Source: an uncultured Sphingomonas sp.
Lineage (GTDB): Bacteria; Pseudomonadota; Alphaproteobacteria; Sphingomonadales; Sphingomonadaceae
Assembly: GCF_902806285.1 (NCBI RefSeq)
Contig: NZ_CADCWA010000039.1
Coordinates: 24,779-88,778, forward strand
DNA length: 64,000 bases
Direction: 5' to 3'
Shown here piece by piece: positions 1-64,000 of the stretch. The translations under genes were made by a program, and so were the position numbers. Every line of letters begins with the position of its first letter. Position 1 is the stretch's first letter. Under the pieces are notes generated by a model that did no database searches, was not told the origin of the DNA, and saw only the letters and a program-made list of their open reading frames with translations.

Positions 1-58
1 TTACCAGCGCCGCCGCGCTGTCGTCGCAGGAAGACTCAAGGCCAAGGATCAGGGTCAT
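1..58 (-). CDS. tsaD: tRNA N6-threonylcarbamoyladenosine synthase TsaD (5' end only)
   Basis: Only the first 19 codons lie inside the window; the gene runs off the left edge. Read on the minus strand from the ATG at 58 the peptide is MTLILGLESSCDDSAAALV, which is the invariant N-terminus of TsaD/Gcp (LGLESSCDD). TsaD makes the t6A modification at A37 of ANN-decoding tRNAs together with TsaB/E. It is divergent from hemC with a 50-base gap. Identification rests on this short but very characteristic start. Confidence 0.85.
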   Translation of the reverse strand, partial: MTLILGLESSCDDSAAALV

Positions 59-108
59 GGGCTCAGCGCCTTTGCCCGAGCCGGCCCCTCTCGGCTAGAG
101 GCGGGCCG

Positions 109-1020
109 GTGAACAAACCGCCCATCCTTGGAACGCGCGCTTCCCCGCTCGCCCTGGCGCAGGCGCGCATGGTCGCGGCGGCACTGGAGGCCGCGCACGG
201 CTGGGATGGAGGAACGGTCCAGATCCATCCGGTCAAGACCAGTGGCGACCGGATCCAGGACCGGCCGCTCGCAGAGGTCGGCGGCAAGGGGTTGTGGACC
301 AAGGAACTGGACGTGGCGCTGCTTCGCGGCGAAACGGACCTGTCCGTTCACTCGATGAAGGATGTGGAAAGCGAGCGGCCGGCAGCGCTGGCGATCGCCG
401 CCATGCTGCCCCGCGCCGACGTGCGCGACCGGCTGATCGGAGCCGGCTCGATCGACGACCTTAGCCAAGGCGCGGTGGTCGGCACGTCGTCCCCGCGCCG
501 CAGTGCCCAATTGCTGCGCCTGCGCCCCGACCTGCAGGTCGTGCCCATCCGCGGCAATGTCGCGACCCGGCTGAACAAGCTTGCGGCCGGCGAGGTCGAC
601 GCCACGCTGCTGGCCGCGGCCGGCCTCGACCGGCTCGGCATCGAGGAAGGCACGCCGGTCTCCCCCGACACCATGCTGCCCGCCCCGGCCCAGGCGGCGA
701 TCGGCGCCGAGTGCCGTGCGGACGACACTGCGATGCAGGCGTTGCTGGCCGCGATCAATCACCTGCCAACCTGCGCCGCGGTGGCGGCGGAGCGGGCCTT
801 CGCGCGGGCCATCGGCGGCTCCTGCCATTCGCCGGTCGCTGCCCTGGCAGTGCAGGGCGGCGACGAACGGCTGTGGCTTCGGGCGGAGATTCTCAGCACC
901 GACGGGAGCGACCGGGTGGCCGGCGAGGTCCGCTTCAGCCCGGGCGAAGAGGCGCCGCAAGCGCTGGCCCGCGATCTGCTCGATCGGGCGCCGCCTTCGG
1001 TCCGGGGCCTGTTCGGGTGA
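109..1020 (+). CDS. hemC: hydroxymethylbilane synthase (porphobilinogen deaminase)
   Basis: 303 aa from a GTG start. HemC polymerises four porphobilinogens into hydroxymethylbilane in the cytoplasm, the third common step of haem synthesis. The family signature is present in order: GTRASPLALAQA at the N-terminus, HSMKD, GTSSPRR and RGNV in the substrate-binding domains, and GGSCHSPVAA with the dipyrromethane-cofactor cysteine at about residue 239. Length fits the family (300-320). The stop overlaps the GTG of hemD (GTGA), so the two are translationally coupled. hemE and hemJ, later steps of the same pathway, are 26 kb away in this window. Confidence 0.97.
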   Translation: MNKPPILGTRASPLALAQARMVAAALEAAHGWDGGTVQIHPVKTSGDRIQDRPLAEVGGKGLWTKELDVALLRGETDLSVHSMKDVESERPAALAIAAMLPRADVRDRLIGAGSIDDLSQGAVVGTSSPRRSAQLLRLRPDLQVVPIRGNVATRLNKLAAGEVDATLLAAAGLDRLGIEEGTPVSPDTMLPAPAQAAIGAECRADDTAMQALLAAINHLPTCAAVAAERAFARAIGGSCHSPVAALAVQGGDERLWLRAEILSTDGSDRVAGEVRFSPGEEAPQALARDLLDRAPPSVRGLFG

Positions 1021-1685
1021 AGCCGCTCGCGGTGCTGAGGCCGGAACCGGGGGCGAGCGCGACGCTGAGCCGCGCCAGGGCGATGGGGTTGCAAGCCTTC
1101 GCCATTCCCTTGTTCAGCGTCGAGCCGCTGGCCTGGACCGCTCCCGATCCGAGCGCGTTCGACGGGCTGCTGCTGACCAGCGCCAACGCCGTCCGCCACG
1201 CGGGGACGGGGCTGGCCGCGCTGAAGCTACTCCCAGCGCATGCAGTGGGAGCGGCAACGGCCGACGCAGCACTGGCGGCGGGCTTGACCATCGCGGCCGT
1301 CGGGAACGGCGGGGTGGAGGAGCTGCTTGGGTCCTTGCCTGGCGAGCTGCGCCTGCTTCATCTGTGCGGCGAGCGTCGCCGAATGCCTGCAACCCCGGAG
1401 CAGCGGGTGACGCCGGTTCCGGTCTATCGCTCTACCGAAATCCGCACTCCGCTCGGCCTCCATCGGCTCGCCGGAGCGGTGGCGCTGGTCCACTCGCCCC
1501 GGGCGGGACGCCGGCTCGCCGAGCTGGCGCCCGAACGGTCCCTAACCACGGTGGCGGCGATCAGCGCTGCAGCAGCGGAGGCATGTGGCCGCGGCTGGCA
1601 GGATGTCGCGGTGGCTCCGCGTCCGAACGATGACGCCATGCTTTCCCTTGCGGCGGCGCTGTGCAAACAGTCGGACCCGGAATGA
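1017..1685 (+). CDS. hemD: uroporphyrinogen-III synthase
   Basis: 222 aa from the GTG at 1017, which overlaps the hemC stop; the longer ORF in the track (from 711) only adds an out-of-frame reading of hemC. HemD inverts ring D and cyclises hydroxymethylbilane to uroporphyrinogen III. The family is poorly conserved, but the expected landmarks are present: VLRPEPGAS at the start, FDGLLLTSANAVRH, a VGAATADAALAAG segment, and VHSPRAGRRLAEL followed by AAISAAAAEA. Position directly after hemC supports the call. The stop overlaps the next gene's ATG. Confidence 0.92.
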   Translation: MKPLAVLRPEPGASATLSRARAMGLQAFAIPLFSVEPLAWTAPDPSAFDGLLLTSANAVRHAGTGLAALKLLPAHAVGAATADAALAAGLTIAAVGNGGVEELLGSLPGELRLLHLCGERRRMPATPEQRVTPVPVYRSTEIRTPLGLHRLAGAVALVHSPRAGRRLAELAPERSLTTVAAISAAAAEACGRGWQDVAVAPRPNDDAMLSLAAALCKQSDPE

Positions 1686-2467
1686 CCAGCGCTTCATCCC
1701 GCCCAACGCTTAGCCTCAGCAGCTGGCTCCTGCTCTGCCTGGTGCTGCTGCTGGTCGGAGCGGCGGCGGCGGTCTGGGCGATGTCGCGCTACGATGCGGC
1801 CGCCCGCTTCTTCGGCGTCGCGCCGGGGGCGACCGCGACGGCCGTACCACAGGCCCTGGCCATGCCGCTGCCCCAAGCATCGCCGCTCCGCCCGGACCCG
1901 CCGGTCGCCGAAGTACAGGGGCTGGAGGCGCGTGTCGCCCGACTGGAGAACGCCACGGCGCAGGTCGCCGGCTCGGCAGGCCGGGCCGATGCTCTGCTGA
2001 TTGCGTTCGCGGCACGGCGGGCGATCGATCGCGGCGTGGCGCTCGGCTATCTGGAGCCATTGCTGCTGGACCGCTTCGGCCCGACGCACCGCCGCGCGGT
2101 GGCCACCATCGTCACGGGGGCCCGAAGTCCCGTCCGGCTCGAGCAGTTGAGGGCCGAGTTCGAGCTGTTGGAACGGACGCTGCAAGGGCGCGGGCCGAGC
2201 GAAAGTCTCTGGACCGGAATGCAGCGGGAGTTCGGCTCCCTGGTGTCGATCCGGCGCGCCGACCGGCCGGATCCGCGCCCGTCCGCCAGCTACGAGCGGG
2301 CCAAGGTGCGGCTGGCCAGTGGCCAAGTCGACCTGGCACTCGCCGAGGCGATGCGCCTGCCGGGCATCGGCCGGGCCCAACCCTGGGTCGCCCAAGCCCG
2401 CACCTACATCGCCGTGCACCGCGCCTTGGACGAGATCGAAAGCGCCGCGCTGCTCCCGTCCCGTTGA
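1682..2467 (+). CDS. single-pass membrane protein, mitofilin/HemX-like, function unknown
   Basis: 261 aa from the ATG at 1682, which overlaps the hemD stop (ATGA); the track's start at 1661 lies inside hemD. One hydrophobic helix spans residues 13-35 (LSSWLLLCLVLLLVGAAAAVWAM). A Pro/Ala linker, a short helix with coiled-coil character (LEARVARLENATAQV) and an Ala/Arg-rich helical periplasmic part follow. This architecture and the place behind hemD resemble the HemX/mitofilin-like proteins common after hemD in proteobacteria, whose role in haem synthesis is not established. I infer an operon hemC-hemD-this gene; function is unassigned. Confidence 0.75.
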   Translation: MTSASSRPTLSLSSWLLLCLVLLLVGAAAAVWAMSRYDAAARFFGVAPGATATAVPQALAMPLPQASPLRPDPPVAEVQGLEARVARLENATAQVAGSAGRADALLIAFAARRAIDRGVALGYLEPLLLDRFGPTHRRAVATIVTGARSPVRLEQLRAEFELLERTLQGRGPSESLWTGMQREFGSLVSIRRADRPDPRPSASYERAKVRLASGQVDLALAEAMRLPGIGRAQPWVAQARTYIAVHRALDEIESAALLPSR

Positions 2468-2587
2468 CGGGCTTGCCAGCGACTCCGGCTTTTGCGAGTC
2501 TGGGCAGGGGCGGTACCGAACAGCTTCTGTTCAGCACTGCAGGGTAGGTTGAGCCGGACTTGGGCTTCCGGTGGGGGTGCTGACATC

Positions 2588-3649
2588 ATGACGGCATTGC
2601 TTGTCCGATTAGGCGCAGCGGCCACGGCCATCGTCGCACCCGGCCTCGCAGCGGCGCAGACCGTGCCTCCATGGCCGCCCGCCGCAGTACGTCCGGCCGC
2701 GCCGGCTGCGCTTGCAGCCCGCATCCATGCGCTCGGCAGCAGCTTCAATGGCCGGGTCGGGATCGCGGTGCAGGCGGTCGAAGGCGGCTGGCGCGCCGGC
2801 TGGCGGGCGGACGAACTCTACCCGCAGCAGAGCGTCAGCAAATTCTTCGTGGCGCTGGCCGCCATGGACGCGGTCGACCGCGGCCGCATCCGCCTGCACG
2901 ATCCCGTCACCCTGACCCGCAGCGACCTCACCCTGTTCAACCAGCCGATCGCCCAGCGCGTGCTTGGGAACGGCAGCTACACGACAACGGTGGAGCGATT
3001 GCTGGTCGAAGCCATCACCAAGAGCGACAATACCGCCAACGACAAGCTGATGCGGGTGGTCGGCGGCCCGGGGGTCGTGCGGCTGATGATCGCCGAGAAG
3101 CGGCTGGGCCAGATCCGCTTCTACGAAGGCGAACGGGCGCTGCAGTCGCGGATCGCAGGCCTCACCTGGACCCAGAGCTATTCGGTCGGCGATGCCTTCT
3201 ACAAGGCGCGCAACGCGCTTCCGCTGACCCTTCGCCGCTCGCTGTTCGAACGCTATATCGAGGACCCGTACGACGGCGCGGCGCCCTCCTCGATCGTGGA
3301 CACGCTGGCGCGGCTGAAGCGGGCCGAGCTGCTCTCCCCGCCCTCGACGGCGCGCCTCCTGACGATCATGGGCAATACGCGGACCGGCAAGAACCGGCTG
3401 CGCGGCGGGCTGAAGCCCGGTTGGACGCTGTGCCACAAGACGGGAACGGGCCAGGTGCTGGGCGCCGTGCAGGCCGGCTACAACGACATCGGCATCATCA
3501 CTGCCCCGGACGGCCGCAGCTATGCAGTGGCGGTGATGATCAAGCGGACCGCCACCCCGCTGATCGTGCGCATGAACCTGATGAACAATGTGGTGCGCGC
3601 CGTCATCGACCAGCACGAGACCGTCTACGCCGCCAACCTGCGCTTCTGA
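2588..3649 (+). CDS. class A beta-lactamase-like secreted serine hydrolase
   Basis: 353 aa from the ATG at 2588; the upstream extension in the track (from 2492) has no signal sequence. Residues 1-24 (MTALLVRLGAAATAIVAPGLAAAQ) look like a Sec signal peptide, so the product is periplasmic. Penicillin-recognising motifs are in order: S82-V-S-K85 (SxxK nucleophile), S146-D-N148 (SDN) and K284-T-G-T (KTG). I cannot find the ExxLN motif carrying Glu166 in the expected stretch after SDN, so hydrolytic efficiency is uncertain. It may be a beta-lactamase variant or a related peptidase. It stands alone after the hem genes. Confidence 0.85.
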   Translation: MTALLVRLGAAATAIVAPGLAAAQTVPPWPPAAVRPAAPAALAARIHALGSSFNGRVGIAVQAVEGGWRAGWRADELYPQQSVSKFFVALAAMDAVDRGRIRLHDPVTLTRSDLTLFNQPIAQRVLGNGSYTTTVERLLVEAITKSDNTANDKLMRVVGGPGVVRLMIAEKRLGQIRFYEGERALQSRIAGLTWTQSYSVGDAFYKARNALPLTLRRSLFERYIEDPYDGAAPSSIVDTLARLKRAELLSPPSTARLLTIMGNTRTGKNRLRGGLKPGWTLCHKTGTGQVLGAVQAGYNDIGIITAPDGRSYAVAVMIKRTATPLIVRMNLMNNVVRAVIDQHETVYAANLRF

Positions 3650-3692
3650 CGTCATCGCGCCGCATGGCCGCGAGTTCGTCCGCGACTCGAAC

Positions 3693-3717
3693 TGGAGCGA
3701 GCGAAGGGATTCGAACC
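3693..3717 (-). repeat. duplicated 3' end of tRNA-Gly
   Basis: This 25-base stretch is identical at 24 of 25 positions to 3780-3804, the CCA-acceptor-T-arm end of the tRNA-Gly that follows, in the same orientation 87 bases away. No D-arm or anticodon arm follows it, so it is a fragment, not a gene. Such tRNA 3'-end duplications are typical of integrase attachment sites or tRNA gene decay; there is no integrase nearby. Confidence 0.7.
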
Positions 3718-3779
3718 ACGAGCGCAGCCCGGCAGGGCAGAGCGCAACAAGAGCTCTCGAGAGTTCACGCTTGAGTCGC

Positions 3780-3854
3780 TGGAGCGGGCGAAGGGATTCG
3801 AACCCTCGACCCCAACCTTGGCAAGGTTGTGCTCTACCCCTGAGCTACGCCCGC
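3780..3854 (-). tRNA. tRNA-Gly (GCC)
   Basis: On the minus strand the sequence starts GCGGGCGTAGCTCAG and ends with T-arm GGTTCGAATCC, acceptor CGCCCGC and an encoded TCCA. Acceptor arms GCGGGCG/CGCCCGC pair perfectly; the anticodon loop reads CTTGCCAAG, giving anticodon GCC. It lies downstream of the beta-lactamase-like gene on the opposite strand. Confidence 0.96.
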
Positions 3855-3979
3855 TCTGGCGCCTGGGCCGGGAGAGTTCCGGCCGGGTGAGGCGGCGCGC
3901 CTAGCATGGGGCTTGGCGGCCACGCAAGCCCTGCGGCGGCGGGATACGCAGCCTTGCGGCAGCGGGGCGGGCCGCTCAT

Positions 3980-4927
3980 ATGGCGCGGCAAGTTCCAACC
4001 AGCGAGACAGGTTACAGCGTGGCGACCCTTCCCTTGACCGCCGAAGAACGCGAGGCGATCGCCACCTTCCAGGCCAACGTGCTGCAGCCGTCGATGACCC
4101 AGCTGGTGATCCTCGACTTCTGGGCGGAATGGTGCGGGCCGTGCAAGCAGCTCGGGCCAGTGCTCGACAAGGTCGCGGCCGACTATGCGGACAAGGGCGT
4201 CAAGCTGGTCAAGATCGACGTCGACGCGGACAAGGTGATCGCCGCCCAGTTCCAGATTCGTTCAATCCCGACCGTCTACGCCATCTTCGGCGGTCAGCCG
4301 GTGGCGGACCTCACCCCCTACCGCAGCGAGGGTCAGATCAAGCGGGTGCTCGACCAGCTGCTCGGCCAGCTCGGGGTGGGCGGCGAGCCCGGCGCGCGCG
4401 AAGCGGAGATCGAGCCGCTGATCGCCATGGGGGAAGAGGTGCTGGCCGGCGGCGACGCGGCTCGGGCCGAGAACATCTTCCGCCAGATTCTGGAAATGGC
4501 GCCGGGTCATCCGGAGGTCGCCGGCGGTCTGGCGCGCGCATTGCTGGCTGCGGGGCAGCCCGAGGAGGCCCGCGCGGTGCTCGACAGTCTGCCGGCTGAA
4601 GCTCAAAAGGCGTTGGCGGTCACCAGGGCACGCGCGGCGCTGGACCTGGCGGGCGCGGCCCCGGCGACGGAAACGGACGAGCTCGAAGCCCGGCTGGCCG
4701 CCGACCCGGACGACCATGAAGCGCGCTACGAGCTCGCGGGTGCCAAGATGGCGACCGGCGACCGCGACGGGGCCGCGGACGCGCTGCTGGAGATCGTCCG
4801 GCGCGATCGCGGCTGGAACGAGAGCGCGGCGCGGACCCGCTTCCTGCAGCTGCTGGAGGCCGCCGGGCTGGAGGATCCATGGAGCGGAGCGCAACGGCGG
4901 CGGCTGTCGGCTCTGCTGTTCACATGA
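3980..4927 (+). CDS. thioredoxin-domain/TPR co-chaperone (CnoX/YbbN family)
   Basis: 315 aa. Residues 25-130 are a thioredoxin fold with the active-site WCGPCKQ (C52 and C55) and the cis-proline region RSIPTVYAIF. The C-terminal half is Ala/Glu-rich helical repeat (EEVLAGGDAARAENIFRQIL, then AGQPEEARAVLDSL), matching the TPR tail of YbbN/CnoX proteins, which act as redox-linked holdases passing clients to GroEL or DnaK. Unlike E. coli YbbN, both cysteines are present. The stop overlaps the ATG of the Lon N-domain gene, a pairing frequent in alphaproteobacteria. Confidence 0.9.
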   Translation: MARQVPTSETGYSVATLPLTAEEREAIATFQANVLQPSMTQLVILDFWAEWCGPCKQLGPVLDKVAADYADKGVKLVKIDVDADKVIAAQFQIRSIPTVYAIFGGQPVADLTPYRSEGQIKRVLDQLLGQLGVGGEPGAREAEIEPLIAMGEEVLAGGDAARAENIFRQILEMAPGHPEVAGGLARALLAAGQPEEARAVLDSLPAEAQKALAVTRARAALDLAGAAPATETDELEARLAADPDDHEARYELAGAKMATGDRDGAADALLEIVRRDRGWNESAARTRFLQLLEAAGLEDPWSGAQRRRLSALLFT

Positions 4928-5562
4928 GCGCGTCCACCCGTATCCCGCTGTTTCCGCTGCCGGGCGCCATCCTGTTCCCGCGGAGCCAGCTGCCGCTCCA
5001 CATCTTCGAGCCGCGTTACCGGGCGATGATCGAGGACGCGGCAGCCGGCGCCGCCCGGATCGGGATGATCCAGCCCCAGGTCTCCGAAGCCGACAACGTC
5101 GAGCATCCGCCGCTCTACCGGGTCGGCTGCATCGGCGAGATCGTCGGGCTGGAGGAGCTTGCGGACGGCCGCTTCAACGTGGTGCTGCAAGGCTCGACCC
5201 GCTTCCGGCTGATCGCGGAAGCGGACGTCGGCACCGCGTACCGCCAGGCGGATGTGGATGCCGAAGCGCTCGACGATTCCGAGCCCGAGCCGCTCGGCCT
5301 GGCGCAGCGTTCAGAGGTGGAACAGGAGGCGCGCAGGCTCGGCAACGCCATGGGCCTGACCGTTGACTGGGAGGCGGTGAACCGGCTCGACGACGAGATG
5401 CTGGTCAACGCCATCGCCCAGGTCGCGCCATTCGATGTCGGCGCCAAGCAAGCGCTGTTGGAAGAAGAAACGCTGCCCGGCCGCGCGGACCTGCTGGTCC
5501 AGCTGATGCAGTTCCTGCGGATGGCGCAGGGCGGCGGAGAGGCGAGTCCGCGCCTGCATTGA
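4924..5562 (+). CDS. Lon N-terminal (substrate-binding) domain protein
   Basis: 212 aa from the ATG at 4924 that overlaps the preceding stop (ATGA). The N-terminus IPLFPLPGAILFPRSQLPLHIFEPRYRAM is the diagnostic start of the stand-alone LON substrate-binding domain family (PF02190). There is no AAA+ or serine-lysine protease domain, so it is not Lon itself. Its role is unknown; pairing with the CnoX-like gene suggests protein quality control, which is inference. It converges with ubiH with only nine bases between the stops. Confidence 0.9.
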   Translation: MSASTRIPLFPLPGAILFPRSQLPLHIFEPRYRAMIEDAAAGAARIGMIQPQVSEADNVEHPPLYRVGCIGEIVGLEELADGRFNVVLQGSTRFRLIAEADVGTAYRQADVDAEALDDSEPEPLGLAQRSEVEQEARRLGNAMGLTVDWEAVNRLDDEMLVNAIAQVAPFDVGAKQALLEEETLPGRADLLVQLMQFLRMAQGGGEASPRLH

Positions 5563-5571
5563 GCGACCAGC

Positions 5572-6792
5572 CTAGATCGGCAGGCCTCGCAAGAGCAGCG
5601 GCAGGTCGCCCGACGTTCCCCGCGCCTCGGCGTTGAGCCGCGCCTTGAGCGGGTCCAACCGGTCCACCACGCCCATGCCGAACCGCCGCACTGCCGACGC
5701 GGCTCGCCCGCCGATGCCGTAGAGCCGAGTTAGCGAGTCGGTCGACATCGCCACCATCAGCGTGTCCAGGCTCCGCCAGCGCCCGTAGCGTTCGAGCAAC
5801 TGCGCGTCCCCGAGATCGAGGCCCAGCCGGGCGCCGTCCACCAACACCTCCGTCAGCGCGGCGACATCGCGGAAGCCGAGATTGAGACCCTGACCCGCGA
5901 TCGGGTGGATGGCGTGGGCGGCGTCTCCGACCAGGGCCATTCGCCGATCCGTAATCCGATGGGCGTGGTGGAAGCCGAGCGGATAGCTGGACCGCGGCAC
6001 CGCCATGCGGATGCGCCCGAGGAACCCGCCCATTGTCGCCTCCGCTTCCCCGGCAAAGGCTTCGTCCGTCAGCGACATCCAGCCATGCGCGTCACCGCCG
6101 GGTACGGACCAGACGATCGCCGAGCGGTGGTCGCCTTCGGTCGTATCGGTCATCGGCAGCAGCGCGAACGGCCCACTGGGATAGAAGATCTCGTACGCGA
6201 CGTTCGCATGCGGCCGCTCGTGCAGCAGCGTGGAAACGATCGCCGCATGGTCGTAGCGCCAGCGCGCCATGCGGATGCCGGCGGCTTCGCGCGTTGGTGA
6301 GTTGCGGCCTTCGGCGGCGACCAGCAGCGGAGCGCTGAGTTCCTTTCCGCCCTCAAGCGAGACCGTGACGCCATGTTCAGCGCGTTCGATGTGCGTCGCC
6401 GAGGTCCGCCAGCACATCAGGATGTGTTCTCCAGCCTCCGCCCGGGCGCGCAGTGCGGCACGAAGGTGGCGGTTCTCGTGCATCCAGCCGAGCGGTTCGC
6501 CGTCCTCTTCCGGCGCGAAGCTGAGTCCGCCCGGCGCGAGCCCGTCCGCCACCCTGATCTCCAGGATCGGACAGCCGGGCCCGAGCAGATGATCGGCGAT
6601 GCCGACCGTTCGCAGCATCCGCATGCTGGACGAGGACACCGCGCTGGTGCGGCCGTCGAAGCCTGCCCCGAGCCGCGCATCGGGGTCGGCCGGGTCGATC
6701 ACCGCACAGCTCAGGCCACTGCTGTCCAGGGCCGCGGCGAGCGTCAGGCCGATGAGGCCGCCGCCCAGGATGATGATGTCCCGCTGTTCCAT
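5572..6792 (-). CDS. UbiH/Coq6-family FAD-dependent ubiquinone-ring monooxygenase
   Basis: 406 aa with an ATG start. The N-terminal dinucleotide fold is DIIILGGGLIGLTLAAAL (GxGxxG); the second FAD motif, GDAAHAIHPIAGQGLNLGFRD, at about residue 285 is the UbiH/UbiF/COQ6 signature. These flavoproteins hydroxylate the polyprenylated ring during ubiquinone synthesis at the membrane. Alphaproteobacteria have UbiH, UbiF, UbiL and UbiM variants with different regioselectivity that I cannot separate by eye. It is divergent from ftsK with 68 bases between the starts. Confidence 0.9.
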   Translation of the reverse strand: MEQRDIIILGGGLIGLTLAAALDSSGLSCAVIDPADPDARLGAGFDGRTSAVSSSSMRMLRTVGIADHLLGPGCPILEIRVADGLAPGGLSFAPEEDGEPLGWMHENRHLRAALRARAEAGEHILMCWRTSATHIERAEHGVTVSLEGGKELSAPLLVAAEGRNSPTREAAGIRMARWRYDHAAIVSTLLHERPHANVAYEIFYPSGPFALLPMTDTTEGDHRSAIVWSVPGGDAHGWMSLTDEAFAGEAEATMGGFLGRIRMAVPRSSYPLGFHHAHRITDRRMALVGDAAHAIHPIAGQGLNLGFRDVAALTEVLVDGARLGLDLGDAQLLERYGRWRSLDTLMVAMSTDSLTRLYGIGGRAASAVRRFGMGVVDRLDPLKARLNAEARGTSGDLPLLLRGLPI

Positions 6793-6860
6793 CGCTCGCC
6801 TCTACGCCCAATGCGCAACCGCGTCATCCTTGACCGGGGAGTCTCCGGAGGGGCATTGTC

Positions 6861-9233
6861 ATGCAACAGGCGAACACGGGCGGGGAAGAATCGATGGCAA
6901 CCGCGGCGGGGCGGGCACAACGGCGCGAGCTGGAAAGCGACTGGCGGGCGAAGCTCACCGGCTTGCTGCGGGAGTTCGCGGTTCGATCGGCAGGGGCGCT
7001 GCTGCTGGCAGGGGCGATCGCCCTTGGTGTCGCGCTGCTCACCCATCGTCCGACCGACCCGAGCTGGAGCACCGCCGCAGGCGGCCGGCCGGCCAATTGG
7101 CTGAGCACGCCCGGAGCCTATGCCAGCGATCTGCTCCTGCTGCTGTTCGGACTCGGCTGCGTCCTGCTGCTGCCCGTGCTGGCGATGGCGGGCATCCGGC
7201 TGCTGCGCGGGCAGCCGGCCGGGCGGCTCGGCCGGGGGCTGCTGCTGGCAAGCCTAGGCGCGGTCCTGCTGGGCGTAGCGCTGGCGTTGACTGCGGGAAG
7301 CGCCGTGTCCGGCCTGCCCGCCGGGTGGGGCGGTGCCCTGGGGCTGGCCGGGGCGAACGGCCTCGGGCTCGGCCTGGAGCAGATCGGCAATCCTTCGGTC
7401 GCCGGACCGAGCCGGCTGGCGCTCATCCTGCTGTTGGGCGCGGGTGGGTTGGTCCTCGCCTTTGTCGCACTCGCGCTTCGCCCGGAGGAGCGGGGCTGGG
7501 TGGCCGAGCGCTTCCGCCGCGATCCGGCCCTGCGTCCCGTCACGCCCCGACGGACGGCCGAGCCGAAGGACAATCGCGACATCCCCGCTGCCGCACCCCC
7601 CCGCGCCCGTCCCAACGTGTCGGTGGCGGAGCCTTCGGGCGCGATCGCTCCGGCGGCAGCGAAAGGCGATGGCAAAGCGCGCGGCCGCGCCAGCCCGCAG
7701 CCGAGCCTGGCGCTGGGCGACAGCTACCAGCTTCCGCCCATCGACCTGCTCGCCCTGCCTCCCGAAGGCGGGCGGCAGCAGATCGACCGTGCCGGGCTGG
7801 AGCGCAACGCCCGGCTGCTCGAGTCGGTGCTGGAGGACTTCCACGTCCGCGGCGACATCGTCGAGGTCCGCCCAGGCCCCGTGGTCACCATGTACGAGCT
7901 GGAGCCCGCCAGCGGGATCAAGGCCAGCCGGGTGATCCAGCTGGCCGACGACATCGCCCGCAACATGTCGGCGCTGTCCGCCCGCGTCGCGACCATCCCC
8001 GGCCGCAGCGTGATCGGCATCGAACTGCCCAACCCGAAGCGCGAGTCGGTGGCGCTTCGCGAACTTGTCGGCAGCCAGGCCTTCGCCGACCAGAGCATGA
8101 GCCTGCCGCTGATCCTGGGCAAGGACATCGCCGGCGATCCGATCATCGCCGACCTGGCGCCCATGCCGCACCTGCTGGTCGCGGGCACCACCGGCTCGGG
8201 CAAGTCGGTCGGGCTCAACTGCATGATCCTGTCGCTGCTCTACCGCATGGGGCCGGACGAGTGCCGGATGATCATGATCGATCCCAAGATGCTGGAGCTG
8301 AGCGCCTACGACGACATCCCGCATCTGCTCTCGCCCGTGGTGACGGAGCCCGCCAAGGCCATCCGCGCGCTCAAATGGGCGGTGGAGCAGATGGAGGAGC
8401 GCTACCGCATGATGGCCAGCCTCGGGGTACGCGCGCTCGCCAGCTACAACGCCAAGGTCCGCGACGCCAAGGCCAAGGGCACCAAGCTCGGGCGGCGGGT
8501 CCAGACCGGCTACGACGCCGACAGCGGGCAGCCGCTCTACGAGACAGAAGAGCTCGACTACGACGTCCTGCCGCAGATCGTGGTGGTGGTCGACGAACTC
8601 GCCGACCTTATGATGACCGCCGGCAAGGAGGTCGAGTTCCTGATCCAGCGGCTGGCGCAAAAGGCCCGCGCGGCGGGCATCCACCTCATCATGGCGACGC
8701 AGCGCCCGTCGGTCGACGTCATCACCGGCGTGATCAAGGCCAACCTGCCGACCCGCATCTCCTTCCAGGTCACCAGCAAGATCGACAGCCGCACCATCCT
8801 GGGCGAGCAGGGGGCCGAGCAGCTGCTGGGCAAGGGCGACATGCTCTACATGCCCGGCGGCAAGCAGATCCTGCGCGTCCACGGCCCCTTCGTCAGCGAC
8901 GACGAGGTCCGCGCTGTGGCCGAACATTGGCGGGCTCAGGGTTCGCCCGAGTACATTCAGGCCGTGACGGAGGAGCCCGAAGATGGCGGCTACGCCTTCG
9001 ACGGCCAGCCCGATGGAGATGAAGACGCGGAAACGCAGCTCTACCGCAAGGCCGTACAGATCGTGGCGGAAAGCCAGAAGGCGTCCACCTCCTATCTCCA
9101 GCGCCAGATGCGGGTCGGCTACAACAGCGCGGCGCGGCTGATCGAGCGCATGGAAAAGGACGGCAAGGTCGGCCAACCCGACCACGTCGGCCGCCGTGAA
9201 GTGCTGATGGACACGGACGGGCATCCCTTGTGA
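6861..9233 (+). CDS. ftsK: DNA translocase FtsK
   Basis: 790 aa. The N-terminal quarter has four hydrophobic helices (for example [14 protein letters not shown] and [16 protein letters not shown]) that anchor it at the septum. A short Ala/Pro linker follows, then the motor with Walker [13 protein letters not shown] near residue 441, Walker [14 protein letters not shown] and [12 protein letters not shown]. The C-terminal gamma winged helix ([20 protein letters not shown]) reads KOPS. It pumps chromosome ends towards dif at division. The ATG at 6861 follows GGAGGGG; ATG 6894 after GGGGAAGAA is an alternative start. lolA follows in the same direction. Confidence 0.97.
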
Positions 9234-9322
9234 CAGGCTGAACGGCGGGGAACCGGGCAGTTCAGAGCGCATTCAACGGCGCGCCGCCATGCGCCGCGTA
9301 AAGCTGTCATCAGGAGTGACCC

Positions 9323-9946
9323 ATGTCCTTGTTCTTCCTTTCCGCGCGGCTGCTCACGCCGGCTGCCGTGGTGGCGGCCCTGAGCGGCGGCGCGGCCGTG
9401 GCGCAGACCGCCAACCCCCTTCAACACGTCGAGCGGTCGCTGGCCGCCACCCAGTCGCTGACCGCCGACTTCGTCCAGACGGACGGGCGCAATCGCTCGG
9501 TCCGCGGCACGCTTCAGCTCAAGCGGCCGGGCCGCGTGCGCTTCGACTATGGGGCGGGCGCCAACATGCTGCTGGTCGGCAATGGGAAGACGCTGACCTT
9601 CATCGATTACGACGTCGGGCAGAAGAACAGCTGGCAGATCGGCAACTCGCCGCTGAGCATCCTGCTGTCTCCGCAGCCGAACCTGGGCCGCATCGCCCGC
9701 GTCCTCCCGAGCAAGGACCCGCGGGTGGTCCTGATCCGCGCCCGCGATCCGCGGCGGCCCGAGTTCGGGACCATCATCATGGCTTTCGTGAAAACCCCGT
9801 CCGCTCCGGGCGGCCTGCTGCTGGAAGGCTGGACCGCGTTTGACGCGCAGAACAAGCGCACCACGGTGAAGCTCGACAACCAGCGCTACAACGTCGCCAT
9901 TCCGGAGAACGCCTTTAGCTACGCCGAACCCAAGCGCCGGGGATAA
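9323..9946 (+). CDS. lolA: outer-membrane lipoprotein carrier LolA
   Basis: 207 aa with a signal peptide ending around AAVAQT (residues 1-28), so periplasmic. LolA ferries lipoproteins from LolCDE to the outer membrane. Family features: Q-T-L-x-A-D-F-x-Q-like LAATQSLTADFVQT near residue 47, GTLQLKRPGRVRFDYG, and GNGKTLTFIDYDVGQKN; the rest reads as half-barrel strands ending in NAFSYAEPKR. It lies 89 bases behind ftsK, a conserved ftsK-lolA-xth order in alphaproteobacteria. Confidence 0.93.
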   Translation: MSLFFLSARLLTPAAVVAALSGGAAVAQTANPLQHVERSLAATQSLTADFVQTDGRNRSVRGTLQLKRPGRVRFDYGAGANMLLVGNGKTLTFIDYDVGQKNSWQIGNSPLSILLSPQPNLGRIARVLPSKDPRVVLIRARDPRRPEFGTIIMAFVKTPSAPGGLLLEGWTAFDAQNKRTTVKLDNQRYNVAIPENAFSYAEPKRRG

Positions 9947-9989
9947 AAGACTGAGAAGCGTATCTAAATTGCAACTGTTAATCGCCCCG

Positions 9990-10128
9990 ACAGGCTACTT
10001 CCGCTAACCATAGGGTGATCGCGGCCGCTGCTTAGGGTTTCCCCCTGTTACCTGGGCCGGCTCGATCACCTCGCGTGACGAACGCTTGGTCGGCCCTCGC
10101 TCCATGCCCCCGGAGCGGGGGCCTTTGC
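9990..10128 (+). ncRNA. candidate small RNA or leader ending in a strong hairpin
   Basis: The 214-base gap between lolA and xth has no ORF. It contains a pairing GGGCCG...CGGCCC around 10053-10095 and then GCCCCCG-GAG-CGGGGGC at 10106-10122 followed by CTTTG, a terminator-like stem. A structured stretch ending in its own terminator before the next gene could be a small RNA, or simply the lolA 3' UTR. The 5' boundary given is a guess. Confidence 0.3.
10106..10128 (+). terminator. GC hairpin between lolA and xth
   Basis: A perfect 7-bp stem (GCCCCCG/CGGGGGC) with a GAG loop is followed by CTTTGCGT. The U-run is weak, but the stem is very stable. It sits 33 bases before the xth start and would end lolA transcription. 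Confidence 0.6.
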
Positions 10129-10160
10129 GTGTTGGGGGCAGTGCGGGCTAAGCGGCCATC

Positions 10161-10952
10161 GTGACCACGCTCAAGATCGCCTCCTGGAACATCAATTCGG
10201 TCCGTGCCCGGGCCGGGATCGTCGAGCGCTTCCTTCAGGAAGAATCGCCGGACATCCTGTGCCTGCAGGAGACCAAGGCGCATAACGACGTGTTTCCTGC
10301 CGATCTCTTCGGCAAGCTCGGCTACCTGCACCACCAGCTGAACGGCCAGCGCATGCACCATGGCGTGGCCATCCTCAGCCGCGTTCCGCTGCACGAGCCG
10401 GGGCGGCACGACTGGCAGGACAATGGTGAAGCCCGGCATGTCGGCGCACAACTCGACTGCGGCATCCGGCTCGAGAATGTTTACGTGCCCGCGGGCGGCG
10501 ACATCCCCGATCGCGCGCTCAACCCGAAGTTCGGGCAGAAGCTCGATTTCCTCGGTCGCATGACCCGCTGGTCGGAGGACCTCAGGGAACCGACCCTGAT
10601 CGTCGGCGACTTCAACGTGGCGCCGCTGCCCTGCGACGTGTGGAACCACAAGGCGTTGCTGGACGTGGTCAGCCACACTCCGATCGAGGTGGAGACGCTT
10701 GGGAACTTGCAGGCGGCCCACGACTGGGTCGACCTCGGCCGCCGCTTTATGCCCGCGCCCGAGCGCTGCTTCACCTGGTGGAGCTATCGCGCCAGGGATT
10801 GGGTGGCGAGCGACCGCGGCCGCCGGCTCGACCATATGTGGGCCTCGCCCAGCCTGGCACCGCAGGTCACCGCCCACCGCGTGCTCGAGCCCTGCCGTGG
10901 CTGGGCGCGTCCGTCCGACCATGTGCCGTTGATCGTCGAGCTGGAGCTTTGA
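10161..10952 (+). CDS. xth: exodeoxyribonuclease III
   Basis: 263 aa from GTG. XthA is a Mg-dependent AP endonuclease and 3'-5' exonuclease of base-excision repair. Visible endonuclease/exonuclease/phosphatase motifs: IASWNINSVRAR (Asn ligand), CLQETKA (catalytic Glu), GDFNVAP, WWSYRA and the terminal SDHVPL (catalytic Asp-His). Length is standard. The stop overlaps the TTG start of ribA, so the two are probably co-transcribed. Confidence 0.95.
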   Translation: MTTLKIASWNINSVRARAGIVERFLQEESPDILCLQETKAHNDVFPADLFGKLGYLHHQLNGQRMHHGVAILSRVPLHEPGRHDWQDNGEARHVGAQLDCGIRLENVYVPAGGDIPDRALNPKFGQKLDFLGRMTRWSEDLREPTLIVGDFNVAPLPCDVWNHKALLDVVSHTPIEVETLGNLQAAHDWVDLGRRFMPAPERCFTWWSYRARDWVASDRGRRLDHMWASPSLAPQVTAHRVLEPCRGWARPSDHVPLIVELEL

Positions 10953-11986
10953 ACGAGGCTCCGGCCGTCGCCTCGGTATTGGCCGCGCTGCGGGCCGGCC
11001 GGGCGGTGCAGGTGGGCGCGTGCTCTGTCCTGTCGGTGGAAACCGCGAGCGACGCCATGCTCGCGCTGCTCGACCCGCAAGCCCGCGCACCCGTGCTGAT
11101 CAGCGCCGATCGGGCAGCCGCCCTGAACCTTGCCAACCGGCGCGAAGCGGCGGAGGGCGGCCCGGTCGCCATTGTCCGCTCCCCCTGGCTCGACCGCCAG
11201 CTGGTACGCTCACTGGTGGACCCCGCGCACGATGTGGACCGTATTGTGCCCGGACCGATCGAGCCGGACGTGCCGGGGGACAAGGCCTCCGCCACCGCGG
11301 CGCTCGAGCTGGCGCGGCTTGCCGGAGTGCTGCCGGCGCTGTGGCTGGTACAATCGGACGCTGTTGCGGCGGTCACCCCCAAACAGGTCTTCGACGCCGC
11401 GCGAAGCCGCCGGGCGGAGATCGTAGCCCGCGCCCGCCTGCCGCTTGCTGGGCTCGACGACACGCAGATGGTCGCTTTCCGCAACCCGGCCGATGGCGGC
11501 GAGCACGTCGCACTGCTGGTCGGCGCGCCGGCCGGCCGGCCGCCGCTGGTCCGGCTGCACAGCGAGTGCCTGACCGGCGACGTGTTCGGTTCCTTGAAAT
11601 GCGATTGCGGGCCGCAGCTGCAAGCCGCGCTGGGCCTGATCGGCACCGGCGGCATCCTCCTTTACCTGCGCCAGGAAGGCCGCGGCATCGGCCTCGTCAA
11701 CAAGCTGCGGGCCTACGCCTTGCAGGATCGCGGGCTGGACACGGTGGAAGCCAACCGGCGGCTGGGCTTTGCGGACGACGCACGGGACTACAGCCTTGCC
11801 GCGGCCATGCTGCGCGCACTCGGACATGATCGGGTACGATTGCTGACCAACAATCCGGCCAAAGTCCGGGGCTTGGAGGAAGCGGGGATCACCGTGGCCG
11901 AGCGCGTAGCGCACCACATGCCGGCCAACCCCCACAACGCCGACTATCTCGAGACCAAGCAAACCAAGAGCGGGCATCTCCCCTGA
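10949..11986 (+). CDS. ribA: GTP cyclohydrolase II
   Basis: 345 aa from a TTG overlapping the xth stop (TTGA); the longer frame in the track (10640) lies antisense-like inside xth. GCH II opens GTP to 2,5-diamino-6-ribosylamino-4-pyrimidinone phosphate, the first riboflavin step. The catalytic core is intact: RLHSECLTGDVFGSLKCDCG with zinc ligands C207, C218 and C220, RQEGRGIGLVNK, and TNNPAKV. About 150 extra N-terminal residues resemble a degenerate accessory domain. It is not with the other rib genes (60-63.5 kb), whose RibBA has lost these cysteines. Confidence 0.94.
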   Translation: MNEAPAVASVLAALRAGRAVQVGACSVLSVETASDAMLALLDPQARAPVLISADRAAALNLANRREAAEGGPVAIVRSPWLDRQLVRSLVDPAHDVDRIVPGPIEPDVPGDKASATAALELARLAGVLPALWLVQSDAVAAVTPKQVFDAARSRRAEIVARARLPLAGLDDTQMVAFRNPADGGEHVALLVGAPAGRPPLVRLHSECLTGDVFGSLKCDCGPQLQAALGLIGTGGILLYLRQEGRGIGLVNKLRAYALQDRGLDTVEANRRLGFADDARDYSLAAAMLRALGHDRVRLLTNNPAKVRGLEEAGITVAERVAHHMPANPHNADYLETKQTKSGHLP

Positions 11987-12008
11987 ACGTTCGGATCGAA
12001 GGGCGCGA

Positions 12009-12665
12009 TCAATCTTCGAACAACGCCGTCCCCACGCGAACGACCGTAGCCCCCAGCATGACCGCGGCGCGGTAGTCGCCCGACATCCCCATCGACAATC
12101 CGCTGACGCCATGCCGCCGCGCGAGCTTCGCCAACAGCGCGAAGAAGGGTGAGACCTCAAGGCTCTGCGGTGGGATGGCCATGAGACCGGCGAGCGGGAG
12201 CGGCGAGCGTCGGACTCGATCGATGAAGCCGGGCAGGTCTGCCAGCGCGACGCCGCCTTTCTGCTCCTCCTCGCCGATATTTACCTGCACGAAGACCTGC
12301 GGGTGGCGACCGACCTTTTCCGCCGCGCGGACCAACGCTTCGAGCAAGCCGGGACGGTCGAGCGAATGAATGACGTCGAACAGGCCGGCGGCCGCCTCGG
12401 CCTTGTTCGACTGGAGCCGGCCGATGCAATGCAGCCGGATGCCGGGGTGCCGATCAAGCAACGATGGCCATTTGGTTTCGGCCTCCTGCACCCGGCTTTC
12501 CCCGAAGTCGCGCTGTCCCGCTTCGATCAGCTGTGCGATCTCGTCCGCGGAGCGGGTCTTGGACACCGCGGCCAGCGTGACCTCGGCCGGATCGCGGCGG
12601 GCGAGCTGGGCCGCCGCCGCGATGTTCTCGCGGACGAGGTGCAGGCGGGAGGCGGCGCTGGTCAC
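12009..12665 (-). CDS. YggS/PLPBP-family pyridoxal-phosphate homeostasis protein
   Basis: 218 aa from GTG. The single alanine-racemase-like barrel carries LAAVSKTRSADEIAQLIEAGQRDFGESRVQE; the lysine of VSK binds PLP. HCIGRLQSNKAEAA and LSMGMSGDYRAAVMLGATVVRVGTALF are the family's other fingerprints. Members buffer PLP and affect amino-acid and coenzyme A balance, without known catalysis. The start lies 23 bases from the divergent ThiE-like gene. Confidence 0.93.
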   Translation of the reverse strand: MTSAASRLHLVRENIAAAAQLARRDPAEVTLAAVSKTRSADEIAQLIEAGQRDFGESRVQEAETKWPSLLDRHPGIRLHCIGRLQSNKAEAAAGLFDVIHSLDRPGLLEALVRAAEKVGRHPQVFVQVNIGEEEQKGGVALADLPGFIDRVRRSPLPLAGLMAIPPQSLEVSPFFALLAKLARRHGVSGLSMGMSGDYRAAVMLGATVVRVGTALFED

Positions 12666-12688
12666 GGCATGCTGCTATAGGCACCGCC

Positions 12689-13192
12689 GTGCCTGCTCGC
12701 CACCCTGCGCCGACCCGCTGGATGTTGACCGACGCCCGGCTCGGCCCGGGCCTGCCCCGCATCGTGCGCCGCCTGCCGCGGGGCTCTGGAGTGGTTTTCC
12801 GCCATCACGAGCTTCCTCCCGCCGAGCGGCGAGTGCTCCTGCGGCGATTGCAACGGCTGGCTGCCGGGCGGCGCCTGACGGTGGTGGACGATTTGGCAGG
12901 CCGGGTTGCGCGGGTGCATTCCGTCCGCGAATTGCGCCGGGCTATCTTACGCAAACCGGAGTTGCTGTTCCTGTCGCCGCTGTTCGCCACGCGCTCGCAC
13001 CCTGATTGGCAGCCGCTCGGGCGCATGCGAGCGGTCGCGCTGCTACGAATGGCCGGGCGGCCGGTGCTGGCGCTGGGTGGGATGAACGAGGGCCGCTATC
13101 GACAGGTACGGGCGCTTGGCTTTGCCGGGTGGGGCGGGATTGATGCTTGGGTGCGTAGGGGCGAGAGGCCGTCACGGGAGCAAGTCCCATGA
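12689..13192 (+). CDS. thiamine phosphate synthase-like (ThiE/TenI) protein, shortened
   Basis: 167 aa from GTG, shorter than ThiE (about 210). The TIM-barrel end is recognisable: ELLFLSPLFATRSHPDWQPLG matches the ThiE S-P-x-F-x-T-x-S-K/H segment, and PVLALGGMNEGRYRQVRALGFAGWGGIDAW matches the phosphate-binding ALGGI...GA end. The N-terminal half has no clear diphosphate-binding GxRAxxDGxH motif. It could be a diverged ThiE, a TenI-like protein, or inactive. Such a short homologue is common in sphingomonads; function is inferred only from fold. Confidence 0.7.
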   Translation: MPARHPAPTRWMLTDARLGPGLPRIVRRLPRGSGVVFRHHELPPAERRVLLRRLQRLAAGRRLTVVDDLAGRVARVHSVRELRRAILRKPELLFLSPLFATRSHPDWQPLGRMRAVALLRMAGRPVLALGGMNEGRYRQVRALGFAGWGGIDAWVRRGERPSREQVP

Positions 13193-13255
13193 CGTCAGTC
13201 CTGTCCGCTCCGCGGCAGGCTGGCCGGCCTGTGCCGGCTCTACGCGCTGCTCCGG

Positions 13256-13270
13256 CGACGCTTTGCGTCG
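13256..13270. terminator. small hairpin between convergent genes
   Basis: A perfect CGACGC-TTT-GCGTCG stem lies in the 103-base gap between the ThiE-like gene and the barrel protein gene. It has no U-tract, so terminator function is only a suggestion from the convergent context. Confidence 0.3.
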
Positions 13271-13295
13271 GCGTCCCTACGCTCGGCGGCTTGGC

Positions 13296-14027
13296 TTAGA
13301 ACTTGATCGCAGTTCCGACGTAGACGGCCTGGCTGTCCCGCCGCTGGTCGTTGAGCGTGGCGAGCTTGTCGCGCTCGATGCGGTAGCGAACGCCGCCGGT
13401 CACAGCGACCCGGCTGGAAATGTTATACGCGCCGCCGACGTCCAGCGCGTAGCTCGGGCTGTCGGCCAAGGCCGGCGCCGGGCGACCGGTCGGCCGATCC
13501 GCGCTCGCGGCGACGCGGCCGGTAAAGCGCTTGAGGTTGTAGCTGACCCCGACCACCGCACCTTCGCGGCCGCCGAGCGCAGGATTGCCCGACTTCGCCT
13601 TGGCCACATCGCCCGCGACGGCGAAGCGCTTCCAGCCCACGGCCACGCCGAGGTTGTAGCTGGCGGGCGTCAGCTCGACGCCGGCGGCGGACGCATTCGA
13701 GCGGACCGCCAGCTCACGCGCCCGCAGCGCCGCCTGCTTGGGGTTCGCCGCTTGCGCCCGGATCGCCACCCGCACCTGGGCCGGGCGCCGCTTGCTTGCC
13801 GCCGGGGTGAAATGGAAGTCGTTGGAGAAGGCTGGACGGCTGGCGAGGGCCGCGGCGAGCCGCGGATCGGCCTGAGCCGGAGTGAAGCTCCGCTCGAAGC
13901 TGATCGACACGGGCCGCGGCTTCTTGGCCGCAGGCGCCGCGATCACGACGGAAGCAGGCAGCAGCAGGCTCGCCGCGGCAATCGCCACGGCTGACTTACC
14001 TCGGCTGATGTTCCACCGATCCGACAA
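13296..14027 (-). CDS. outer-membrane beta-barrel protein candidate
   Basis: 243 aa from a TTG at 14027 preceded by AGGGAG; the track start at 14339 runs back over the divergent DUF3576 gene and is rejected. Residues 8-30 (SRGKSAVAIAAASLLLPASVVIAAPA) form a signal peptide. The mature part has an Arg/Ala-rich segment, then alternating amphipathic strands (YNLGVAVGWKRFAVAGDVAK, VGVSYNLKRFTGRVAAS, AVTGGVRYRIERD). It ends YVGTAIKF, the terminal phenylalanine typical of barrels recognised by BamA. Family and cargo are unknown. Confidence 0.7.
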   Translation of the reverse strand: MSDRWNISRGKSAVAIAAASLLLPASVVIAAPAAKKPRPVSISFERSFTPAQADPRLAAALASRPAFSNDFHFTPAASKRRPAQVRVAIRAQAANPKQAALRARELAVRSNASAAGVELTPASYNLGVAVGWKRFAVAGDVAKAKSGNPALGGREGAVVGVSYNLKRFTGRVAASADRPTGRPAPALADSPSYALDVGGAYNISSRVAVTGGVRYRIERDKLATLNDQRRDSQAVYVGTAIKF

Positions 14028-14090
14028 GCTTTGTTTACTCCCTGCCGAGTCGATATAGCTCCGGGCAGGCGAATGTTCCACGGCTCCGAC
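14008..14090. repeat. 17-18 bp direct repeat pair around the barrel gene start
   Basis: ATGTTCCACcGaTCCGAC (14008-14025) and ATGTTCCACgGcTCCGAC (14073-14090) differ at two positions and are spaced 65 bases. The first overlaps the 5' end of the barrel-protein gene. It may be a duplicated start region or a regulator site. Confidence 0.5.
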
Positions 14091-14211
14091 CCGTAAGTTC
14101 CGCCATGTGACATCGAATCCACAAAGCGCTTGCCGCCACTCCTCGCTTGCGGCGCTCCGGCGAGTTCTTATAACGCCGCCAGACCCCCTCGTTCCACGAC
14201 AGGACCGTTCC

Positions 14212-14646
14212 ATGCCCCGCACGACCCCGACCGCCGCCGCGCTGATTCCGCTGGCGCTTCTTGCCGCGGGCTGTTCGCGCAACCGCAACGTCCCTACGGA
14301 TCTGGCGCCCTCGCGCATGACGGCGATCGGCGTGAACACCTACCTCTGGCGCGCGGCGATCGACACGCTGAGCTTCGCGCCGCTGGTCCAGGCCGACAGC
14401 AACGGCGGCGTGATCGTCACCGATTGGTACGCCAACCCGAACACCCCGGGCGAGCGGGTCAAGCTCACGGTCTCCATCCTCGATCAGGATCTGCGGGCCG
14501 ACGCACTGCGCGTTGCCGCCTCGCGCCAGGTCAGCCAGAGCGGCAGCTGGGTCGATGCGCCCGTCAGCGCCGCTACCGTGCAGAAGCTTGAGGACATCAT
14601 CCTTACCCGCGCCCGCGACATCCGCCGCGCCACTATCGCGGGCTGA
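14212..14646 (+). CDS. DUF3576 lipoprotein
   Basis: 144 aa from the ATG at 14212; the track start (14107) adds a region with no signal. The first 20 residues form a lipoprotein signal with lipobox LLAAGC, so the mature protein starts at Cys and is membrane-attached in the periplasm. The rest (IGVNTYLWRAAIDTLSFAPL and NGGVIVTDWY) matches the DUF3576 family, which is widespread in alphaproteobacteria directly upstream of leuS-lptE-holA. Function is unknown; the neighbour lptE suggests an envelope role. Confidence 0.9.
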   Translation: MPRTTPTAAALIPLALLAAGCSRNRNVPTDLAPSRMTAIGVNTYLWRAAIDTLSFAPLVQADSNGGVIVTDWYANPNTPGERVKLTVSILDQDLRADALRVAASRQVSQSGSWVDAPVSAATVQKLEDIILTRARDIRRATIAG

Positions 14647-14664
14647 GCTCCACAAGGACCATAC

Positions 14665-17172
14665 ATGACCGACCGCTTCGATCCGGCGGCGAGCGACTCC
14701 CGCTGGCAGGAGCGGTGGGAGCGCGAGGGCAGCTTCCGCGCGGACAGCGCCAGCCCCAAGCCCAAGGCCTATGTCCTGGAGATGTTCCCCTACCCGTCGG
14801 GGCGCATCCACATGGGGCATGTCCGCAACTACACCATGGGCGACGTGCTCGCCCGTTATCGCCGGATGCAGGGCCATGAGGTGCTGCACCCGATGGGCTG
14901 GGACGCCTTCGGGATGCCGGCTGAGAATGCGGCGATGGAGAAGGGGGTGCACCCCGGCGACTGGACCCGTGCCAACATCGCCACCATGCGCGCGCAACTC
15001 AAGCGGATCGGCTTTGCGCTCGACTGGAGCCGGGAGCTCGCGACCTGCGAGCCCGACTATTATGGGCATGAGCAGGCGCTGTTCCTCGACCTGTTCGAAG
15101 CGGGACTCGTCTACCGCAAGGAGTCGGAGGTCAACTGGGACCCGGTCGACATGACCGTGCTCGCCAACGAGCAGGTAATCGACGGCCGCGGCTGGCGGTC
15201 GGGCGCTCCGGTCGAGCGGCGCAAGCTCAGCCAATGGTTCCTCAAGATCACCGACTTCGCCGATGACCTGCTCGAGGGCCTCAAGGGGCTGGACCAGTGG
15301 CCCGACAAGGTCCGGCTGATGCAGGAGAACTGGATCGGCAGGAGCCGGGGGCTGCAGTTCCGCTTCCGGCGGGCGGGCGGCGCGGGTGAGATCGAGGTCT
15401 TCACCACTCGGCCCGACACCATCTTCGGCGCAAGCTTCGTCGCCATCTCGCCCGGCCATCCGATTGCGGAAGCGCTTGCGGCAGAGCGCCCGGACGTGGC
15501 CGAGTTCATCGCCCGCTGCCGCGCCGGAGGAACCAGCGCTGCGGAGATCGAGACGGCCGAGAAGCTCGGGCTCGACACCGGGCTCCAAGTCGTTCACCCG
15601 CTCGACCCCGACTGGCGCTTGCCGGTGTGGATCGCGAACTTCGTGCTCATGGACTATGGCACCGGCGCGCTGTTCGGAGTGCCCGCGCACGACGCCCGCG
15701 ATTTCGAGTTCGCTTGCCGGTACGGCCTGCCGATCCGGCGTGTCGTTGCGGCCAGCGCTGGCGATGCAAGCCTTGCTATGACCGAAGCGGAGACCGGCAG
15801 CGGCATCGCGGTCAATTCGCGGTTCCTCGACGGCATGACGTCGGAGCAGGCTTCCGCCGAGGTTATCCGGCGAGCGGAAGCGGCTGGCTGGGGCCGGGGC
15901 ACCACCCAGTACCGGCTGCGTGACTGGGGCGTGTCGCGGCAGCGCTATTGGGGCACGCCCATCCCCATCATCCACTGCGAGCGTTGCGGCGCAGTGCCGG
16001 TCCCACGCGAGCAGTTGCCGGTGGTGCTGCCCGAGGACGTCAGCTTCGACGTGCCAGGCAATCCCCTCGACCGGCACGAGGGCTGGCGGCTGGTCCCCTG
16101 CCCGATATGCGGCAACCCGGCCCGGCGCGAGACGGACACGCTCGACACCTTCGTCAATTCGAGCTGGTACTTCATCCGCTTCGCCAGCCAGCCTTCGGAC
16201 AAGCCCTTCGACCGCTCCGAAGCCGAAGCCTGGCTGCCGGTCGGGCAGTACATCGGCGGCGTCGAGCATGCGATCCTGCACCTGCTCTACGCCCGCTTCT
16301 GGACCCGCGCGCTCCAGCGGATCGGTCGAATCGGCATGGCCGAGCCGTTTCGCGGACTGTTCACCCAAGGCATGGTCACGCACGAGACCTACCGCGCCGG
16401 CGACGGCAGCTGGCTCAGCCCCGGCGAGGTCCGGTGCGATGGCGACGATTGGGTGCACATCGAAAGCGGCCAGCCGGTCACTGCCGGCCGCGTCGAGAAG
16501 ATGTCCAAGTCCAAGAAGAACACGATCGATCCCGGGCCGATCGTCGACCGCTACGGCGCGGACGCGGTGCGCTGGTTCATGCTGTCCGACTCGCCGCCCG
16601 AGCGGGACCTCGAATGGTCCGAAGCCGGGATCGAAGGCGCGGCGCGACTCGTGCAGCGGGTCTGGCGCCTGACCGCTTGGGCGGGCGCGAACGGCGGCGA
16701 AGACCCGGCGCTCGAGCGCAGGCTGCACCGCGCGATCGCCGGCGTCGGTCAGGCGATCGAGGCGCTGCAGTTCAACAAGGCCGTGGCGACCCTCTACGAA
16801 CTGGTGAGCGCCATCGAGAAGGCTCATCCCTCCGCAAGCCGTGAGGCCGCGGTCCGTACGCTGCTCAAGCTGGTCGCGCCGATGGCGCCGCACCTGGCCG
16901 AGGAAGCGTGGCACCGCCTCGGCGGCGACGGCCTGCTCGCAGACGCTTCCTGGCCGGAGCATGATCCAACTCTGTTGGTGGACGAGGAGGTCACCGTCGC
17001 GGTGCAGGTCAACGGCAAGCTGCGCGATACGCTGACCGTTCCGCGTGGCGCCCCGCGCGATGAGCTGGAGCGGCAGGCGCTTGGCGCGGAGAAGATCGCC
17101 CGCTTGATCGGCGACGCGAGCCCGCGCAAGCTGATTGTCGTGCCCGACCGGCTGGTGAATATCGTCCTGTGA
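14665..17172 (+). CDS. leuS: leucyl-tRNA synthetase
   Basis: 835 aa class I synthetase that charges tRNA-Leu. The HIGH-type motif is [15 protein letters not shown] near residues 39-53. The CP1 editing domain sits around 220-410 (including [14 protein letters not shown]), followed by the zinc-type insert and [25 protein letters not shown] is near residue 612, with the anticodon-binding domain and a small C-terminal domain after it. Length is slightly short of E. coli LeuRS (860). The stop overlaps the GTG of lptE. ATG starts 18 bases after the DUF3576 stop, so it is probably in the same operon. Confidence 0.98.
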
Positions 17173-17669
17173 AGCGCTTGGCCCCGCTCCTGCTGATCGC
17201 GGCCGCCCTTGGCGGCTGCGGACTCCGTCCCCTCTACGGAGGCGGCGAGGGCAGTTCGGTGGCGCGGCTGCTTCGCTCGGTGTCCGTTCAGCCGATCGGC
17301 GGCGGCCAGACCGGCTGGCTGGTCCGGACGGCGCTGGTGGACCGCTTGGGGGAAGTCGAAGGCGACGCCCGCTACCGCCTGGAAGTCGAGCTCGACGACG
17401 ATCTCACCGGCTTCGGCATCCGCGGGGACAGCGCCGTCACGCGCGAGCGCCGCACGCTGCGCGCCCGCTATCGCCTGGTGGACGCGGCGACCGGCGGCGT
17501 GCTGCTCGACGCGACCGCCGGATCGGACGCGGGCGTGGACGTGGTCGGATCGGAATATGCAACCGTTGCCGCCGAGCAGGCCGCGGTTGAACGGCTGAGC
17601 CAGATCGTCGCCGACCAGATCGTGGCACGCATCGGGCTCTACGCCGCCAGGAGAGGCACGCCCTCGTGA
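17169..17669 (+). CDS. lptE: LPS-assembly lipoprotein LptE
   Basis: 166 aa from a GTG overlapping leuS. The lipoprotein signal is [25 protein letters not shown]; the CGLRPLYG box after the lipidated Cys is the LptE family hallmark. LptE plugs the LptD barrel and helps insert lipopolysaccharide, or in sphingomonads the glycosphingolipid-rich equivalent layer, into the outer membrane. The last four bases overlap holA, the conserved leuS-lptE-holA order. Confidence 0.93.
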
Positions 17670-18667
17670 AGCTGGCGAGAGGCGGCATCGGCGCTGCCGT
17701 CGACCGCCCCGACCGATCCGTGCGTTTTTACCTCTTCCATGGCGCCGATGAAGCAGGTTCGCGGGCGCTGGCCGGACGACTGCTGCGCGGGCTGGGGGCT
17801 GAGAAGCACAGGCTGTCAGGCCCGGCGCTCAAGAACGACCCGGCGCGATTGGCCGATGAAGCGGGCGCGATCGCCATGTTCGGCGGCAAGCGGCTACTGT
17901 GGATCGAGCCGGCCGGCGAGGAAGTTGCCACCGCCGTGCAGGCGCTGCTCGAGCTGCCCGTGGTCGAGCACCCGGCAGCAGCCATCGCCGGAACGCTGCG
18001 GAAAAGTTCGGCGTTGCTGAAGCTTGCGGAAACTCACTCCGCCGCCATTGCTCAGATTTCCTACTTCCCAGAAGGTCGCGACGCGGATCGGCTGGTGCAG
18101 GAGCTTGGCCGCACGGAGGGGCTGCGCGTCAGCCCGGAGCTCGCCAGCCGCATCGCGGTGGCGGCAGGCAACGATCAGGCGGTGATTGGACAGGAGCTGC
18201 GCAAATTCGCTTTGTACCTCGAGGCAAGTTCGGAACGGCCGCGTGACCTCACGGGCGAATTACTGGATCTGCTCGGCGCTGATGCGTCGGAGGGCGACGC
18301 CGGCCGTCCTGGCGACCTCGCGCTCAGCGGCGACATGGCCGGTTTGAACGTCGAGCTGGAACGGCTCGAAAGCAGCGGCATCGACCCCGTCCCGGCGCTT
18401 CGCGCAGTGCAGCGAAGGCTGTTGATGCTGGTTCCGCTGCGCGCCCGGATCGAAGCGGGACACGCCCCGGAAGCCGTGGCCGCGTCATTGTTCTGGAAGG
18501 ACAAGCCGCTGATCTCGCGCGTACTTTCCCGCTGGTCCAGCGAGCGGTTGGCGCAGGCCGTCGATCGCGTCGCCCGGCTGGAGCGGCGGCTGCTGCTCAG
18601 CCCGGTGCCGGACCACGCGGCGCTCAGCCAAGAACTGCTGCAGATCGCCCGAGCCGCGGGACGGTAG
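17666..18667 (+). CDS. holA: DNA polymerase III subunit delta
   Basis: 333 aa from GTG overlapping lptE. HolA is the clamp-loader wrench that opens the beta ring. The N-terminal AAA+-like domain shows VRFYLFHGADEAGSRALAGRLL and AMFGGKRLLWIEPA; the C-terminal collar has LERLESSGIDPVPALRAVQRRL and the LERRLLLSPVPDHAALSQELL end. It converges with parB with one base between the stops. Confidence 0.93.
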   Translation: MKLARGGIGAAVDRPDRSVRFYLFHGADEAGSRALAGRLLRGLGAEKHRLSGPALKNDPARLADEAGAIAMFGGKRLLWIEPAGEEVATAVQALLELPVVEHPAAAIAGTLRKSSALLKLAETHSAAIAQISYFPEGRDADRLVQELGRTEGLRVSPELASRIAVAAGNDQAVIGQELRKFALYLEASSERPRDLTGELLDLLGADASEGDAGRPGDLALSGDMAGLNVELERLESSGIDPVPALRAVQRRLLMLVPLRARIEAGHAPEAVAASLFWKDKPLISRVLSRWSSERLAQAVDRVARLERRLLLSPVPDHAALSQELLQIARAAGR

Positions 18668-18668
18668 C

Positions 18669-19553
18669 TTAGATCGGCTCGCCCGAAAGCCGCTGGCAGA
18701 TGAGGTCGAGCTGGTCGAGGGCGGTGAAGTGGAGCGTTACCGTACCGGCCGAACCGCTGGTCGCGACCCTCACCTTGAGGCCAAGGAGATCGCCCAGCTG
18801 CCGCTCCAATGCGGCGATGTCGGCGTTCCCGGTGCTGTCAGGGCTCGCTCGACCCGAACGTCGTTCGGAAATCCCCGCCGCGCCAGGCCTCTCCCGTCGC
18901 GCCAAAGCTTCCGCCTGGCGGACCGACAGTCCCTGATTGACGATCTCGCGGGCCAGCGCTTCAGGGTCGGGAGCGGCAGCGATCGCGCGCGCATGCCCCA
19001 TGTTGATGTCTCCGCGCAGCAGGGCTTGCCGCACGGGCTCGGGAAGGTCGCGCAAGCGCAAGAGGTTGGCGACGTGGCTGCGCGACTTGCCGATCAGGCG
19101 GGCCAGGTCGTCCTGGCTGTGCCCGTAGGTCGAGATCAGCTGCGCATAGGCGTCCGCCTCTTCCAGCGCGTTGAGGTCCTCGCGCTGGATGTTCTCGATC
19201 AGTGCGATCTCGGCAACCGCGGCGTTGTCGAAGGAGCGGATGATCGCCGGAATGCGATTGAGCTGCGCCCGCTGCGCCGCCCGCCAGCGCCGCTCGCCCG
19301 CGACAAGCTCATAAGCGCCTGCACCGGTTTCCCGAACCAGGATGGGCTGCAGCACGCCGCGCGCGCGGATCGAGTCCGCCAATTCGGCGATCGCCTCCTC
19401 CACGAAGATGCGGCGCGGCTGATGGGGATTGGGCCGGATCGCCGCGACGTCGATCTCCCGCACGCCGCCCGACGGCGTCTCCGCTTCCACCGGAGCATCG
19501 CCCAACAACGCCGACAAGCCGCGGCCCAGTCCTCGTGTTCGAAGCTCGCTCAT
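18669..19553 (-). CDS. parB: chromosome-partitioning protein ParB
   Basis: 294 aa from the ATG at 19553, which overlaps the parA stop; the longer ORF (19958) is parA in another frame. The N-terminus RGLGRGLSALLGD is the ParA-interacting peptide. The CTP-binding ParB/Srx fold follows with IRPNPHQPRRIF and GERRWRAAQRA, then the HTH (DDLARLIGKSRSHVANLLRL) that reads parS. The C-terminal dimerisation segment ends TLHFTALDQLDLICQRL. It loads as a CTP clamp at parS; three parS-like sites lie in this window. Confidence 0.97.
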   Translation of the reverse strand: MSELRTRGLGRGLSALLGDAPVEAETPSGGVREIDVAAIRPNPHQPRRIFVEEAIAELADSIRARGVLQPILVRETGAGAYELVAGERRWRAAQRAQLNRIPAIIRSFDNAAVAEIALIENIQREDLNALEEADAYAQLISTYGHSQDDLARLIGKSRSHVANLLRLRDLPEPVRQALLRGDINMGHARAIAAAPDPEALAREIVNQGLSVRQAEALARRERPGAAGISERRSGRASPDSTGNADIAALERQLGDLLGLKVRVATSGSAGTVTLHFTALDQLDLICQRLSGEPI

Positions 19554-20332
19554 GCGGCTTGCGCCGGCCGGGGCAGGCGGCCCATCAGTTCCTTGGCGAG
19601 CCGGACATAGGCTTCGCTCCCGGAACAGCGCAGGTCGTAGATCAAGGCCGGCAAGCCGTGGCTCGGTGCTTCGGACAGCCGGACGTTGCGGGGCACCACC
19701 GTTTCGAACACCGCCGAGCCGAGGCAGGCACGGACATCCTCGCTGACCTGCCGCGACAGGCTGTTGCGGCGATCGAACATCGTCAACGCAACGCCGAGGA
19801 TCGCGAGCTCGGGATTGAAGCGGGTGCGGATGCGCTCCACCGTCTGCAACAATTGGCTGAGCCCCTCCAGCGCGAAGAACTCGCATTGCAGCGGGACCAG
19901 CAACTGCTTCGCGGCGATCAGGGCGTTGACGGTCAGGAGGCCGAGCGAAGGCGGACAATCGATCAGGCAGATGTCCCAGCGCCCCGGCGTCGCGCGATCG
20001 AAGCTGTCGGCCAGCCGGTGGGTTCGCCGCTCGAAATCGACCAGCTCGACTTCAGCGCCCGAAAGGTCCTGGGTTGCCGGGACGACCTCCAGCCGCGGGA
20101 CGCGCGTGAAGACGGCCGCTTCCTCGAGGCTCGCTTCGCCGAGCAGCAGGTCGTAGCTCGAGCGCTCCCGGACGGCATGGGCTACGCCGAGCCCGGTGGA
20201 CGCGTTACCCTGCGGGTCGAGATCGACCAGCAGCACGCGCCAGCCGGTGGCGGCGAGCGCCGTCGCAAGGTTGATGGCGGTGGTGGTCTTGCCGACGCCG
20301 CCCTTCTGGTTCGCGACTGCAATGCGGATCAT
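19550..20332 (-). CDS. parA: chromosome-partitioning ATPase ParA
   Basis: 260 aa. The deviant Walker A KGGVGKTTTAINLATAL is at residues 10-26, Walker A' LLVDLDPQGNAST follows, and Walker B is WDICLIDCPPSLG. ParA forms a nucleoid-bound gradient that pulls ParB-parS complexes, segregating the origin region. Its start overlaps the rsmG stop and its stop overlaps the parB start, so mnmG-rsmG-parA-parB form one tightly coupled minus-strand operon. Confidence 0.97.
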   Translation of the reverse strand: MIRIAVANQKGGVGKTTTAINLATALAATGWRVLLVDLDPQGNASTGLGVAHAVRERSSYDLLLGEASLEEAAVFTRVPRLEVVPATQDLSGAEVELVDFERRTHRLADSFDRATPGRWDICLIDCPPSLGLLTVNALIAAKQLLVPLQCEFFALEGLSQLLQTVERIRTRFNPELAILGVALTMFDRRNSLSRQVSEDVRACLGSAVFETVVPRNVRLSEAPSHGLPALIYDLRCSGSEAYVRLAKELMGRLPRPAQAA

Positions 20333-20952
20333 CTGCCGGTCCCACCCTTTGGCTTCACGCCGTCCGCGACCAGCACCACCGCCTCGGGGTCGGTGATGCT
20401 GGCCTCAGTCCGGAAGCGACCTTGCCACGCGCGGCGCGCGTCCGCCAGTTCCTTTGCGCCATTCCGGCCTTTGGGCAGGATCCAGCGTGTGCCGCCGTGC
20501 GCCAGGTGGAGGGTCATGGCGAACAGCCGGTCGACAGGGGCTACGGCGCGGGCGGTGACCACATCGAAGCTGCCTTGCAGTCGCTCGACCTTGTGGGGGA
20601 AAACTTCGCTATTCGGAAGGTCGAGCTGTTCGATGCAGCGTTGCAGGAAATCGGCTCGGAGCTTACGTGGCTCGACCAGCATCATCGATTTGCCCGCGAG
20701 AATCGACAGAACGATACCGGGGAAGCCGGCTCCAGAGCCTACATCGACCCAGCGGCCACCTTCCGCGGCACCGAAGCGCATCAACTGAGCGCTGTCGATC
20801 AGGTGCCTATCCCACAGCGTCTCCAGGGTCGAGCGAGCGATGAGGTTCTGCCGCTCGTTCTCCTCCCGGAGCATGGTAACGAAAGCTTCTACTTTCTCGA
20901 GTGTTTCACGTGGAACATCTTGGCCGGCAGCTTCCGCGAGCGCGTTAATCAT
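20329..20952 (-). CDS. rsmG: 16S rRNA (guanine-527-N7)-methyltransferase RsmG
   Basis: 207 aa. RsmG (GidB) methylates G527 of 16S rRNA using SAM. The SAM-binding loop is [18 protein letters not shown], with [15 protein letters not shown] after it and [15 protein letters not shown] downstream. The N-terminus VETFVTM-like helix and [10 protein letters not shown] match the family. Codons near the 5' end contain a full parS palindrome (20902-20917). Overlaps: its ATG with the mnmG stop and its stop with parA. Confidence 0.96.
20902..20917. other. parS centromere-like site (inside rsmG)
   Basis: TGTTTCACGTGGAACA matches the alphaproteobacterial parS form at all 16 positions as I know it (TGTTTCACGTGGAACA, near the bacterial consensus TGTTNCACGTGAAACA). 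It is located in the first 20 codons of rsmG, about 570 bases upstream of the parA start. ParB should nucleate here. Confidence 0.88.
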
Positions 20953-22628
20953 GCCGCTTTGCGCACCGCCGCGAGGTACAAGGCCGACAGTGCGGCCGGC
21001 GTGATGCCGGCGATCCGCGCTGCCTGGTCGAGAGTTTCCGGGCGCACGGCCCCGAGCCGCTCCTGCATCTCGGTACTCAGGCCCGGTACAGCGGAAAAGT
21101 CGAGGTCAGCCCGGAGACCAACCTCCCGGTCCTGTGCGATGACGCTCCACTCACGCTGCTGACGTTCGATGTAGGGAGCATACAATCGGTCCGCGCGAGC
21201 CTCCTCCGTGTCGGCAAAGCCAGGATTGCTGCGGAAGACGAGGTGCTGTTCGATATGGCGGCGACGCTTCAAGGAGATGCAGTTGGCGGTAAGCGCCGCT
21301 TCGCCAAGCCGCGAAGTCGCATTGTCGGCCCGCAGCGACAAACGGTACTCGGCCCGGGCTGTCATCATGCGATAAGGCTCGGTGACGCCCTGCAGAACCA
21401 GGTCGTCAATCATGACGCCGACATAGCTGCTGCGCCGATCAAAGAGCACCGGCGGGAGGGCCAGGGCGCTGGCTGCAGCGTTCAGCCCGGCAACGAGCCC
21501 CTGCGCCGCGGCTTCTTCATAGCCGGTCGTGCCATTGATCTGCCCGGCCAGGAACAGGTTCGGGATATCGATCACTTCCAGGGTTTGGCGAAGCTTGCGC
21601 GGGTCGACGAACTCATATTCGACCGCGTAGCCGGGGCGGGCAATAACCGCGCGTTCCAGCCCGGGGATGCTCTGGACGAAGGCGAGTTGCACATCTTCCG
21701 GCAGCGAAGTGGAGATGCCCGCCGGGTAGATCAGCGCGTCGCGCAATCCTTCGGGCTCGAGGAAGATTTGATGCCCGTCGCGATCACCGAACCGCCTCAC
21801 CTTATCTTCGATCGACGGGCAATAACGTGGTCCGCGTCCCTCGATCGCGCCAGCGAACAGCGGGGATCGATCGAAGGCGCCGCGGATGAGGTTGTGCGTC
21901 CTCGCCGTGGTGCGGGTGATGCCGCAACGCAGCTGTGGGTTGCGGGCCGAGGGCGGCAGGGCAGACATTGCCCAGGCGTCGGGGTCGCTCGGCTGCTCTT
22001 CCACGCGTGACCAGTCGATGGTCCGGCCATCCAGACGCGGAGGCGTGCCTGTCTTGAGCCGACCTTGCCCAAGACCGATCTCCCGAACCTGGGCGCCGAG
22101 GGCAATTGCTGCGGCCTCGCCTCGTCGACCCGCCGGCATGCTGGTGTCGCCGATGAAGATGCTCGCGTTGAGGAAGGTACCGGTCGCGATGACCAGCGCG
22201 CGACAGCGAAGCAGGCGGCCATCGGCCAGGTGCACGCCCCGGACCTCGCCACCCGTGAGGGCAAGACGGACGGCCTCTCCAACGACGACCGAGACCTGGT
22301 CATACGCGATCAGCTGCCGGATCGCCCTGCAATACACCCGGCGATCGGCTTGGACCCGGGGACCATGGACGGCGGGCCCCTTGCTGCGGTTGAGCATGCG
22401 GCGGTGGATCGCGGCATGGTCGGCGGCGCGCGCCATCAGCCCGTCGAAGACATCCAGCTCGCGCACCAGATGGCCCTTGCCGACACCGCCAATCGACGGA
22501 TTACAGCTCATCTGGCCGAGATCGTCTTCGCGGAAGGTCAGCAAGCCAACTCGCGCGTTACGCCGCGCCGCGGCGGCAGCCGCCTCGCAGCCGGCGTGCC
22601 CTCCACCAATCACCAGAACGTCGAACAT
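20949..22628 (-). CDS. mnmG: tRNA uridine-5-carboxymethylaminomethyl modification enzyme MnmG
   Basis: 559 aa from ATG. MnmG (GidA) with MnmE builds cmnm5U34 on tRNAs using FAD. Motifs: [18 protein letters not shown] (FAD), [34 protein letters not shown] and [22 protein letters not shown]. It is 50-70 residues shorter than typical MnmG (610-630); the loss is in the C-terminal helical region after [14 protein letters not shown]. The end [13 protein letters not shown] is intact. A parS-like site lies 42 bases upstream, between mnmE and this gene. Confidence 0.96.
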
Positions 22629-22669
22629 GCTGTCGCCTTACCGATCGCCGCGCGGCCTGGTCAAATGCA

Positions 22670-22685
22670 TGTTCCACGTGGAACC
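22670..22685. other. parS centromere-like site (mnmE-mnmG gap)
   Basis: TGTTCCACGTGGAACC contains a perfect 14-bp palindrome GTTCCACGTGGAAC and differs from TGTTCCACGTGGAACA only at the last base. It lies in the 58-base gap between the mnmE stop and the mnmG start, 1.75 kb from the site in rsmG. Confidence 0.82.
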
Positions 22686-22686
22686 T

Positions 22687-23973
22687 CTACTTGCCGAGGC
22701 AGAAGCGGCCGAACAAAGCATCGAGCACCTCCTCGATCCCCGCGCTTCCACTCAGCCGTTCGAGCGCCTGGCGTGCAACCCTTAGCGCGTCAGCCGTGAG
22801 CACGACATCTCCCGGGGATGCCGTGTTCAACGCTTGCACGACCTGTTCAAGTGCCGCAGCCTGCCTCTGGTTAAGCGCGACTTGCCCTTCTTGGGGAAGC
22901 AGGGCCGCTGCGCGCACCAGCAATTGGCTGCGGAGCTCTTCCAGGCCCGCCCCGGTCACGGCAGACACGGCCAGGCTGCCGAGCGGCGCGACTCGTCGTT
23001 CGGGCCGGTCCGCCTGAGCGTGGACGATCAGCGGGCTGGGGTGAGCAGGTACATCGGCCGGTTCGCCCAACCACAGGAGAAGGTCGGCCATGCTGATCTG
23101 CTGCTCAGCGAGGCGGATTCCGATCTGCTCGACCCCATCGCCGGCTTCGCGCAATCCGGCCGTGTCGACCAGCAATAGCGGCATCCCATTGAGCGCCAGC
23201 GGCACCTCGATCACGTCGCGGGTGGTTCCGGCGAGTTCGGTGACGATCGCCCGCTCGTCCCCGGCCAACGCGTTGAGGAGGCTGGACTTGCCCGCATTGG
23301 GGGGGCCGGCCAGGACGACCCGCACCCCCTCCTTGAGCCGCTCAGCGCGGGGTTGATCCAGCCAGGCCCGGAGCTCTCTTGCAAGTCGCTGGGCGCAGTT
23401 GAACAGGCAGCGCTCGTCCGTGGCGGTTTCTTCCTCGTCGCCGACATAGTCGATCGCAGCTTCCGCCATGGCCGACAGCTCGACCAGCTCGCCCTGCCAG
23501 CGGTCGACCTGCTCCTTGAGTCCGCCGGCGGCCGTTGCCAGCGCCGCCCTTCGCTGGCTTTCGGTTTCCGCCTCGAGCAGGTCGGCCAGTCCTTCCGCCT
23601 CCGTGAGGTCGATCCGGCCATTCTCCAATGCCTGGCGGGTGAACTCCCCCGGCCGTGCTTCCCGCAGTCCGTCCGTCTCACCCAAGGCGCGAAGCACGGC
23701 TGCCACGACCGCGCGTCCGCCATGGCAATGGAACTCGATCAGGTCCTCGCCGGTCGCGCTTGCCGGACCATCGAAGCGCAGCAGTAAAGCCCGGTCGAGC
23801 TCGACGCCTCCTCGGTCGCGAAGGGTCCGCAGAGCGGCCGCCCGCGGCTCGGGCAAGCTCCCGGCGACCAGGGTTGCAGCCCGATGCGCAAGAGGCCCGC
23901 TGACGCGGATAACCGCGATTGCAGCCGGCGGCCGCCCACTCGAATGGGCGTAGATCGTATCATGTTCGATCAC
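22687..23973 (-). CDS. mnmE: tRNA modification GTPase MnmE
   Basis: 428 aa from a GTG at 23973 (VIEHDTIYAHSSG); the track's ATG at 24042 would overlap terC. MnmE (TrmE) partners MnmG. The N-terminal tetrahydrofolate-binding domain shows RPGEFTRQALENGRIDLTEAEGLADLLEA; the inserted G domain has GPPNAGKSSLLNAL, GTTRD and DTAGLRE. The protein ends FCLGK, the family's FCxGK motif with the catalytic cysteine. No strong SD precedes the GTG, so the exact start is less sure than the identity. Confidence 0.95.
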   Translation of the reverse strand: MIEHDTIYAHSSGRPPAAIAVIRVSGPLAHRAATLVAGSLPEPRAAALRTLRDRGGVELDRALLLRFDGPASATGEDLIEFHCHGGRAVVAAVLRALGETDGLREARPGEFTRQALENGRIDLTEAEGLADLLEAETESQRRAALATAAGGLKEQVDRWQGELVELSAMAEAAIDYVGDEEETATDERCLFNCAQRLARELRAWLDQPRAERLKEGVRVVLAGPPNAGKSSLLNALAGDERAIVTELAGTTRDVIEVPLALNGMPLLLVDTAGLREAGDGVEQIGIRLAEQQISMADLLLWLGEPADVPAHPSPLIVHAQADRPERRVAPLGSLAVSAVTGAGLEELRSQLLVRAAALLPQEGQVALNQRQAAALEQVVQALNTASPGDVVLTADALRVARQALERLSGSAGIEEVLDALFGRFCLGK

Positions 23974-23995
23974 CAGCGGCGCTCTGGCGGTTACC

Positions 23996-24730
23996 TCAGG
24001 CGAGCAGGTTCCCGACCCCGACCCGCGGATCGACCCAGCCATCGTAGATCATCTTCACCGCGACCCACAGGATAACGACCAGACCGATGTAGGCGATCCA
24101 GCGGTACCGTTCGATGTAGCGCGCGATGATGTTGGCGGCGAGGCCCATCAACGCCACCGCGAAAACCAAGCCGACGATGAGAATGCCGGGATGATCGCGA
24201 GCCGCGCCGGCCACCGCCAGCACATTGTCCAGACTCATGCTGACGTCGGCGATCGCGACCGCCCAGGCGGCGCCGGCGAAGCTCTTGGCCGGGCGCAGGC
24301 CGGAATGCTCGTCACCCGCGACCTCCGGCGAGCCATGGCTCTCCCCACCGTGGCGGAGCTCGCGCCACATCCGCCAGGCTACCCATAGCAGCAGCAGGCC
24401 GCCAACCAGGATCAAGCCGATGATCTGCAACAATTGAGTGACGATCAACGCGAAGCCGATCCGCAGCACCAGCGCGGCGAGCACGCCGATCAGGATGACC
24501 TTGCGGCGCTGCTCGGCCGGAAGTCCGGCCGCCAGAGCGCCGACCACGATCGCATTGTCGCCGGCCAGCACCAGGTCGATCATCAACACTTGGAGGAAGG
24601 CAGCGAAGGCCGCCGGTTCCGTGATGTTGGAGAAATCCTTGACGATCGACGCCCAGATGTCGGCCGGCCCACCCAGGTCCATCGGCGCGGCGTGGACGGA
24701 GGCGGCAGCGGCTAGCAGCAGATCGAGCAA
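23996..24730 (-). CDS. TerC/YjbE-family integral membrane protein
   Basis: 244 aa from a TTG at 24730 (ATG 24682 is an alternative). Seven or so hydrophobic helices are present, with the TerC signature acidic residues: LVLAGDNAIVVGALAAGLP in the N-terminal half and DVSMSLDNVLAVAGAARDHP in the second. TerC/YjbE proteins are implicated in metal (Mn, Ca or Te) handling and metalation of exported proteins. I looked for a yybP-ykoY riboswitch in the short leader and saw none. It is followed 22 bases later by mnmE on the same strand. Confidence 0.9.
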   Translation of the reverse strand: MLDLLLAAAASVHAAPMDLGGPADIWASIVKDFSNITEPAAFAAFLQVLMIDLVLAGDNAIVVGALAAGLPAEQRRKVILIGVLAALVLRIGFALIVTQLLQIIGLILVGGLLLLWVAWRMWRELRHGGESHGSPEVAGDEHSGLRPAKSFAGAAWAVAIADVSMSLDNVLAVAGAARDHPGILIVGLVFAVALMGLAANIIARYIERYRWIAYIGLVVILWVAVKMIYDGWVDPRVGVGNLLA

Positions 24731-24823
24731 AGGAACTTACCCCGTGTACGATAAAGGTTGAGAACAGTCGAAGTGGCGGAGACGGACTCGGGATATCCCC
24801 AGGGTTGAGCTCCGCTCCCCGGC

Positions 24824-26080
24824 TTACTGGTTCATCGACGCGAAGAAGTCTTCATTGGACTTGGCGTCCTTCATCTTGTCGAGCAGGAACTGCATGGCGT
24901 CGACCGTACCCATCTGCATCAGGATCCGGCGCAGCACCCACATCTTGGACAGGGTGCCCTGTTCGACCAGCAGCTCCTCCTTGCGGGTGCCGCTCTTGCC
25001 GACGTCCAACGCCGGGAAGATGCGCTTGTCCGAAACCTTGCGGTCGAGCACGATCTCCGAGTTGCCGGTGCCCTTGAACTCCTCGAAGATGACCTCGTCC
25101 ATCTTGGAGCCGGTGTCGATCAGCGCGGTGGCGATGATGGACAGCGAGCCGCCTTCCTCGATGTTGCGGGCCGCGCCGAAAAAACGCTTGGGCCGCTGCA
25201 GCGCGTTGGCGTCGACGCCGCCGGTCAGCACCTTGCCCGAGCTCGGCACCACCGTGTTGTAGGCGCGGCCGAGCCGCGTGATCGAGTCGAGCAGGATCAC
25301 GACATCCTTCTTGTGCTCGACCAGCCGCTTGGCCTTCTCGATCACCATTTCGGCGACTTGAACGTGCCTCGAGGCGGGCTCGTCGAACGTCGAGCTGATG
25401 ACCTCGCCGTTCACTGAGCGCTGCATGTCGGTGACTTCCTCCGGCCGCTCGTCAATCAGCAGCACGATCAGGAACACTTCGGGGTGGTTGTCGGTGATCG
25501 CCTTGGCGATGTTCTGCAGCAGCACGGTCTTGCCGGTCCGCGGCGGAGCGACGATCAGCGCGCGCTGGCCCTTGCCTTGGGGCGAGACGATGTCGATCAC
25601 CCGCGCCGACTTATCCTTGACGGTGGGGTCGAGCGTGTCGAGCCGCAGCTTGGAGTCGGGGTACAGCGGCGTGAGATTGTCGAAGTTCACGCGGTGGCGG
25701 ACCACGTCGGGATTGTCGAAGTTGATGGCGGTGACCCGGGTCAACGCGAAGTAGCGTTCCCCGTCCTTGGGCCCGCGGATTTCGCCTTCCACCGTGTCGC
25801 CGGTGCGCAGGCCGAAGCGGCGGACCAATTGCGGCGCGACGTAGATGTCGTCGGGGCCGGCGAGATAGTTGGCTTCGGGAGAGCGGAGAAAGCCGAAGCC
25901 GTCGTTCAGCACCTCGATGGTGCCGGTGCCCATGATCTCCGCGCCGCTTTCCGCCCGGACCTTGAGGATCGAGAACATAAGATCCTGCTTGCGCAGGGTG
26001 GACGCGCCCTCGACGCCCATCTCCTCGGCCTGTGCGACGAGTTCGGCGGGGGTTTTCTGCTTGAGGTCTTTGAGGTGCAT
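24824..26080 (-). CDS. rho: transcription termination factor Rho
   Basis: 418 aa from ATG. The N-terminal helical domain [22 protein letters not shown] is followed by the RNA-binding cold-shock-like fold [26 protein letters not shown]. The hexameric ATPase has Walker [29 protein letters not shown], and the Q/R loop region [22 protein letters not shown]. Rho terminates transcription at rut sites. A 164-base leader separates it from hemJ; rho leaders are often autoregulated, but no element is identifiable by eye. Confidence 0.98.
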
Positions 26081-26244
26081 GGAAAAGCTCAGTTTGGCGA
26101 GGGAGGGCCAGCGAACACGACCGCGACAGGACGACGGTCAGACCGGCAAGGGAACAAGGTGCAGCCGAGGGCGGCTGCCTAAGCACGGGTTATGACCCGG
26201 CGCGAAGGCTGTCAACATGGGCAACGCGGCGCCGGGCCGCAAGG

Positions 26245-26706
26245 TCAGAACGGCTTAACGATCACCAACACGACGATCACTGCCGTAGCGATCCCTGGAA
26301 TCTCGTTCATGATCCGCAGGGTGCGGTTCTCCAGCGGTCGCGCGCCCTTGGCGAGCTTGCGGCCGTAGGCGGACAGCCAGCCCTGGTAACCCGTAAGCAG
26401 GACCACCAACGCCAGCTTGGCGTGGAACCAGCCCTGGGCGAAGGCGCCGATATTGAGCGCCAGGGCAAGGCCCAGCACCCACACGATCAGCATCGCAGGC
26501 CCCAGAATGATCGACCGCGCACGGCCTTCCCGTTCGATCCAGGCGCGGTCCTCGGCGGAGCCCGGCGCGGTGGCATGGTGGTAGACGAAAAAGCGCGGCA
26601 ACAGGAACAAGCCGGCGATCCAGAAAATGACAAAGGTCAGGTGCGCGGCTTTCACCCACAGGTAGGCGCCGCCCAAAAAGCCGACATATTGGTCCAAGCC
26701 GGTCAC
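26245..26706 (-). CDS. hemJ: protoporphyrinogen IX oxidase HemJ
   Basis: 153 aa from a GTG at 26706 overlapping the hemE stop; the track ORF from 27669 is hemE in another frame. Four predicted membrane helices (WVKAAHLTFVIFWIAGLFLLPRFF; ILGPAMLIVWVLGLALAL; KLALVVLLTGYQGWL; AVIVVLVIVKPF) and the conserved histidine in KAAHL plus YHHA fit HemJ (UPF0093). HemJ oxidises protoporphyrinogen IX in bacteria lacking HemG/HemY. The hemE-hemJ-rho order is the standard alphaproteobacterial one next to oriC. Confidence 0.92.
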   Translation of the reverse strand: MTGLDQYVGFLGGAYLWVKAAHLTFVIFWIAGLFLLPRFFVYHHATAPGSAEDRAWIEREGRARSIILGPAMLIVWVLGLALALNIGAFAQGWFHAKLALVVLLTGYQGWLSAYGRKLAKGARPLENRTLRIMNEIPGIATAVIVVLVIVKPF

Positions 26707-27752
26707 AAGCCCTTCCCTAGCAGCCGTAGCATGCTTTCGACATGGGCGATCGGCGTCGTCTGCCCGATGCCATGGCCCAGGTTGAAGATGTGCGGCCGCC
26801 CGGCGAGCGCGTGGAGGATGCGCTGGACGGCGAGCTCCAGCGGCTCGCCGCCGGCGATCAGGGCCAGCGGGTCGAGGTTGCCCTGGACCGGCAGGCCTTC
26901 GGGCAGGACCGAATCGGCCCACACCGGGTCCACCGTCTCGTCGAGGCCAACTGCGTCCACCCCGGTCTCGCGGGCGTAAGGGGCGAGCTTGCCCCCGGCG
27001 CCCTTGGGAAAGCCGATGATCTTGAGCTCCGGCCGTTCGGTGCGAAGCCGCTCGACCAGGCGCGTGGTGGGCGCGATCACCCAGCGCTCGAACTCGCTTG
27101 GGGCAAGGCTGCCCGACCAGCTGTCGAACAGCTGCACCGCGTCCACTCCGGCGTCGATCTGGCCCAGGAGGTAGGTGAGGGTGGTCTCCTCGATCGCCTC
27201 GATGATCGCGGCCAAGCGGCCCGGATCCCGATAGGCGAGCTGACGCGCCTCGGCCTGCTCGCGGCTGCCCTCGCCGGCGACCATGTAGGTAGCGACGGTC
27301 CATGGGCTGCCCGCGAAGCCGAGGAAGGTGGTGGAAGGGGACAGCTCGGCCCGCACCCGCCGGACGGTCTCGTAGATGGGCTGTAGCCGATCCATCCGCG
27401 GCTGGAAGTCGTCCAGCGAAGCATTGGTGAGCGGCGGTGCCAGCCGCGGGCCTTCCCCGGCGACGAAGCTCAGTTCCTGCCCGAGCGCGTGGGGAACGAT
27501 CAGAATGTCCGAGAAAAGGATCGCCGCGTCGAGCGGAAAGCGGCGCAGCGGCTGCAGGGTGATCTCGGCCGCGGCCGCGGGATCGTAGACGAGGTCGAGA
27601 AAGCCCCCCTTGTGCGCGCGCAGCTCGCGGTACTCGGGCAGGTAGCGCCCGGCCTGACGCATCATCCACAGCGGCGGCGGGTCGCGCCTTTGACCGGCCA
27701 GCACGGCCAGCACGGGTTTGTCCGCCGTTCGTTCGGAAGGCTCGGGGTCCAC
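26703..27752 (-). CDS. hemE: uroporphyrinogen decarboxylase
   Basis: 349 aa from a GTG at 27752 (VDPEPSERTADKPVLAVL); the track's extension to 27926 crosses the putative origin. HemE removes four acetate carboxylates from uroporphyrinogen III. Signature PLWMMRQAGRYLPEYRE is at the start, FSDILIVPHALG carries the catalytic aspartate region, and GFPKGAGG and NLGHGIGQTTPIAHV close the barrel. In Caulobacter and many relatives the replication origin lies directly upstream of hemE, as appears here. Confidence 0.97.
   Translation of the reverse strand: MDPEPSERTADKPVLAVLAGQRRDPPPLWMMRQAGRYLPEYRELRAHKGGFLDLVYDPAAAAEITLQPLRRFPLDAAILFSDILIVPHALGQELSFVAGEGPRLAPPLTNASLDDFQPRMDRLQPIYETVRRVRAELSPSTTFLGFAGSPWTVATYMVAGEGSREQAEARQLAYRDPGRLAAIIEAIEETTLTYLLGQIDAGVDAVQLFDSWSGSLAPSEFERWVIAPTTRLVERLRTERPELKIIGFPKGAGGKLAPYARETGVDAVGLDETVDPVWADSVLPEGLPVQGNLDPLALIAGGEPLELAVQRILHALAGRPHIFNLGHGIGQTTPIAHVESMLRLLGKGL
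27662..27670 (+). promoter_or_regulatory. DnaA-box-like site in the 5' end of hemE
   Basis: TCATCCACA differs from the DnaA consensus TTATCCACA at one position. It lies within hemE codons 28-31, 83 bases inside the gene from the putative origin gap. Confidence 0.4.
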
Positions 27753-28046
27753 CCTTTTTCTTCTCTTTCTTATAGATTCTTTAAAAGGATGATGAAGGTA
27801 GGTGGGCGGCGGGAGGTGGGGAATAGAGCCCCCTTCCGGACTTGCCAACAGGCGGATGGAGCCCGCTCCGGAGGACTCGCGGCGAGTCGGGTTCGGCTGC
27901 TCCCGCAATCCACAGCCTGGGGGCAAGCGCCAGCCGCCGTGGATGGAATTCCGGATGATCGCCGCGGGTGGCTGGGCAGCGGTGGCATTTGGATCGTGCC
28001 CAAGCCCGCGCTAGGGCAAGCCACCGGCTTTTCCACAGGAACATCG
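27753..28046. other. putative chromosomal replication origin (oriC) between hemE and maf
   Basis: The 294-base gap between divergent hemE and maf holds no credible gene. It has an AT-rich pyrimidine tract at 27753-27786 (CCCTTTTTCTTCTC, then TTATAGATTCTTTAAAA) suited to unwinding, and DnaA-box-like sites: CAATCCACA (27906-27914) and TTTTCCACA (28029-28037), with TCATCCACA just inside hemE. All nine genes to the left run left and all nine annotated to the right, to 33.1 kb, run right, away from this point. parABS is within 10 kb. Caulobacter's origin sits at the same hemE junction. Confidence 0.72.
28029..28037 (+). promoter_or_regulatory. DnaA-box-like site before maf
   Basis: TTTTCCACA is one mismatch from TTATCCACA. 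It ends nine bases before the maf ATG, at the right edge of the putative origin. Confidence 0.5.
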
Positions 28047-28631
28047 ATGGACCTGCTGCTTGCTTCCACCTCGCCGATCCGGGGAACGCTGCTGGCCAAC
28101 GCCGGCGTGCCCCATGGCGCGGTGCCGCCGGAGGTTGATGAGGCGTCGGCTAAGGCGGGATTCACCGGCAGCGATGCCGAGCTCGCGTGCACGCTGGCCG
28201 AGGCCAAAGCGCTGAGCGTCGGCCGCAACCATCCCGGCGCCCTGGTGATCGGCAGCGACAGCATCGTCTCTGTGGGCGGCCGCCGCTTCAGCAAGCCGGG
28301 CGGCAGAGGGGAAGCGGCGGAGCACCTCCGCTTCTTCTCGGGCCGGACCATGCAGCTCACCAGCGCGGTCGTCCTCTCTCGGGATGGAGCGGTGGAATGG
28401 CGGCACGCCTCCGAGGCGCGGCTGCAGGTGCGGCCGCTGGGGGAGGCGTTCATCGAGACCTATCTGGAGGCCGACTGGCCCGAGGTCAGCTACTGCGTGG
28501 GGGTGTTCAGGCTGGAAGGCCCGGGCGTGCAGCTGTTCTCGGAGATCGAAGGCGACCACTTCACCGTTCTCGGCCTGCCCTTGCTGCCGCTGCTGGAAGC
28601 GCTGCGCGACCGGGGCGTGCTGCCGTCATGA
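28047..28631 (+). CDS. maf: Maf-family nucleotide pyrophosphatase
   Basis: 194 aa from the ATG at 28047; the upstream frame from 27489 is antisense to hemE and is rejected. Maf proteins hydrolyse non-canonical or pyrimidine nucleoside triphosphates. Visible: LLLASTSPIRGTLLANAGV at the start, VIGSDSIVSVGGRRFSKPG with the catalytic Asp, FFSGRTMQLTSAVVL, and YCVGVFRLEGPGVQLFSEIEGDHFTVLGLPLLPLL. The GSDSI variant rather than GADTV fits the subgroup found next to the origin in alphaproteobacteria. ATGA overlap with aroE. Confidence 0.92.
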   Translation: MDLLLASTSPIRGTLLANAGVPHGAVPPEVDEASAKAGFTGSDAELACTLAEAKALSVGRNHPGALVIGSDSIVSVGGRRFSKPGGRGEAAEHLRFFSGRTMQLTSAVVLSRDGAVEWRHASEARLQVRPLGEAFIETYLEADWPEVSYCVGVFRLEGPGVQLFSEIEGDHFTVLGLPLLPLLEALRDRGVLPS

Positions 28632-29518
28632 CGCCGGGCGTCCCTTACGCGGAAGTGATCGGCGACCCGATCGCGCACAGCAAGTCGCCGCTGATCCACG
28701 GGTTCTGGATCGGCAAGCTCGGGCTCGCCGCCGAGTATAGGGCGGTTCGGGTGACGCCGGCCGATCTCACAGGCTATCTTGCCAGCCGCAAGGAAGATCC
28801 GCTCTGGCGCGGCTGCAGCGTGACGATGCCGCTGAAGCAGCGCGTGCTCGACCAGCTGCCCGAGATCCGGGACGATGGCGTTGGCGCGGTCAACTGCATA
28901 GTGCCTACGCCCGCCGGGCTGGTCGGATACAATACTGACGTCACCGGTGTTCGAGAGGCGCTCGCCGCTGGCCAGCAGGTGCCCTGCGAGCACCAAGTGA
29001 GCACGCTGGTGGACCTGGTCGGCACCGGCGGGGCTGCTCGCGCGGTACTGGCAGCTCTGCGCGGGCTGGACGTCACCGTCTACGGCCGTGATCAGGCCAG
29101 GGCCGACAGTCTGTCCGACGAGTTCGGTCCGGGATCAACCTATGGCTACAGCGCCCACCTCTCGACCCTGATGGCTCCCGCGGTCGAGCATGATCCTGCG
29201 TACCCGGACCTGCAGCCGAACCGCGGCGCTACGCAAAGATATGACTACATATTCATCAATGCGACGTGCCTTGGCATGACCGGCCAAGCTGCACTTCCCG
29301 TCAGGCTGGACCGCTACCCGACCAACACCGTCGTCTTCGATATGGTCTACGATCCGGTGGAGACGCCATTGCTGCGCGAGGCGAAGGCGCTGGGGATGAA
29401 CACGGTCAGCGGTCTGGTCATGCTCGTGGGACAGGCAGCACAGGCTTTCGAGCTGTTCTTCTGTATCCCAGCGCCCCGCGAGCATGACGCCGAGCTGTGC
29501 GCGCTGCTCACCGCATGA
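28628..29518 (+). CDS. aroE: shikimate dehydrogenase
   Basis: 296 aa from ATG overlapping the maf stop; the track start (28187) lies in maf. AroE reduces 3-dehydroshikimate with NADPH. Motifs: GDPIAHSKSPLIHGFW (shikimate binding), SVTMPLKQ with the catalytic lysine, YNTDVTGV with the aspartate, GTGGAARAVLAAL (NADPH), and NTVSGLVMLVGQAAQAFELF. It is about 20 residues longer than usual because of an insertion around residues 167-203, where several codons are AT-rich compared with neighbours. ATGA overlap with coaE. Confidence 0.93.
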   Translation: MTPGVPYAEVIGDPIAHSKSPLIHGFWIGKLGLAAEYRAVRVTPADLTGYLASRKEDPLWRGCSVTMPLKQRVLDQLPEIRDDGVGAVNCIVPTPAGLVGYNTDVTGVREALAAGQQVPCEHQVSTLVDLVGTGGAARAVLAALRGLDVTVYGRDQARADSLSDEFGPGSTYGYSAHLSTLMAPAVEHDPAYPDLQPNRGATQRYDYIFINATCLGMTGQAALPVRLDRYPTNTVVFDMVYDPVETPLLREAKALGMNTVSGLVMLVGQAAQAFELFFCIPAPREHDAELCALLTA

Positions 29519-30108
29519 TCACGCTGGCGCTCACCGGGTCCATCGGCATGGGCAAGTCCACCGTGGCCCGGATGTTCGCTGGGCGAGGCGTGCCCGTGTT
29601 CGACGCGGATGCGGTTGTGCGCCGGCTGCAGGGTCCCGGCGGTGCGCTGGTGGAGTTCATCGATCGGCGCTTCCCCGGCACGACCCGCGACGGCGCGGTC
29701 AACCGCGAGGCGCTGGCAGCAGCGGTCTTGGGCAAGCCCGAAGAACTGGCGGCCTTGGAAGCCATCATGCACCCCGCGGTTCAAGACGAGCGCGCCCGCT
29801 TCCTCGCCGACCACGCCGACGCGCCGGCGCTGCTGTTCGACATTCCCCTGCTGTTTGAAACCGGCGGTCAGCGGGCGTTCGACCATGTGATCGTGGCCAC
29901 CGCGCCTCCTGCCGTCCAACGCCGGCGGGTTCTGGAGCGCCCGGGCATGACGGAAGCCAAGCTCGACGCCATCCTCGCCCGGCAGCTGCCGGACGCGGTG
30001 AAACGCAGCCGCGCCGATTTCGTCATCGACACCTCCGGCAGCCTGGCTCAAACCGAGACTCAGGTCGACGCCATCCTCTCTGGACTGGGATTGGCGAAGG
30101 GCGCATGA
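29515..30108 (+). CDS. coaE: dephospho-CoA kinase
   Basis: 197 aa from the ATG at 29515 overlapping the aroE stop; MITLALTGSIGMGKSTVARMF places the P-loop at the usual N-terminal position, so the longer 29497 start is unlikely. CoaE phosphorylates the 3' hydroxyl of dephospho-CoA, the last CoA step. VFDADAVVR, HPAVQDER and DIPLLFETG are the family's other conserved segments. ATGA overlap with dnaQ. Confidence 0.95.
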   Translation: MITLALTGSIGMGKSTVARMFAGRGVPVFDADAVVRRLQGPGGALVEFIDRRFPGTTRDGAVNREALAAAVLGKPEELAALEAIMHPAVQDERARFLADHADAPALLFDIPLLFETGGQRAFDHVIVATAPPAVQRRRVLERPGMTEAKLDAILARQLPDAVKRSRADFVIDTSGSLAQTETQVDAILSGLGLAKGA

Positions 30109-30833
30109 CGGTTCTCATGCGTGAGATCGTGTTCGATACGGAGACCACCGGCACCAATCCGGCAGGCGGCGACCGGATGGTGGAGATCGGCTGCGTCGAG
30201 CTGGTCAACCGGGTGGAAACGGGGCGCACCTTTCACGCTTACTTCAACCCGCAATGCGCCATGCCGTCCGAAGCGGAAGCGGTGCACGGGCTGTCGGCGG
30301 TCTTCCTGTCCGACAAGCCGCTGTTCGGCGATCGGGCGGCCGAACTCATCGACTTCATCGCGGATGCGCCGCTGATCGCCCACAATGCGGGCTTCGATTT
30401 CGGCTTCCTCAACGCCGAACTCGCCCGCTGCAGCCGCGATCCGGTCTGCTTCAGCCGCATGGTCTGCACCCTGATGATGGCCCGGACCAGGCATCCGGGC
30501 GCCAAGCACAGCCTGGACGCGCTTTGCACCCGCTTCGGCGTTGACCGCAGCCAACGGGTCAAGCACGGTGCGCTGCTCGACGCGCAGCTGCTGGCGCAGG
30601 TTTATGTCGAGCTGACCGGTGGGCGGCAGATCGGTCTCGGCCTGATCGCCGAAACCATCCCACAAACCGCGCAGCCGCAGCCCGGCTGCGCTCCGGCGCA
30701 GCGTCCGATCCGCCCGCCGCGGCCGCACTCGGCGTCGCTTGAAGAACGGCAACGGCATGCCCAGTTCCTCGGGTCCATGACCGATCCGCTATGGGTTCGG
30801 CTCACCACGCCGGAACGGCAGGCGGCTGGCTGA
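30105..30833 (+). CDS. dnaQ: DNA polymerase III epsilon subunit (proofreading exonuclease)
   Basis: 242 aa from ATG (MREIVFDTETTG at 30117 is an alternative start). The 3'-5' exonuclease motifs are complete: ExoI IVFDTETTG, ExoII HNAGFDFGFLN, and ExoIII HGALLDAQLLAQVY with the His-x4-Asp spacing. GGRQIGLGL after the domain resembles the beta-clamp-binding pentapeptide, and the Pro/Gln-rich C-terminus is the polymerase-tethering tail. maf-aroE-coaE-dnaQ is the conserved operon to the right of the alphaproteobacterial origin. Confidence 0.96.
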   Translation: MTVLMREIVFDTETTGTNPAGGDRMVEIGCVELVNRVETGRTFHAYFNPQCAMPSEAEAVHGLSAVFLSDKPLFGDRAAELIDFIADAPLIAHNAGFDFGFLNAELARCSRDPVCFSRMVCTLMMARTRHPGAKHSLDALCTRFGVDRSQRVKHGALLDAQLLAQVYVELTGGRQIGLGLIAETIPQTAQPQPGCAPAQRPIRPPRPHSASLEERQRHAQFLGSMTDPLWVRLTTPERQAAG

Positions 30834-30848
30834 GCCAAGCTGTCGGCT

Positions 30849-30953
30849 ATGGAGCAAGGAATGATGTTCCAGAACAGCGGCACGGGCGATCCTAAGCTGG
30901 TTTGCCGCCGTGAAGACGGCACGGTCGGCTGGGTGGAGCCGGAGGCCGGCTGA
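30849..30953 (+). CDS. possible small protein, 34 aa
   Basis: This short ORF lies in the 180-base gap between dnaQ and ptsN and is below the track's cutoff. ATG 30849 reads MEQGMMFQNSGTGDPKLVCR and ends WVEPEAG; ATG 30861 or 30864, directly behind GGAGCAAGGA, are better-placed starts. The sequence is hydrophilic with one Cys. I do not recognise it; it may be a real small protein or chance. Confidence 0.35.
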   Translation: MEQGMMFQNSGTGDPKLVCRREDGTVGWVEPEAG

Positions 30954-31013
30954 GGCTCCCACCCTTCTTCCTTTGCGCGAGCCGCAGCGGGCTTGCGAAC
31001 CAGAGTGCGCACC

Positions 31014-31478
31014 ATGCAACTGCACGAATTCCTCGATCTGGAAGCGATCAAGCCCAGCCTGCCGGCGACCAACAAGCGTGGTGTGTTTCAGATCCTGGCG
31101 CAGATGGCGGGACAGCGGCTGGGCATGGACGCGGGAGCGGTAGTCGCGGCGGTGTCGGACCGGGAACGGCTGGGCTCGACGGGCTTCGGCAACGGCGTCG
31201 CCATCCCGCACGGCAAGCTTCAAGGACTCGCGCGTATCTATTGCAGCGTCGCCCGGCTGTCGGAGCCGATCGACTACAAGGCGATCGACGGTCATCCCGT
31301 CGACTTGGTCTTCTTCCTGCTCTCGCCCCCGGATGCAGGCGCGGATCACCTCAAGGCGCTGGCGGCGATCAGCCGTGCGGCGCGTCATGCTCCGACGTTG
31401 GAGAAACTGCGCGGCGCCCGTTCGCGCGATGCGCTGGCCGCGGTGCTGATCGGAGCCGATGAGCGCGACGCCGCCTGA
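31014..31478 (+). CDS. ptsN: nitrogen-PTS EIIA component PtsN
   Basis: 154 aa from the ATG at 31014 (MQLHEFLDLEAIKPSL); the 30993 start only adds MRTRVRT. EIIA-Ntr receives phosphate from NPr and regulates potassium, nitrogen and stress responses by protein contacts. GFGNGVAIPHGKL holds the phosphorylated histidine, and LVFFLLSPPDAGADHLKALAAIS matches the family. The hpf gene that often precedes ptsN in proteobacteria is absent here. It overlaps the DUF1491 gene by 20 bases. Confidence 0.93.
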   Translation: MQLHEFLDLEAIKPSLPATNKRGVFQILAQMAGQRLGMDAGAVVAAVSDRERLGSTGFGNGVAIPHGKLQGLARIYCSVARLSEPIDYKAIDGHPVDLVFFLLSPPDAGADHLKALAAISRAARHAPTLEKLRGARSRDALAAVLIGADERDAA

Positions 31479-31809
31479 CCGCCTCGCGGCGGGGCTCGAA
31501 GTCACCTCGTTTCTGCGCCTGGCTGAAGCGCGGGGCGGCTTTGGAACGGTTCTGCACAAGGGGGACGAAAGCCGCGGATCCATCCTGCTGGTGGTCCTGG
31601 AGCGGGGCCGGCAAACAGGCTTCCTCGAGCGGACCCTGCAGGCAAGCGGCCAGTACGAGTGGTCCGACTCAGGCCCGGACGGAGCCGATCCGGCGCGGGC
31701 TGCACAATATGTTGCGCAGCGGCGGCGCTACGATCCCGATTGTTGGGTGATCGAACTGGACATCCCGTCCAGCGAACGATTCATCGCTGAAACGATCGGG
31801 GCGACTTGA
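31459..31809 (+). CDS. DUF1491 protein
   Basis: 116 aa. LEVTSFLRLAEARGGFGTVLHKGDESRGSILLVVLERG and YDPDCWVIELDIPSSERFIAETI match the DUF1491 family, small cytoplasmic alphaproteobacterial proteins of unknown function often found beside ptsN. The start overlaps ptsN by 20 bases, implying co-transcription. No catalytic motif is apparent. Confidence 0.9.
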   Translation: MSATPPDRLAAGLEVTSFLRLAEARGGFGTVLHKGDESRGSILLVVLERGRQTGFLERTLQASGQYEWSDSGPDGADPARAAQYVAQRRRYDPDCWVIELDIPSSERFIAETIGAT

Positions 31810-31986
31810 TCCGACGCAAATTGCGGTGAACGGAGGAACCATCTTGAGCGGGGCGCTTCCGCGGGCGGCGATACAGCCGCTCCAGTAAGCGGCGCGAGAC
31901 GGGGGAAAAGCCAAGTTGCGCGGGCGTTCGGACGCTCGGTTTTGCGCATTCGTTGGGCTGCTCCACCGCAGTTGATCGGTTCTTGA

Positions 31987-32610
31987 ATGCTGCATCGTTT
32001 CGCCGTGCTTGTCGCCGGGATCGCACTTGCCGCCGGTTCGGTAGCTCCTGCCCAGGTTGCCCCTACCCCCGTCAATGTTCCGGTGCCCGCCATGGCGCTA
32101 AACGATGTGCCTCTCACGACGCTTTCGCCGGTCGTTACCGATCCGGTTCCCGTCGAGCCCGTTGCAGCGGAGCCGGAGCCTGTTGTCGAGCGCTCCGCCT
32201 CACTGGCCGAGAAGGTGGCCGAGCTGCGGGGCAGCGATGCCGGCAGCCGCGAACTGGAGTGCCTCGCGGCCGGCGTCTACTTCGAATCCAAGAGTGAGTC
32301 GCTGCCCGGCCAGCTGGCGGTCGGCCAGGTCATCGCCAACCGCGCCAACAGCAAGGGCCGGTTTCCCTCATCCTACTGCGGCGTGCTGTTCCAGCGCGGC
32401 CAGTTCAGCTTTGTCCGCGGCGGCCGGTGGCCGGGGGTGAACAAGTCGAGCGCGCAGTGGAAGAACGCGGTGGGGATCGCCCGCATCGTCGACCAGGACC
32501 TGCACCAGAGCAGCGTCGGCCGCGCATTGTTCTTTCACGCCCGCCGCGTGTCGCCCGGCTGGCGGCTGACCCGGGTCGCCAGCGTCGGCAACCACGTCTT
32601 CTATCGCTAG
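31987..32610 (+). CDS. SleB/CwlJ-family cell-wall hydrolase
   Basis: 207 aa. A signal peptide (residues 1-23) and a Pro/Val-rich linker (VPVEPVAAEPEPVVE) precede the Hydrolase_2 domain from about residue 88: LECLAAGVYFESKSESLPGQLAVGQVIANRA, with the catalytic Glu in YFES, then SYCGVLFQRGQFSFV and ALFFHARRVSPGW. The family cleaves peptidoglycan; in Gram-negatives the role is wall remodelling, not spore germination. It is preceded by 177 bases without a gene, in which I see no clear element. Confidence 0.9.
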   Translation: MLHRFAVLVAGIALAAGSVAPAQVAPTPVNVPVPAMALNDVPLTTLSPVVTDPVPVEPVAAEPEPVVERSASLAEKVAELRGSDAGSRELECLAAGVYFESKSESLPGQLAVGQVIANRANSKGRFPSSYCGVLFQRGQFSFVRGGRWPGVNKSSAQWKNAVGIARIVDQDLHQSSVGRALFFHARRVSPGWRLTRVASVGNHVFYR

Positions 32611-32643
32611 TCTTCGTCCCCTCTTTGTTCTATCGGCTCGGGC

Positions 32644-33141
32644 GTGAGTAGCGCGCCCCAGCCCCTTCTCGATCCCGGCTGCTTCGCCGATGCGCCGCCC
32701 GTCGCCGCGGAGGTGGCGCGGGGGGTCACCCGGCTGTTCTTCCGCCAGGACCTGTTTTCGATCTGCGAAGTGCCGCTGCCCAACGGGCGCCGTGCCGACA
32801 TGATGGCGATCGATCCCAGGGGCTGCCTGACGATCGTCGAGATCAAGGTCAGCCGCGCGGACCTGACGGGCGATGCCAAGTGGACCGACTATCTCGATTA
32901 CTGCGACCGCTTCTTCTGGGCGGTTCCGGGCGCCCTTGCCGGGTTGCTGGAAGCGGACCGCTTCCTGCCCGCAGACGCCGGGATCATCGTCGCCGATCGT
33001 TATGACGCGGCGGTGGTCCGCGACGCGCCGCAGCGCCCGCTCGCCCCGGCCAGGCGCAAGGCCGAGCTGCTGCGCTTCGCCCGCCGCGCCGCGCGGCGGC
33101 TGTCGGCGCACATCGACCCGACGCTGGGCTTCGGCAGCTAG
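32644..33141 (+). CDS. mmcB: MmcB-family DNA-repair nuclease-like protein
   Basis: 165 aa from GTG. The core has a restriction-endonuclease-like arrangement: RADMMAIDPRGCLTIVEIKVSRADLTGDAKWTDYLDYCDRFFWAVP, with D...ExK (IVEIK) as the likely metal site. MmcB was linked to mitomycin C resistance in Caulobacter and is confined to alphaproteobacteria. It starts 33 bases after the hydrolase stop and converges with the ankyrin gene. Confidence 0.9.
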   Translation: MSSAPQPLLDPGCFADAPPVAAEVARGVTRLFFRQDLFSICEVPLPNGRRADMMAIDPRGCLTIVEIKVSRADLTGDAKWTDYLDYCDRFFWAVPGALAGLLEADRFLPADAGIIVADRYDAAVVRDAPQRPLAPARRKAELLRFARRAARRLSAHIDPTLGFGS

Positions 33142-33145
33142 TTTT

Positions 33146-33745
33146 TCAAAGCTTGGGGCCGGCCACGGCCGACGCCTTGGCCGGCTTCACCGACTCGAGC
33201 AGCCTTAGCAGCTCCGGGTTGCGGCGATCCTCACTGGCATAGTCGCGCGCGCTGCGGCCGGTGGCGTTGTCCTTGCGATCTGCGTTCGCTCCGGCCTCCA
33301 GCAGCCGCTTCACTACGGGCGTATGGCGCTGCTGCACCGCGATGATCAGCGGGGTCTCGCCGGCGCGGTTGGCGAGGTCGACCCGCGCGCGGCCGCGCAG
33401 AAGCCGGTCGACCGCCTCGACGTCGCCGATGCGCGCCGCCACGATCAACGGGGTGTCGCCGGCCTTGGTCTGGATGTTCGGGTCGGCGCCCTTGCCCAGC
33501 AGGTAGCCCAGATAGGTCCCGTCCCGCCGGGCGGCGACGATGTGCAGCGCCGCCTCGCCCCGCTCATTGCGGAAGTTGACCACCGTGGAGCCATCCGCGC
33601 CGAGCAGTTCCTCGACCTTGGCCCCGTCGCGCTCGCGAACAGCCTGAAGAAAGCCGAGACCGGCCGGAGCATATTGCGCGATTGCCGCGGTTGCGCTCGC
33701 CGCCAGTACCGCTGCCGTCGCCAAACGCCTGGTAAGCTTGTGCAT
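33146..33745 (-). CDS. exported ankyrin-repeat protein
   Basis: 199 aa. A signal peptide ends near AIAQYA (residue 23). Four ankyrin-type repeats follow, for example RGEAALHIVAARRDGTYLGYLL, AGDTPLIVAARIGDVEAVDRLL and AGETPLIIAVQQRHTPVVKRLL. Ankyrin repeats bind proteins; as an exported protein it probably acts in the periplasm. No enzymatic domain. The partner is unknown. It is divergent from the YcgN gene with 59 bases between the starts. Confidence 0.9.
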   Translation of the reverse strand: MHKLTRRLATAAVLAASATAAIAQYAPAGLGFLQAVRERDGAKVEELLGADGSTVVNFRNERGEAALHIVAARRDGTYLGYLLGKGADPNIQTKAGDTPLIVAARIGDVEAVDRLLRGRARVDLANRAGETPLIIAVQQRHTPVVKRLLEAGANADRKDNATGRSARDYASEDRRNPELLRLLESVKPAKASAVAGPKL

Positions 33746-33804
33746 TCTCGCCCCGTCCTGCCGTTCACCCTTGACCGCCGAGCGATTAGCAGACCACAGC
33801 TGCC

Positions 33805-34248
33805 ATGACCATGAACAGTGACGATCCTTGGTGGGAGAAGCCTCTCCACGCGCTTGACCGCGGCCAGTGGGAGGCGCTGTGCGATGGCTGCGGCCGCTGC
33901 TGCCTCCACAAGTTGGAGGACGAGGACACGGGCGAGCTGTTCCCGACCAATGTCGCTTGCAAGCTGCTTGATCGGCGGAGCGGGTTGTGCGGCGACTACG
34001 CCAACCGCCGCCGGCATGTTACCGACTGCGTGCAACTGGCCGCGGGCAGGCTCGACGCTCTCGAATGGCTGCCCTCCACCTGCGCCTACAAACTGCGAGC
34101 GGCCGGGGAGCCGCTCCCCCGCTGGCATTACCTGATGAGCGGCAGCCGCGAGACGGTGCACGAAGCGGGCATGTCCACTCGTGGCTGGACCGTCAGCGAG
34201 GTCGACGCGGGCGAGCTCGAGTTCCATCTTGTCGACCGCGACCTTTGA
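33805..34248 (+). CDS. YcgN-family cysteine-cluster protein
   Basis: 147 aa. CDGCGRCCLHKL and the downstream cysteines in TNVACKLLDRRSGLCGDY, HVTDCVQL and STCAYKL form the YcgN/UPF0260 cysteine cluster, believed to bind metal or an Fe-S centre. WWEKPLHALDRGQWEALCDGCG is the typical N-terminus (ATG 33805 or 33811). The physiological role is unknown. It overlaps the downstream YgjP-type gene. Confidence 0.9.
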   Translation: MTMNSDDPWWEKPLHALDRGQWEALCDGCGRCCLHKLEDEDTGELFPTNVACKLLDRRSGLCGDYANRRRHVTDCVQLAAGRLDALEWLPSTCAYKLRAAGEPLPRWHYLMSGSRETVHEAGMSTRGWTVSEVDAGELEFHLVDRDL

Positions 34249-34933
34249 GGTCCCGGGCCTGCCGCTGCCCGTGGCCGTCCGGCGAATGGCGAACGCCCGC
34301 CGGCTGCGCCTCCGGATCGATCACGATCGCCAGCTGCTGCGGCTGACGGTGCCGGCACGCGGCTCCGCCCGCGCTGCGCTGCGCTGGGTGGGCGAGCAGC
34401 GGGCGTGGATCGAGCAGCAGCTCGCGCTGGCGCCCGGCGCGACTCCGTTTGCGGACGGCGCGACCGTTCCGTTCCGGGGCGATCCGCTGACCATCCGCTG
34501 GCAGGAAGCTGATCGCCGTGGCGCGCGGCAGGTCGGTTCCGAGCTTCACGTCGGCGGGCCACGCCCAAGCCTCGCCCGCTCGGTCCAGCGCTGGCTGTTG
34601 GCGGCCGCGCGCGAGGAACTCAGCGCGGAAACCGGGCGGATCGCCGCGGCAGCCGCGGTGTCCGTACGCTCGGTATCCGTGGGCGATGCGGCCAGCCGCT
34701 GGGGAAGCTGCTCGGCGGCGGGTGCGATCCGCTACAGCTGGCGGCTGATCCTCGCCCCTCCGCCCGTGCTCCGTTTCGTGGTGGCGCATGAGGTCGCCCA
34801 CCGCCTGCATATGGACCATTCGCCGGCGTTCAAGGCGGCCGAGGAGCGGCTGTTCGGCGGCCCGACCGCCGAAGCCCGGCGCCTACTCCGTGAACTCGGG
34901 CCGGCGCTGCGCCGGGTCGGCCGCGGGAGCTGA
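34229..34933 (+). CDS. YgjP-type (M48/DUF45) zinc metallopeptidase
   Basis: 234 aa from a TTG at 34229, chosen because it gives LSTATFEVPGLPLPVAVRRMANARRL, the usual lead-in; the track ATG at 34181 is deeper inside ycgN. SVGDAASRWGSCSAAGAIRYSWRLILAPPPVLRFVVAHEVAHRLHMDHSPAF contains the W-G-S-C segment and the HExxH-x3-H zinc site of YgjP/WLM-like peptidases. Physiological substrates are unknown. The last 51 bases overlap the 3' end of the convergent PBP gene. Confidence 0.88.
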   Translation: MSTATFEVPGLPLPVAVRRMANARRLRLRIDHDRQLLRLTVPARGSARAALRWVGEQRAWIEQQLALAPGATPFADGATVPFRGDPLTIRWQEADRRGARQVGSELHVGGPRPSLARSVQRWLLAAAREELSAETGRIAAAAAVSVRSVSVGDAASRWGSCSAAGAIRYSWRLILAPPPVLRFVVAHEVAHRLHMDHSPAFKAAEERLFGGPTAEARRLLRELGPALRRVGRGS

Positions 34934-37027
34934 CGGCACGTCCCGCGGGTCGCGCGGCGGCTGCGGCGGCGGCGCGGGAGGCGGAGGTTCGCCTGGATAG
35001 ATGCGGTCGATCTCCGTTCCTTCGGGCAGCTGCCGAGGGGGTTGCGGCGCCGTTCCCAGCGGCGGCGCCGGCGCATATCGAGGATCGACCGGCTGGGTTT
35101 CCAAAGGGTTGCCATAAGCATCGACCAAGGGCTCGCTGACGCCCGTCTCATTGCCCCACAGCTGTTCCTCCGGCTCCAGCTGCCAATCGGGCATCGGCAC
35201 TTCCGTTTCGAAAGTCTCGACTGGCCGCCTGGCGACCGCTGGCGCCATGAAATCGTGAAAGGCCTTGGCCGGCGCGGTGCCGCCCTGGAGGCCGCCGATC
35301 GGCCGCGCATCGTCGCGGCCCATCCACACGCCGGTGGTCAGCCCCGACGAGAAGCCGATGAACCAGCCGTCCTTGTTGGACGAGGTGGTGCCTGTCTTGC
35401 CGGCCACCGGCCGCCCGATCTGCGCCGCCCGGCCGGTCCCGGACAGCACGGCCGTCTGCAGCAGGTCGGTCATCTCCGCCGCGACCCATGGCGCGACCAG
35501 CACGCGGTCGTCGGCGTTCTCGTGCCGGTAGAGCACTCTCCCATCGGTCGTGGCGACCCGGGTAATGCCATAGGGCATCACCCCGACGCCCCGATGCGAA
35601 ACGGCTGCATAGGCGCGGGTCATGTCGATGAGGCGGACGTCCGCAGTGCCCAGCACCATGGACGGGTTAGTGGAGATGTTGCCGGTGATCCCGAAGCGGT
35701 GCGCCATGTCGGCGATGGTGGAAAAGCCGAGTTCGGCGCCGATCTTGGCGCTGATGGTGTTGATGGAGCGGGCGAATGCCTCGCGCAGGGTGACCGGCCC
35801 CAGGTGGGTCCGGGTCGAGTTGCGCGGCCGCCAGCCTTCAATGGTGACCGGCTCGTCGACCAGGGTGGTGGTGGGCTTCATCCCGCTTTCCAGGGCCGCG
35901 AGATAGACGAACAGCTTGAAGGCGGAGCCAGGCTGACGCTGGGCTTGGGTCGCGCGATTGTAGAGCGAGCTGACATAATCCCGCCCCCCGATCATCGCCC
36001 GCACCGCCCCGTCCCGGTCCAGCGCGACCAGCGCCCCTTGTGCCCCGCGCGGCGTGTTGGCGTTGATCGCCCGGTCCGCCGCGCCCTGCATGCGCGGGTC
36101 AAGCGTGGTCCAGACGTCGATCGGTTCGGAGGTCTCGTCGATCAGCGTGTCGAGCTGCGGCAGCGCCCAGTCGGTGAAGTAGCGGATGCTGTTCTGCTTC
36201 TCGGTCGGCTGAACCACGATCCTGGCGGGATCGGCGTTCTGCGCTGCGCTGCGCGAGATGAAGCCGTTGTTGACCATGGTCTGCAGCACGACATCGGCCC
36301 GGCCGCGCGCGGCTTCCACGTCGGCGGTCGGCGAATAGTTGGAGGGCGCCTTGACCAAACCGGCGATGATCGTCGCTTCCCCCAGGCTCATGGAAGTGGC
36401 GTCATGGCCGAAGAAGGTCCGCGACGCCGCGTCGATGCCGTAGGCGCCGCCGCCGAAATAAACCCGGTTGAGATAGAGTTCGAGAACCTGATCCTTGCTG
36501 AACTTGCGCTCCAGCGCGAGCGCCAGGATCGCTTCCTTGACCTTGCGTCCGAACGTCCGGCTGTTGGTCAGGAAGATGTTGCGGGCGAGCTGCTGGGTGA
36601 TGGTGGAGCCGCCCTGGGTCCAGCGGCCCGTGTCCAGCCGCACCTTGAGGGAGCGGGCGATGCCGATCGGATCGACGCCGAAGTGGCCGCGGAAGCGCTT
36701 GTCCTCGACCGCGATCATCGCGCTGCGCATCGCGGGGGGAATGTCCTCGTACGGGATCCACTTGCCGAAGCTCGGGCCGAGCGAGACCAGCAGCTTGCCA
36801 TCGGCCGCGCGGACGCGGATCATCTGACCGAGATCGTTGCGCTGGACGAGCTCGCCGTAGCTCGGCAGCTGCGCGGTCGCGACCCCCACCGACACGGCCA
36901 GCGCGATCAGCCCGGCAAGAAAGGCGTACAGCCCCCACCAGAAAAGCCTAGTCACCACCGAGCGCTTCGGCCTGGCAGGAGGCGGCGCTGCGGAGGGTCT
37001 GCGGGGCGGGGCGGCCATCGGTGCCAA
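34883..37027 (-). CDS. class A penicillin-binding protein (PBP1A family)
   Basis: 714 aa bifunctional peptidoglycan synthase. A Pro-rich cytoplasmic tail and one membrane helix (LYAFLAGLIALAVSVGVATA) lead into the GT51 glycosyltransferase with VEDKRFRGHFGVD and GGSTITQQLARN. The transpeptidase has PGSAFKLFVY (SxxK), ARSINTISAKI (SxN) and AGKTGTTS (KTG). The C-terminus is a Pro-rich tail (PPPPAPPPQPP), 51 bases of which overlap the convergent YgjP-type gene. E. coli-style outer-membrane activator docking domains are not evident. Confidence 0.95.
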   Translation of the reverse strand: MAPMAAPPRRPSAAPPPARPKRSVVTRLFWWGLYAFLAGLIALAVSVGVATAQLPSYGELVQRNDLGQMIRVRAADGKLLVSLGPSFGKWIPYEDIPPAMRSAMIAVEDKRFRGHFGVDPIGIARSLKVRLDTGRWTQGGSTITQQLARNIFLTNSRTFGRKVKEAILALALERKFSKDQVLELYLNRVYFGGGAYGIDAASRTFFGHDATSMSLGEATIIAGLVKAPSNYSPTADVEAARGRADVVLQTMVNNGFISRSAAQNADPARIVVQPTEKQNSIRYFTDWALPQLDTLIDETSEPIDVWTTLDPRMQGAADRAINANTPRGAQGALVALDRDGAVRAMIGGRDYVSSLYNRATQAQRQPGSAFKLFVYLAALESGMKPTTTLVDEPVTIEGWRPRNSTRTHLGPVTLREAFARSINTISAKIGAELGFSTIADMAHRFGITGNISTNPSMVLGTADVRLIDMTRAYAAVSHRGVGVMPYGITRVATTDGRVLYRHENADDRVLVAPWVAAEMTDLLQTAVLSGTGRAAQIGRPVAGKTGTTSSNKDGWFIGFSSGLTTGVWMGRDDARPIGGLQGGTAPAKAFHDFMAPAVARRPVETFETEVPMPDWQLEPEEQLWGNETGVSEPLVDAYGNPLETQPVDPRYAPAPPLGTAPQPPRQLPEGTEIDRIYPGEPPPPAPPPQPPRDPRDVPSAPAADPAQRRPEFTE

Positions 37028-37064
37028 AGGCTTACGGTTTCAGCGGGAACCCCGCAAGGTCCGC

Positions 37065-37469
<405 letters not shown>

Positions 37470-37561
37470 CGTCCACTCCTTGCCTTGTGGCATGTGGGAA
37501 GCCGGCGATGCGGAGGAAAGAGCCGGTGCATCTTCTTGTAAACTGACGGGTTGTTGCCACC

Positions 37562-39067
37562 GTGACCCAGATCCGTCTTCCCGAGCCGAGGGCACGCGAA
37601 GTGCTGCTTGTTCGCGCCATCGAGAGCGAGGATCCCGACGGCGCCGTGCTGACCCGCGAGGACCGGCAGTTCGCTACGGGCGCGGCGCTGAGCGAGCGGC
37701 CGCTGGGCGAGCGCGACGACCCGCGCGAGACCGCCCGCTTTCTCCATCGCCGGTCCGAGCTGGCGCTGGAACGGCTGCTCAGCCGCTTCCCCGCCCTGCG
37801 CCGCGCCTGCGGCCTGTCGCGCTGGCCGTCCTGGCTGAACTGGGCGGTTCCGCTGCTGGCACTGGCCGCGGGGCTCATCAGCCACCGGCTGGACGGCGAC
37901 CGTCTCAACATCCTCGCCTTCCCCCTGCTCGGCATGCTGGCCTGGAACCTCCTGGTTTACGGCTGGCTGCTCGTCGGGGCATTGCGTCGGGCAACGGGAC
38001 GGCAGACCGACCTGGCCGGCCATCCGCTGTTGCAGCTGCTTGAGCGGCTGGGCGGTCCGGCCGCCACGCGCCTCGCCGCGCAGCCGACCCTGGAGCGCGG
38101 CGTTGCCCGCTTCGTCCGCGACTGGGGCCGCGCGGCCGGAGCCCTCACCCGCTACCGGGCGAGCCGTACCCTTCATCTGGGCGCCGCCCTGTTCGCGGTG
38201 GGCGTGATCGCCGGCTTGCTGATCCGCGCGCGCTACACCGCCGAATATCGGGCCGGCTGGGCCGGAACCTGGGCCGGGGCGGAAGGCGAGGTCGCCACCT
38301 TTCTCCAGTTCATCCTTGGGCCGGCCAGCTGGCTGACGGGAATCGGCCTGCCCGACGCCGAACGGCTGCGCGCCCTGCGCGGCGGCGGTGAGAATGCCGG
38401 CGACTGGCTGATCCTGTGGGCGGTCACCGCAACGCTGTTCGTGATCGGCCCGCGCCTCCTGCTCGCCGCCTGGAACGCGGTGGAGGCGGCGGTGCTGAAG
38501 CGGCGGGTGCCGGTGCCCGGCGCCGAGGACTTCTACGTCCGCTCCCTGCTCCGCAACGCGCTGGGGCGCCCTGGCCTTGCCCGGGTCGTTTCCTATGGCT
38601 TCCAGCCCTCGCCGGCCGCGCGCGAGCGGTTGACCCGGCTGCTCGGCGCGGCGCTGGGCGAAAAGGTCCGGGTCGAGGTGGACGAACCCGTGCCCTACGG
38701 CGCCGAGGAGCGTTGGCTCGCGGCCGAAGGGCGGCGACTGGGCGGGGCGGACCAACTGGTGCTGCTGTTCGCCATGGCCTCGACCCCGGAAGCGGAGAAC
38801 CACGGCGCCTTCGCCCGCGGCATCCGCGACGCCCTGCTTGGCGGCGGCACCGGCCTTACCCTGCTGATCGACGACAGCAGCTTCCGTGAGCGGCTGCGCG
38901 GGCAGGCCTCCGCTTCGCGACGGCTGGACGAGCGGGCCGCCGCCTGGCGCGGAGTGCTGGCGCCGGTCGGCATTGCGCCGGTGGTGATCGGGCTGGAGCT
39001 CGGCGAGGACGAGGTCAGCGCCCGGACATTGGAAAAGGCGCTGATGCGCTCACCGGTTCCCGCATGA
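37562..39067 (+). CDS. DUF2868 membrane protein
   Basis: 501 aa from GTG. LPEPRAREVLLVRAIESED at the N-terminus and the overall layout match DUF2868. Membrane helices appear as two groups: around residues 90-150 (WLNWAVPLLALAAGLISH; ILAFPLLGMLAWNLLVYGWLLVGAL) and 200-310 (LHLGAALFAVGVIAGLLIRARY; WLILWAVTATLFVIGPRLLLAAW). A soluble C-terminal domain of about 180 residues follows. It ends in an ATGA overlap with the DUF3482 GTPase gene, its near-constant partner in proteobacteria. No function is established. Confidence 0.9.
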   Translation: MTQIRLPEPRAREVLLVRAIESEDPDGAVLTREDRQFATGAALSERPLGERDDPRETARFLHRRSELALERLLSRFPALRRACGLSRWPSWLNWAVPLLALAAGLISHRLDGDRLNILAFPLLGMLAWNLLVYGWLLVGALRRATGRQTDLAGHPLLQLLERLGGPAATRLAAQPTLERGVARFVRDWGRAAGALTRYRASRTLHLGAALFAVGVIAGLLIRARYTAEYRAGWAGTWAGAEGEVATFLQFILGPASWLTGIGLPDAERLRALRGGGENAGDWLILWAVTATLFVIGPRLLLAAWNAVEAAVLKRRVPVPGAEDFYVRSLLRNALGRPGLARVVSYGFQPSPAARERLTRLLGAALGEKVRVEVDEPVPYGAEERWLAAEGRRLGGADQLVLLFAMASTPEAENHGAFARGIRDALLGGGTGLTLLIDDSSFRERLRGQASASRRLDERAAAWRGVLAPVGIAPVVIGLELGEDEVSARTLEKALMRSPVPA

Positions 39068-40638
39068 CCGAGGAGGGGCCCCGCACCGTCAACCTCAGCC
39101 TGATCAGCCACACCAATGCGGGCAAGACGACCCTCGTTCGCACCCTTCTCGGCCGCGATGTCGGCGAGGTGCGCGATGCGGCGCATGTGACGGAAGTGGC
39201 AACCGGCTATGTGATGCTCCAGGCGGATGCCGACACGCTGATGCTGTGGGACACGCCGGGGTTCGGCGACACCGCCCGCCTGGTGAGCCGCTTGCGCGTC
39301 AGCGGCAACCCGATCGGCTGGCTGCTGACCCAGGTCTGGGACCGCTTCCGCGATCGGCCGCTGTGGTCTTCGCAGCAGGCGGTGCGCAATGCGCGGGACG
39401 AGGCGGACGTCATCCTCTATCTGGTCAACGCCAGCGAGGACCCCGCCGGCGCCGCCTATGTGCCGCTGGAGATGGAGGTGCTCGCCTGGGTCGGCAAGCC
39501 GGTGGTCCTGCTGCTCAACCAGACCGGGCCGCCGGGCGAGCAGTCGCGCAGCGACGAAGGGCGCTGGAGCCGTCACCTCGCCGAGTCCGACCTGGTGCGG
39601 GACACCATGACCATGGACGCCTTTGCCCGCTGCTGGGTGCAGGAAGGCGAGCTCTTAAAGCGCATCGACCCGCTTCTGCCCCCCGACAAGCGCGCGGCCA
39701 TGCCTCGCCTGGCCGCCGCCTGGGCCGAGCGCAACCTGGAGCGTTTCCACCGTTCGATGCAGGTGCTGGCGCAGCAGCTTGCCGACGCCGCTACGTCGCG
39801 TGAGGAGATCCCCGACCGCAACATCGGCGACCGGATCCGCGGCGCGATCCTCAACCCCGCGGGCGGCGACCATTCGCCCGAAGCGCAGCGCGCGATGGGC
39901 CGGCTCGCCGAGCGGCTCGATGTCGAGATCCGCCGCTCCACCGACGAGTTGATCGCCCTGCATGGATTGAGCGGCAGGGCGGCGCGCGAGGTGCTCAAGC
40001 GGCTGAAGCGCGATTATACCGAATCCGCACCGGCTCGCGAGGGCGTTGCGACCGTGCTGGGCGGCCTGATCTCGGGCGCGGCGGGAGGGCTCGCGGCCGA
40101 TCTGGCGGCAGGCGGGCTGACGCTCGGCGCGGGCATGCTGGTGGGCTCGGTCCTGGGCGCGTTCGGGGCCAAGACCGCCGCGCGCGGCTACAACATGGCG
40201 CGGGGCGAGGAGACCAACGCCGTCCGCTGGTCGGAGGACTTCCTGGCCGGGATGACCCGTTCGGCCCTGCTGCGCTACCTGGCGGTCGCGCACTTCGGCC
40301 GCGGCCGCGGCGATTGGGAAGAAGGCGAGCATCCCACCCACTGGCAGGCGGCGGTGGAGAAGGTGGTTGCGGGAGAACAAGCGGCGCTGCGGTCGGCCTG
40401 GGGCCGCGCCAAGGACGGGCGCGAGGCGGTGGCCGGTGCGCTGGAGCCGGTGCTGGCGCGTGCCGCCGAGCGGTTGCTGGTCGGGCTGTACCCCGAGGCG
40501 GAGGAGATCTTTGCGGCGGACGATCGCCGCTTTCGTCGTCGTGCCGCCGAGGGTCGGGGTCCTCCACCCGCGCTTCCCGCACGAGCCGCGGCAGGGACGA
40601 GTACCCTCCCGCCGGACGAATGGCCTAAGCTTGTTTGA
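39064..40638 (+). CDS. DUF3482 GTPase
   Basis: 524 aa. The N-terminal Era/YfjP-like G domain has G1 SHTNAGKTTLVRTLL near residue 15 and G3 WDTPGFGD near residue 61; the G4 position reads LLNQTG, close to NKxD but altered. A long helical middle and a glycine/alanine-rich stretch (VLGGLISGAAGGLAADLAAGG...GMLVGSVLGAFGAK) follow; the latter probably inserts in or contacts membrane. The C-terminal part matches DUF3482. Coupled to the DUF2868 membrane protein by a 4-base overlap, it probably forms a membrane GTPase complex (inference). Confidence 0.9.
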   Translation: MTEEGPRTVNLSLISHTNAGKTTLVRTLLGRDVGEVRDAAHVTEVATGYVMLQADADTLMLWDTPGFGDTARLVSRLRVSGNPIGWLLTQVWDRFRDRPLWSSQQAVRNARDEADVILYLVNASEDPAGAAYVPLEMEVLAWVGKPVVLLLNQTGPPGEQSRSDEGRWSRHLAESDLVRDTMTMDAFARCWVQEGELLKRIDPLLPPDKRAAMPRLAAAWAERNLERFHRSMQVLAQQLADAATSREEIPDRNIGDRIRGAILNPAGGDHSPEAQRAMGRLAERLDVEIRRSTDELIALHGLSGRAAREVLKRLKRDYTESAPAREGVATVLGGLISGAAGGLAADLAAGGLTLGAGMLVGSVLGAFGAKTAARGYNMARGEETNAVRWSEDFLAGMTRSALLRYLAVAHFGRGRGDWEEGEHPTHWQAAVEKVVAGEQAALRSAWGRAKDGREAVAGALEPVLARAAERLLVGLYPEAEEIFAADDRRFRRRAAEGRGPPPALPARAAAGTSTLPPDEWPKLV

Positions 40639-40646
40639 TTAGTGAA

Positions 40647-40667
40647 CACCGCAGCATAGCTGCGGTG
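40647..40667. terminator. perfect 9-bp hairpin after the DUF3482 gene
   Basis: CACCGCAGC-ATA-GCTGCGGTG is a perfect stem-loop nine bases after the DUF3482 stop and downstream of the convergent tRNA-Leu. It is suited to terminate from either side, though no U-run follows. Confidence 0.55.
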
Positions 40668-40679
40668 ATCGTGAAGGCC

Positions 40680-40698
40680 GCCGTGCCCCCGGCACGGC
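40680..40698. terminator. second perfect hairpin between DUF3482 gene and tRNA-Leu
   Basis: GCCGTGCC-CCC-GGCACGGC is a perfect 8-bp stem. It is flanked outside by GTGAAGG (40671) and CTTCAC copies before the tRNA, so a larger nested stem can also form. It lies at the 3' side of both convergent transcripts. Confidence 0.5.
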
Positions 40699-40722
40699 TG
40701 AAGCTTTGCTTCACCTTCACGA

Positions 40723-40809
40723 TGGTGCGGTCGAGAAGACTCGAACTTCCACGCCCTTTCGGGCACAACGACCTCAACGTTGCGCGTCTACCAGTTCCGC
40801 CACGACCGC
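40723..40809 (-). tRNA. tRNA-Leu (GAG)
   Basis: On minus the 87-base gene starts GCGGTCGTGGCGGAACTGG, has anticodon loop GTTGAGGT (anticodon GAG), and a long variable arm (TTGTGCCCGAAAGGGCG region) as expected for tRNA-Leu. It has T-arm AGTTCGAGTCT, acceptor CGACCGC pairing with GCGGTCG, and an encoded ACCA. Confidence 0.95.
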
Positions 40810-40895
40810 ATCATTGTTCGGCGGCCCGAGGACCGCCGCTGGCAAGGCGCGAGCCTCTAGCAGCGGCTCCCCGACGGCGCAACTGCTGCCCGCGC

Positions 40896-41885
40896 TCAGC
40901 CGGCGCCACTACCGCCCTCGGCGCCCACGGCCCGGCACGGTTCCCTGGTCGGCACCCCGCCGAACGACACGTCCAGGCAGGCGGCCGACGCCGGGATGTT
41001 CAGCTCAGCGCTGTTGAAGGAAGCGCTGCTGCCCGGCGCCAGCATCCGCGCGGGCGGCGGGATGGTCCAGCGATACACCACCTTCTGCTCCAGGCTCCGC
41101 AGCTGCGCCTGGAGAGGCGGCACGCGCTGCGCCTGATCGGTCGGGTTGATGACCTTGCCGCTGACTTCCAGCAACTGGTTGCCGCTGGCCAGCGTGCGGC
41201 GGTTGCGCTCGTCGATCTGGACCAGCAGCGGCGTCTCGTCCAGCTGCACCACTCCAAGCCGCTGCTGCCACGTCGCCGGCGCCAGGAACCACAAGGCCGC
41301 GGCAAGGGCGCCGATCAGGATCGCGGCCGCCAGCAGGATCAGCCAGCCGCGCGACCGCGGCTCGCGACGCTCCGCTGGCGCGTAGGCGGCGAACGCGGGC
41401 TCCTGGTCAGGTTCGGCCGGACTTTGCTGCGGGAACGACGGCGCGACATGCGGCTGGCCGGGCGCGGGCGCCGGTTGTGCTCCAAAGTCGTTGCGCGCGG
41501 TCGCCCCTTCCTCCGGCTGGTTGGCCCCCGCGAACACCGGCGTCGTGGCGTCAGGCTCCGGCAGCGGATGCGCATCCGGGTCGCCGCCGTCCCATGCCGC
41601 GCTCGCCGGCGTGTCGGGATGGGCATGATCCGCCAGAGCGGCTTCCGGAGGCTTTCCGCCGGGCTCTCCCGCCGGGTGCGTCAGGGGCGCGGGCGCCGGG
41701 AACTCCTCGGCGTTGCCCTGCTCAGGTTGCGTCTGATCGGGCGTATCGTCGCGCGAATGGAGTTCCTGCGGGTCCTGGTGCCAGCTATGCTTGCACGACG
41801 CGCAGCGCACCTGGCGCCCGCCCTCCGGGATGGCGCCATCCTTCACCACATATCGCGTGCCGCACTCCGGACAGGTGAGGATCAT
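40896..41885 (-). CDS. MJ0042-type zinc-ribbon membrane protein with DUF3426 domain
   Basis: 329 aa from the ATG at 41885. MILTCPECGTRYVVKDGAIPEGGRQVRCASCKHSW is the MJ0042 zinc ribbon (two CxxC). A disordered Pro/Glu-rich stretch (about 40-180) follows, then one membrane helix (GWLILLAAAILIGALAAALWFLA) and a C-terminal DUF3426 domain (LLEVSGKVINPTDQAQRVPPLQAQLRS...). These proteins are common next to ftsE in alphaproteobacteria; their job is unknown. It is divergent from ftsE with 112 bases between the starts. Confidence 0.9.
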   Translation of the reverse strand: MILTCPECGTRYVVKDGAIPEGGRQVRCASCKHSWHQDPQELHSRDDTPDQTQPEQGNAEEFPAPAPLTHPAGEPGGKPPEAALADHAHPDTPASAAWDGGDPDAHPLPEPDATTPVFAGANQPEEGATARNDFGAQPAPAPGQPHVAPSFPQQSPAEPDQEPAFAAYAPAERREPRSRGWLILLAAAILIGALAAALWFLAPATWQQRLGVVQLDETPLLVQIDERNRRTLASGNQLLEVSGKVINPTDQAQRVPPLQAQLRSLEQKVVYRWTIPPPARMLAPGSSASFNSAELNIPASAACLDVSFGGVPTREPCRAVGAEGGSGAG

Positions 41886-41997
41886 GCAAGCGCCTTTCGC
41901 CCCCGGGTTCAATGGGCGCTGGTAACCGCTCCCGAGCGCCATTGGCAAGGCGCCGCCCGCATGCGAGAGGATGGGGCGGGAGATGGGCGGGGACCAG

Positions 41998-42708
41998 GTG
42001 AGCGCGATCGTCGAGTTCGACAGCGTGGGGCTGCGTTACGGCACTGGCGCCGAGGTGCTCAAGGACCTCGACCTGCGCCTGCCCCGCGGCGGCTTCACCT
42101 ATCTCACCGGGCCCTCGGGCGCGGGCAAGACCTCGCTGCTGAAGCTGCTCTACCTGGCGCAGCGCCCGACCCGCGGGCGGATGCGGATCTTCGGGGAGGA
42201 GCTGAGCGGGGCGCCGCGTGACATCATGCCGGCCTATCGCCGCCGCATCGGCGTGGTATTCCAGGATTTCCGCCTGGTCCGCCATCTGTCGGCGTTCGAC
42301 AACGTCGCCCTGCCGTTGCGGCTGGCGGGCCGCGACGAGGCGGAAGTGGTGGGACCCGTGCGCGAGTTGTTGGCCTGGGTCGGGCTGGCCGACCGGGCGG
42401 GCGCCAAGCCGCCGACCCTGTCCGGCGGGGAACAGCAGCGGGTGGCGATCGCCCGCGCCGTGATCGGCCATCCCGAGCTGCTGGTGGCGGACGAGCCGAC
42501 GGGCAATGTCGACGCGGACATGGCCGCGCGCCTGCTGCACCTGTTCGAATCCCTGAATCGGCTTGGGACCACGATCCTGGTGGCGACCCACGACCTGTCG
42601 CTGATCGCCGCGACCAGGGGCGCGCAGTTGATGCGGCTGGAGGGCGGACGCCTGGTCGACCCTACTGGCGCGTTGCGCAACCCGCCGCTGCGAGTGGGCG
42701 AGGGATGA
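41998..42708 (+). CDS. ftsE: cell-division ABC ATPase FtsE
   Basis: 236 aa from the GTG at 41998 (SAIVEFDSVGLRYG) preceded by GGCGGGGA; ATG 41971 and 41983 are in frame upstream. The ABC domain has Walker A TGPSGAGKTSLLKLL, Q-loop VVFQDFRL, signature LSGGEQQRVAIARA, Walker B LLVADEPTGNVD and the H-loop ATHD. With FtsX it couples ATP hydrolysis to septal peptidoglycan hydrolase activation. Overlaps ftsX. Confidence 0.95.
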   Translation: MSAIVEFDSVGLRYGTGAEVLKDLDLRLPRGGFTYLTGPSGAGKTSLLKLLYLAQRPTRGRMRIFGEELSGAPRDIMPAYRRRIGVVFQDFRLVRHLSAFDNVALPLRLAGRDEAEVVGPVRELLAWVGLADRAGAKPPTLSGGEQQRVAIARAVIGHPELLVADEPTGNVDADMAARLLHLFESLNRLGTTILVATHDLSLIAATRGAQLMRLEGGRLVDPTGALRNPPLRVGEG

Positions 42709-43577
42709 TGTTTTCGTCTCTGGCTCCGCCTGCCGGGGAGCGCGGGCTGCTGCCGGACCAGCGCGGGCGGCCGACGCCTTGGGTGATCGCGATCATGATG
42801 TTCGTCACCCTGGTGGTGGCGGCGGCGGGCCTGGCAGTCGCCAACGCCGCGCGGCTGCTCGGCGAGAGCGTGGCGGGGCGTTACTCCATCCAGATCCCGG
42901 ATGGGGCCAGAGTCGCGCCGGCCGCTATCGCGGCCGCAGGGCGGGTGCCGGGCGTCAGCGCGGTCAGCCCGGTGCCCGAAGCGGACGTGCGGGCTACCCT
43001 CCAAAGCTGGCTCGGTGCCGATGCAGCGTCGGCCCAACTTCCGCTCCCAGCGCTGATCGATGTCGATCTCGGGCCCGGCGCCGATCCGGCGCGACTTGCC
43101 GCGGAGGTGACGCGGGCGGTGCCGCACGCCCGGGTGCTTGCCTACGGCGAACAGCTGGGCCCCGTAACCCGCTCGCTTCGCGCGCTGCAATGGCTGGCGC
43201 TTGGGCTGGTGCTGCTGATGGCGGCGGCGACCGCGGCCACCGTGGTGCTGGCCACTCGGGGCGCCTTCGACACCCATCGCTCGACCATTGAGATCATGCA
43301 TGGCATCGGCGCCACGGACGAGCAACTTGCCCGGCTGTTCCAGCGGCGACTGGCGCGCGATGCCTTCGTCGGCGGGGCGGCCGGCGCGGCGGCGGCTGCA
43401 CTGGTGCTGGCGCTGGTGCGAACGGTTCCGGGATCCCTGCTGGACGACATAACGGGTGGGCCGGTGCTGCGTCCGCTCGACTGGTTCCTGCTCGCCCTGC
43501 TCCCGCTGCTAGGCACCCTGGTGGCGATGCTGGTTGCCAGAGCAACGGTGCTCAAGGCATTGCGCGCAACCCTATGA
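42705..43577 (+). CDS. ftsX: cell-division permease-like protein FtsX
   Basis: 290 aa. Four membrane helices: one N-terminal (WVIAIMMFVTLVVAAAGLAVANAA), a periplasmic domain of about 100 residues, then three in the C-terminal half (WLALGLVLLMAAATAATVVLAT; DAFVGGAAGAAAAALVLALV; WFLLALLPLLGTLVAMLVARA). IEIMHGIGATDEQLARLFQRR is the FtsX/MacB coupling segment. The start overlaps the ftsE stop (ATGATG) and the end overlaps ydcF. Confidence 0.94.
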   Translation: MMFSSLAPPAGERGLLPDQRGRPTPWVIAIMMFVTLVVAAAGLAVANAARLLGESVAGRYSIQIPDGARVAPAAIAAAGRVPGVSAVSPVPEADVRATLQSWLGADAASAQLPLPALIDVDLGPGADPARLAAEVTRAVPHARVLAYGEQLGPVTRSLRALQWLALGLVLLMAAATAATVVLATRGAFDTHRSTIEIMHGIGATDEQLARLFQRRLARDAFVGGAAGAAAAALVLALVRTVPGSLLDDITGGPVLRPLDWFLLALLPLLGTLVAMLVARATVLKALRATL

Positions 43578-44107
43578 TCTTCCGCGCTGGCGCTCTCCTG
43601 CTGTTGCTTTATGCGCTCGGCTTCGCCCTGTTCGGAGTAACGCTGGGCGAACCTGCCGGGGCGGAGAAGACCGACTCCGTTGTGGTCTTGACCGGCGGAC
43701 CGGGGCGGATCGAGCGCGGGGTCGAGGTGATGCGGGAAGGCGCGGCCAAGCGGATGCTGGTAGCCGGCGCAGATCCGAGCGTCACCCGCGCCGACCTCCG
43801 TCGCCGGCTGGGCGCCAAGTCGGCAAGCGTGCTGCGCTGCTGCGTCGAGCTCGGCTCCGAAAGCGTGGACACCCGCTCCAACGCGGAAGAAGCCGGACGC
43901 TGGCTGGAACGGCGGGGCTATCGTTCACTGCGCCTGATCACCAGCGACTGGCACATGCGCCGGGCGGAATATGAATTCCGCCGCCACCTGAGCAGCCGCT
44001 ACACGGTCGTTCCCGACGGCGTTCGGACGAAGCCGCGTCTCACCACCCTGTTCGGCGAGTACAACAAATATCTGCTACGGCGCCTGGCCGTGCTGCTGGA
44101 CATGTGA
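43574..44107 (+). CDS. YdcF-family (DUF218) membrane-associated protein
   Basis: 177 aa. A single N-terminal hydrophobic helix (AGALLLLLYALGFALFGVTL) is followed by a DUF218 domain: VVVLTGGPGRIERGVEVMREG, KRMLVAGADPSVT, SVDTRSNAEEAGRWL and LRLITSDWHMRRAEYEFRRHL. DUF218 members (SanA, ElyC, YdcF) affect envelope integrity. It overlaps ftsX and plsC by a few bases, so ftsE-ftsX-ydcF-plsC is a single operon linking division with envelope and lipid synthesis. Confidence 0.9.
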   Translation: MIFRAGALLLLLYALGFALFGVTLGEPAGAEKTDSVVVLTGGPGRIERGVEVMREGAAKRMLVAGADPSVTRADLRRRLGAKSASVLRCCVELGSESVDTRSNAEEAGRWLERRGYRSLRLITSDWHMRRAEYEFRRHLSSRYTVVPDGVRTKPRLTTLFGEYNKYLLRRLAVLLDM

Positions 44108-44808
44108 TGCAGCCGCTCCGCTCGGCGCTGTTCGTGCTGCTCTTCTACCTGGGCACCCTCCTCTACGTGCTGGGAGTGTTCGCGGTGTCGCCGTTCGGCA
44201 CCCGGCCGGTGCGGGCGGTGGTTCACGGCTGGTCCAGCTACCATCACCTGCTCGTCCACCATCTGCTCGGCATCCGCTGGCACATCGAAGGAACGATACC
44301 CTCCGGACCTTACCTCATCGCCATCAAGCATCAGGCAATGGTCGAGACGGTGGAGTGCCTGCGGCTGGCCGATACCCCGGTGGTGGTGATGAAGCGGGAG
44401 CTGACGGAGATCCCGCTCTTCGGCTGGGTAGCGCTGCGCTACGGGGTGATCGGCGTTCACCGCGAGGCCGGCGCAAGCGCGCTGCGGGAGATGATGGCGC
44501 TGGGGCGGAAGGCGGTTGCGGAGGGTCGTCCCGTGCTCATTTTCCCCGAGGGTACCCGGGTGCCCGTTGGCGAGCGACCGGAGCTGAAGCCGGGGTTCGC
44601 CGGGCTGTACCGGGCGCTTGGGCTGCCGGTGGTGCCGGTGGCGCTCGATAGCGGGCGCTTGTGGGGGCGCAGCCTGCTGAAGCGGCGCGGCACCATCCAC
44701 GTCCGGGTCGGCGAGGTGATCCCGCCGGGCCTCAAGCGCGCGGAGGTCGAGGCTCGGGTCCATGCGGCGATCAACGCCCTGGAATCAGCTTCGCAGGCGA
44801 GCGCCTAG
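44107..44808 (+). CDS. plsC: 1-acyl-sn-glycerol-3-phosphate acyltransferase
   Basis: 233 aa from the ATG at 44107 (TGATG overlap with ydcF). The acyltransferase block I is IKHQAMVETVE, an H-x4-E version of the usual H-x4-D that is common in alphaproteobacteria; FPEGTRVPVGERPELKPGFAGLY is block III with the phosphate-binding site, and LPVVPVALDSGRLW follows. One N-terminal helix anchors it to the inner membrane. It makes phosphatidic acid. It converges with pheT with a 24-base overlap. Confidence 0.92.
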   Translation: MQPLRSALFVLLFYLGTLLYVLGVFAVSPFGTRPVRAVVHGWSSYHHLLVHHLLGIRWHIEGTIPSGPYLIAIKHQAMVETVECLRLADTPVVVMKRELTEIPLFGWVALRYGVIGVHREAGASALREMMALGRKAVAEGRPVLIFPEGTRVPVGERPELKPGFAGLYRALGLPVVPVALDSGRLWGRSLLKRRGTIHVRVGEVIPPGLKRAEVEARVHAAINALESASQASA

Positions 44809-47151
44809 CTTCTCGGCCGCGGCCACGATCCTGCCGGACAGCGCCTGGATCTCCGCCTCCGTCAGAGTCTTGTCGCCCGGCTGAAGCGTCACCTGCACCG
44901 CCAGGCTGAGCTCGCCATCCTCCGGCTGGTAGCGGTCGAACACTCGGGCGGCGGTGATCAGCGCCTTGTCCGTGCCACGTACCGCCCGCACCAGCGTTTC
45001 GGCTGCGAGGTCCGGCGGCACCAGGAAGGCGAAGTCGCGGGTGACTGCCTGCAACGCCGGCGGCGTGAAGGCCGGGCGGGCGCGGCCGCTGCCCCGCGGC
45101 ACCGGAATGGCGTGGAGGTAGATTTCAGCCGCCTGGGTCCCCTCCGGCACGTCGAACTGCCTGGCCAGGCGCGGGTGGAGCTCGCCGAAAGCAGCAAGGG
45201 CCGTTTTCGGGCCCAGGCGTAGCGTCGCCGACCGTCCCGGGTGCCAGGTGGGACCCGCGTCGGCAAAGGTCTGGAGGTTGGCCGTGGGCGCCCCCGCCGC
45301 TTCAAGCAAGGCGAGCGCTTCGGCCTTGGCGTCGAGTGGGGAGAACGGCCGCGCTCTGCCGCTCTGCCAGTCGCGGCCGCTCGCCTGGCCCGCCAACAGC
45401 ACGGCCACGGTGGGGAGCTCCGCATCGAGGAGGTAGCGCCGACCGACTTCGAACAAGCGAACGCTGTCCGCTCCGCGATCGAGGTTGCGCCGGGCCGCGG
45501 CGAGCAGTCCGGGCAGCAGCGACGGGCGCATGACCTTCATCTCCTCGCTGAGCGGGTTGGCGAGCACCCACGGCGCGTCGCCGAAGGCTGCGGCTTCAGC
45601 CGCGCCGATGAAGCTCCAGGTGATCGCTTCATCGAGGCCGCTGGCCGCGGCCGCGCGCCGCAGCCGCCGCTCGAGCCGCTGCGCCGGAGTGGCGGTGGGC
45701 CGGGCCACCCCGGGTTCACGCGTCAGGGGCGTCGAGGGCACCCGGTCGTAGCCGTGGATACGGGCGATCTCCTCGACCAGGTCGGCCTCGCCGTCGATGT
45801 CCGGCCGCCAGCCGGGCGGAACCATCCCGTCGGGCTCGACCATAAAGCCGAGCCGCTCGAGGATGGCATGCTGCTCGGCAAGTGGCAGGTCGAGTCCGGC
45901 CAGCTCCCGGACTCGCGTGGGCCGCAACTGCACGTGGCGCTCCGCGGTCACCGCGGCCCAGCGGCTGCTCGTCGCTAGGGTGATGTCGGACGCCTCACCG
46001 CCGCACAGTTCCAGGATTATGGCGGTGGCCGCCTCGACCATCTCTCCGAGCGCAAGCGGATCGACGCCCCGCTCGAAGCGCGCGCGGGCATCGGTGCTGA
46101 CGCCATGCCGCCGCCCGGTCGCACCGATGCTCGCCGGATCGAACCAGGCGCACTCGAGCAGCACGTCGGTCGTGCCCTCCGACACGCCGGTGTCCGCCCC
46201 CCCGATCACACCGCCGAGCCCCAACACCTGCGCGGCGTCCGCGATCACGCAGTCCTCGGGCGTGACCGCATAATTCTTGTCGTTCAGCGCCAGGAAGCGC
46301 TCCCCCTCGCGCCCGCGGCGAGCGGTGATGCCGCCTCGGAGCTTGGCCGCGTCGTACACGTGCAGGGGGCGCGCCCGATCGACCGAGAAGAAGTTGGTTA
46401 TGTCCACCAGCGCCGAGATCGGGCGCAGGCCAACCGCGGTCAGCCGCCGCTGCAACCATTCGGGGCTGGGCCCGTTGCGGACGCCGCGGATCAGGCGCCC
46501 GGCGAACGCTTCGCAGCCGCTGTCCTCCTCCGTGGCGATCGCTACCGGCTGCGCGAAGCCGGCGGGTACCGGAGCGATCGGGCGCTCGATAAGCGTACCC
46601 AGTCCAGCCGCCGCCAGGTCGCGCGCGATCCCGCGCACGCCCAGGCAGTCGGGCCGGTTGGGCGTGACCGCGACGTCGAACAGCGGGTCGTCCAGGCCGG
46701 CGTAGGCGGCGAAGCTCTGCCCGACCGGAGCCTCGGCCGGCAGCTCCATGATGCCGTCATGCTCCTCGCCCAGCTGCAGCTCGCGCACGGAGCACATCAT
46801 GCAGTTGGACTCGACCCCGCGGATCGCCGCGACCTTGAGGGTCATGGCGCTGCCGGGGACGTAAGCGCCCGGCGGACCGAACACGCCCTTCATGCCCGCG
46901 CGGGCGTTGGGCGCGCCGCACACCACCTGCAGCGGACCCTCCCCTGCATCGACCGTCAGCACCTGCAGCTTGTCGGCCTGCGGGTGCCTGGCCGCGGTCA
47001 GCACTTCGGCGACGCGGAAGGGGGCGAGCGCCTCGGCCGGGTTGGTGACGCTCTCGACCTCCAGGCCGATCGCTGTCAGCTTGTCGGCGATCTCCTGCAC
47101 CGAGGCACCGGTCTGGAGATGGTCCTTCAGCCAGGAAAGGGTGAACTTCAT
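44785..47151 (-). CDS. pheT: phenylalanyl-tRNA synthetase beta subunit
   Basis: 788 aa. The N-terminal tRNA-binding EMAP-like domain reads VRVAEVLTAARHPQADKLQVLTVDAG-type sequence; the B3/B4 editing domain includes FAGRLIRGVRNGPSPEWLQRRL. The B5 region is DEAITWSFIGAAEAAAF-adjacent, and the C-terminal FDX-ACB anticodon domain has PPALQAVTRDFAFLVPPDLAAETLVRAVRG. It forms an alpha2beta2 enzyme with PheS. A 91-base gap to pheS contains a palindromic repeat doublet. Confidence 0.97.
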   Translation of the reverse strand: MKFTLSWLKDHLQTGASVQEIADKLTAIGLEVESVTNPAEALAPFRVAEVLTAARHPQADKLQVLTVDAGEGPLQVVCGAPNARAGMKGVFGPPGAYVPGSAMTLKVAAIRGVESNCMMCSVRELQLGEEHDGIMELPAEAPVGQSFAAYAGLDDPLFDVAVTPNRPDCLGVRGIARDLAAAGLGTLIERPIAPVPAGFAQPVAIATEEDSGCEAFAGRLIRGVRNGPSPEWLQRRLTAVGLRPISALVDITNFFSVDRARPLHVYDAAKLRGGITARRGREGERFLALNDKNYAVTPEDCVIADAAQVLGLGGVIGGADTGVSEGTTDVLLECAWFDPASIGATGRRHGVSTDARARFERGVDPLALGEMVEAATAIILELCGGEASDITLATSSRWAAVTAERHVQLRPTRVRELAGLDLPLAEQHAILERLGFMVEPDGMVPPGWRPDIDGEADLVEEIARIHGYDRVPSTPLTREPGVARPTATPAQRLERRLRRAAAASGLDEAITWSFIGAAEAAAFGDAPWVLANPLSEEMKVMRPSLLPGLLAAARRNLDRGADSVRLFEVGRRYLLDAELPTVAVLLAGQASGRDWQSGRARPFSPLDAKAEALALLEAAGAPTANLQTFADAGPTWHPGRSATLRLGPKTALAAFGELHPRLARQFDVPEGTQAAEIYLHAIPVPRGSGRARPAFTPPALQAVTRDFAFLVPPDLAAETLVRAVRGTDKALITAARVFDRYQPEDGELSLAVQVTLQPGDKTLTEAEIQALSGRIVAAAEKLGARLRS

Positions 47152-47162
47152 AGGGCCACCCC

Positions 47163-47232
47163 GTACCCCGGCGAACGCCGGGGCCTAGTCGCTTCAATTG
47201 ACAGGGCTGGACCCCGGCGTGCGCCGGGGTAC
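47163..47232. repeat. REP-like palindromic doublet in the pheS-pheT gap
   Basis: CCCCGGCG-AA-CGCCGGGG (47166-47183) and ACCCCGGCG-TG-CGCCGGGGT (47211-47230) are two near-identical hairpins in inverted orientation, each bounded by GTAC on its outer side. The pair matches the GTACCCCGGCG intergenic palindromes I recall from sphingomonad genomes. It separates two co-oriented genes of one operon. Confidence 0.8.
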
Positions 47233-47242
47233 GAAACGACCT

Positions 47243-48310
47243 TCACGCGCCCACTCCCATCGACAGGGTAGGCACCGCAAGCGCGCTGAATCCGTAATGC
47301 TCCAGCCAGCGGACGTCGCCGTCGAAGAAGGCGCGCAGGTCGTCCATGCCGTACTTGAGCATCGCCAGCCGATCGACGCCCGTGCCGAAGGCGAAGCCCT
47401 GCCATTCGTCCGGGTCGAGACCGGCGGCGGCGATGACCTTGGGGTGGACCATGCCGCTGCCCAGCACCTCCATCCACCCCTGCTGGCCGCCGACGACGCG
47501 GCGGCCTTTCTCCAGCGACCAGCCGACGTCGACCTCCGCGGACGGTTCGGTGAAGGGAAAGTAGCTCGGGCGCAGCCGGATGGCGATGTCGTCGCGTTCG
47601 AAAAAGGCCTTGAGGAAGGTCTCGAGCGTCCATTTGAGATGGCCGAGGTGGATCGCGCGGTCGATCACCAGCCCCTCGATCTGGTGGAACATCGGCGTGT
47701 GCGTCGCGTCGCTGTCCGAACGGTAGACGCGACCGGGCGCGATGACCCGCAGCGGGGCGCCGCGCTCCTGCATCGCCCGGACCTGAACCGGCGAAGTGTG
47801 GGTGCGCAGCACGTACGGCAGGCCGTCCGCATCCGTCCGCTCGAGGTAAAAGGTGTCGTGCATCGCCCGCGCGGGGTGGCCGGGCGGGAAGTTGAGCGCC
47901 GTGAAATTGTACCAGTCGCTCTCGATCTCCGGTCCCTCCGCCACCGCGAAACCCAGGTCCGCGAAGATTTCGGCGAGTTCTTCCATCACCTGACTGACCG
48001 GGTGAACGGTGCCTCCTCGCCGCTCCGGCGCAGGCAGCGACAGGTCGATCCGCTCGGTCGCCAGCTTGCGCTCGAGCTCCGCGACGTCGAGCTGCTCCTT
48101 GCGCGCGGCTATGGCGTCGGTCAGGCGGGCGCGCATGCCCTGGATCTCGGGCCCCCGGAGCTGCCGCTCTTCCGGCGTCATGCCGCCAAGCGTCTTCAGC
48201 AAGCCGGTGACCCAGCCGCTCTTGCCGAGCGCCTCGACCCGCACCGCGTCCAGCGATTGCAGGTCCTCGGCGGCCGCGATCCGCTCCAAAGTCTGTTCGA
48301 CGTCACTCAT
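47243..48310 (-). CDS. pheS: phenylalanyl-tRNA synthetase alpha subunit
   Basis: 355 aa class II synthetase subunit. A coiled-coil-like N-terminus (about 1-90) precedes the catalytic core: [29 protein letters not shown]-type [17 protein letters not shown] (motif 1 region), [12 protein letters not shown] (motif 2), [10 protein letters not shown]-like segment and [21 protein letters not shown] (motif 3). It starts 34 bases after the regulator stop and precedes pheT; here it has lost its usual linkage to rplT. Confidence 0.96.
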
Positions 48311-48343
48311 CGCGCGGCGCTGTAGCGTCGGCTCAGCGGCGCG

Positions 48344-49759
48344 TCACGAGGGCACGAACGGGTAGGGCGAGATGCTCTTGCGGTTCTCGTGCACGGCCAG
48401 CGCCCGTCCGGCAGGAGGAGTCGCCCGGTAAGGACACTGCAGCCGCGGGCAGATGGCGCAGGCCGGCCCGACCGGAGTGGCAGGGGTATTCACCAGGTCC
48501 AGCCCGTCCGAGTAGGCAATGCGGCTCGCGTGCCGCACGTCGCACCCGAGCCCGACCGCCAGCAGCGAGTCGTCCCGGAGGTCGGGGCGGATCGGCCGCT
48601 CGATCGTCCGGCTGATGGTGAAGTAACGCTGTCCGTCCGGGGTCTCGATCAGCTGCCGGATGGTCTGGCCGGGCGTCTGGAAGGCCGCGTGCAGGTGCCA
48701 GCGCGGACAGGTGCCGCCGAAGTGGCTGAACGGGAAGTTCTCGCCCGCATAGCGCTTGGAGATGTTCCCGGCGGGATCGACCCGCAGCATGAAGAAGGGC
48801 ACGCCGCGCGCGCCTTGCCGACCGAGCGTGGTCAGCCGGTGCGCGACCTGCTCGACATTGGCGCCGAAGTCCCCGCACAAGCGGTCGATGGCATAGCGAT
48901 GCTCCTCCGCCGCGAGCAGGAACTTGCCGTAGGGCATCATGATCGCGCCGGCGGCATAGTTGGCAAAGCTCATGTGCAGGAGGCGGCGGCTGCCGGGATC
49001 GGGCGGGCGCGCCGCTTCCAGCATGCGGATGATGATCGGGTGGAACTCCAGCAGGCTCAGCTGATAGGCGATGCCGAAAGTGCGGTTCTCGGGCCGCAGC
49101 AATGAAGACAGGAGCAGCAACCGTCGCTGCGGGTCGTACGTCTGGCTCGCTTGGTCGAGCGTTTCGGGCGCCACCAGCCGGACATCGACGCCATAAGCCT
49201 CCTTGAGGCGGCGGCGCAGCGGCTCGGCCACGGACAGCGGATCGCCTAGCGCACCGCCCAGCGTTTCCGCGCCTTCCTCCAGCTCCGGCCAATGGTTGCG
49301 CTGCCCTTGGATATAGTCGCGCACCCAGGTCTCGGGGGTGATCAGCACCCGCGGGTCGGCGCCGCCGGTGGCAGCGTCGGGCGGGTGGCGCTGCAGCTCG
49401 CGAAATGCCGTGTAGAGCCGGGTCAAACCATCAGCCAGCGCAGGCGCATTGTCGGCCAGCTCCATGATCTCGTGCCGGCTGATCCCGAGGTCGGTGAACA
49501 TTCCATCGGAGAAGACCTCGAGCAGCTGCTCGGCGCCGCCGCCGTCGCTGCCTTCCGCCGCGAACTGCTTGATGTCCACATCGAACGTCTCGGCCAGGCG
49601 CAGCAGGATGCCGGCGGTGACTGGCCGCTGGTTGCGCTCAAGGTGGTTGAGGTAGCTGGCCGAAATGCCGAGTTCGGCAGCCATCGCCGCTTGCTGAAGA
49701 CTGCGCTCGCGCCGGAGCCGCTTCAACCTCGCACCCAGGAAGAGCTTGCGCTGCGCCAT
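48344..49759 (-). CDS. ScfR/RamB-type short-chain acyl-CoA-responsive regulator of the glyoxylate shunt
   Basis: 471 aa. An N-terminal XRE helix-turn-helix (LGARLKRLRRERSLQQAAMAAELGISASYLNHLERNQRPVTAGILLRLA) is followed by an ImmA/IrrE-like domain and a C-terminal DUF2083 cysteine domain (GCDVRHASRIAYSDGL...ACAICPRLQCPYRATPP). This is the architecture of RamB/ScfR/PrpR-type regulators of acetate, propionate and glyoxylate genes. It is divergent from aceA with 130 bases between the starts and an inverted repeat in between, so it probably controls aceA-aceB and itself. Confidence 0.9.
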   Translation of the reverse strand: MAQRKLFLGARLKRLRRERSLQQAAMAAELGISASYLNHLERNQRPVTAGILLRLAETFDVDIKQFAAEGSDGGGAEQLLEVFSDGMFTDLGISRHEIMELADNAPALADGLTRLYTAFRELQRHPPDAATGGADPRVLITPETWVRDYIQGQRNHWPELEEGAETLGGALGDPLSVAEPLRRRLKEAYGVDVRLVAPETLDQASQTYDPQRRLLLLSSLLRPENRTFGIAYQLSLLEFHPIIIRMLEAARPPDPGSRRLLHMSFANYAAGAIMMPYGKFLLAAEEHRYAIDRLCGDFGANVEQVAHRLTTLGRQGARGVPFFMLRVDPAGNISKRYAGENFPFSHFGGTCPRWHLHAAFQTPGQTIRQLIETPDGQRYFTISRTIERPIRPDLRDDSLLAVGLGCDVRHASRIAYSDGLDLVNTPATPVGPACAICPRLQCPYRATPPAGRALAVHENRKSISPYPFVPS

Positions 49760-49783
49760 AGAGTCACACTGTCAACTATTTAC

Positions 49784-49812
49784 AAGGAGCACAAGTCGCA
49801 ACTTGGCTCCTT
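49784..49812. promoter_or_regulatory. operator-like inverted repeat between the regulator and aceA
   Basis: Arm AAGGAGCACAAGT (49784-49796), a CGCA centre, and arm ACTTGGCTCCTT (49801-49812) are complementary apart from one bulged A in the left arm. The site sits 25 bases from the regulator ATG and 77 from the aceA ATG. Its position suggests binding by the divergent XRE-family regulator. Confidence 0.55.
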
Positions 49813-49889
49813 AGCACTTTTCGATGCGACGCGACTCGGCGGGTGGCGTTGGGATGCCTTCTTTCGAAATTCCTAACGAGGGGTCGTCC

Positions 49890-51170
49890 ATGTCCGATTA
49901 CGCATCTGTTGTTTCCGCTCCGCCCGGTCGTTTCGACGGTATCGAACGTCCCTACAGCGCCCAGGACGTGGAGCGCCTCCGCGGGTCGGTGCCGATCGAC
50001 CATACGCTGGCCCGCCGCGGCGCGCTGAAGCTGTGGGAGCTGCTGAACGGGCAGGAGGAGCCGGTTCGTGCCTTGGGCGCGGTGACCGGCAACCAGGCGA
50101 TGCAGCAGGTCCGCGCCGGCTTGCAGGCGATCTACCTGTCGGGCTGGCAGGTCGCGGCCGACGCCAACACCGCGGGAGCCATGTACCCCGATCAGTCGCT
50201 CTACCCGGCCAACGCGGGGCCGGAGCTGGCGCGGCGGATCAACCGCACGCTGCAGCGCGCCGACCAGATCGAGCATCTGGAAGGCGGCGCCAAGCGCGAC
50301 TGGTTCGTGCCGATCGTCGCCGACGCGGAAGCCGGGTTCGGCGGTCCGCTCAACTGCTTCGAGATCATGAAAGCCTATATCGAGGCGGGCGCCGCGGGCG
50401 TGCACTTCGAGGATCAGCTCGCCAGCGAGAAGAAGTGCGGTCACCTGGGCGGCAAGGTGCTGATCCCGACCCAGGCGGCGATCCGCAACCTCGATTCGGC
50501 GCGGCTCGCCGCCGACATCTGCGGGGTGCCAACCGTGCTGGTCGCCCGCACCGACGCCGAGAGCGCCAAGCTCATCACCTCCGACGTCGACGAGCGCGAC
50601 CGGCAGTTCATCACCGGCGAGCGCACGCCCGAAGGCTTCTTCCGCCTGCGCGATGAGAGCGGGCTGGACCACTGCATTGCCCGTGGGCTCGCCTTCGCAC
50701 CACATGCCGACCTGCTGTGGTGGGAGACTTCGCACCCGGACCTTGAGGATGCCCGCAAGTTCGCCGAAGCGGTGCACAAGGTCTATCCGGGCAAGCTGCT
50801 CGCCTACAACTGCTCGCCCTCGTTCAACTGGGCGGCCAAGCTCGACCAGGCGACCATTGCCAAGTTCCAGCGCGAGCTGGGCGCGATGGGCTACAAGTTC
50901 CAATTCGTCACCCTGGCCGGCTTCCACAGCCTCAACCACGGCATGTTCGAGCTGGCGTCGGGCTACCGCGACGCGGGCATGGCGGCCTATTCCGAGCTGC
51001 AGCAGGCCGAGTTCGCGTCCGAGAAGGACGGCTACACCGCAACCCGCCACCAGCGCGAGGTGGGCACCGGCTATTTCGATGCGATCGCCACCGCGGTCAG
51101 CGCCGGCCAGGCCTCGACCACCGCGCTGAGCGAGTCCACCGAAGCCGCCCAGTTCGTGGCTGCGGAATAA
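49890..51170 (+). CDS. aceA: isocitrate lyase
   Basis: 426 aa from the ATG at 49890 behind GAGGGG; the track's start at 49824 lacks support. AceA cleaves isocitrate to glyoxylate and succinate. The catalytic KKCGH (Cys near residue 183) lies in [58 protein letters not shown] and NCSPSFNW are family signatures. It leads the glyoxylate operon aceA-DUF4170-aceB, used for growth on acetate or fatty acids. Confidence 0.97.
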
Positions 51171-51194
51171 TCGGGCGCGAGAAGGAGCATCAGC

Positions 51195-51392
51195 ATGTCC
51201 AAGCGTTTTTGGGTCGTCGGCGGCGAATACTCCGACTGCGCGTTCAAGCAGCTTCAGCCCGGAGCTGGAAGGGTCAGCGGCCCCTTCCATGACGAGGTGA
51301 AGGCCCGTATGGAGTGGCAGCGCCTGACCTTTCGCGACCGTTGCGGCGCTACCGAGCGCTACTCGATCTGCGTAGAGCCGGAGGTCCGGTGA
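51195..51392 (+). CDS. DUF4170 small protein
   Basis: 65 aa preceded by GAAGGAG. MSKRFWVVGGEYSDCAFKQL and GPFHDEVKARMEWQRLTFRDR...RYSICVE match DUF4170, a small alphaproteobacterial family usually beside the glyoxylate genes. The function is unknown. Its stop overlaps the GTG start of aceB (GTGA), so it is translationally coupled to malate synthase. Confidence 0.88.
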   Translation: MSKRFWVVGGEYSDCAFKQLQPGAGRVSGPFHDEVKARMEWQRLTFRDRCGATERYSICVEPEVR

Positions 51393-52957
51393 GCACCGTT
51401 CTCGATCGAACCCGCGCCGTTGCCGAGCCGAGCGGGGTTCCGGGCGCTTCCGAGCTGCTCACCCCGGACGTGCTGGAGTTCCTGACCGAGCTCCACCAGC
51501 GCTTCGACGCGCGCCGCCGCTCCCTGCTGGCGGCGCGCGGCGACCGGCAGGAACGGCTGGACGCGGGTGAGGTGCCGGACTTCCCGGAGGCCACCCGCGA
51601 CATCCGGGAAAGCGAGTGGCGGGTGGGCGAGATCCCGCCCGACCTGCAGGACCGGCGCGTGGAGATCACGGGGCCCACCAACGCCAAGATGGTGATCAAC
51701 GCGCTGAACTCGGGCGCCAAGGTGTTCATGGCGGACTTCGAGGACGCCACGGCGCCCACGTGGGACGAGCTGCTGCAGGGCCAGCTCAACCTGCGCGCGC
51801 GGTGGCAGGGCACGCTGGGCTTCACCGATCCGGCGAGCGGCAAGCAATACCGCCTGAACGACAACCCCGCCGTGCTGATTGTCCGCCCGCGCGGCTGGCA
51901 CCTGGACGAGCGGCACCTCACGATCGACGGTGAGCCGATCGCCGGCGGACTGTTCGATTTCGGCCTCTACTTCTGGCATAACGCCAAGGCTGCGATCGCG
52001 GCGGGCTCGGGTCCGTACTTCTACCTGCCCAAGCTGGAGAGTCGGTTCGAAGCGGAGCTGTGGAGCGAGGTCTTCTCCATCGCCGAGACCAAGCTGCACC
52101 TGCCGCGCGGGACGATCAAGGCGACCGTGCTGATCGAGACGCTGCCTGCAGCGTTTGAGATGGACGAGATCCTCTTCGCGCTGCGCGAACATATCGTTGG
52201 CCTCAATTGCGGGCGTTGGGACTACATCTTCAGCTACATCAAGCGGTTCGGCCGTGACCCGTCGCGCCTGACCCCCGATCGTTCCGCGATGACCATGGAT
52301 AAGGCGTTTCTCGCCGCCTACTCGCTCCGGCTGATCGCCACCTGTCACCGCCGCGGCGCCTTCGCGATGGGCGGCATGTCGGCCTTCATTCCAGTCAAGG
52401 GCGACGAAGCGGCCAACCAGGCGGCCATGGACAAGGTGCGCGCGGACAAGCAGCGCGAGGTCGGCAATGGCCATGACGGCACCTGGGTGGCGCACCCGGC
52501 GCTGGTGCCCGTGGCAATCGAGGCCTTTGCGCAGATGCAAGGGCCCAACCAACTCGACAAGGTGCCGCCGCAGGTGCCCGGCCGCGACGAAATGCTGGAA
52601 ATGCATCAGGGCGCGCGAACGGAAGGCGGCGCCCGCGAGAACATCCGCGTTGGCGTGCAATATATCGCCGCCTGGCTCAGCGGGCGCGGCGCGGTGCCGC
52701 TCTACAATCTGATGGAGGACGCGGCGACCGCGGAGATTTGCCGCACGCAGCTCTGGCAATGGCTGCGGTTCGAGGCGCCGCTGGAGGACGGGCGCAAGTT
52801 CGACCGCGCTCTATTCGAGCAGCTGTTCGAGGAGGAACTGGCCGCCATTCCCGACCAGCCGCACCTGGACGAGGCAGCCGGCTTGTTCCGCCGCATGATC
52901 CTCGACCCTGATGTCGAGGAATTCCTGACGCTGCCGGCTTACCCGCTCCTGAACTAG
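51389..52957 (+). CDS. aceB: malate synthase A
   Basis: 522 aa from the GTG overlapping the DUF4170 stop; the longer reading (51314) is DUF4170 in another frame. AceB condenses glyoxylate with acetyl-CoA to malate. KVFMADFEDATAPTW, RGTIKATVLIETLPAAFEMDEILFALREHIVGLNCGRWDYIFSYIK (catalytic Arg and Glu/Asp metal ligands) and NGHDGTWVAHPALVPVA are diagnostic of the A-type enzyme (about 530 aa) rather than the longer GlcB. A strong terminator follows. Confidence 0.97.
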   Translation: MSTVLDRTRAVAEPSGVPGASELLTPDVLEFLTELHQRFDARRRSLLAARGDRQERLDAGEVPDFPEATRDIRESEWRVGEIPPDLQDRRVEITGPTNAKMVINALNSGAKVFMADFEDATAPTWDELLQGQLNLRARWQGTLGFTDPASGKQYRLNDNPAVLIVRPRGWHLDERHLTIDGEPIAGGLFDFGLYFWHNAKAAIAAGSGPYFYLPKLESRFEAELWSEVFSIAETKLHLPRGTIKATVLIETLPAAFEMDEILFALREHIVGLNCGRWDYIFSYIKRFGRDPSRLTPDRSAMTMDKAFLAAYSLRLIATCHRRGAFAMGGMSAFIPVKGDEAANQAAMDKVRADKQREVGNGHDGTWVAHPALVPVAIEAFAQMQGPNQLDKVPPQVPGRDEMLEMHQGARTEGGARENIRVGVQYIAAWLSGRGAVPLYNLMEDAATAEICRTQLWQWLRFEAPLEDGRKFDRALFEQLFEEELAAIPDQPHLDEAAGLFRRMILDPDVEEFLTLPAYPLLN

Positions 52958-52988
52958 CACCCAAAGCGATCAGCGTGCCGACGCTGCG

Positions 52989-53024
52989 AGAAGGGCGCCC
53001 GGTCTCCCAGGCGCCCTTCTTTGT
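52989..53024 (+). terminator. Rho-independent terminator of the glyoxylate operon
   Basis: AGAAGGGCGCC and GGCGCCCTTCT form a perfect 11-bp stem with a 10-base loop followed by TTG-TTCC. It lies 31 bases after the aceB stop and may also serve the convergent rplT transcript. Confidence 0.85.
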
Positions 53025-53038
53025 TCCACGTGGATCGC
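53023..53038. other. parS-like site next to the aceB terminator
   Basis: TGTTCCACGTGGATCG contains the palindrome core TTCCACGTGGA and matches TGTTCCACGTGGAACA at 14 of 16 positions; one half is degenerate. It lies just after the terminator, 25 kb from the putative origin. Confidence 0.5.
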
Positions 53039-53042
53039 GAGC

Positions 53043-53444
53043 TTAGGCGGCGGCCTGCTGCTGCTGCTGCTGCTGCTGGCTGTCCGCATCCACGACGTTG
53101 CCGCGCACCTGGCCGATCAGCGCGCGGAAGGCGTCGCCCTCGTGCATCGCCATGTCGGCCAGCACCTTGCGGTCGAGGTCGATGCCCGTGACCTTCAGCG
53201 CGTGCATGAACTGCCCGTAGGTGAGGCCCTCGGCGCGGACCGCGGCGTTGATGCGCTGGATCCACAGAGCGCGGAAGCTCCGCTTCTTCACCTTGCGGTC
53301 GCGATAGGCGTACTGCCCGGCCTTCTCGACGGCCTGGCGGGCGATGCGGATGGTGTTCTTGCGGCGGCCGTAATAGCCTTTGGCCTGTTCCAGCAGCCGC
53401 TTGTGCTTGGCGCGGGTGGTTACACCCCGTTTGACGCGTGCCAT
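53043..53444 (-). CDS. rplT: ribosomal protein L20 with a polyglutamine tail
   Basis: 133 aa. [55 protein letters not shown] is standard L20, which binds 23S rRNA early in assembly. The normal end (about 118 residues) is followed by [15 protein letters not shown], encoded by eight CAG codons in a row. L20 also represses its own operon in other bacteria. It lies 14 bases behind rpmI. In many bacteria pheS-pheT follow directly; here the glyoxylate genes intervene. Confidence 0.96.
53055..53078. repeat. (CTG)8 trinucleotide repeat in rplT
   Basis: Eight uninterrupted CTG units (CAG on the coding strand) encode the glutamine run near the end of L20. Such a run is prone to slippage; changes of whole units would only alter tail length. 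Confidence 0.9.
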
Positions 53445-53458
53445 ATCCTATCCGCTCC

Positions 53459-53662
53459 TTAGTTGAGGCCGTAGGGCGCCCAAAGCTTCACCCGCGCCGT
53501 GTCGGCGTCGGCGAGCACTTCGGTGCCGCGGTTCTGGCGGATGTACTTGGCGTTGTGGCTGATCAGCCGGTGACGCTTGCCGGCGACGCCGTGCTTCACC
53601 TTGCCGGTGGCCGTGAGCTTGAAGCGCTTCTTGACGCCGCTCTTGGTCTTGAGCTTGGGCAT
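53459..53662 (-). CDS. rpmI: ribosomal protein L35
   Basis: 67 aa. [50 protein letters not shown] is canonical L35. It is preceded by AAGGAGAG and, immediately upstream, a perfect 20-bp palindrome. infC, usually before rpmI, is not present; the next gene is divergent. Confidence 0.97.
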
Positions 53663-53673
53663 TTTCTCTCCTT

Positions 53674-53693
53674 TTGACCTCGCGCGAGGTCAA
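53674..53693. promoter_or_regulatory. perfect 20-bp palindrome upstream of rpmI
   Basis: TTGACCTCGCGCGAGGTCAA is a perfect palindrome directly before the rpmI ribosome-binding site, on the side facing the divergent VOC gene. As RNA it can form an 8-bp stem with a GCGC loop next to the SD; as DNA it could be an operator for either gene. Confidence 0.6.
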
Positions 53694-53803
53694 GTTTCGC
53701 GAACCGCCACGGCAGCCCTCACTGGCCGGGCCGTTCGTTTTTCCATGCATCGGGAAAGCGCGCGCCTATAAGGGTGGAGCCGCAACAAGGCAAGGAGGGA
53801 GCG

Positions 53804-54229
53804 ATGGAACGGAGCGAGCAGCAGGGGCCGGCAGCGGGAGTGACTCCGCACATCAGCATCGCCGATCGCCGCGGAGCAGAAGCCGTCGAATTCTACAAGG
53901 CGGCGTTCGGCGCGCGCGAGCTGGCGCGGATGCCGACGGAGGATGGCCGGCTGATGCACGCGCACCTGCTGATCAACGAGGGCTCGCTGATGCTGCATGA
54001 CGAGTTCCCGGAGCATGTCAGCAATGAGCCTTCCGGGCCGCCGAACGGTTGCACCCTGCACCTGCAGGTGCGCGACGCCGACGCTGTGTGGAACCAGGCG
54101 CTGGGCGCCGGTGCCAGCGTGGTGATGGCGCTGGAGGACCAGTTCTGGGGCGACCGCTACGGCGTGCTGCGCGATCCGTTCGGCCACCGCTGGTCGATCG
54201 GCGCGCCAGCCGTCCCTAAACAGGATTAA
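53804..54229 (+). CDS. VOC/PhnB-like glyoxalase-superfamily protein
   Basis: 141 aa from the ATG at 53804 preceded by AAGGAGGGA. TPHISIADRRGAEAVEFYKAAFGARELARMPTEDGRLMHAHLLINEGSLMLHDEFPEH and DQFWGDRYGVLRDPFGHRWSIG match the PhnB-like subgroup of the VOC superfamily. The canonical metal ligands are partly present (His/Glu positions), but the substrate cannot be predicted. It stands alone, divergent from rpmI. Confidence 0.88.
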   Translation: MERSEQQGPAAGVTPHISIADRRGAEAVEFYKAAFGARELARMPTEDGRLMHAHLLINEGSLMLHDEFPEHVSNEPSGPPNGCTLHLQVRDADAVWNQALGAGASVVMALEDQFWGDRYGVLRDPFGHRWSIGAPAVPKQD

Positions 54230-54309
54230 GTGCGAAGATCGAGACCGCTGCCGGCCAGGTGCATTGTCGAAAGGGCAACGGAAAGGCGTGATCGCGCTCT
54301 AACGGCAGT

Positions 54310-54963
54310 TCACCAGGGGAGCGCGTCGCCGGTTCGATCGTAGAAGCCTCCGCTTTGCGCCGGCGTCAGCTTGGCGATGACCTCGCGCATCCCGGCAACG
54401 CTGTCCGGGGGGCTCAACGGTGCGCCTGACCCGCCCATGTCCGTCTTCACCCAGCCGGGATTGAGCGTCGCGGCGATGATCCCGTCGGCCTTGGTCTCGA
54501 GCGCCAGGACGTGCCACGCCATGTTCAGGGCAGCTTTTGAGCTCCGGTAGGCGATGCTGCCGGTTGAGCTGTCGGCGATGCTGCCCATTCGGCTCGAAAC
54601 GGCGATCAGCTTTCCCTTGGTCGCGGCAACGTTGCGCAGGAGGGCGCGGGCAAGCAGCGTGGGCGCGATGCAATTGACCGTCAGCACCTCCTGCCAGGCG
54701 CGTCCATCGTCCGCGCTCCTGGCCTCGGCCGGGCCGTAAATCCCCGCGTTGGCGATCAGCAGGTCAAGTGGCCCATCGGTCTGGAAGTTCGCCACCGCTT
54801 CCGGGTCGCTCATGTCGAGCTGTCGAACCATCGCCCCGCTAGCGTCGAGTTCGGGCGAGGACCGCCGGGCGGTGGCGATCACCTCCCAGCCGTCCGCCTG
54901 GTACTGGCGAACGAACTCCAGGCCCAACCCGCGGTTGGCGCCGGTAATCAGGGCTGTGGGCAT
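54310..54963 (-). CDS. SDR-family oxidoreductase
   Basis: 217 aa. The NAD(P)-binding TGANRGLGLEFVRQY is at residues 7-21, with NAG at about 84 (LLIANAGIYG), the catalytic serine in VSSRMGS, and YRSSKAALN (YxxxK). It is a classical short-chain dehydrogenase of the C-factor-like type. Its substrate is unknown. It starts 12 bases downstream of the prs stop on the same strand, so it may be co-transcribed. Confidence 0.9.
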   Translation of the reverse strand: MPTALITGANRGLGLEFVRQYQADGWEVIATARRSSPELDASGAMVRQLDMSDPEAVANFQTDGPLDLLIANAGIYGPAEARSADDGRAWQEVLTVNCIAPTLLARALLRNVAATKGKLIAVSSRMGSIADSSTGSIAYRSSKAALNMAWHVLALETKADGIIAATLNPGWVKTDMGGSGAPLSPPDSVAGMREVIAKLTPAQSGGFYDRTGDALPW

Positions 54964-54975
54964 GATGCGAGCCTC

Positions 54976-55911
54976 CTAGTCGAACAGACTGCTAACGCTC
55001 GACTCGTCGGCAATTCTCCGAATGGCTTCCGCCAGCAGCGGGGCGATGGTCAGGCGGCGAATCTTGTTGCCCCCCTCGTCGGGCTCGCCCGAGTAGATGG
55101 AATCGGTCACGACCAACTCGGTGAGCTCGCTGGCCCCGACCCGTGCCGCCGCGCCACCCGACAATACGCCATGGGTCACATAGGCGACCACGTCCGCCGC
55201 CCCTTGCTGCCGCAGCGCGGCGGCGGCGTTGCACAGGGTGCCGGCCGAATCGACGATGTCGTCGATCAGGATGCAGAAGCGGCCGGACACCTCGCCGATG
55301 ATGTTCATCACCTCCGACTCGCCCGCCCGTTCGCGGCGCTTGTCGACGATCGCCAGCGGCGCGTTGTTGAGCCGCTTGGCGAGGCTCCGCGCCCTGACCA
55401 CGCCGCCGACGTCGGGCGAGACCACGGTCACCGGCCGGTCGGCGAAGCGCGCCTGGATGTCGGCGCTCATCACCGGCGCGCCGAACAGATTGTCGGTGGG
55501 AATGTCGAAGAAGCCCTGGATCTGCCCGGCGTGCAGGTCGACCGACAGCACCCTGTTCGCCCCGGCCACGGTGATCAGGTTGGCGACCAGCTTGGCGGAG
55601 ATGGGCGTGCGCGGGCCGGGCTTCCGGTCCTGCCGGGCGTAGCCGAAGTAGGGCACCACCGCCGTGATCCGCTTGGCCGACGCGCGGCGCAGCGCATCGA
55701 TGCAGATCAGCAGCTCCATCAGATTGTCGTTGGCCGGGTAGCTGGTCGATTGGATGAGGAAGACGTCCTCGCCCCGCACATTCTCGTGGATCTCGACGAA
55801 GATCTCCTCGTCGGCGAAGCGCCGGACGCTGGCCTGCGTCAGCGGCAGCTCCAGATATTCGGACATCGCCTTGGCGAGTGGCAGGTTGGAGTTGCCGGCA
55901 AGCAGTTTCAT
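54976..55911 (-). CDS. prs: ribose-phosphate pyrophosphokinase
   Basis: 311 aa from the ATG at 55911 (the track's GTG at 55917 adds two residues). It makes PRPP for nucleotides, His, Trp and [52 protein letters not shown] and the PRPP loop [17 protein letters not shown] are diagnostic; DKRRERAGE is the flexible catalytic loop. It is divergent from nadE with 80 bases between the starts. Confidence 0.97.
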
Positions 55912-55991
55912 GGTCACCCCCGAGGATCGCGGGCTCCGTCTAGCCGCGCCGGACGTTGGACGAAAGGCCGCGCGCGGTTAAGGGCTGTGCC

Positions 55992-57653
55992 ATGACCGGA
56001 CGGCTGACCATCGCGCTTGCCCAGATGAACCAGCGGGTCGGCGACCTTTCTGGCAACGCCGCCGCCATCCTGGAGGTGCGTGGCCGTGCGGGAGGCGCCG
56101 ACCTCCTGCTGGTGCCAGAGCTGCAGCTAACCGGCTACCCGCCTGAGGATCTGGTGCTGAAGCCCGGCTTCCTGCGCCACACGGCCGAAGCGGCGGCACA
56201 GCTGGTCGCGGCAACTGCCGACGGCGGGCCGGCGCTGGCGTTCGGCTCCATCGTGGTGCAGGACGGCAAGACGTACAATGCGATGATCGTCGCGGAGGGC
56301 GGGCGCGAACTGTTCGTGACCCTCAAGCGCGAGCTGCCTAACTATGGGACGTTTGACGAAAAGCGGGTCTTCGCCAGCGGGCCGCTGCCGGAGGTGTTCG
56401 AGTTCCGCGGCGTGCGCATCGGCCTGCCCATCTGCGAGGACATCTGGCTGGAGGACGTCTGCGAGCATCTAGCGGAGCAGGGGGCGGAGCTGTTGCTAGT
56501 CGCGAACGGCAGCCCCTACGAACTCGACAAGGACGACCTTCGTCAGACCCTGGTGAAGAGCCGCGTCGCTGCGGCCGGCCTGCCGATGGCCTATCTCAAC
56601 CGCGTCGGCGGGCAGGACGAGCTGGCGTTCGACGGCAGCTCGTTCGTAGTGAACGCCGGCGGCGAGCTGGTGGTGCAGATGCCCGACTGGGACGAGGCGC
56701 TGCTGCTGACCGAGTGGCGGCGTTCCGCGGGCGGGTGGTCGTGCGTTACGCGGCAGGACTACCAGCTCGATCCTTATCCGGAGGACGTCTACCACGCGAT
56801 GATGGTGGCCTTACGCGATTACGTCACGCGCAACGGCTTCCCCGGCGTGATCCTCGGCCTATCGGGCGGAATCGACAGCGCCCTGTCGGCGGCGGTGGCG
56901 GTCGATGCGCTGGGCGCGGACAAGGTGTGGGGCGTGATGATGCCGTCCGCCTACACCGGCTCGGCCAGCGTGGAGGATGCCAAGGAATGCGCGCGCCTGC
57001 TCGGCTGCCGCCATGACGTCATTTCCATCGTGCCCGCGGTGGACGCGCTGGGACAGATGCTGGGGGGCGCGTTCGCCGGCACCGAGCCTGGCCTTGCGGA
57101 GGAGAACATCCAGGCGCGGCTGCGCATGGTCGTGCTAATGGGCCTGTCCAACAAGTTCGGCCACATGCTGCTGACCACCGGCAACAAGTCCGAGCTGAGC
57201 GTCGGTTATTCCACCCTCTACGGCGACCTTGCCGGGGGCTATTCGGTGCTGAAGGACGCCTACAAGACCACGGTGTTCGCCCTTTCGCGCTGGCGCAATG
57301 CACAGCGGCCGGCCGACGCGCTCGGCCCCGCCGGGGCGGTGATGCCCGAGCGCGTGATCGATAAGCCGCCCTCGGCCGAGCTACGCCCCGACCAGAAGGA
57401 CGAGGACAGCCTGCCGCCGTACGAGCTGCTCGACGCAATCCTGGCCGGCCTGGTCGACGAGGAGAAGGGCGTTGCGGAGGTGGCGGCCGAGACTGGCGCG
57501 GACGTAGCCGTGGTGGCCGAGATGGAGAAGCTGGTGCTGCGTGCCGAGTATAAGCGGCGGCAGGCTCCCCCGGGGGTCAAGATCGGTGGTCGCAATTTCG
57601 GACGCGACCGGCGCTACCCGATCACCAACGCCTTTCGGACGCATCGTTCGTGA
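55992..57653 (+). CDS. nadE: glutamine-dependent NAD+ synthetase
   Basis: 553 aa from the ATG at 55992. The N-terminal nitrilase domain (about 1-270) supplies ammonia from glutamine: LLVPELQLTGYPPEDL (Glu), LKRELPNYGTFDEKR (Lys), IGLPICEDIW (Cys). The C-terminal synthetase has LGLSGGIDSALSAAVAVDALG (ATP P-loop) and TTGNKSELSVGYSTLYGDLAGGYSVLKD. It completes NAD synthesis. Its stop overlaps the gltX GTG. Confidence 0.96.
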   Translation: MTGRLTIALAQMNQRVGDLSGNAAAILEVRGRAGGADLLLVPELQLTGYPPEDLVLKPGFLRHTAEAAAQLVAATADGGPALAFGSIVVQDGKTYNAMIVAEGGRELFVTLKRELPNYGTFDEKRVFASGPLPEVFEFRGVRIGLPICEDIWLEDVCEHLAEQGAELLLVANGSPYELDKDDLRQTLVKSRVAAAGLPMAYLNRVGGQDELAFDGSSFVVNAGGELVVQMPDWDEALLLTEWRRSAGGWSCVTRQDYQLDPYPEDVYHAMMVALRDYVTRNGFPGVILGLSGGIDSALSAAVAVDALGADKVWGVMMPSAYTGSASVEDAKECARLLGCRHDVISIVPAVDALGQMLGGAFAGTEPGLAEENIQARLRMVVLMGLSNKFGHMLLTTGNKSELSVGYSTLYGDLAGGYSVLKDAYKTTVFALSRWRNAQRPADALGPAGAVMPERVIDKPPSAELRPDQKDEDSLPPYELLDAILAGLVDEEKGVAEVAAETGADVAVVAEMEKLVLRAEYKRRQAPPGVKIGGRNFGRDRRYPITNAFRTHRS

Positions 57654-58966
57654 GCGTCGTCACCCGCTTCGCCCCGTCACCGACGGGCCGGCTGCACGTC
57701 GGCAACATCCGTACCGCGCTTCACAACTTCCTGTTCGCGCGGCGTCATGGCGGCAGCTTTCTGCTGCGGATCGACGACACCGACCGCGAGCGCTCTACGT
57801 CCGAGAACGAGCAGAGCATCCGCGACGACCTCGCCTGGCTCGGGCTCAACCCCGATGCGAGCGTCCGCCAGTCGGACCGCTTCGCCCTGTACGAACGCGA
57901 GTTCGAGCGGCTGCGGGCGGCGGGGCGGGTCTACGCCTGCTACGAGACGCCTGACGAACTGGACCTGCGCCGCAAGATCCTGCTCGGGCGCGGCCTGCCG
58001 CCCGTGTACGAGCGGCCCGACGGCGAGAACGCGCCAGTGCCGGGCCGCACGCCGCACTGGCGCTTCCGGCTCGACCATGATCGTCCGATCGCCTGGCACG
58101 ACCTCATCCGCGGCGAGCAGCGCTTCGACCCCAGGCTGCTGAGCGATCCCGTGGTGCGCCGCGCCGACGGCAGCTGGCTGTACCTGCTGCCGTCGGTGAT
58201 CGACGACATCGACCTCGGCATCACCCACATCGTCCGCGGCGAGGATCATGTCTCCAATGGCGCCGCGCAGCTGCAGATGTTCGACGCGCTGGACGCGGAG
58301 CCGCCGCGGCTGGCGCACGAAGCACTGCTCGTCGCTGCCGAGGGCAAGCTGTCCAAGCGGGTGGGCTCGCTCGGCGTGGAGGTCGTTCGCGAAGCGGGGC
58401 TCGAGCCGATGGCGCTGCTGTCGGTGCTCGCCCGGCTCGGCACGTCACAGCCGGTCGAGGCCGTCGCCAGCCTCGACGGCCTCGCCCGGGACTTCGACTT
58501 CGCCCATTTCAGCCGCGCGCCGGCGCACTTCGACCTCCACGACATCGAGCTCGTCAATGCCAGGCTGCTCCACCAGTTGCCCTACGCAGCGGTGCGCGAC
58601 CGCTTGCCGCCGGGGCTGAGCGAAGCGGACTGGTTGCTGCTGCGTGGCAACCTCCATCACCTGGGCGGAGCCGCCGACTGGCTGCCGGTGCTGGCCGGCG
58701 ACCTGCCTGCGCCCGCCATGGACTCTGCGGACCGCCCTTACCTCACGGAGGCCGCGGAGGTCGCCGAAGCCACTGACTGGGCCGGGGATCCATGGCACGT
58801 GCTGACCGGCACCTTGAAGGAGCGCACCGGCCGCAAGGGCAAGGCGCTGTTCCTGCCGCTCCGCCTGGCGCTCACCGGACGGGTGTCGGGACCGGAAATG
58901 GCGGCGCTGGTCAAGCGGATCGGGCAGCAGCGCTCGATCGAGCGCCTGCGGAACGCCGCAGCCTAG
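57650..58966 (+). CDS. gltX: glutamyl-tRNA synthetase
   Basis: 438 aa from a GTG overlapping nadE. Class I motif RFAPSPTGRLHVGNIRTALHN (HIGH variant HVGN), LRIDDTDRERS, THIVRGEDHVSN and GKLSKRVGS (KMSKS variant KLSKR) are present. At 438 residues it belongs to the short GluRS type; alphaproteobacteria often have two gltX copies, one charging tRNA-Gln for later transamidation. I cannot tell which copy this is. Confidence 0.93.
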   Translation: MSVVTRFAPSPTGRLHVGNIRTALHNFLFARRHGGSFLLRIDDTDRERSTSENEQSIRDDLAWLGLNPDASVRQSDRFALYEREFERLRAAGRVYACYETPDELDLRRKILLGRGLPPVYERPDGENAPVPGRTPHWRFRLDHDRPIAWHDLIRGEQRFDPRLLSDPVVRRADGSWLYLLPSVIDDIDLGITHIVRGEDHVSNGAAQLQMFDALDAEPPRLAHEALLVAAEGKLSKRVGSLGVEVVREAGLEPMALLSVLARLGTSQPVEAVASLDGLARDFDFAHFSRAPAHFDLHDIELVNARLLHQLPYAAVRDRLPPGLSEADWLLLRGNLHHLGGAADWLPVLAGDLPAPAMDSADRPYLTEAAEVAEATDWAGDPWHVLTGTLKERTGRKGKALFLPLRLALTGRVSGPEMAALVKRIGQQRSIERLRNAAA

Positions 58967-59019
58967 CCAGCTTAGTGGAACTCTCGAAGCGGCAGCTTTC
59001 CCGCTTGCCAAGCCTTGTG

Positions 59020-59034
59020 TGTTATGATGTAACA
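59020..59034. promoter_or_regulatory. Zur-box-like palindrome upstream of the TonB-like gene
   Basis: TGTTATGATGTAACA is an inverted repeat (TGTTA...TAACA) and matches the Zur consensus TGTTATANTATAACA at 12 of 14 defined positions. It lies 25 bases before the ATG and overlaps a TATGAT -10-like hexamer, consistent with zinc-dependent repression. Confidence 0.55.
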
Positions 59035-59058
59035 TATACTCCTCAGAAGGAGGCTGCC

Positions 59059-59751
59059 ATGCTCGCTTATGCCGCCCACCGCCGCCAACAGCGGAAACTC
59101 AGCCCAACCGCGCTCACCCTGATCGTCGGCGCCCATGCGGTCGCGCTGGCGCTGCTGGTCAGCGCCAAGATGGAAGTGAGCGGCCCTCCGCCTGTCACCA
59201 AAACCACCGTCAGGCACATCCCGCTGCCGCCTGAGCCGGTGCCGCCGCCGCCTCCGCCCAAGCTCGAGCCTGCGCCGCGCACCCCGGCGCCCCAGCCGAG
59301 CAATCTTACCCAGCCCAAGCCGCTGATCGACACCCCGACGGCGGCGCCGGCGATCGATCTCGGGCCGCCAACCATGACGATCGTTCCCGACATCCGGCCG
59401 GTGCTGGAAACGCCGCTCCGCCCCCTGCCGCCCGTGCTCGACCCGCCTAAGCCCGCGCCTCCGGTCCGCGTTGCCGCGCGCTTCGACACCCCGACCGACC
59501 TGCTGCGACCGCCCTATCCCGAGGGTAAGCGGCAGGGCGAGGAGGAAGCCACGCTTCGCCTCCGCCTGTCGATCGACGCGCGGGGGCGGGTGACGTCAGT
59601 GGAACCGGTCGGGCAAGCGGATCCGGAGTTCCTGGCGTCCGCCCGCCGTCACCTCGTCCGCCACTGGCGCTACCAGCCGGCGACCGAGAACGGCCGTCCG
59701 GTCGCGACCACCCTGGTGATCACCTTGCGCTTCCAGCTCGAGGACGCCTGA
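59059..59751 (+). CDS. TonB-family energy-transducing protein
   Basis: 230 aa from the ATG at 59059 behind a strong AGAAGGAGG. A cytoplasmic Arg/Lys N-terminus and one membrane helix (ALTLIVGAHAVALALLVSA) are followed by a long proline-rich periplasmic spacer (PLPPEPVPPPPPPKLEP...). The C-terminal TonB domain reads PPYPEGKRQGEEEATLRLRLSIDARGRV...ARRHLVRHWRYQPAT. It would transmit proton-motive force to outer-membrane receptors. No exbB/exbD is adjacent. A Zur-like box upstream suggests a zinc-uptake role (inference). Confidence 0.88.
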   Translation: MLAYAAHRRQQRKLSPTALTLIVGAHAVALALLVSAKMEVSGPPPVTKTTVRHIPLPPEPVPPPPPPKLEPAPRTPAPQPSNLTQPKPLIDTPTAAPAIDLGPPTMTIVPDIRPVLETPLRPLPPVLDPPKPAPPVRVAARFDTPTDLLRPPYPEGKRQGEEEATLRLRLSIDARGRVTSVEPVGQADPEFLASARRHLVRHWRYQPATENGRPVATTLVITLRFQLEDA

Positions 59752-59801
59752 GCGGAGGCACAGGACTGGCGGCTCCCAACGACCGGTCCTATCTTGCGTC
59801 C

Positions 59802-60125
59802 ATGCCGATCTTCCCTCGTCCTTCCAGCCCCCGCGCGGCGCTTGCCGATTTACGGGCGTTCCTCGGCCGGCGCAGCCGCGAGCAGGCTATCGGTGGCGCC
59901 CTCGCGGTGGTGATCACCCTGGCCATCGTGGTCGTGTTCTTTCTCGACGCCAGCGTGAACACGGCGCCGCCGGCGCAAATCATTTTTGTCGAAAGCTACG
60001 CGCCGACCCGCACCGACGCGGAGATCGTCGCCGACCAGAAGGAGCGGCAGGCCGCCAAGGACGCGGCGCGCAAGGCGCGCCAGGAAGAATATCAGAAGCT
60101 GCAGAAGCAATTCGGCATTGAGTGA
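59802..60125 (+). CDS. small membrane-anchored protein, function unknown
   Basis: 107 aa. A cytoplasmic head, one helix (AIGGALAVVITLAIVVVFFLDA), and a charged C-terminal coiled-coil tail (DQKERQAAKDAARKARQEEYQKLQKQFGIE). I do not recognise a named family. Its stop overlaps the TTG start of ribD by frame shift (TTGAGTGA), so it is translationally linked to the riboflavin operon, though a direct role in riboflavin synthesis is not implied by the sequence. Confidence 0.8.
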   Translation: MPIFPRPSSPRAALADLRAFLGRRSREQAIGGALAVVITLAIVVVFFLDASVNTAPPAQIIFVESYAPTRTDAEIVADQKERQAAKDAARKARQEEYQKLQKQFGIE

Positions 60126-61089
60126 CGCCAATTGGATGGCCGAGGCAGTCGCGCTCGGCGACGCCGCGTGCGGGCAAACGGCGCCCAATCCGAACGTGGG
60201 CTGCGTGATTGTCCGCAGCGGCGAGGTGGTCGGCCGCGGCGCGACGGGAGCAGGCGGGCGGCCCCATGCCGAGGCAGTCGCGTTGGAGCAGGCGGGCGAA
60301 CTGGCGCGAGGGGCCACCCTCTACACCAGCCTTGAACCCTGCGCCCACCGCAGCGTCCGCGGGCCGACCTGCGCCCGGCTGATCAGGCAAGCGGGCGTTG
60401 TGCGGGTCGTGGCCGCACTGCAGGACCCGGACGAGCGCACCGCCGGCGACGGCTTCCGGCAATTGCAGGCTGCTGGCATCGCCGTGGACATCGGCGAAGG
60501 CGCGGCGGCGGCAGCGGAGTCAATAGCCGGCTGGCTGACCCGCATGAGCCTCGGCCGGCCGCGGGTCACCCTCAAGCTTGCGCTGTCGATCGACGGCAAG
60601 GTCGCGCTGCCCTCGGGCGAGTCGAAGTGGATCACCGGCGAGGACGCGCGGGCCCATGTCCATCTCGAGCGGGCGCGGGCCGACATGATCCTGGTCGGCC
60701 ACGGCACCTACCTGGCCGACCGGCCGCGGCTGGACGTCCGCCTGCCGGGGCTGGAGGACCGGTCGCCCCGCCGCGCCCTGCTGACCCGCGGCGAGCCGGT
60801 TCCCGGCTGGGAGGCGCTGCACTCGCCCGACGACGTGTTCCAGCTCGGTGACGTCAACGACCTGCTGGTGGAGGGCGGGTCGGGCGCAGCCACGGCGTTT
60901 CTGACCGCCGACCTCGTCGACCGCATCCTGCTGTACCGTGCCCCGATCATCATCGGCGAGGGCAAGTCCTCGGTCGGCTATATCGGCCTCGACGCAATTG
61001 CCGACGCGCACGGCCGCTGGGCGCCGGCAGGCGGACGCTCGCTTGGCATCGACCGGCTCGAAGTCTACGAGCGGGTGCGTTCCAGCTGA
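60118..61089 (+). CDS. ribD: bifunctional riboflavin deaminase/reductase RibD
   Basis: 323 aa from the TTG at 60118 (LSDANWMAEAVAL); ATG 60136 is an alternative. The N-terminal cytidine-deaminase-like domain has TAPNPNVGCVIV, GGRPHAEAVAL (zinc His and catalytic Glu) and SLEPCAHRSVRGPTCARL (zinc Cys). The C-terminal reductase shows VTLKLALSIDGKVA, HLERARADMILVGHGTYLADRP and LLVEGGSGAATAFL. It performs the second and third riboflavin steps. ribE follows 7 bases later. Confidence 0.93.
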   Translation: MSDANWMAEAVALGDAACGQTAPNPNVGCVIVRSGEVVGRGATGAGGRPHAEAVALEQAGELARGATLYTSLEPCAHRSVRGPTCARLIRQAGVVRVVAALQDPDERTAGDGFRQLQAAGIAVDIGEGAAAAAESIAGWLTRMSLGRPRVTLKLALSIDGKVALPSGESKWITGEDARAHVHLERARADMILVGHGTYLADRPRLDVRLPGLEDRSPRRALLTRGEPVPGWEALHSPDDVFQLGDVNDLLVEGGSGAATAFLTADLVDRILLYRAPIIIGEGKSSVGYIGLDAIADAHGRWAPAGGRSLGIDRLEVYERVRSS

Positions 61090-61096
61090 GGTCCTC

Positions 61097-61702
61097 ATGT
61101 TCACCGGAATCATCACCGACGTCGGCACCGTCCGTTCGGCCGAGCAGCGCGGCGACCTCCGCCTGGCGATCGGCTGCGGCTACGACCTGAGCACGGTGGA
61201 GCTCGGCGCGTCTATCGCCTGTTCGGGCGTGTGCTTGACGGTGGTGGACAAGGGCGCCGACTGGTTCGCGGTGGACGTGTCGGGCGAGACGCTGTCGCGA
61301 ACGGCGCCGAACGCCTGGCAGGAGGGCGCCCCGCTGAATCTCGAGCGAGCCCTCAGGATGGGCGACGAGCTTGGCGGCCATCTGGTCACCGGCCACGTCG
61401 ATGCCGTGGGCGAGATTATCGGCACCTGCTCGGAAGGCGCTTCGACCCGCGTCGGCATCCGGGTCCCGCGTGAGCTGGGCGGAGCGCTTGCGCCCAAGGG
61501 CTCGGTCACGCTCGACGGCGTGTCTCTGACGGTGAACGAGGTTCGCGACGAGACTGACGGGACACATTTTTCCGTCAACGTGATCCCGCACACCGCCGCG
61601 CAGACGACGCTGGGCAAGCTTGCCGCCGGGCATCAGCTCAACGTCGAGATTGACGTCCTGGCCCGCTATCTCCAGCGTATGCTTGCTGCGCGATCACACT
61701 GA
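61097..61702 (+). CDS. ribE: riboflavin synthase alpha chain
   Basis: 201 aa from the ATG at 61097. Two tandem lumazine-binding halves: MFTGIITDVGTV...GASIACSGVCLTVVDKG in the first and GGHLVTGHVDAVGEI...GSVTLDGVSLTVNEV in the second. It dismutates two 6,7-dimethyl-8-ribityllumazine into riboflavin. It follows ribD closely and precedes ribBA by 52 bases that hold a 16-bp palindrome. Confidence 0.95.
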   Translation: MFTGIITDVGTVRSAEQRGDLRLAIGCGYDLSTVELGASIACSGVCLTVVDKGADWFAVDVSGETLSRTAPNAWQEGAPLNLERALRMGDELGGHLVTGHVDAVGEIIGTCSEGASTRVGIRVPRELGGALAPKGSVTLDGVSLTVNEVRDETDGTHFSVNVIPHTAAQTTLGKLAAGHQLNVEIDVLARYLQRMLAARSH

Positions 61703-61726
61703 AGCGTGTCGCTCCGAGCTTCCTTC

Positions 61727-61742
61727 TCACATCCTGATGTGA
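61727..61742. promoter_or_regulatory. 16-bp palindrome upstream of ribBA
   Basis: TCACATC-CT-GATGTGA is a perfect 7+7 inverted repeat 12 bases before the ribBA ATG. It could be an operator or form a small stem in the ribE-ribBA transcript just before the start codon. Confidence 0.5.
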
Positions 61743-61754
61743 TAACGAGTGCTC

Positions 61755-63065
61755 ATGTCTACTTCGCTCATCGACCGCCTGGCAGCCATCATCGACACCG
61801 GTGAGGTCAGCCGGGCCGGCTTGGCCCGTGCGGCCGGCCTTCATCCGAACAGCCTGCGCAAGCTCGGGTCCCCTGACTGGAACCCCACCGCCGACACGCT
61901 GGTGCGGCTGGAGAAGCTGCTCAAGCGCGGCACGGCGGAGGTGCTGGTCGGTGCCGAGCAGATCATCGACCAGGCGCGCAATGGCCGCATGTTCATTCTG
62001 GTTGACGACGACGACCGGGAGAATGAAGGCGACTTGGTCATCCCCGCGCAGATGGCCACGCCCGACGCGATCAACTTCATGGCGCGGCACGGGCGCGGGC
62101 TGATCTGTCTTGCGCTGACCCAGCAGCGGGTCGAGCAGCTCCAGCTGCCGTTGATGGCCCGCACCAACGGCACCCGGCACGAGACCGCCTTCACCGTGTC
62201 GATCGAAGCGCGCCATGGCGTCACCACGGGCATCAGCGCTGCCGACCGGGCACGAACGGTGGCCGTCGCGATCGACAGCGCCAACGGCCCCGATGCGCTG
62301 GTCTCCCCTGGCCACGTCTTCCCGCTGGTGGCGCGGCCGGGGGGCGTGCTGGTCCGGGCGGGACATACGGAAGCGGCGGTGGACGTGTCCCGCCTGGCGG
62401 GGCTCAATCCGTCGGGGGTCATCTGCGAGATCATGCGCGAGGACGGGACCATGGCCCGGCTCGACGACCTGGTCGAGTTCGCGCGCACGCACGGGCTCAA
62501 GATCGGCACCATCCGCGACCTGATCGCCTATCGCCTCAAGAAGGACCACATGGTGGAGCGGGTCGCCCAGACCGGCTTCGTCGGCTGCTCGGGGGCCGAA
62601 TGGCAGGCGCAGGTGTTTCGCGACAAGGCCACCGGGGCCGAGCAACTCGCCCTTGTGCACGGCCCCCTGGACACGAGCCGGCCGGTCCTCGTGCGGATGC
62701 ACAGCCTGGACCTCTTCGCCGACGTGCTCGGCGAGCGCGGCGAGCGGAGCGGCCTGCTGGGCGGCGCGATGCGGATGATCGAGGCCGAGGGCTCCGGCGT
62801 GGTCGTGGCCCTGCACGCCGCGGCGCCGGGCTCGCTGTCGCGCGCGGCCGATCGCCGCTCGGGCAAGGATGTGGCCGCGGGCGACATGCTCCGCGACTAT
62901 GGCATCGGCGCCCAGATCCTCGCGGCGCTCAACGTCCACGACATGATCCTGCTCACCAACACCCGCCATTCGCCGGTGGCGCTCGGCGGCTACGGGCTGG
63001 CGATCGTCGAGGAGCGGTGCATCGACTGCGGTGCGGAGCCCGCGGCCGAGCGCGAGACCGCCTGA
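61755..63065 (+). CDS. ribBA: 3,4-dihydroxy-2-butanone-4-phosphate synthase with N-terminal HTH-like segment and degenerate GCH II domain
   Basis: 436 aa from the ATG at 61755 (GTG 61749 also possible). About 60 N-terminal residues ([34 protein letters not shown]...TLVRLEKLL) look like an XRE-type helix-turn-helix. RibB follows with [34 protein letters not shown] and [24 protein letters not shown]. The C-terminal GCH II fold reads [20 protein letters not shown] where zinc cysteines should be, so that half is probably inactive; ribA at 10.9 kb supplies it. Stop overlaps ribH. Confidence 0.92.
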
Positions 63066-63487
63066 TGGCCCGGATCCTCATCGCCGAAGCGCGGTTCTAC
63101 GCGCACCTCAACGACATGCTGCTGGCCGGAGCGCGAAGTGCACTGGAGCAGGCCGGCCACAGCCACGAGACGATCACCCTGCCCGGCGCGCTGGAGCTGC
63201 CCGGAGCGATCGCGTTGGCGGCGGAGGATCGCGGGTTCGACGCCTTTGTCGCGCTCGGCGTGGTGATCCGCGGCGAGACCTATCATTTCGAGATCGTCGC
63301 GGGCGAGAGCGCGCGCGGGATCATGGCACTGACCATGGACGGGCTGGCAGTCGGCAACGGCATTCTCACCGTCGAGAACGAAGCGCAGGCGATCGTCCGC
63401 GCCGACCCGGCACAGGGCGACAAGGGCGGCGACGCGGCGCGCGCGGCGCTGGCGTTACTCGCGCTGCGGCAGCGCTTCGTCAGCTGA
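63065..63487 (+). CDS. ribH: 6,7-dimethyl-8-ribityllumazine synthase
   Basis: 140 aa from the ATG at 63065 (TGATG overlap with ribBA); the track ORF from 62600 is ribBA in another frame. [55 protein letters not shown] and [13 protein letters not shown] match lumazine synthase, which joins the RibB product with the RibD product. It closes the operon and converges with the SOUL gene with an 8-base overlap. Confidence 0.95.
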
Positions 63488-64000
63488 GCGGCAGCAGCAC
63501 TTCGCAGCGGCGCAGCGCCGGCGGGATCATCGGCGAGTTGTAGAAGGCGTACTCGGGCTCGACCTGCAGACAGTTCTCGCCGTGTCGCGCCAGCCAGCCG
63601 CGCAGCCGGTCGCCCTCGGCCGCGAGCCGCTCGTCGCTAGCGGTGCCGTGAAAGGTGACCGCCCCGACCCGCCGCGCCGGAACCTCGGTCAGGGTCACGC
63701 CTTCGGGCGCCATCGGCAGCTCGCCGCCTTCCGGCAGGGTCAGCCGCACCCGCCAGCCGCCGTCCACCGCATCGTCGAAGACCGGCGGGTCGCTGGCCAT
63801 CGGGTTGCCCGCATCCTGCAGCACCGGCACCCGCATCGGCAGCCGCTCGCCCGGCCGCGACTTGGCGGTGAGGTAGTCGGACAAGATGCGGTAGCCCTCG
63901 TTCAGGGCCTTCTTGCGCGGACCCTTGACCACCGTCTCGGCGACCTGGAACGCAGGATAGGCGCGAATTTCGAACTCGCGCTCGCTGGCGAGGACGCGAT
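63480..64000 (-). CDS. SOUL-family haem-binding protein (5' end outside window)
   Basis: The gene runs in from the right edge; 173 codons are visible and the start lies beyond 64000. Reading past the track ORF gives [21 protein letters not shown] before [23 protein letters not shown], then MRVPVLQD...RVRLTLPEG and [33 protein letters not shown], ending [22 protein letters not shown]. This is the SOUL/HEBP fold. Bacterial members may bind tetrapyrroles; the role is unknown. Confidence 0.88.

Follow-up and report, generated by a model that had tools for sequence, protein, structure and literature searches.

The 294-bp gap between hemE and maf in the uncultured Sphingomonas sp. studied here is very probably the chromosomal origin of replication (oriC), as judged from comparison with its relatives. 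The gap lies in a stretch of 64,000 nucleotides (hereafter the window) within contig 39 of a draft genome of 2.5 Mb in 203 contigs, the right end of the window being also the end of the contig. A likely oriC between hemE and maf had been put forward in the first-pass annotation. This proposal is supported by a switch in the polarity of KOPS octamers in congeneric chromosomes, by a dif-like site located opposite hemE, and by the conserved positions of the DnaA boxes, of the AT-rich tract and of the hemE promoter. Overall, this would be an ordinary origin, located where one is expected, with one mild oddity, the loss of the COG1806 gene in all congeners examined. The nearest named relatives are Sphingomonas sp. 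BN140010 records and, more distantly, a Sphingomicrobium MAG; we infer Sphingomicrobium as the genus name of the congeners.

In the proposed mechanism, DnaA would bind the three boxes of the gap, the AT-rich tract would open and two forks would depart in opposite directions (Table 1). By analogy with established ParABS biology, ParB bound to the nearby parS sites would segregate the new origins. As in Caulobacter, firing is probably tuned by GANTC methylation and by leftward transcription from the hemE promoter within the gap.

Table 1. Predicted features of the hemE-maf region (window coordinates).
Feature	Position	Strand	Basis or remark
parB and parA	18669..20332	-	Profile match
parS-like site TGTTTCACGTGGAACA	20902..20917		1 mismatch
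parS-like site TGTTCCACGTGGAACC	22670..22685		3 mismatches
hemE	26703..27752	-	URO-D, E 5e-108; likely GTG start at 27752, ORF open to 27926
hemE-maf intergenic region, predicted oriC	27753..28046		Congeneric conservation, box score, KOPS/dif geometry
AT-rich tract, likely unwinding element and hemE 5' leader	27754..27793		AT maximum; same place AT-rich in congeners
Imperfect CtrA-like site TTATAGATTCTTTAA	27770..27784		TTAA-N7-TTAA with one mismatch; contains GANTC; weak
GANTC site (CcrM-type methylation)	27775..27779		Two more at 27874 and 27884
Likely -10 of hemE promoter, TATTCC	27820..27825	-	Spacer 17; TA position conserved
Likely -35 of hemE promoter, TTGGCA	27843..27848	-	Core of the invariant + strand 9-mer TTGCCAACA at 27842-27850
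DnaA box 1 (predicted), CAATCCACA	27906..27914	+	Genus consensus ATTCACAG / ATCCACAG; 28/32 loci
Weak DnaA box 2 (predicted), CCATCCACG	27938..27946	-	Sequence match, congener alignment
DnaA box 3 (predicted), TTTTCCACA	28029..28037	+	Abuts likely maf ribosome-binding site CCACAGGA
maf	28047..28631	+	Maf, E 1.5e-39

Immediately upstream of hemE, the gap forms part of the conserved rho-hemE-(COG1806)-maf cluster. Pfam searches bear out the nine left-running genes that had been announced (hemE, hemJ, rho, TerC, mnmE, mnmG, rsmG, parA and parB), beyond which holA-lptE-leuS run in the opposite direction. To the right, eight genes (maf, aroE, coaE, dnaQ, PTS EIIA, DUF1491, a cell-wall hydrolase and mmcB) were found and not nine, an ankyrin-repeat ORF on the minus strand (33146-33745) ending the run after mmcB. 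The parA-parB pair lies 7-9 kb from the gap and the parS-like sites 5-7 kb; two such sites, both palindromes, occur in the window against 0.03 expected. With 62% GC, the gap falls below the 64-73% range of the window. Its AT-rich tract was correctly picked out from the start, as it is the 40-mer with the highest AT content in the 64-kb window; its 75% AT is reached by only four overlapping 40-mers, all of them in the gap. Thus, the gap contains a candidate for the AT-rich unwinding element expected of a hemE-linked oriC. A conserved stretch resembling GATTGATGATGTTGTTGG, noticed by eye beside this tract, was considered as a DnaA-trio but is not put forward as one: the published DnaA-trio motif is a TAG repeat, from which this stretch differs, and no box lies directly behind it.

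The two DnaA-box-like sites first reported in the gap were located as boxes 1 and 3. A third one, TCATCCACA, is indeed present just inside hemE (27662-27670), but it is the reverse complement of Leu-Trp-Met-Met codons and is not kept in relatives, and was therefore discarded as a coding coincidence. Sequences within one mismatch of TTWTNCACA number 9 in the window, compared with 12.8 expected, so that boxes alone prove nothing. Such a count, which is not above chance, is what would be seen if the boxes had arisen fortuitously in an ordinary divergent gap, initiation taking place far away, for instance at dnaA. This possibility is almost certainly wrong, because it is already contradicted by the KOPS polarity and dif geometry, which centre on hemE; moreover, dnaA is present about 0.8 Mb from hemE in the complete congener G032, and the gap is conserved in relatives. 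It is on these relatives that the case for an origin rests, given the count in the window.

The comparison set comprised 32 congeneric hemE-maf gaps (two of which, L006 and L111, look like one genome), together with 69 loci from other genera. A weight matrix for the box, trained only on other genera, was applied to a background of 6583 congeneric windows of 300 bp. The gap of the window scores in the top 0.7% of this background, and 31 of the 32 congeneric gaps in the top 1%. Furthermore, the highest score of any window belongs to the hemE-maf gap in both G032 (40 stretches sampled) and G021 (20 stretches). The gap of the window has three recognisable boxes, one of them weak; two of them keep their position and spacing across the 32 loci. 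Three boxes are fewer than in related genera and below the often-quoted four or more, and the earlier description of a compact or degenerate origin is a fair one.

Conservation of individual elements is marked. The 9-mer TTGCCAACA is present in all 32 congeneric loci (0.0 expected), the plus-strand box TTNTCCACA immediately ahead of maf in 30 of them (0.1 expected), and box 1, as ATTCACAG or ATCCACAG, in 28. The same TTNTCCACA box is found at the same place in 43/69 loci of other genera (0.3 expected). It should be noted that the expected values, 0.0-0.1 in the genus, come from single-base shuffles and that the loci are related, so that the counts are not independent. Spacing is conserved as well: from TTGCCAACA to the last box, the distance is 186-191 bp in 31/32 congeneric loci and 198 in the remaining one, and from box 1 to the last box it is 120-123 bp in 30/31. 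The sequence between TTGCCAACA and the last box is variable in the genus despite this near-fixed spacing. Between the hemE promoter and the last box (27842-28037 here), differences in length of about 11 bp are seen in some loci of other genera and hint at helical phasing.

The 9-mer TTGCCAACA is itself best read as the -35 element of a putative hemE promoter. The consensus on the hemE strand across congeners is TTGGCAA ... TAa.cCCC, which suggests a promoter, although a generic sigma-70 scan of the gap called none. This raises the question of whether the conserved elements could form only a divergent control region for hemE and maf, the real origin being elsewhere within about 50 kb. The pyrimidine tract would in that case be the hemE leader, box 3 abuts the ribosome-binding site of maf, and the resolution of the polarity switch described below is no better than tens of kb. 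We nevertheless consider a purely regulatory role very unlikely. In other genera, where COG1806 separates the last box from maf (69/69 loci), many loci retain a box at the corresponding position, which argues that it is not a maf signal. In addition, the DnaA-box content of the gap is exceptional and the spacing is fixed over variable sequence. Finally, near-contiguous sampling of G032 between 790 and 1,010 kb yielded no second window with so high a score.

Since the source genome is a draft in 203 contigs, stretches sampled from four complete congeners (G032, G021, G017 and G018) were used in place of a cumulative skew. In these chromosomes, GGGNAGGG octamers (of the FtsK-orienting type, KOPS) mostly point away from hemE on both sides, and the opposite change of sense occurs half-way round. 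The sense expected for an origin at hemE and a terminus at dif is seen for 307 of the 388 octamers. In single genomes, the best-fit switch falls 8-52 kb from hemE; relative to the direction in which hemE reads, it lies on one side in some genomes and on the other side in others. It is 33-52 kb off in G032, G017 and G018; with a 2-log-unit interval on a 10-kb grid, hemE is just outside in G032 and outside in G017 and G018. Thus, the polarity switch places the origin to tens of kb only, not to the gap. The skew check suggested at the outset, run in this way, puts the switch in strand polarity near hemE, to tens of kb, and not far away. GC skew in the congeners goes in the same direction on average but is weak and noisy alone, and in the window's own contig the skew is weak and KOPS octamers number only 10, too few to use.

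The predicted terminus lies opposite hemE in the complete congeners, again to tens of kb. An E. coli-like dif 24-mer gave no match with 3 mismatches allowed. With a looser half-site pattern, a single, conserved and genus-specific dif-like site of the TGATAATATGTATTATGTAAA type was found in 14/14 congeners (L222 among them), separated from hemE by 0.47-0.50 of the chromosome, chromosome sizes being exact for four and rounded to 0.1 Mb for the others.

Regarding the control of the predicted origin, GANTC sites (CcrM-type) are part of Caulobacter cell-cycle control. Gaps of the genus contain on average 5.03 of these sites compared with 1.11 expected (about fivefold), and the window's own gap 3 compared with 0.98. 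Genes for a RAMA-domain protein (CcrM-type methylase) and for GcrA are present in the source genome. Taken together, these observations suggest a methylation-linked control as in Caulobacter. A strict likeness to the Caulobacter origin, Cori, would also include several CtrA sites (TTAA-N7-TTAA), an IHF site and COG1806 on the other flank. Here, the gap has a single CtrA-like site with one mismatch and no IHF-like site at up to 1 mismatch, and COG1806 is missing at 28037-28047. An Rfam search gave no match.

The kinase-PPPase gene (COG1806, PF03618) is present in the locus in 69/69 cases from other genera and absent from it in the genus; in those loci of other genera that were read, its start closely follows the last box. 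None was found in the 37 genomes of the genus first searched genome-wide, source genome included, nor in the four genomes of the genus (two of them new) in a family-wide sample. In this sample, the gene is found in 190/201 genomes. A few other genera of the family also lack it, among them the genus labelled g43 (3/3 genomes). With COG1806 missing, maf comes directly against the origin: in the window, about 9 bp separate the end of the last box from the maf start and 18 bp separate its beginning from that start, the latter distance being 19-33 bp across the genus. One could imagine that the genus-wide loss put a DnaA box at the ribosome-binding site of maf, so that DnaA occupancy could directly affect expression of maf and aroE-coaE-dnaQ, the origin itself being reduced to some three boxes. 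We regard such a coupling as unlikely.

A literature search on the origin of replication of the genus, under its inferred name, found nothing; a replication origin is thus fixed for a genus with no earlier match in that search. The congeneric loci also provide a clean comparative set: the origin measures about 290 bp, its spacing is rigid and its boxes are few, yet it still organises chromosome polarity. Moreover, they indicate that COG1806, a standard landmark for alphaproteobacterial origins, can be absent.

This is one more predicted hemE-linked origin, a compact one; such origins are known in Caulobacter and predicted for most Sphingomonadaceae (PMC4741004). With the predicted oriC of Sphingopyxis granuli TFA and relatives, it shares the hemE cluster, the DnaA boxes and the AT-rich element (PMC4741004), and the TTNTCCACA box has a similar offset in the 43 of 69 loci of other genera. 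However, COG1806 is absent here, maf abuts and the boxes are fewer and weaker. Initiation at the hemE junction, invoked in the first-pass annotation, is established for Caulobacter, where the C. crescentus Cori is located between hemE and COG1806 (PMC1914354). Common to Cori and the present gap are the hemE flank, an AT-rich tract of about 40 bp, DnaA boxes, GANTC sites and hemE transcription outward from the origin. In contrast to Cori, the present origin is shorter, with one imperfect CtrA-like site, no IHF-like site and no COG1806 flank. Wolbachia, Ehrlichia and Anaplasma offer a parallel, since their origins keep the hemE flank and have another flank unlike that of Caulobacter, with COG1253 in place of COG1806 in Wolbachia and relatives (PMC1914354). 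There, a rearrangement brought in COG1253, whereas here COG1806 is missing and maf thereby lies beside the origin.
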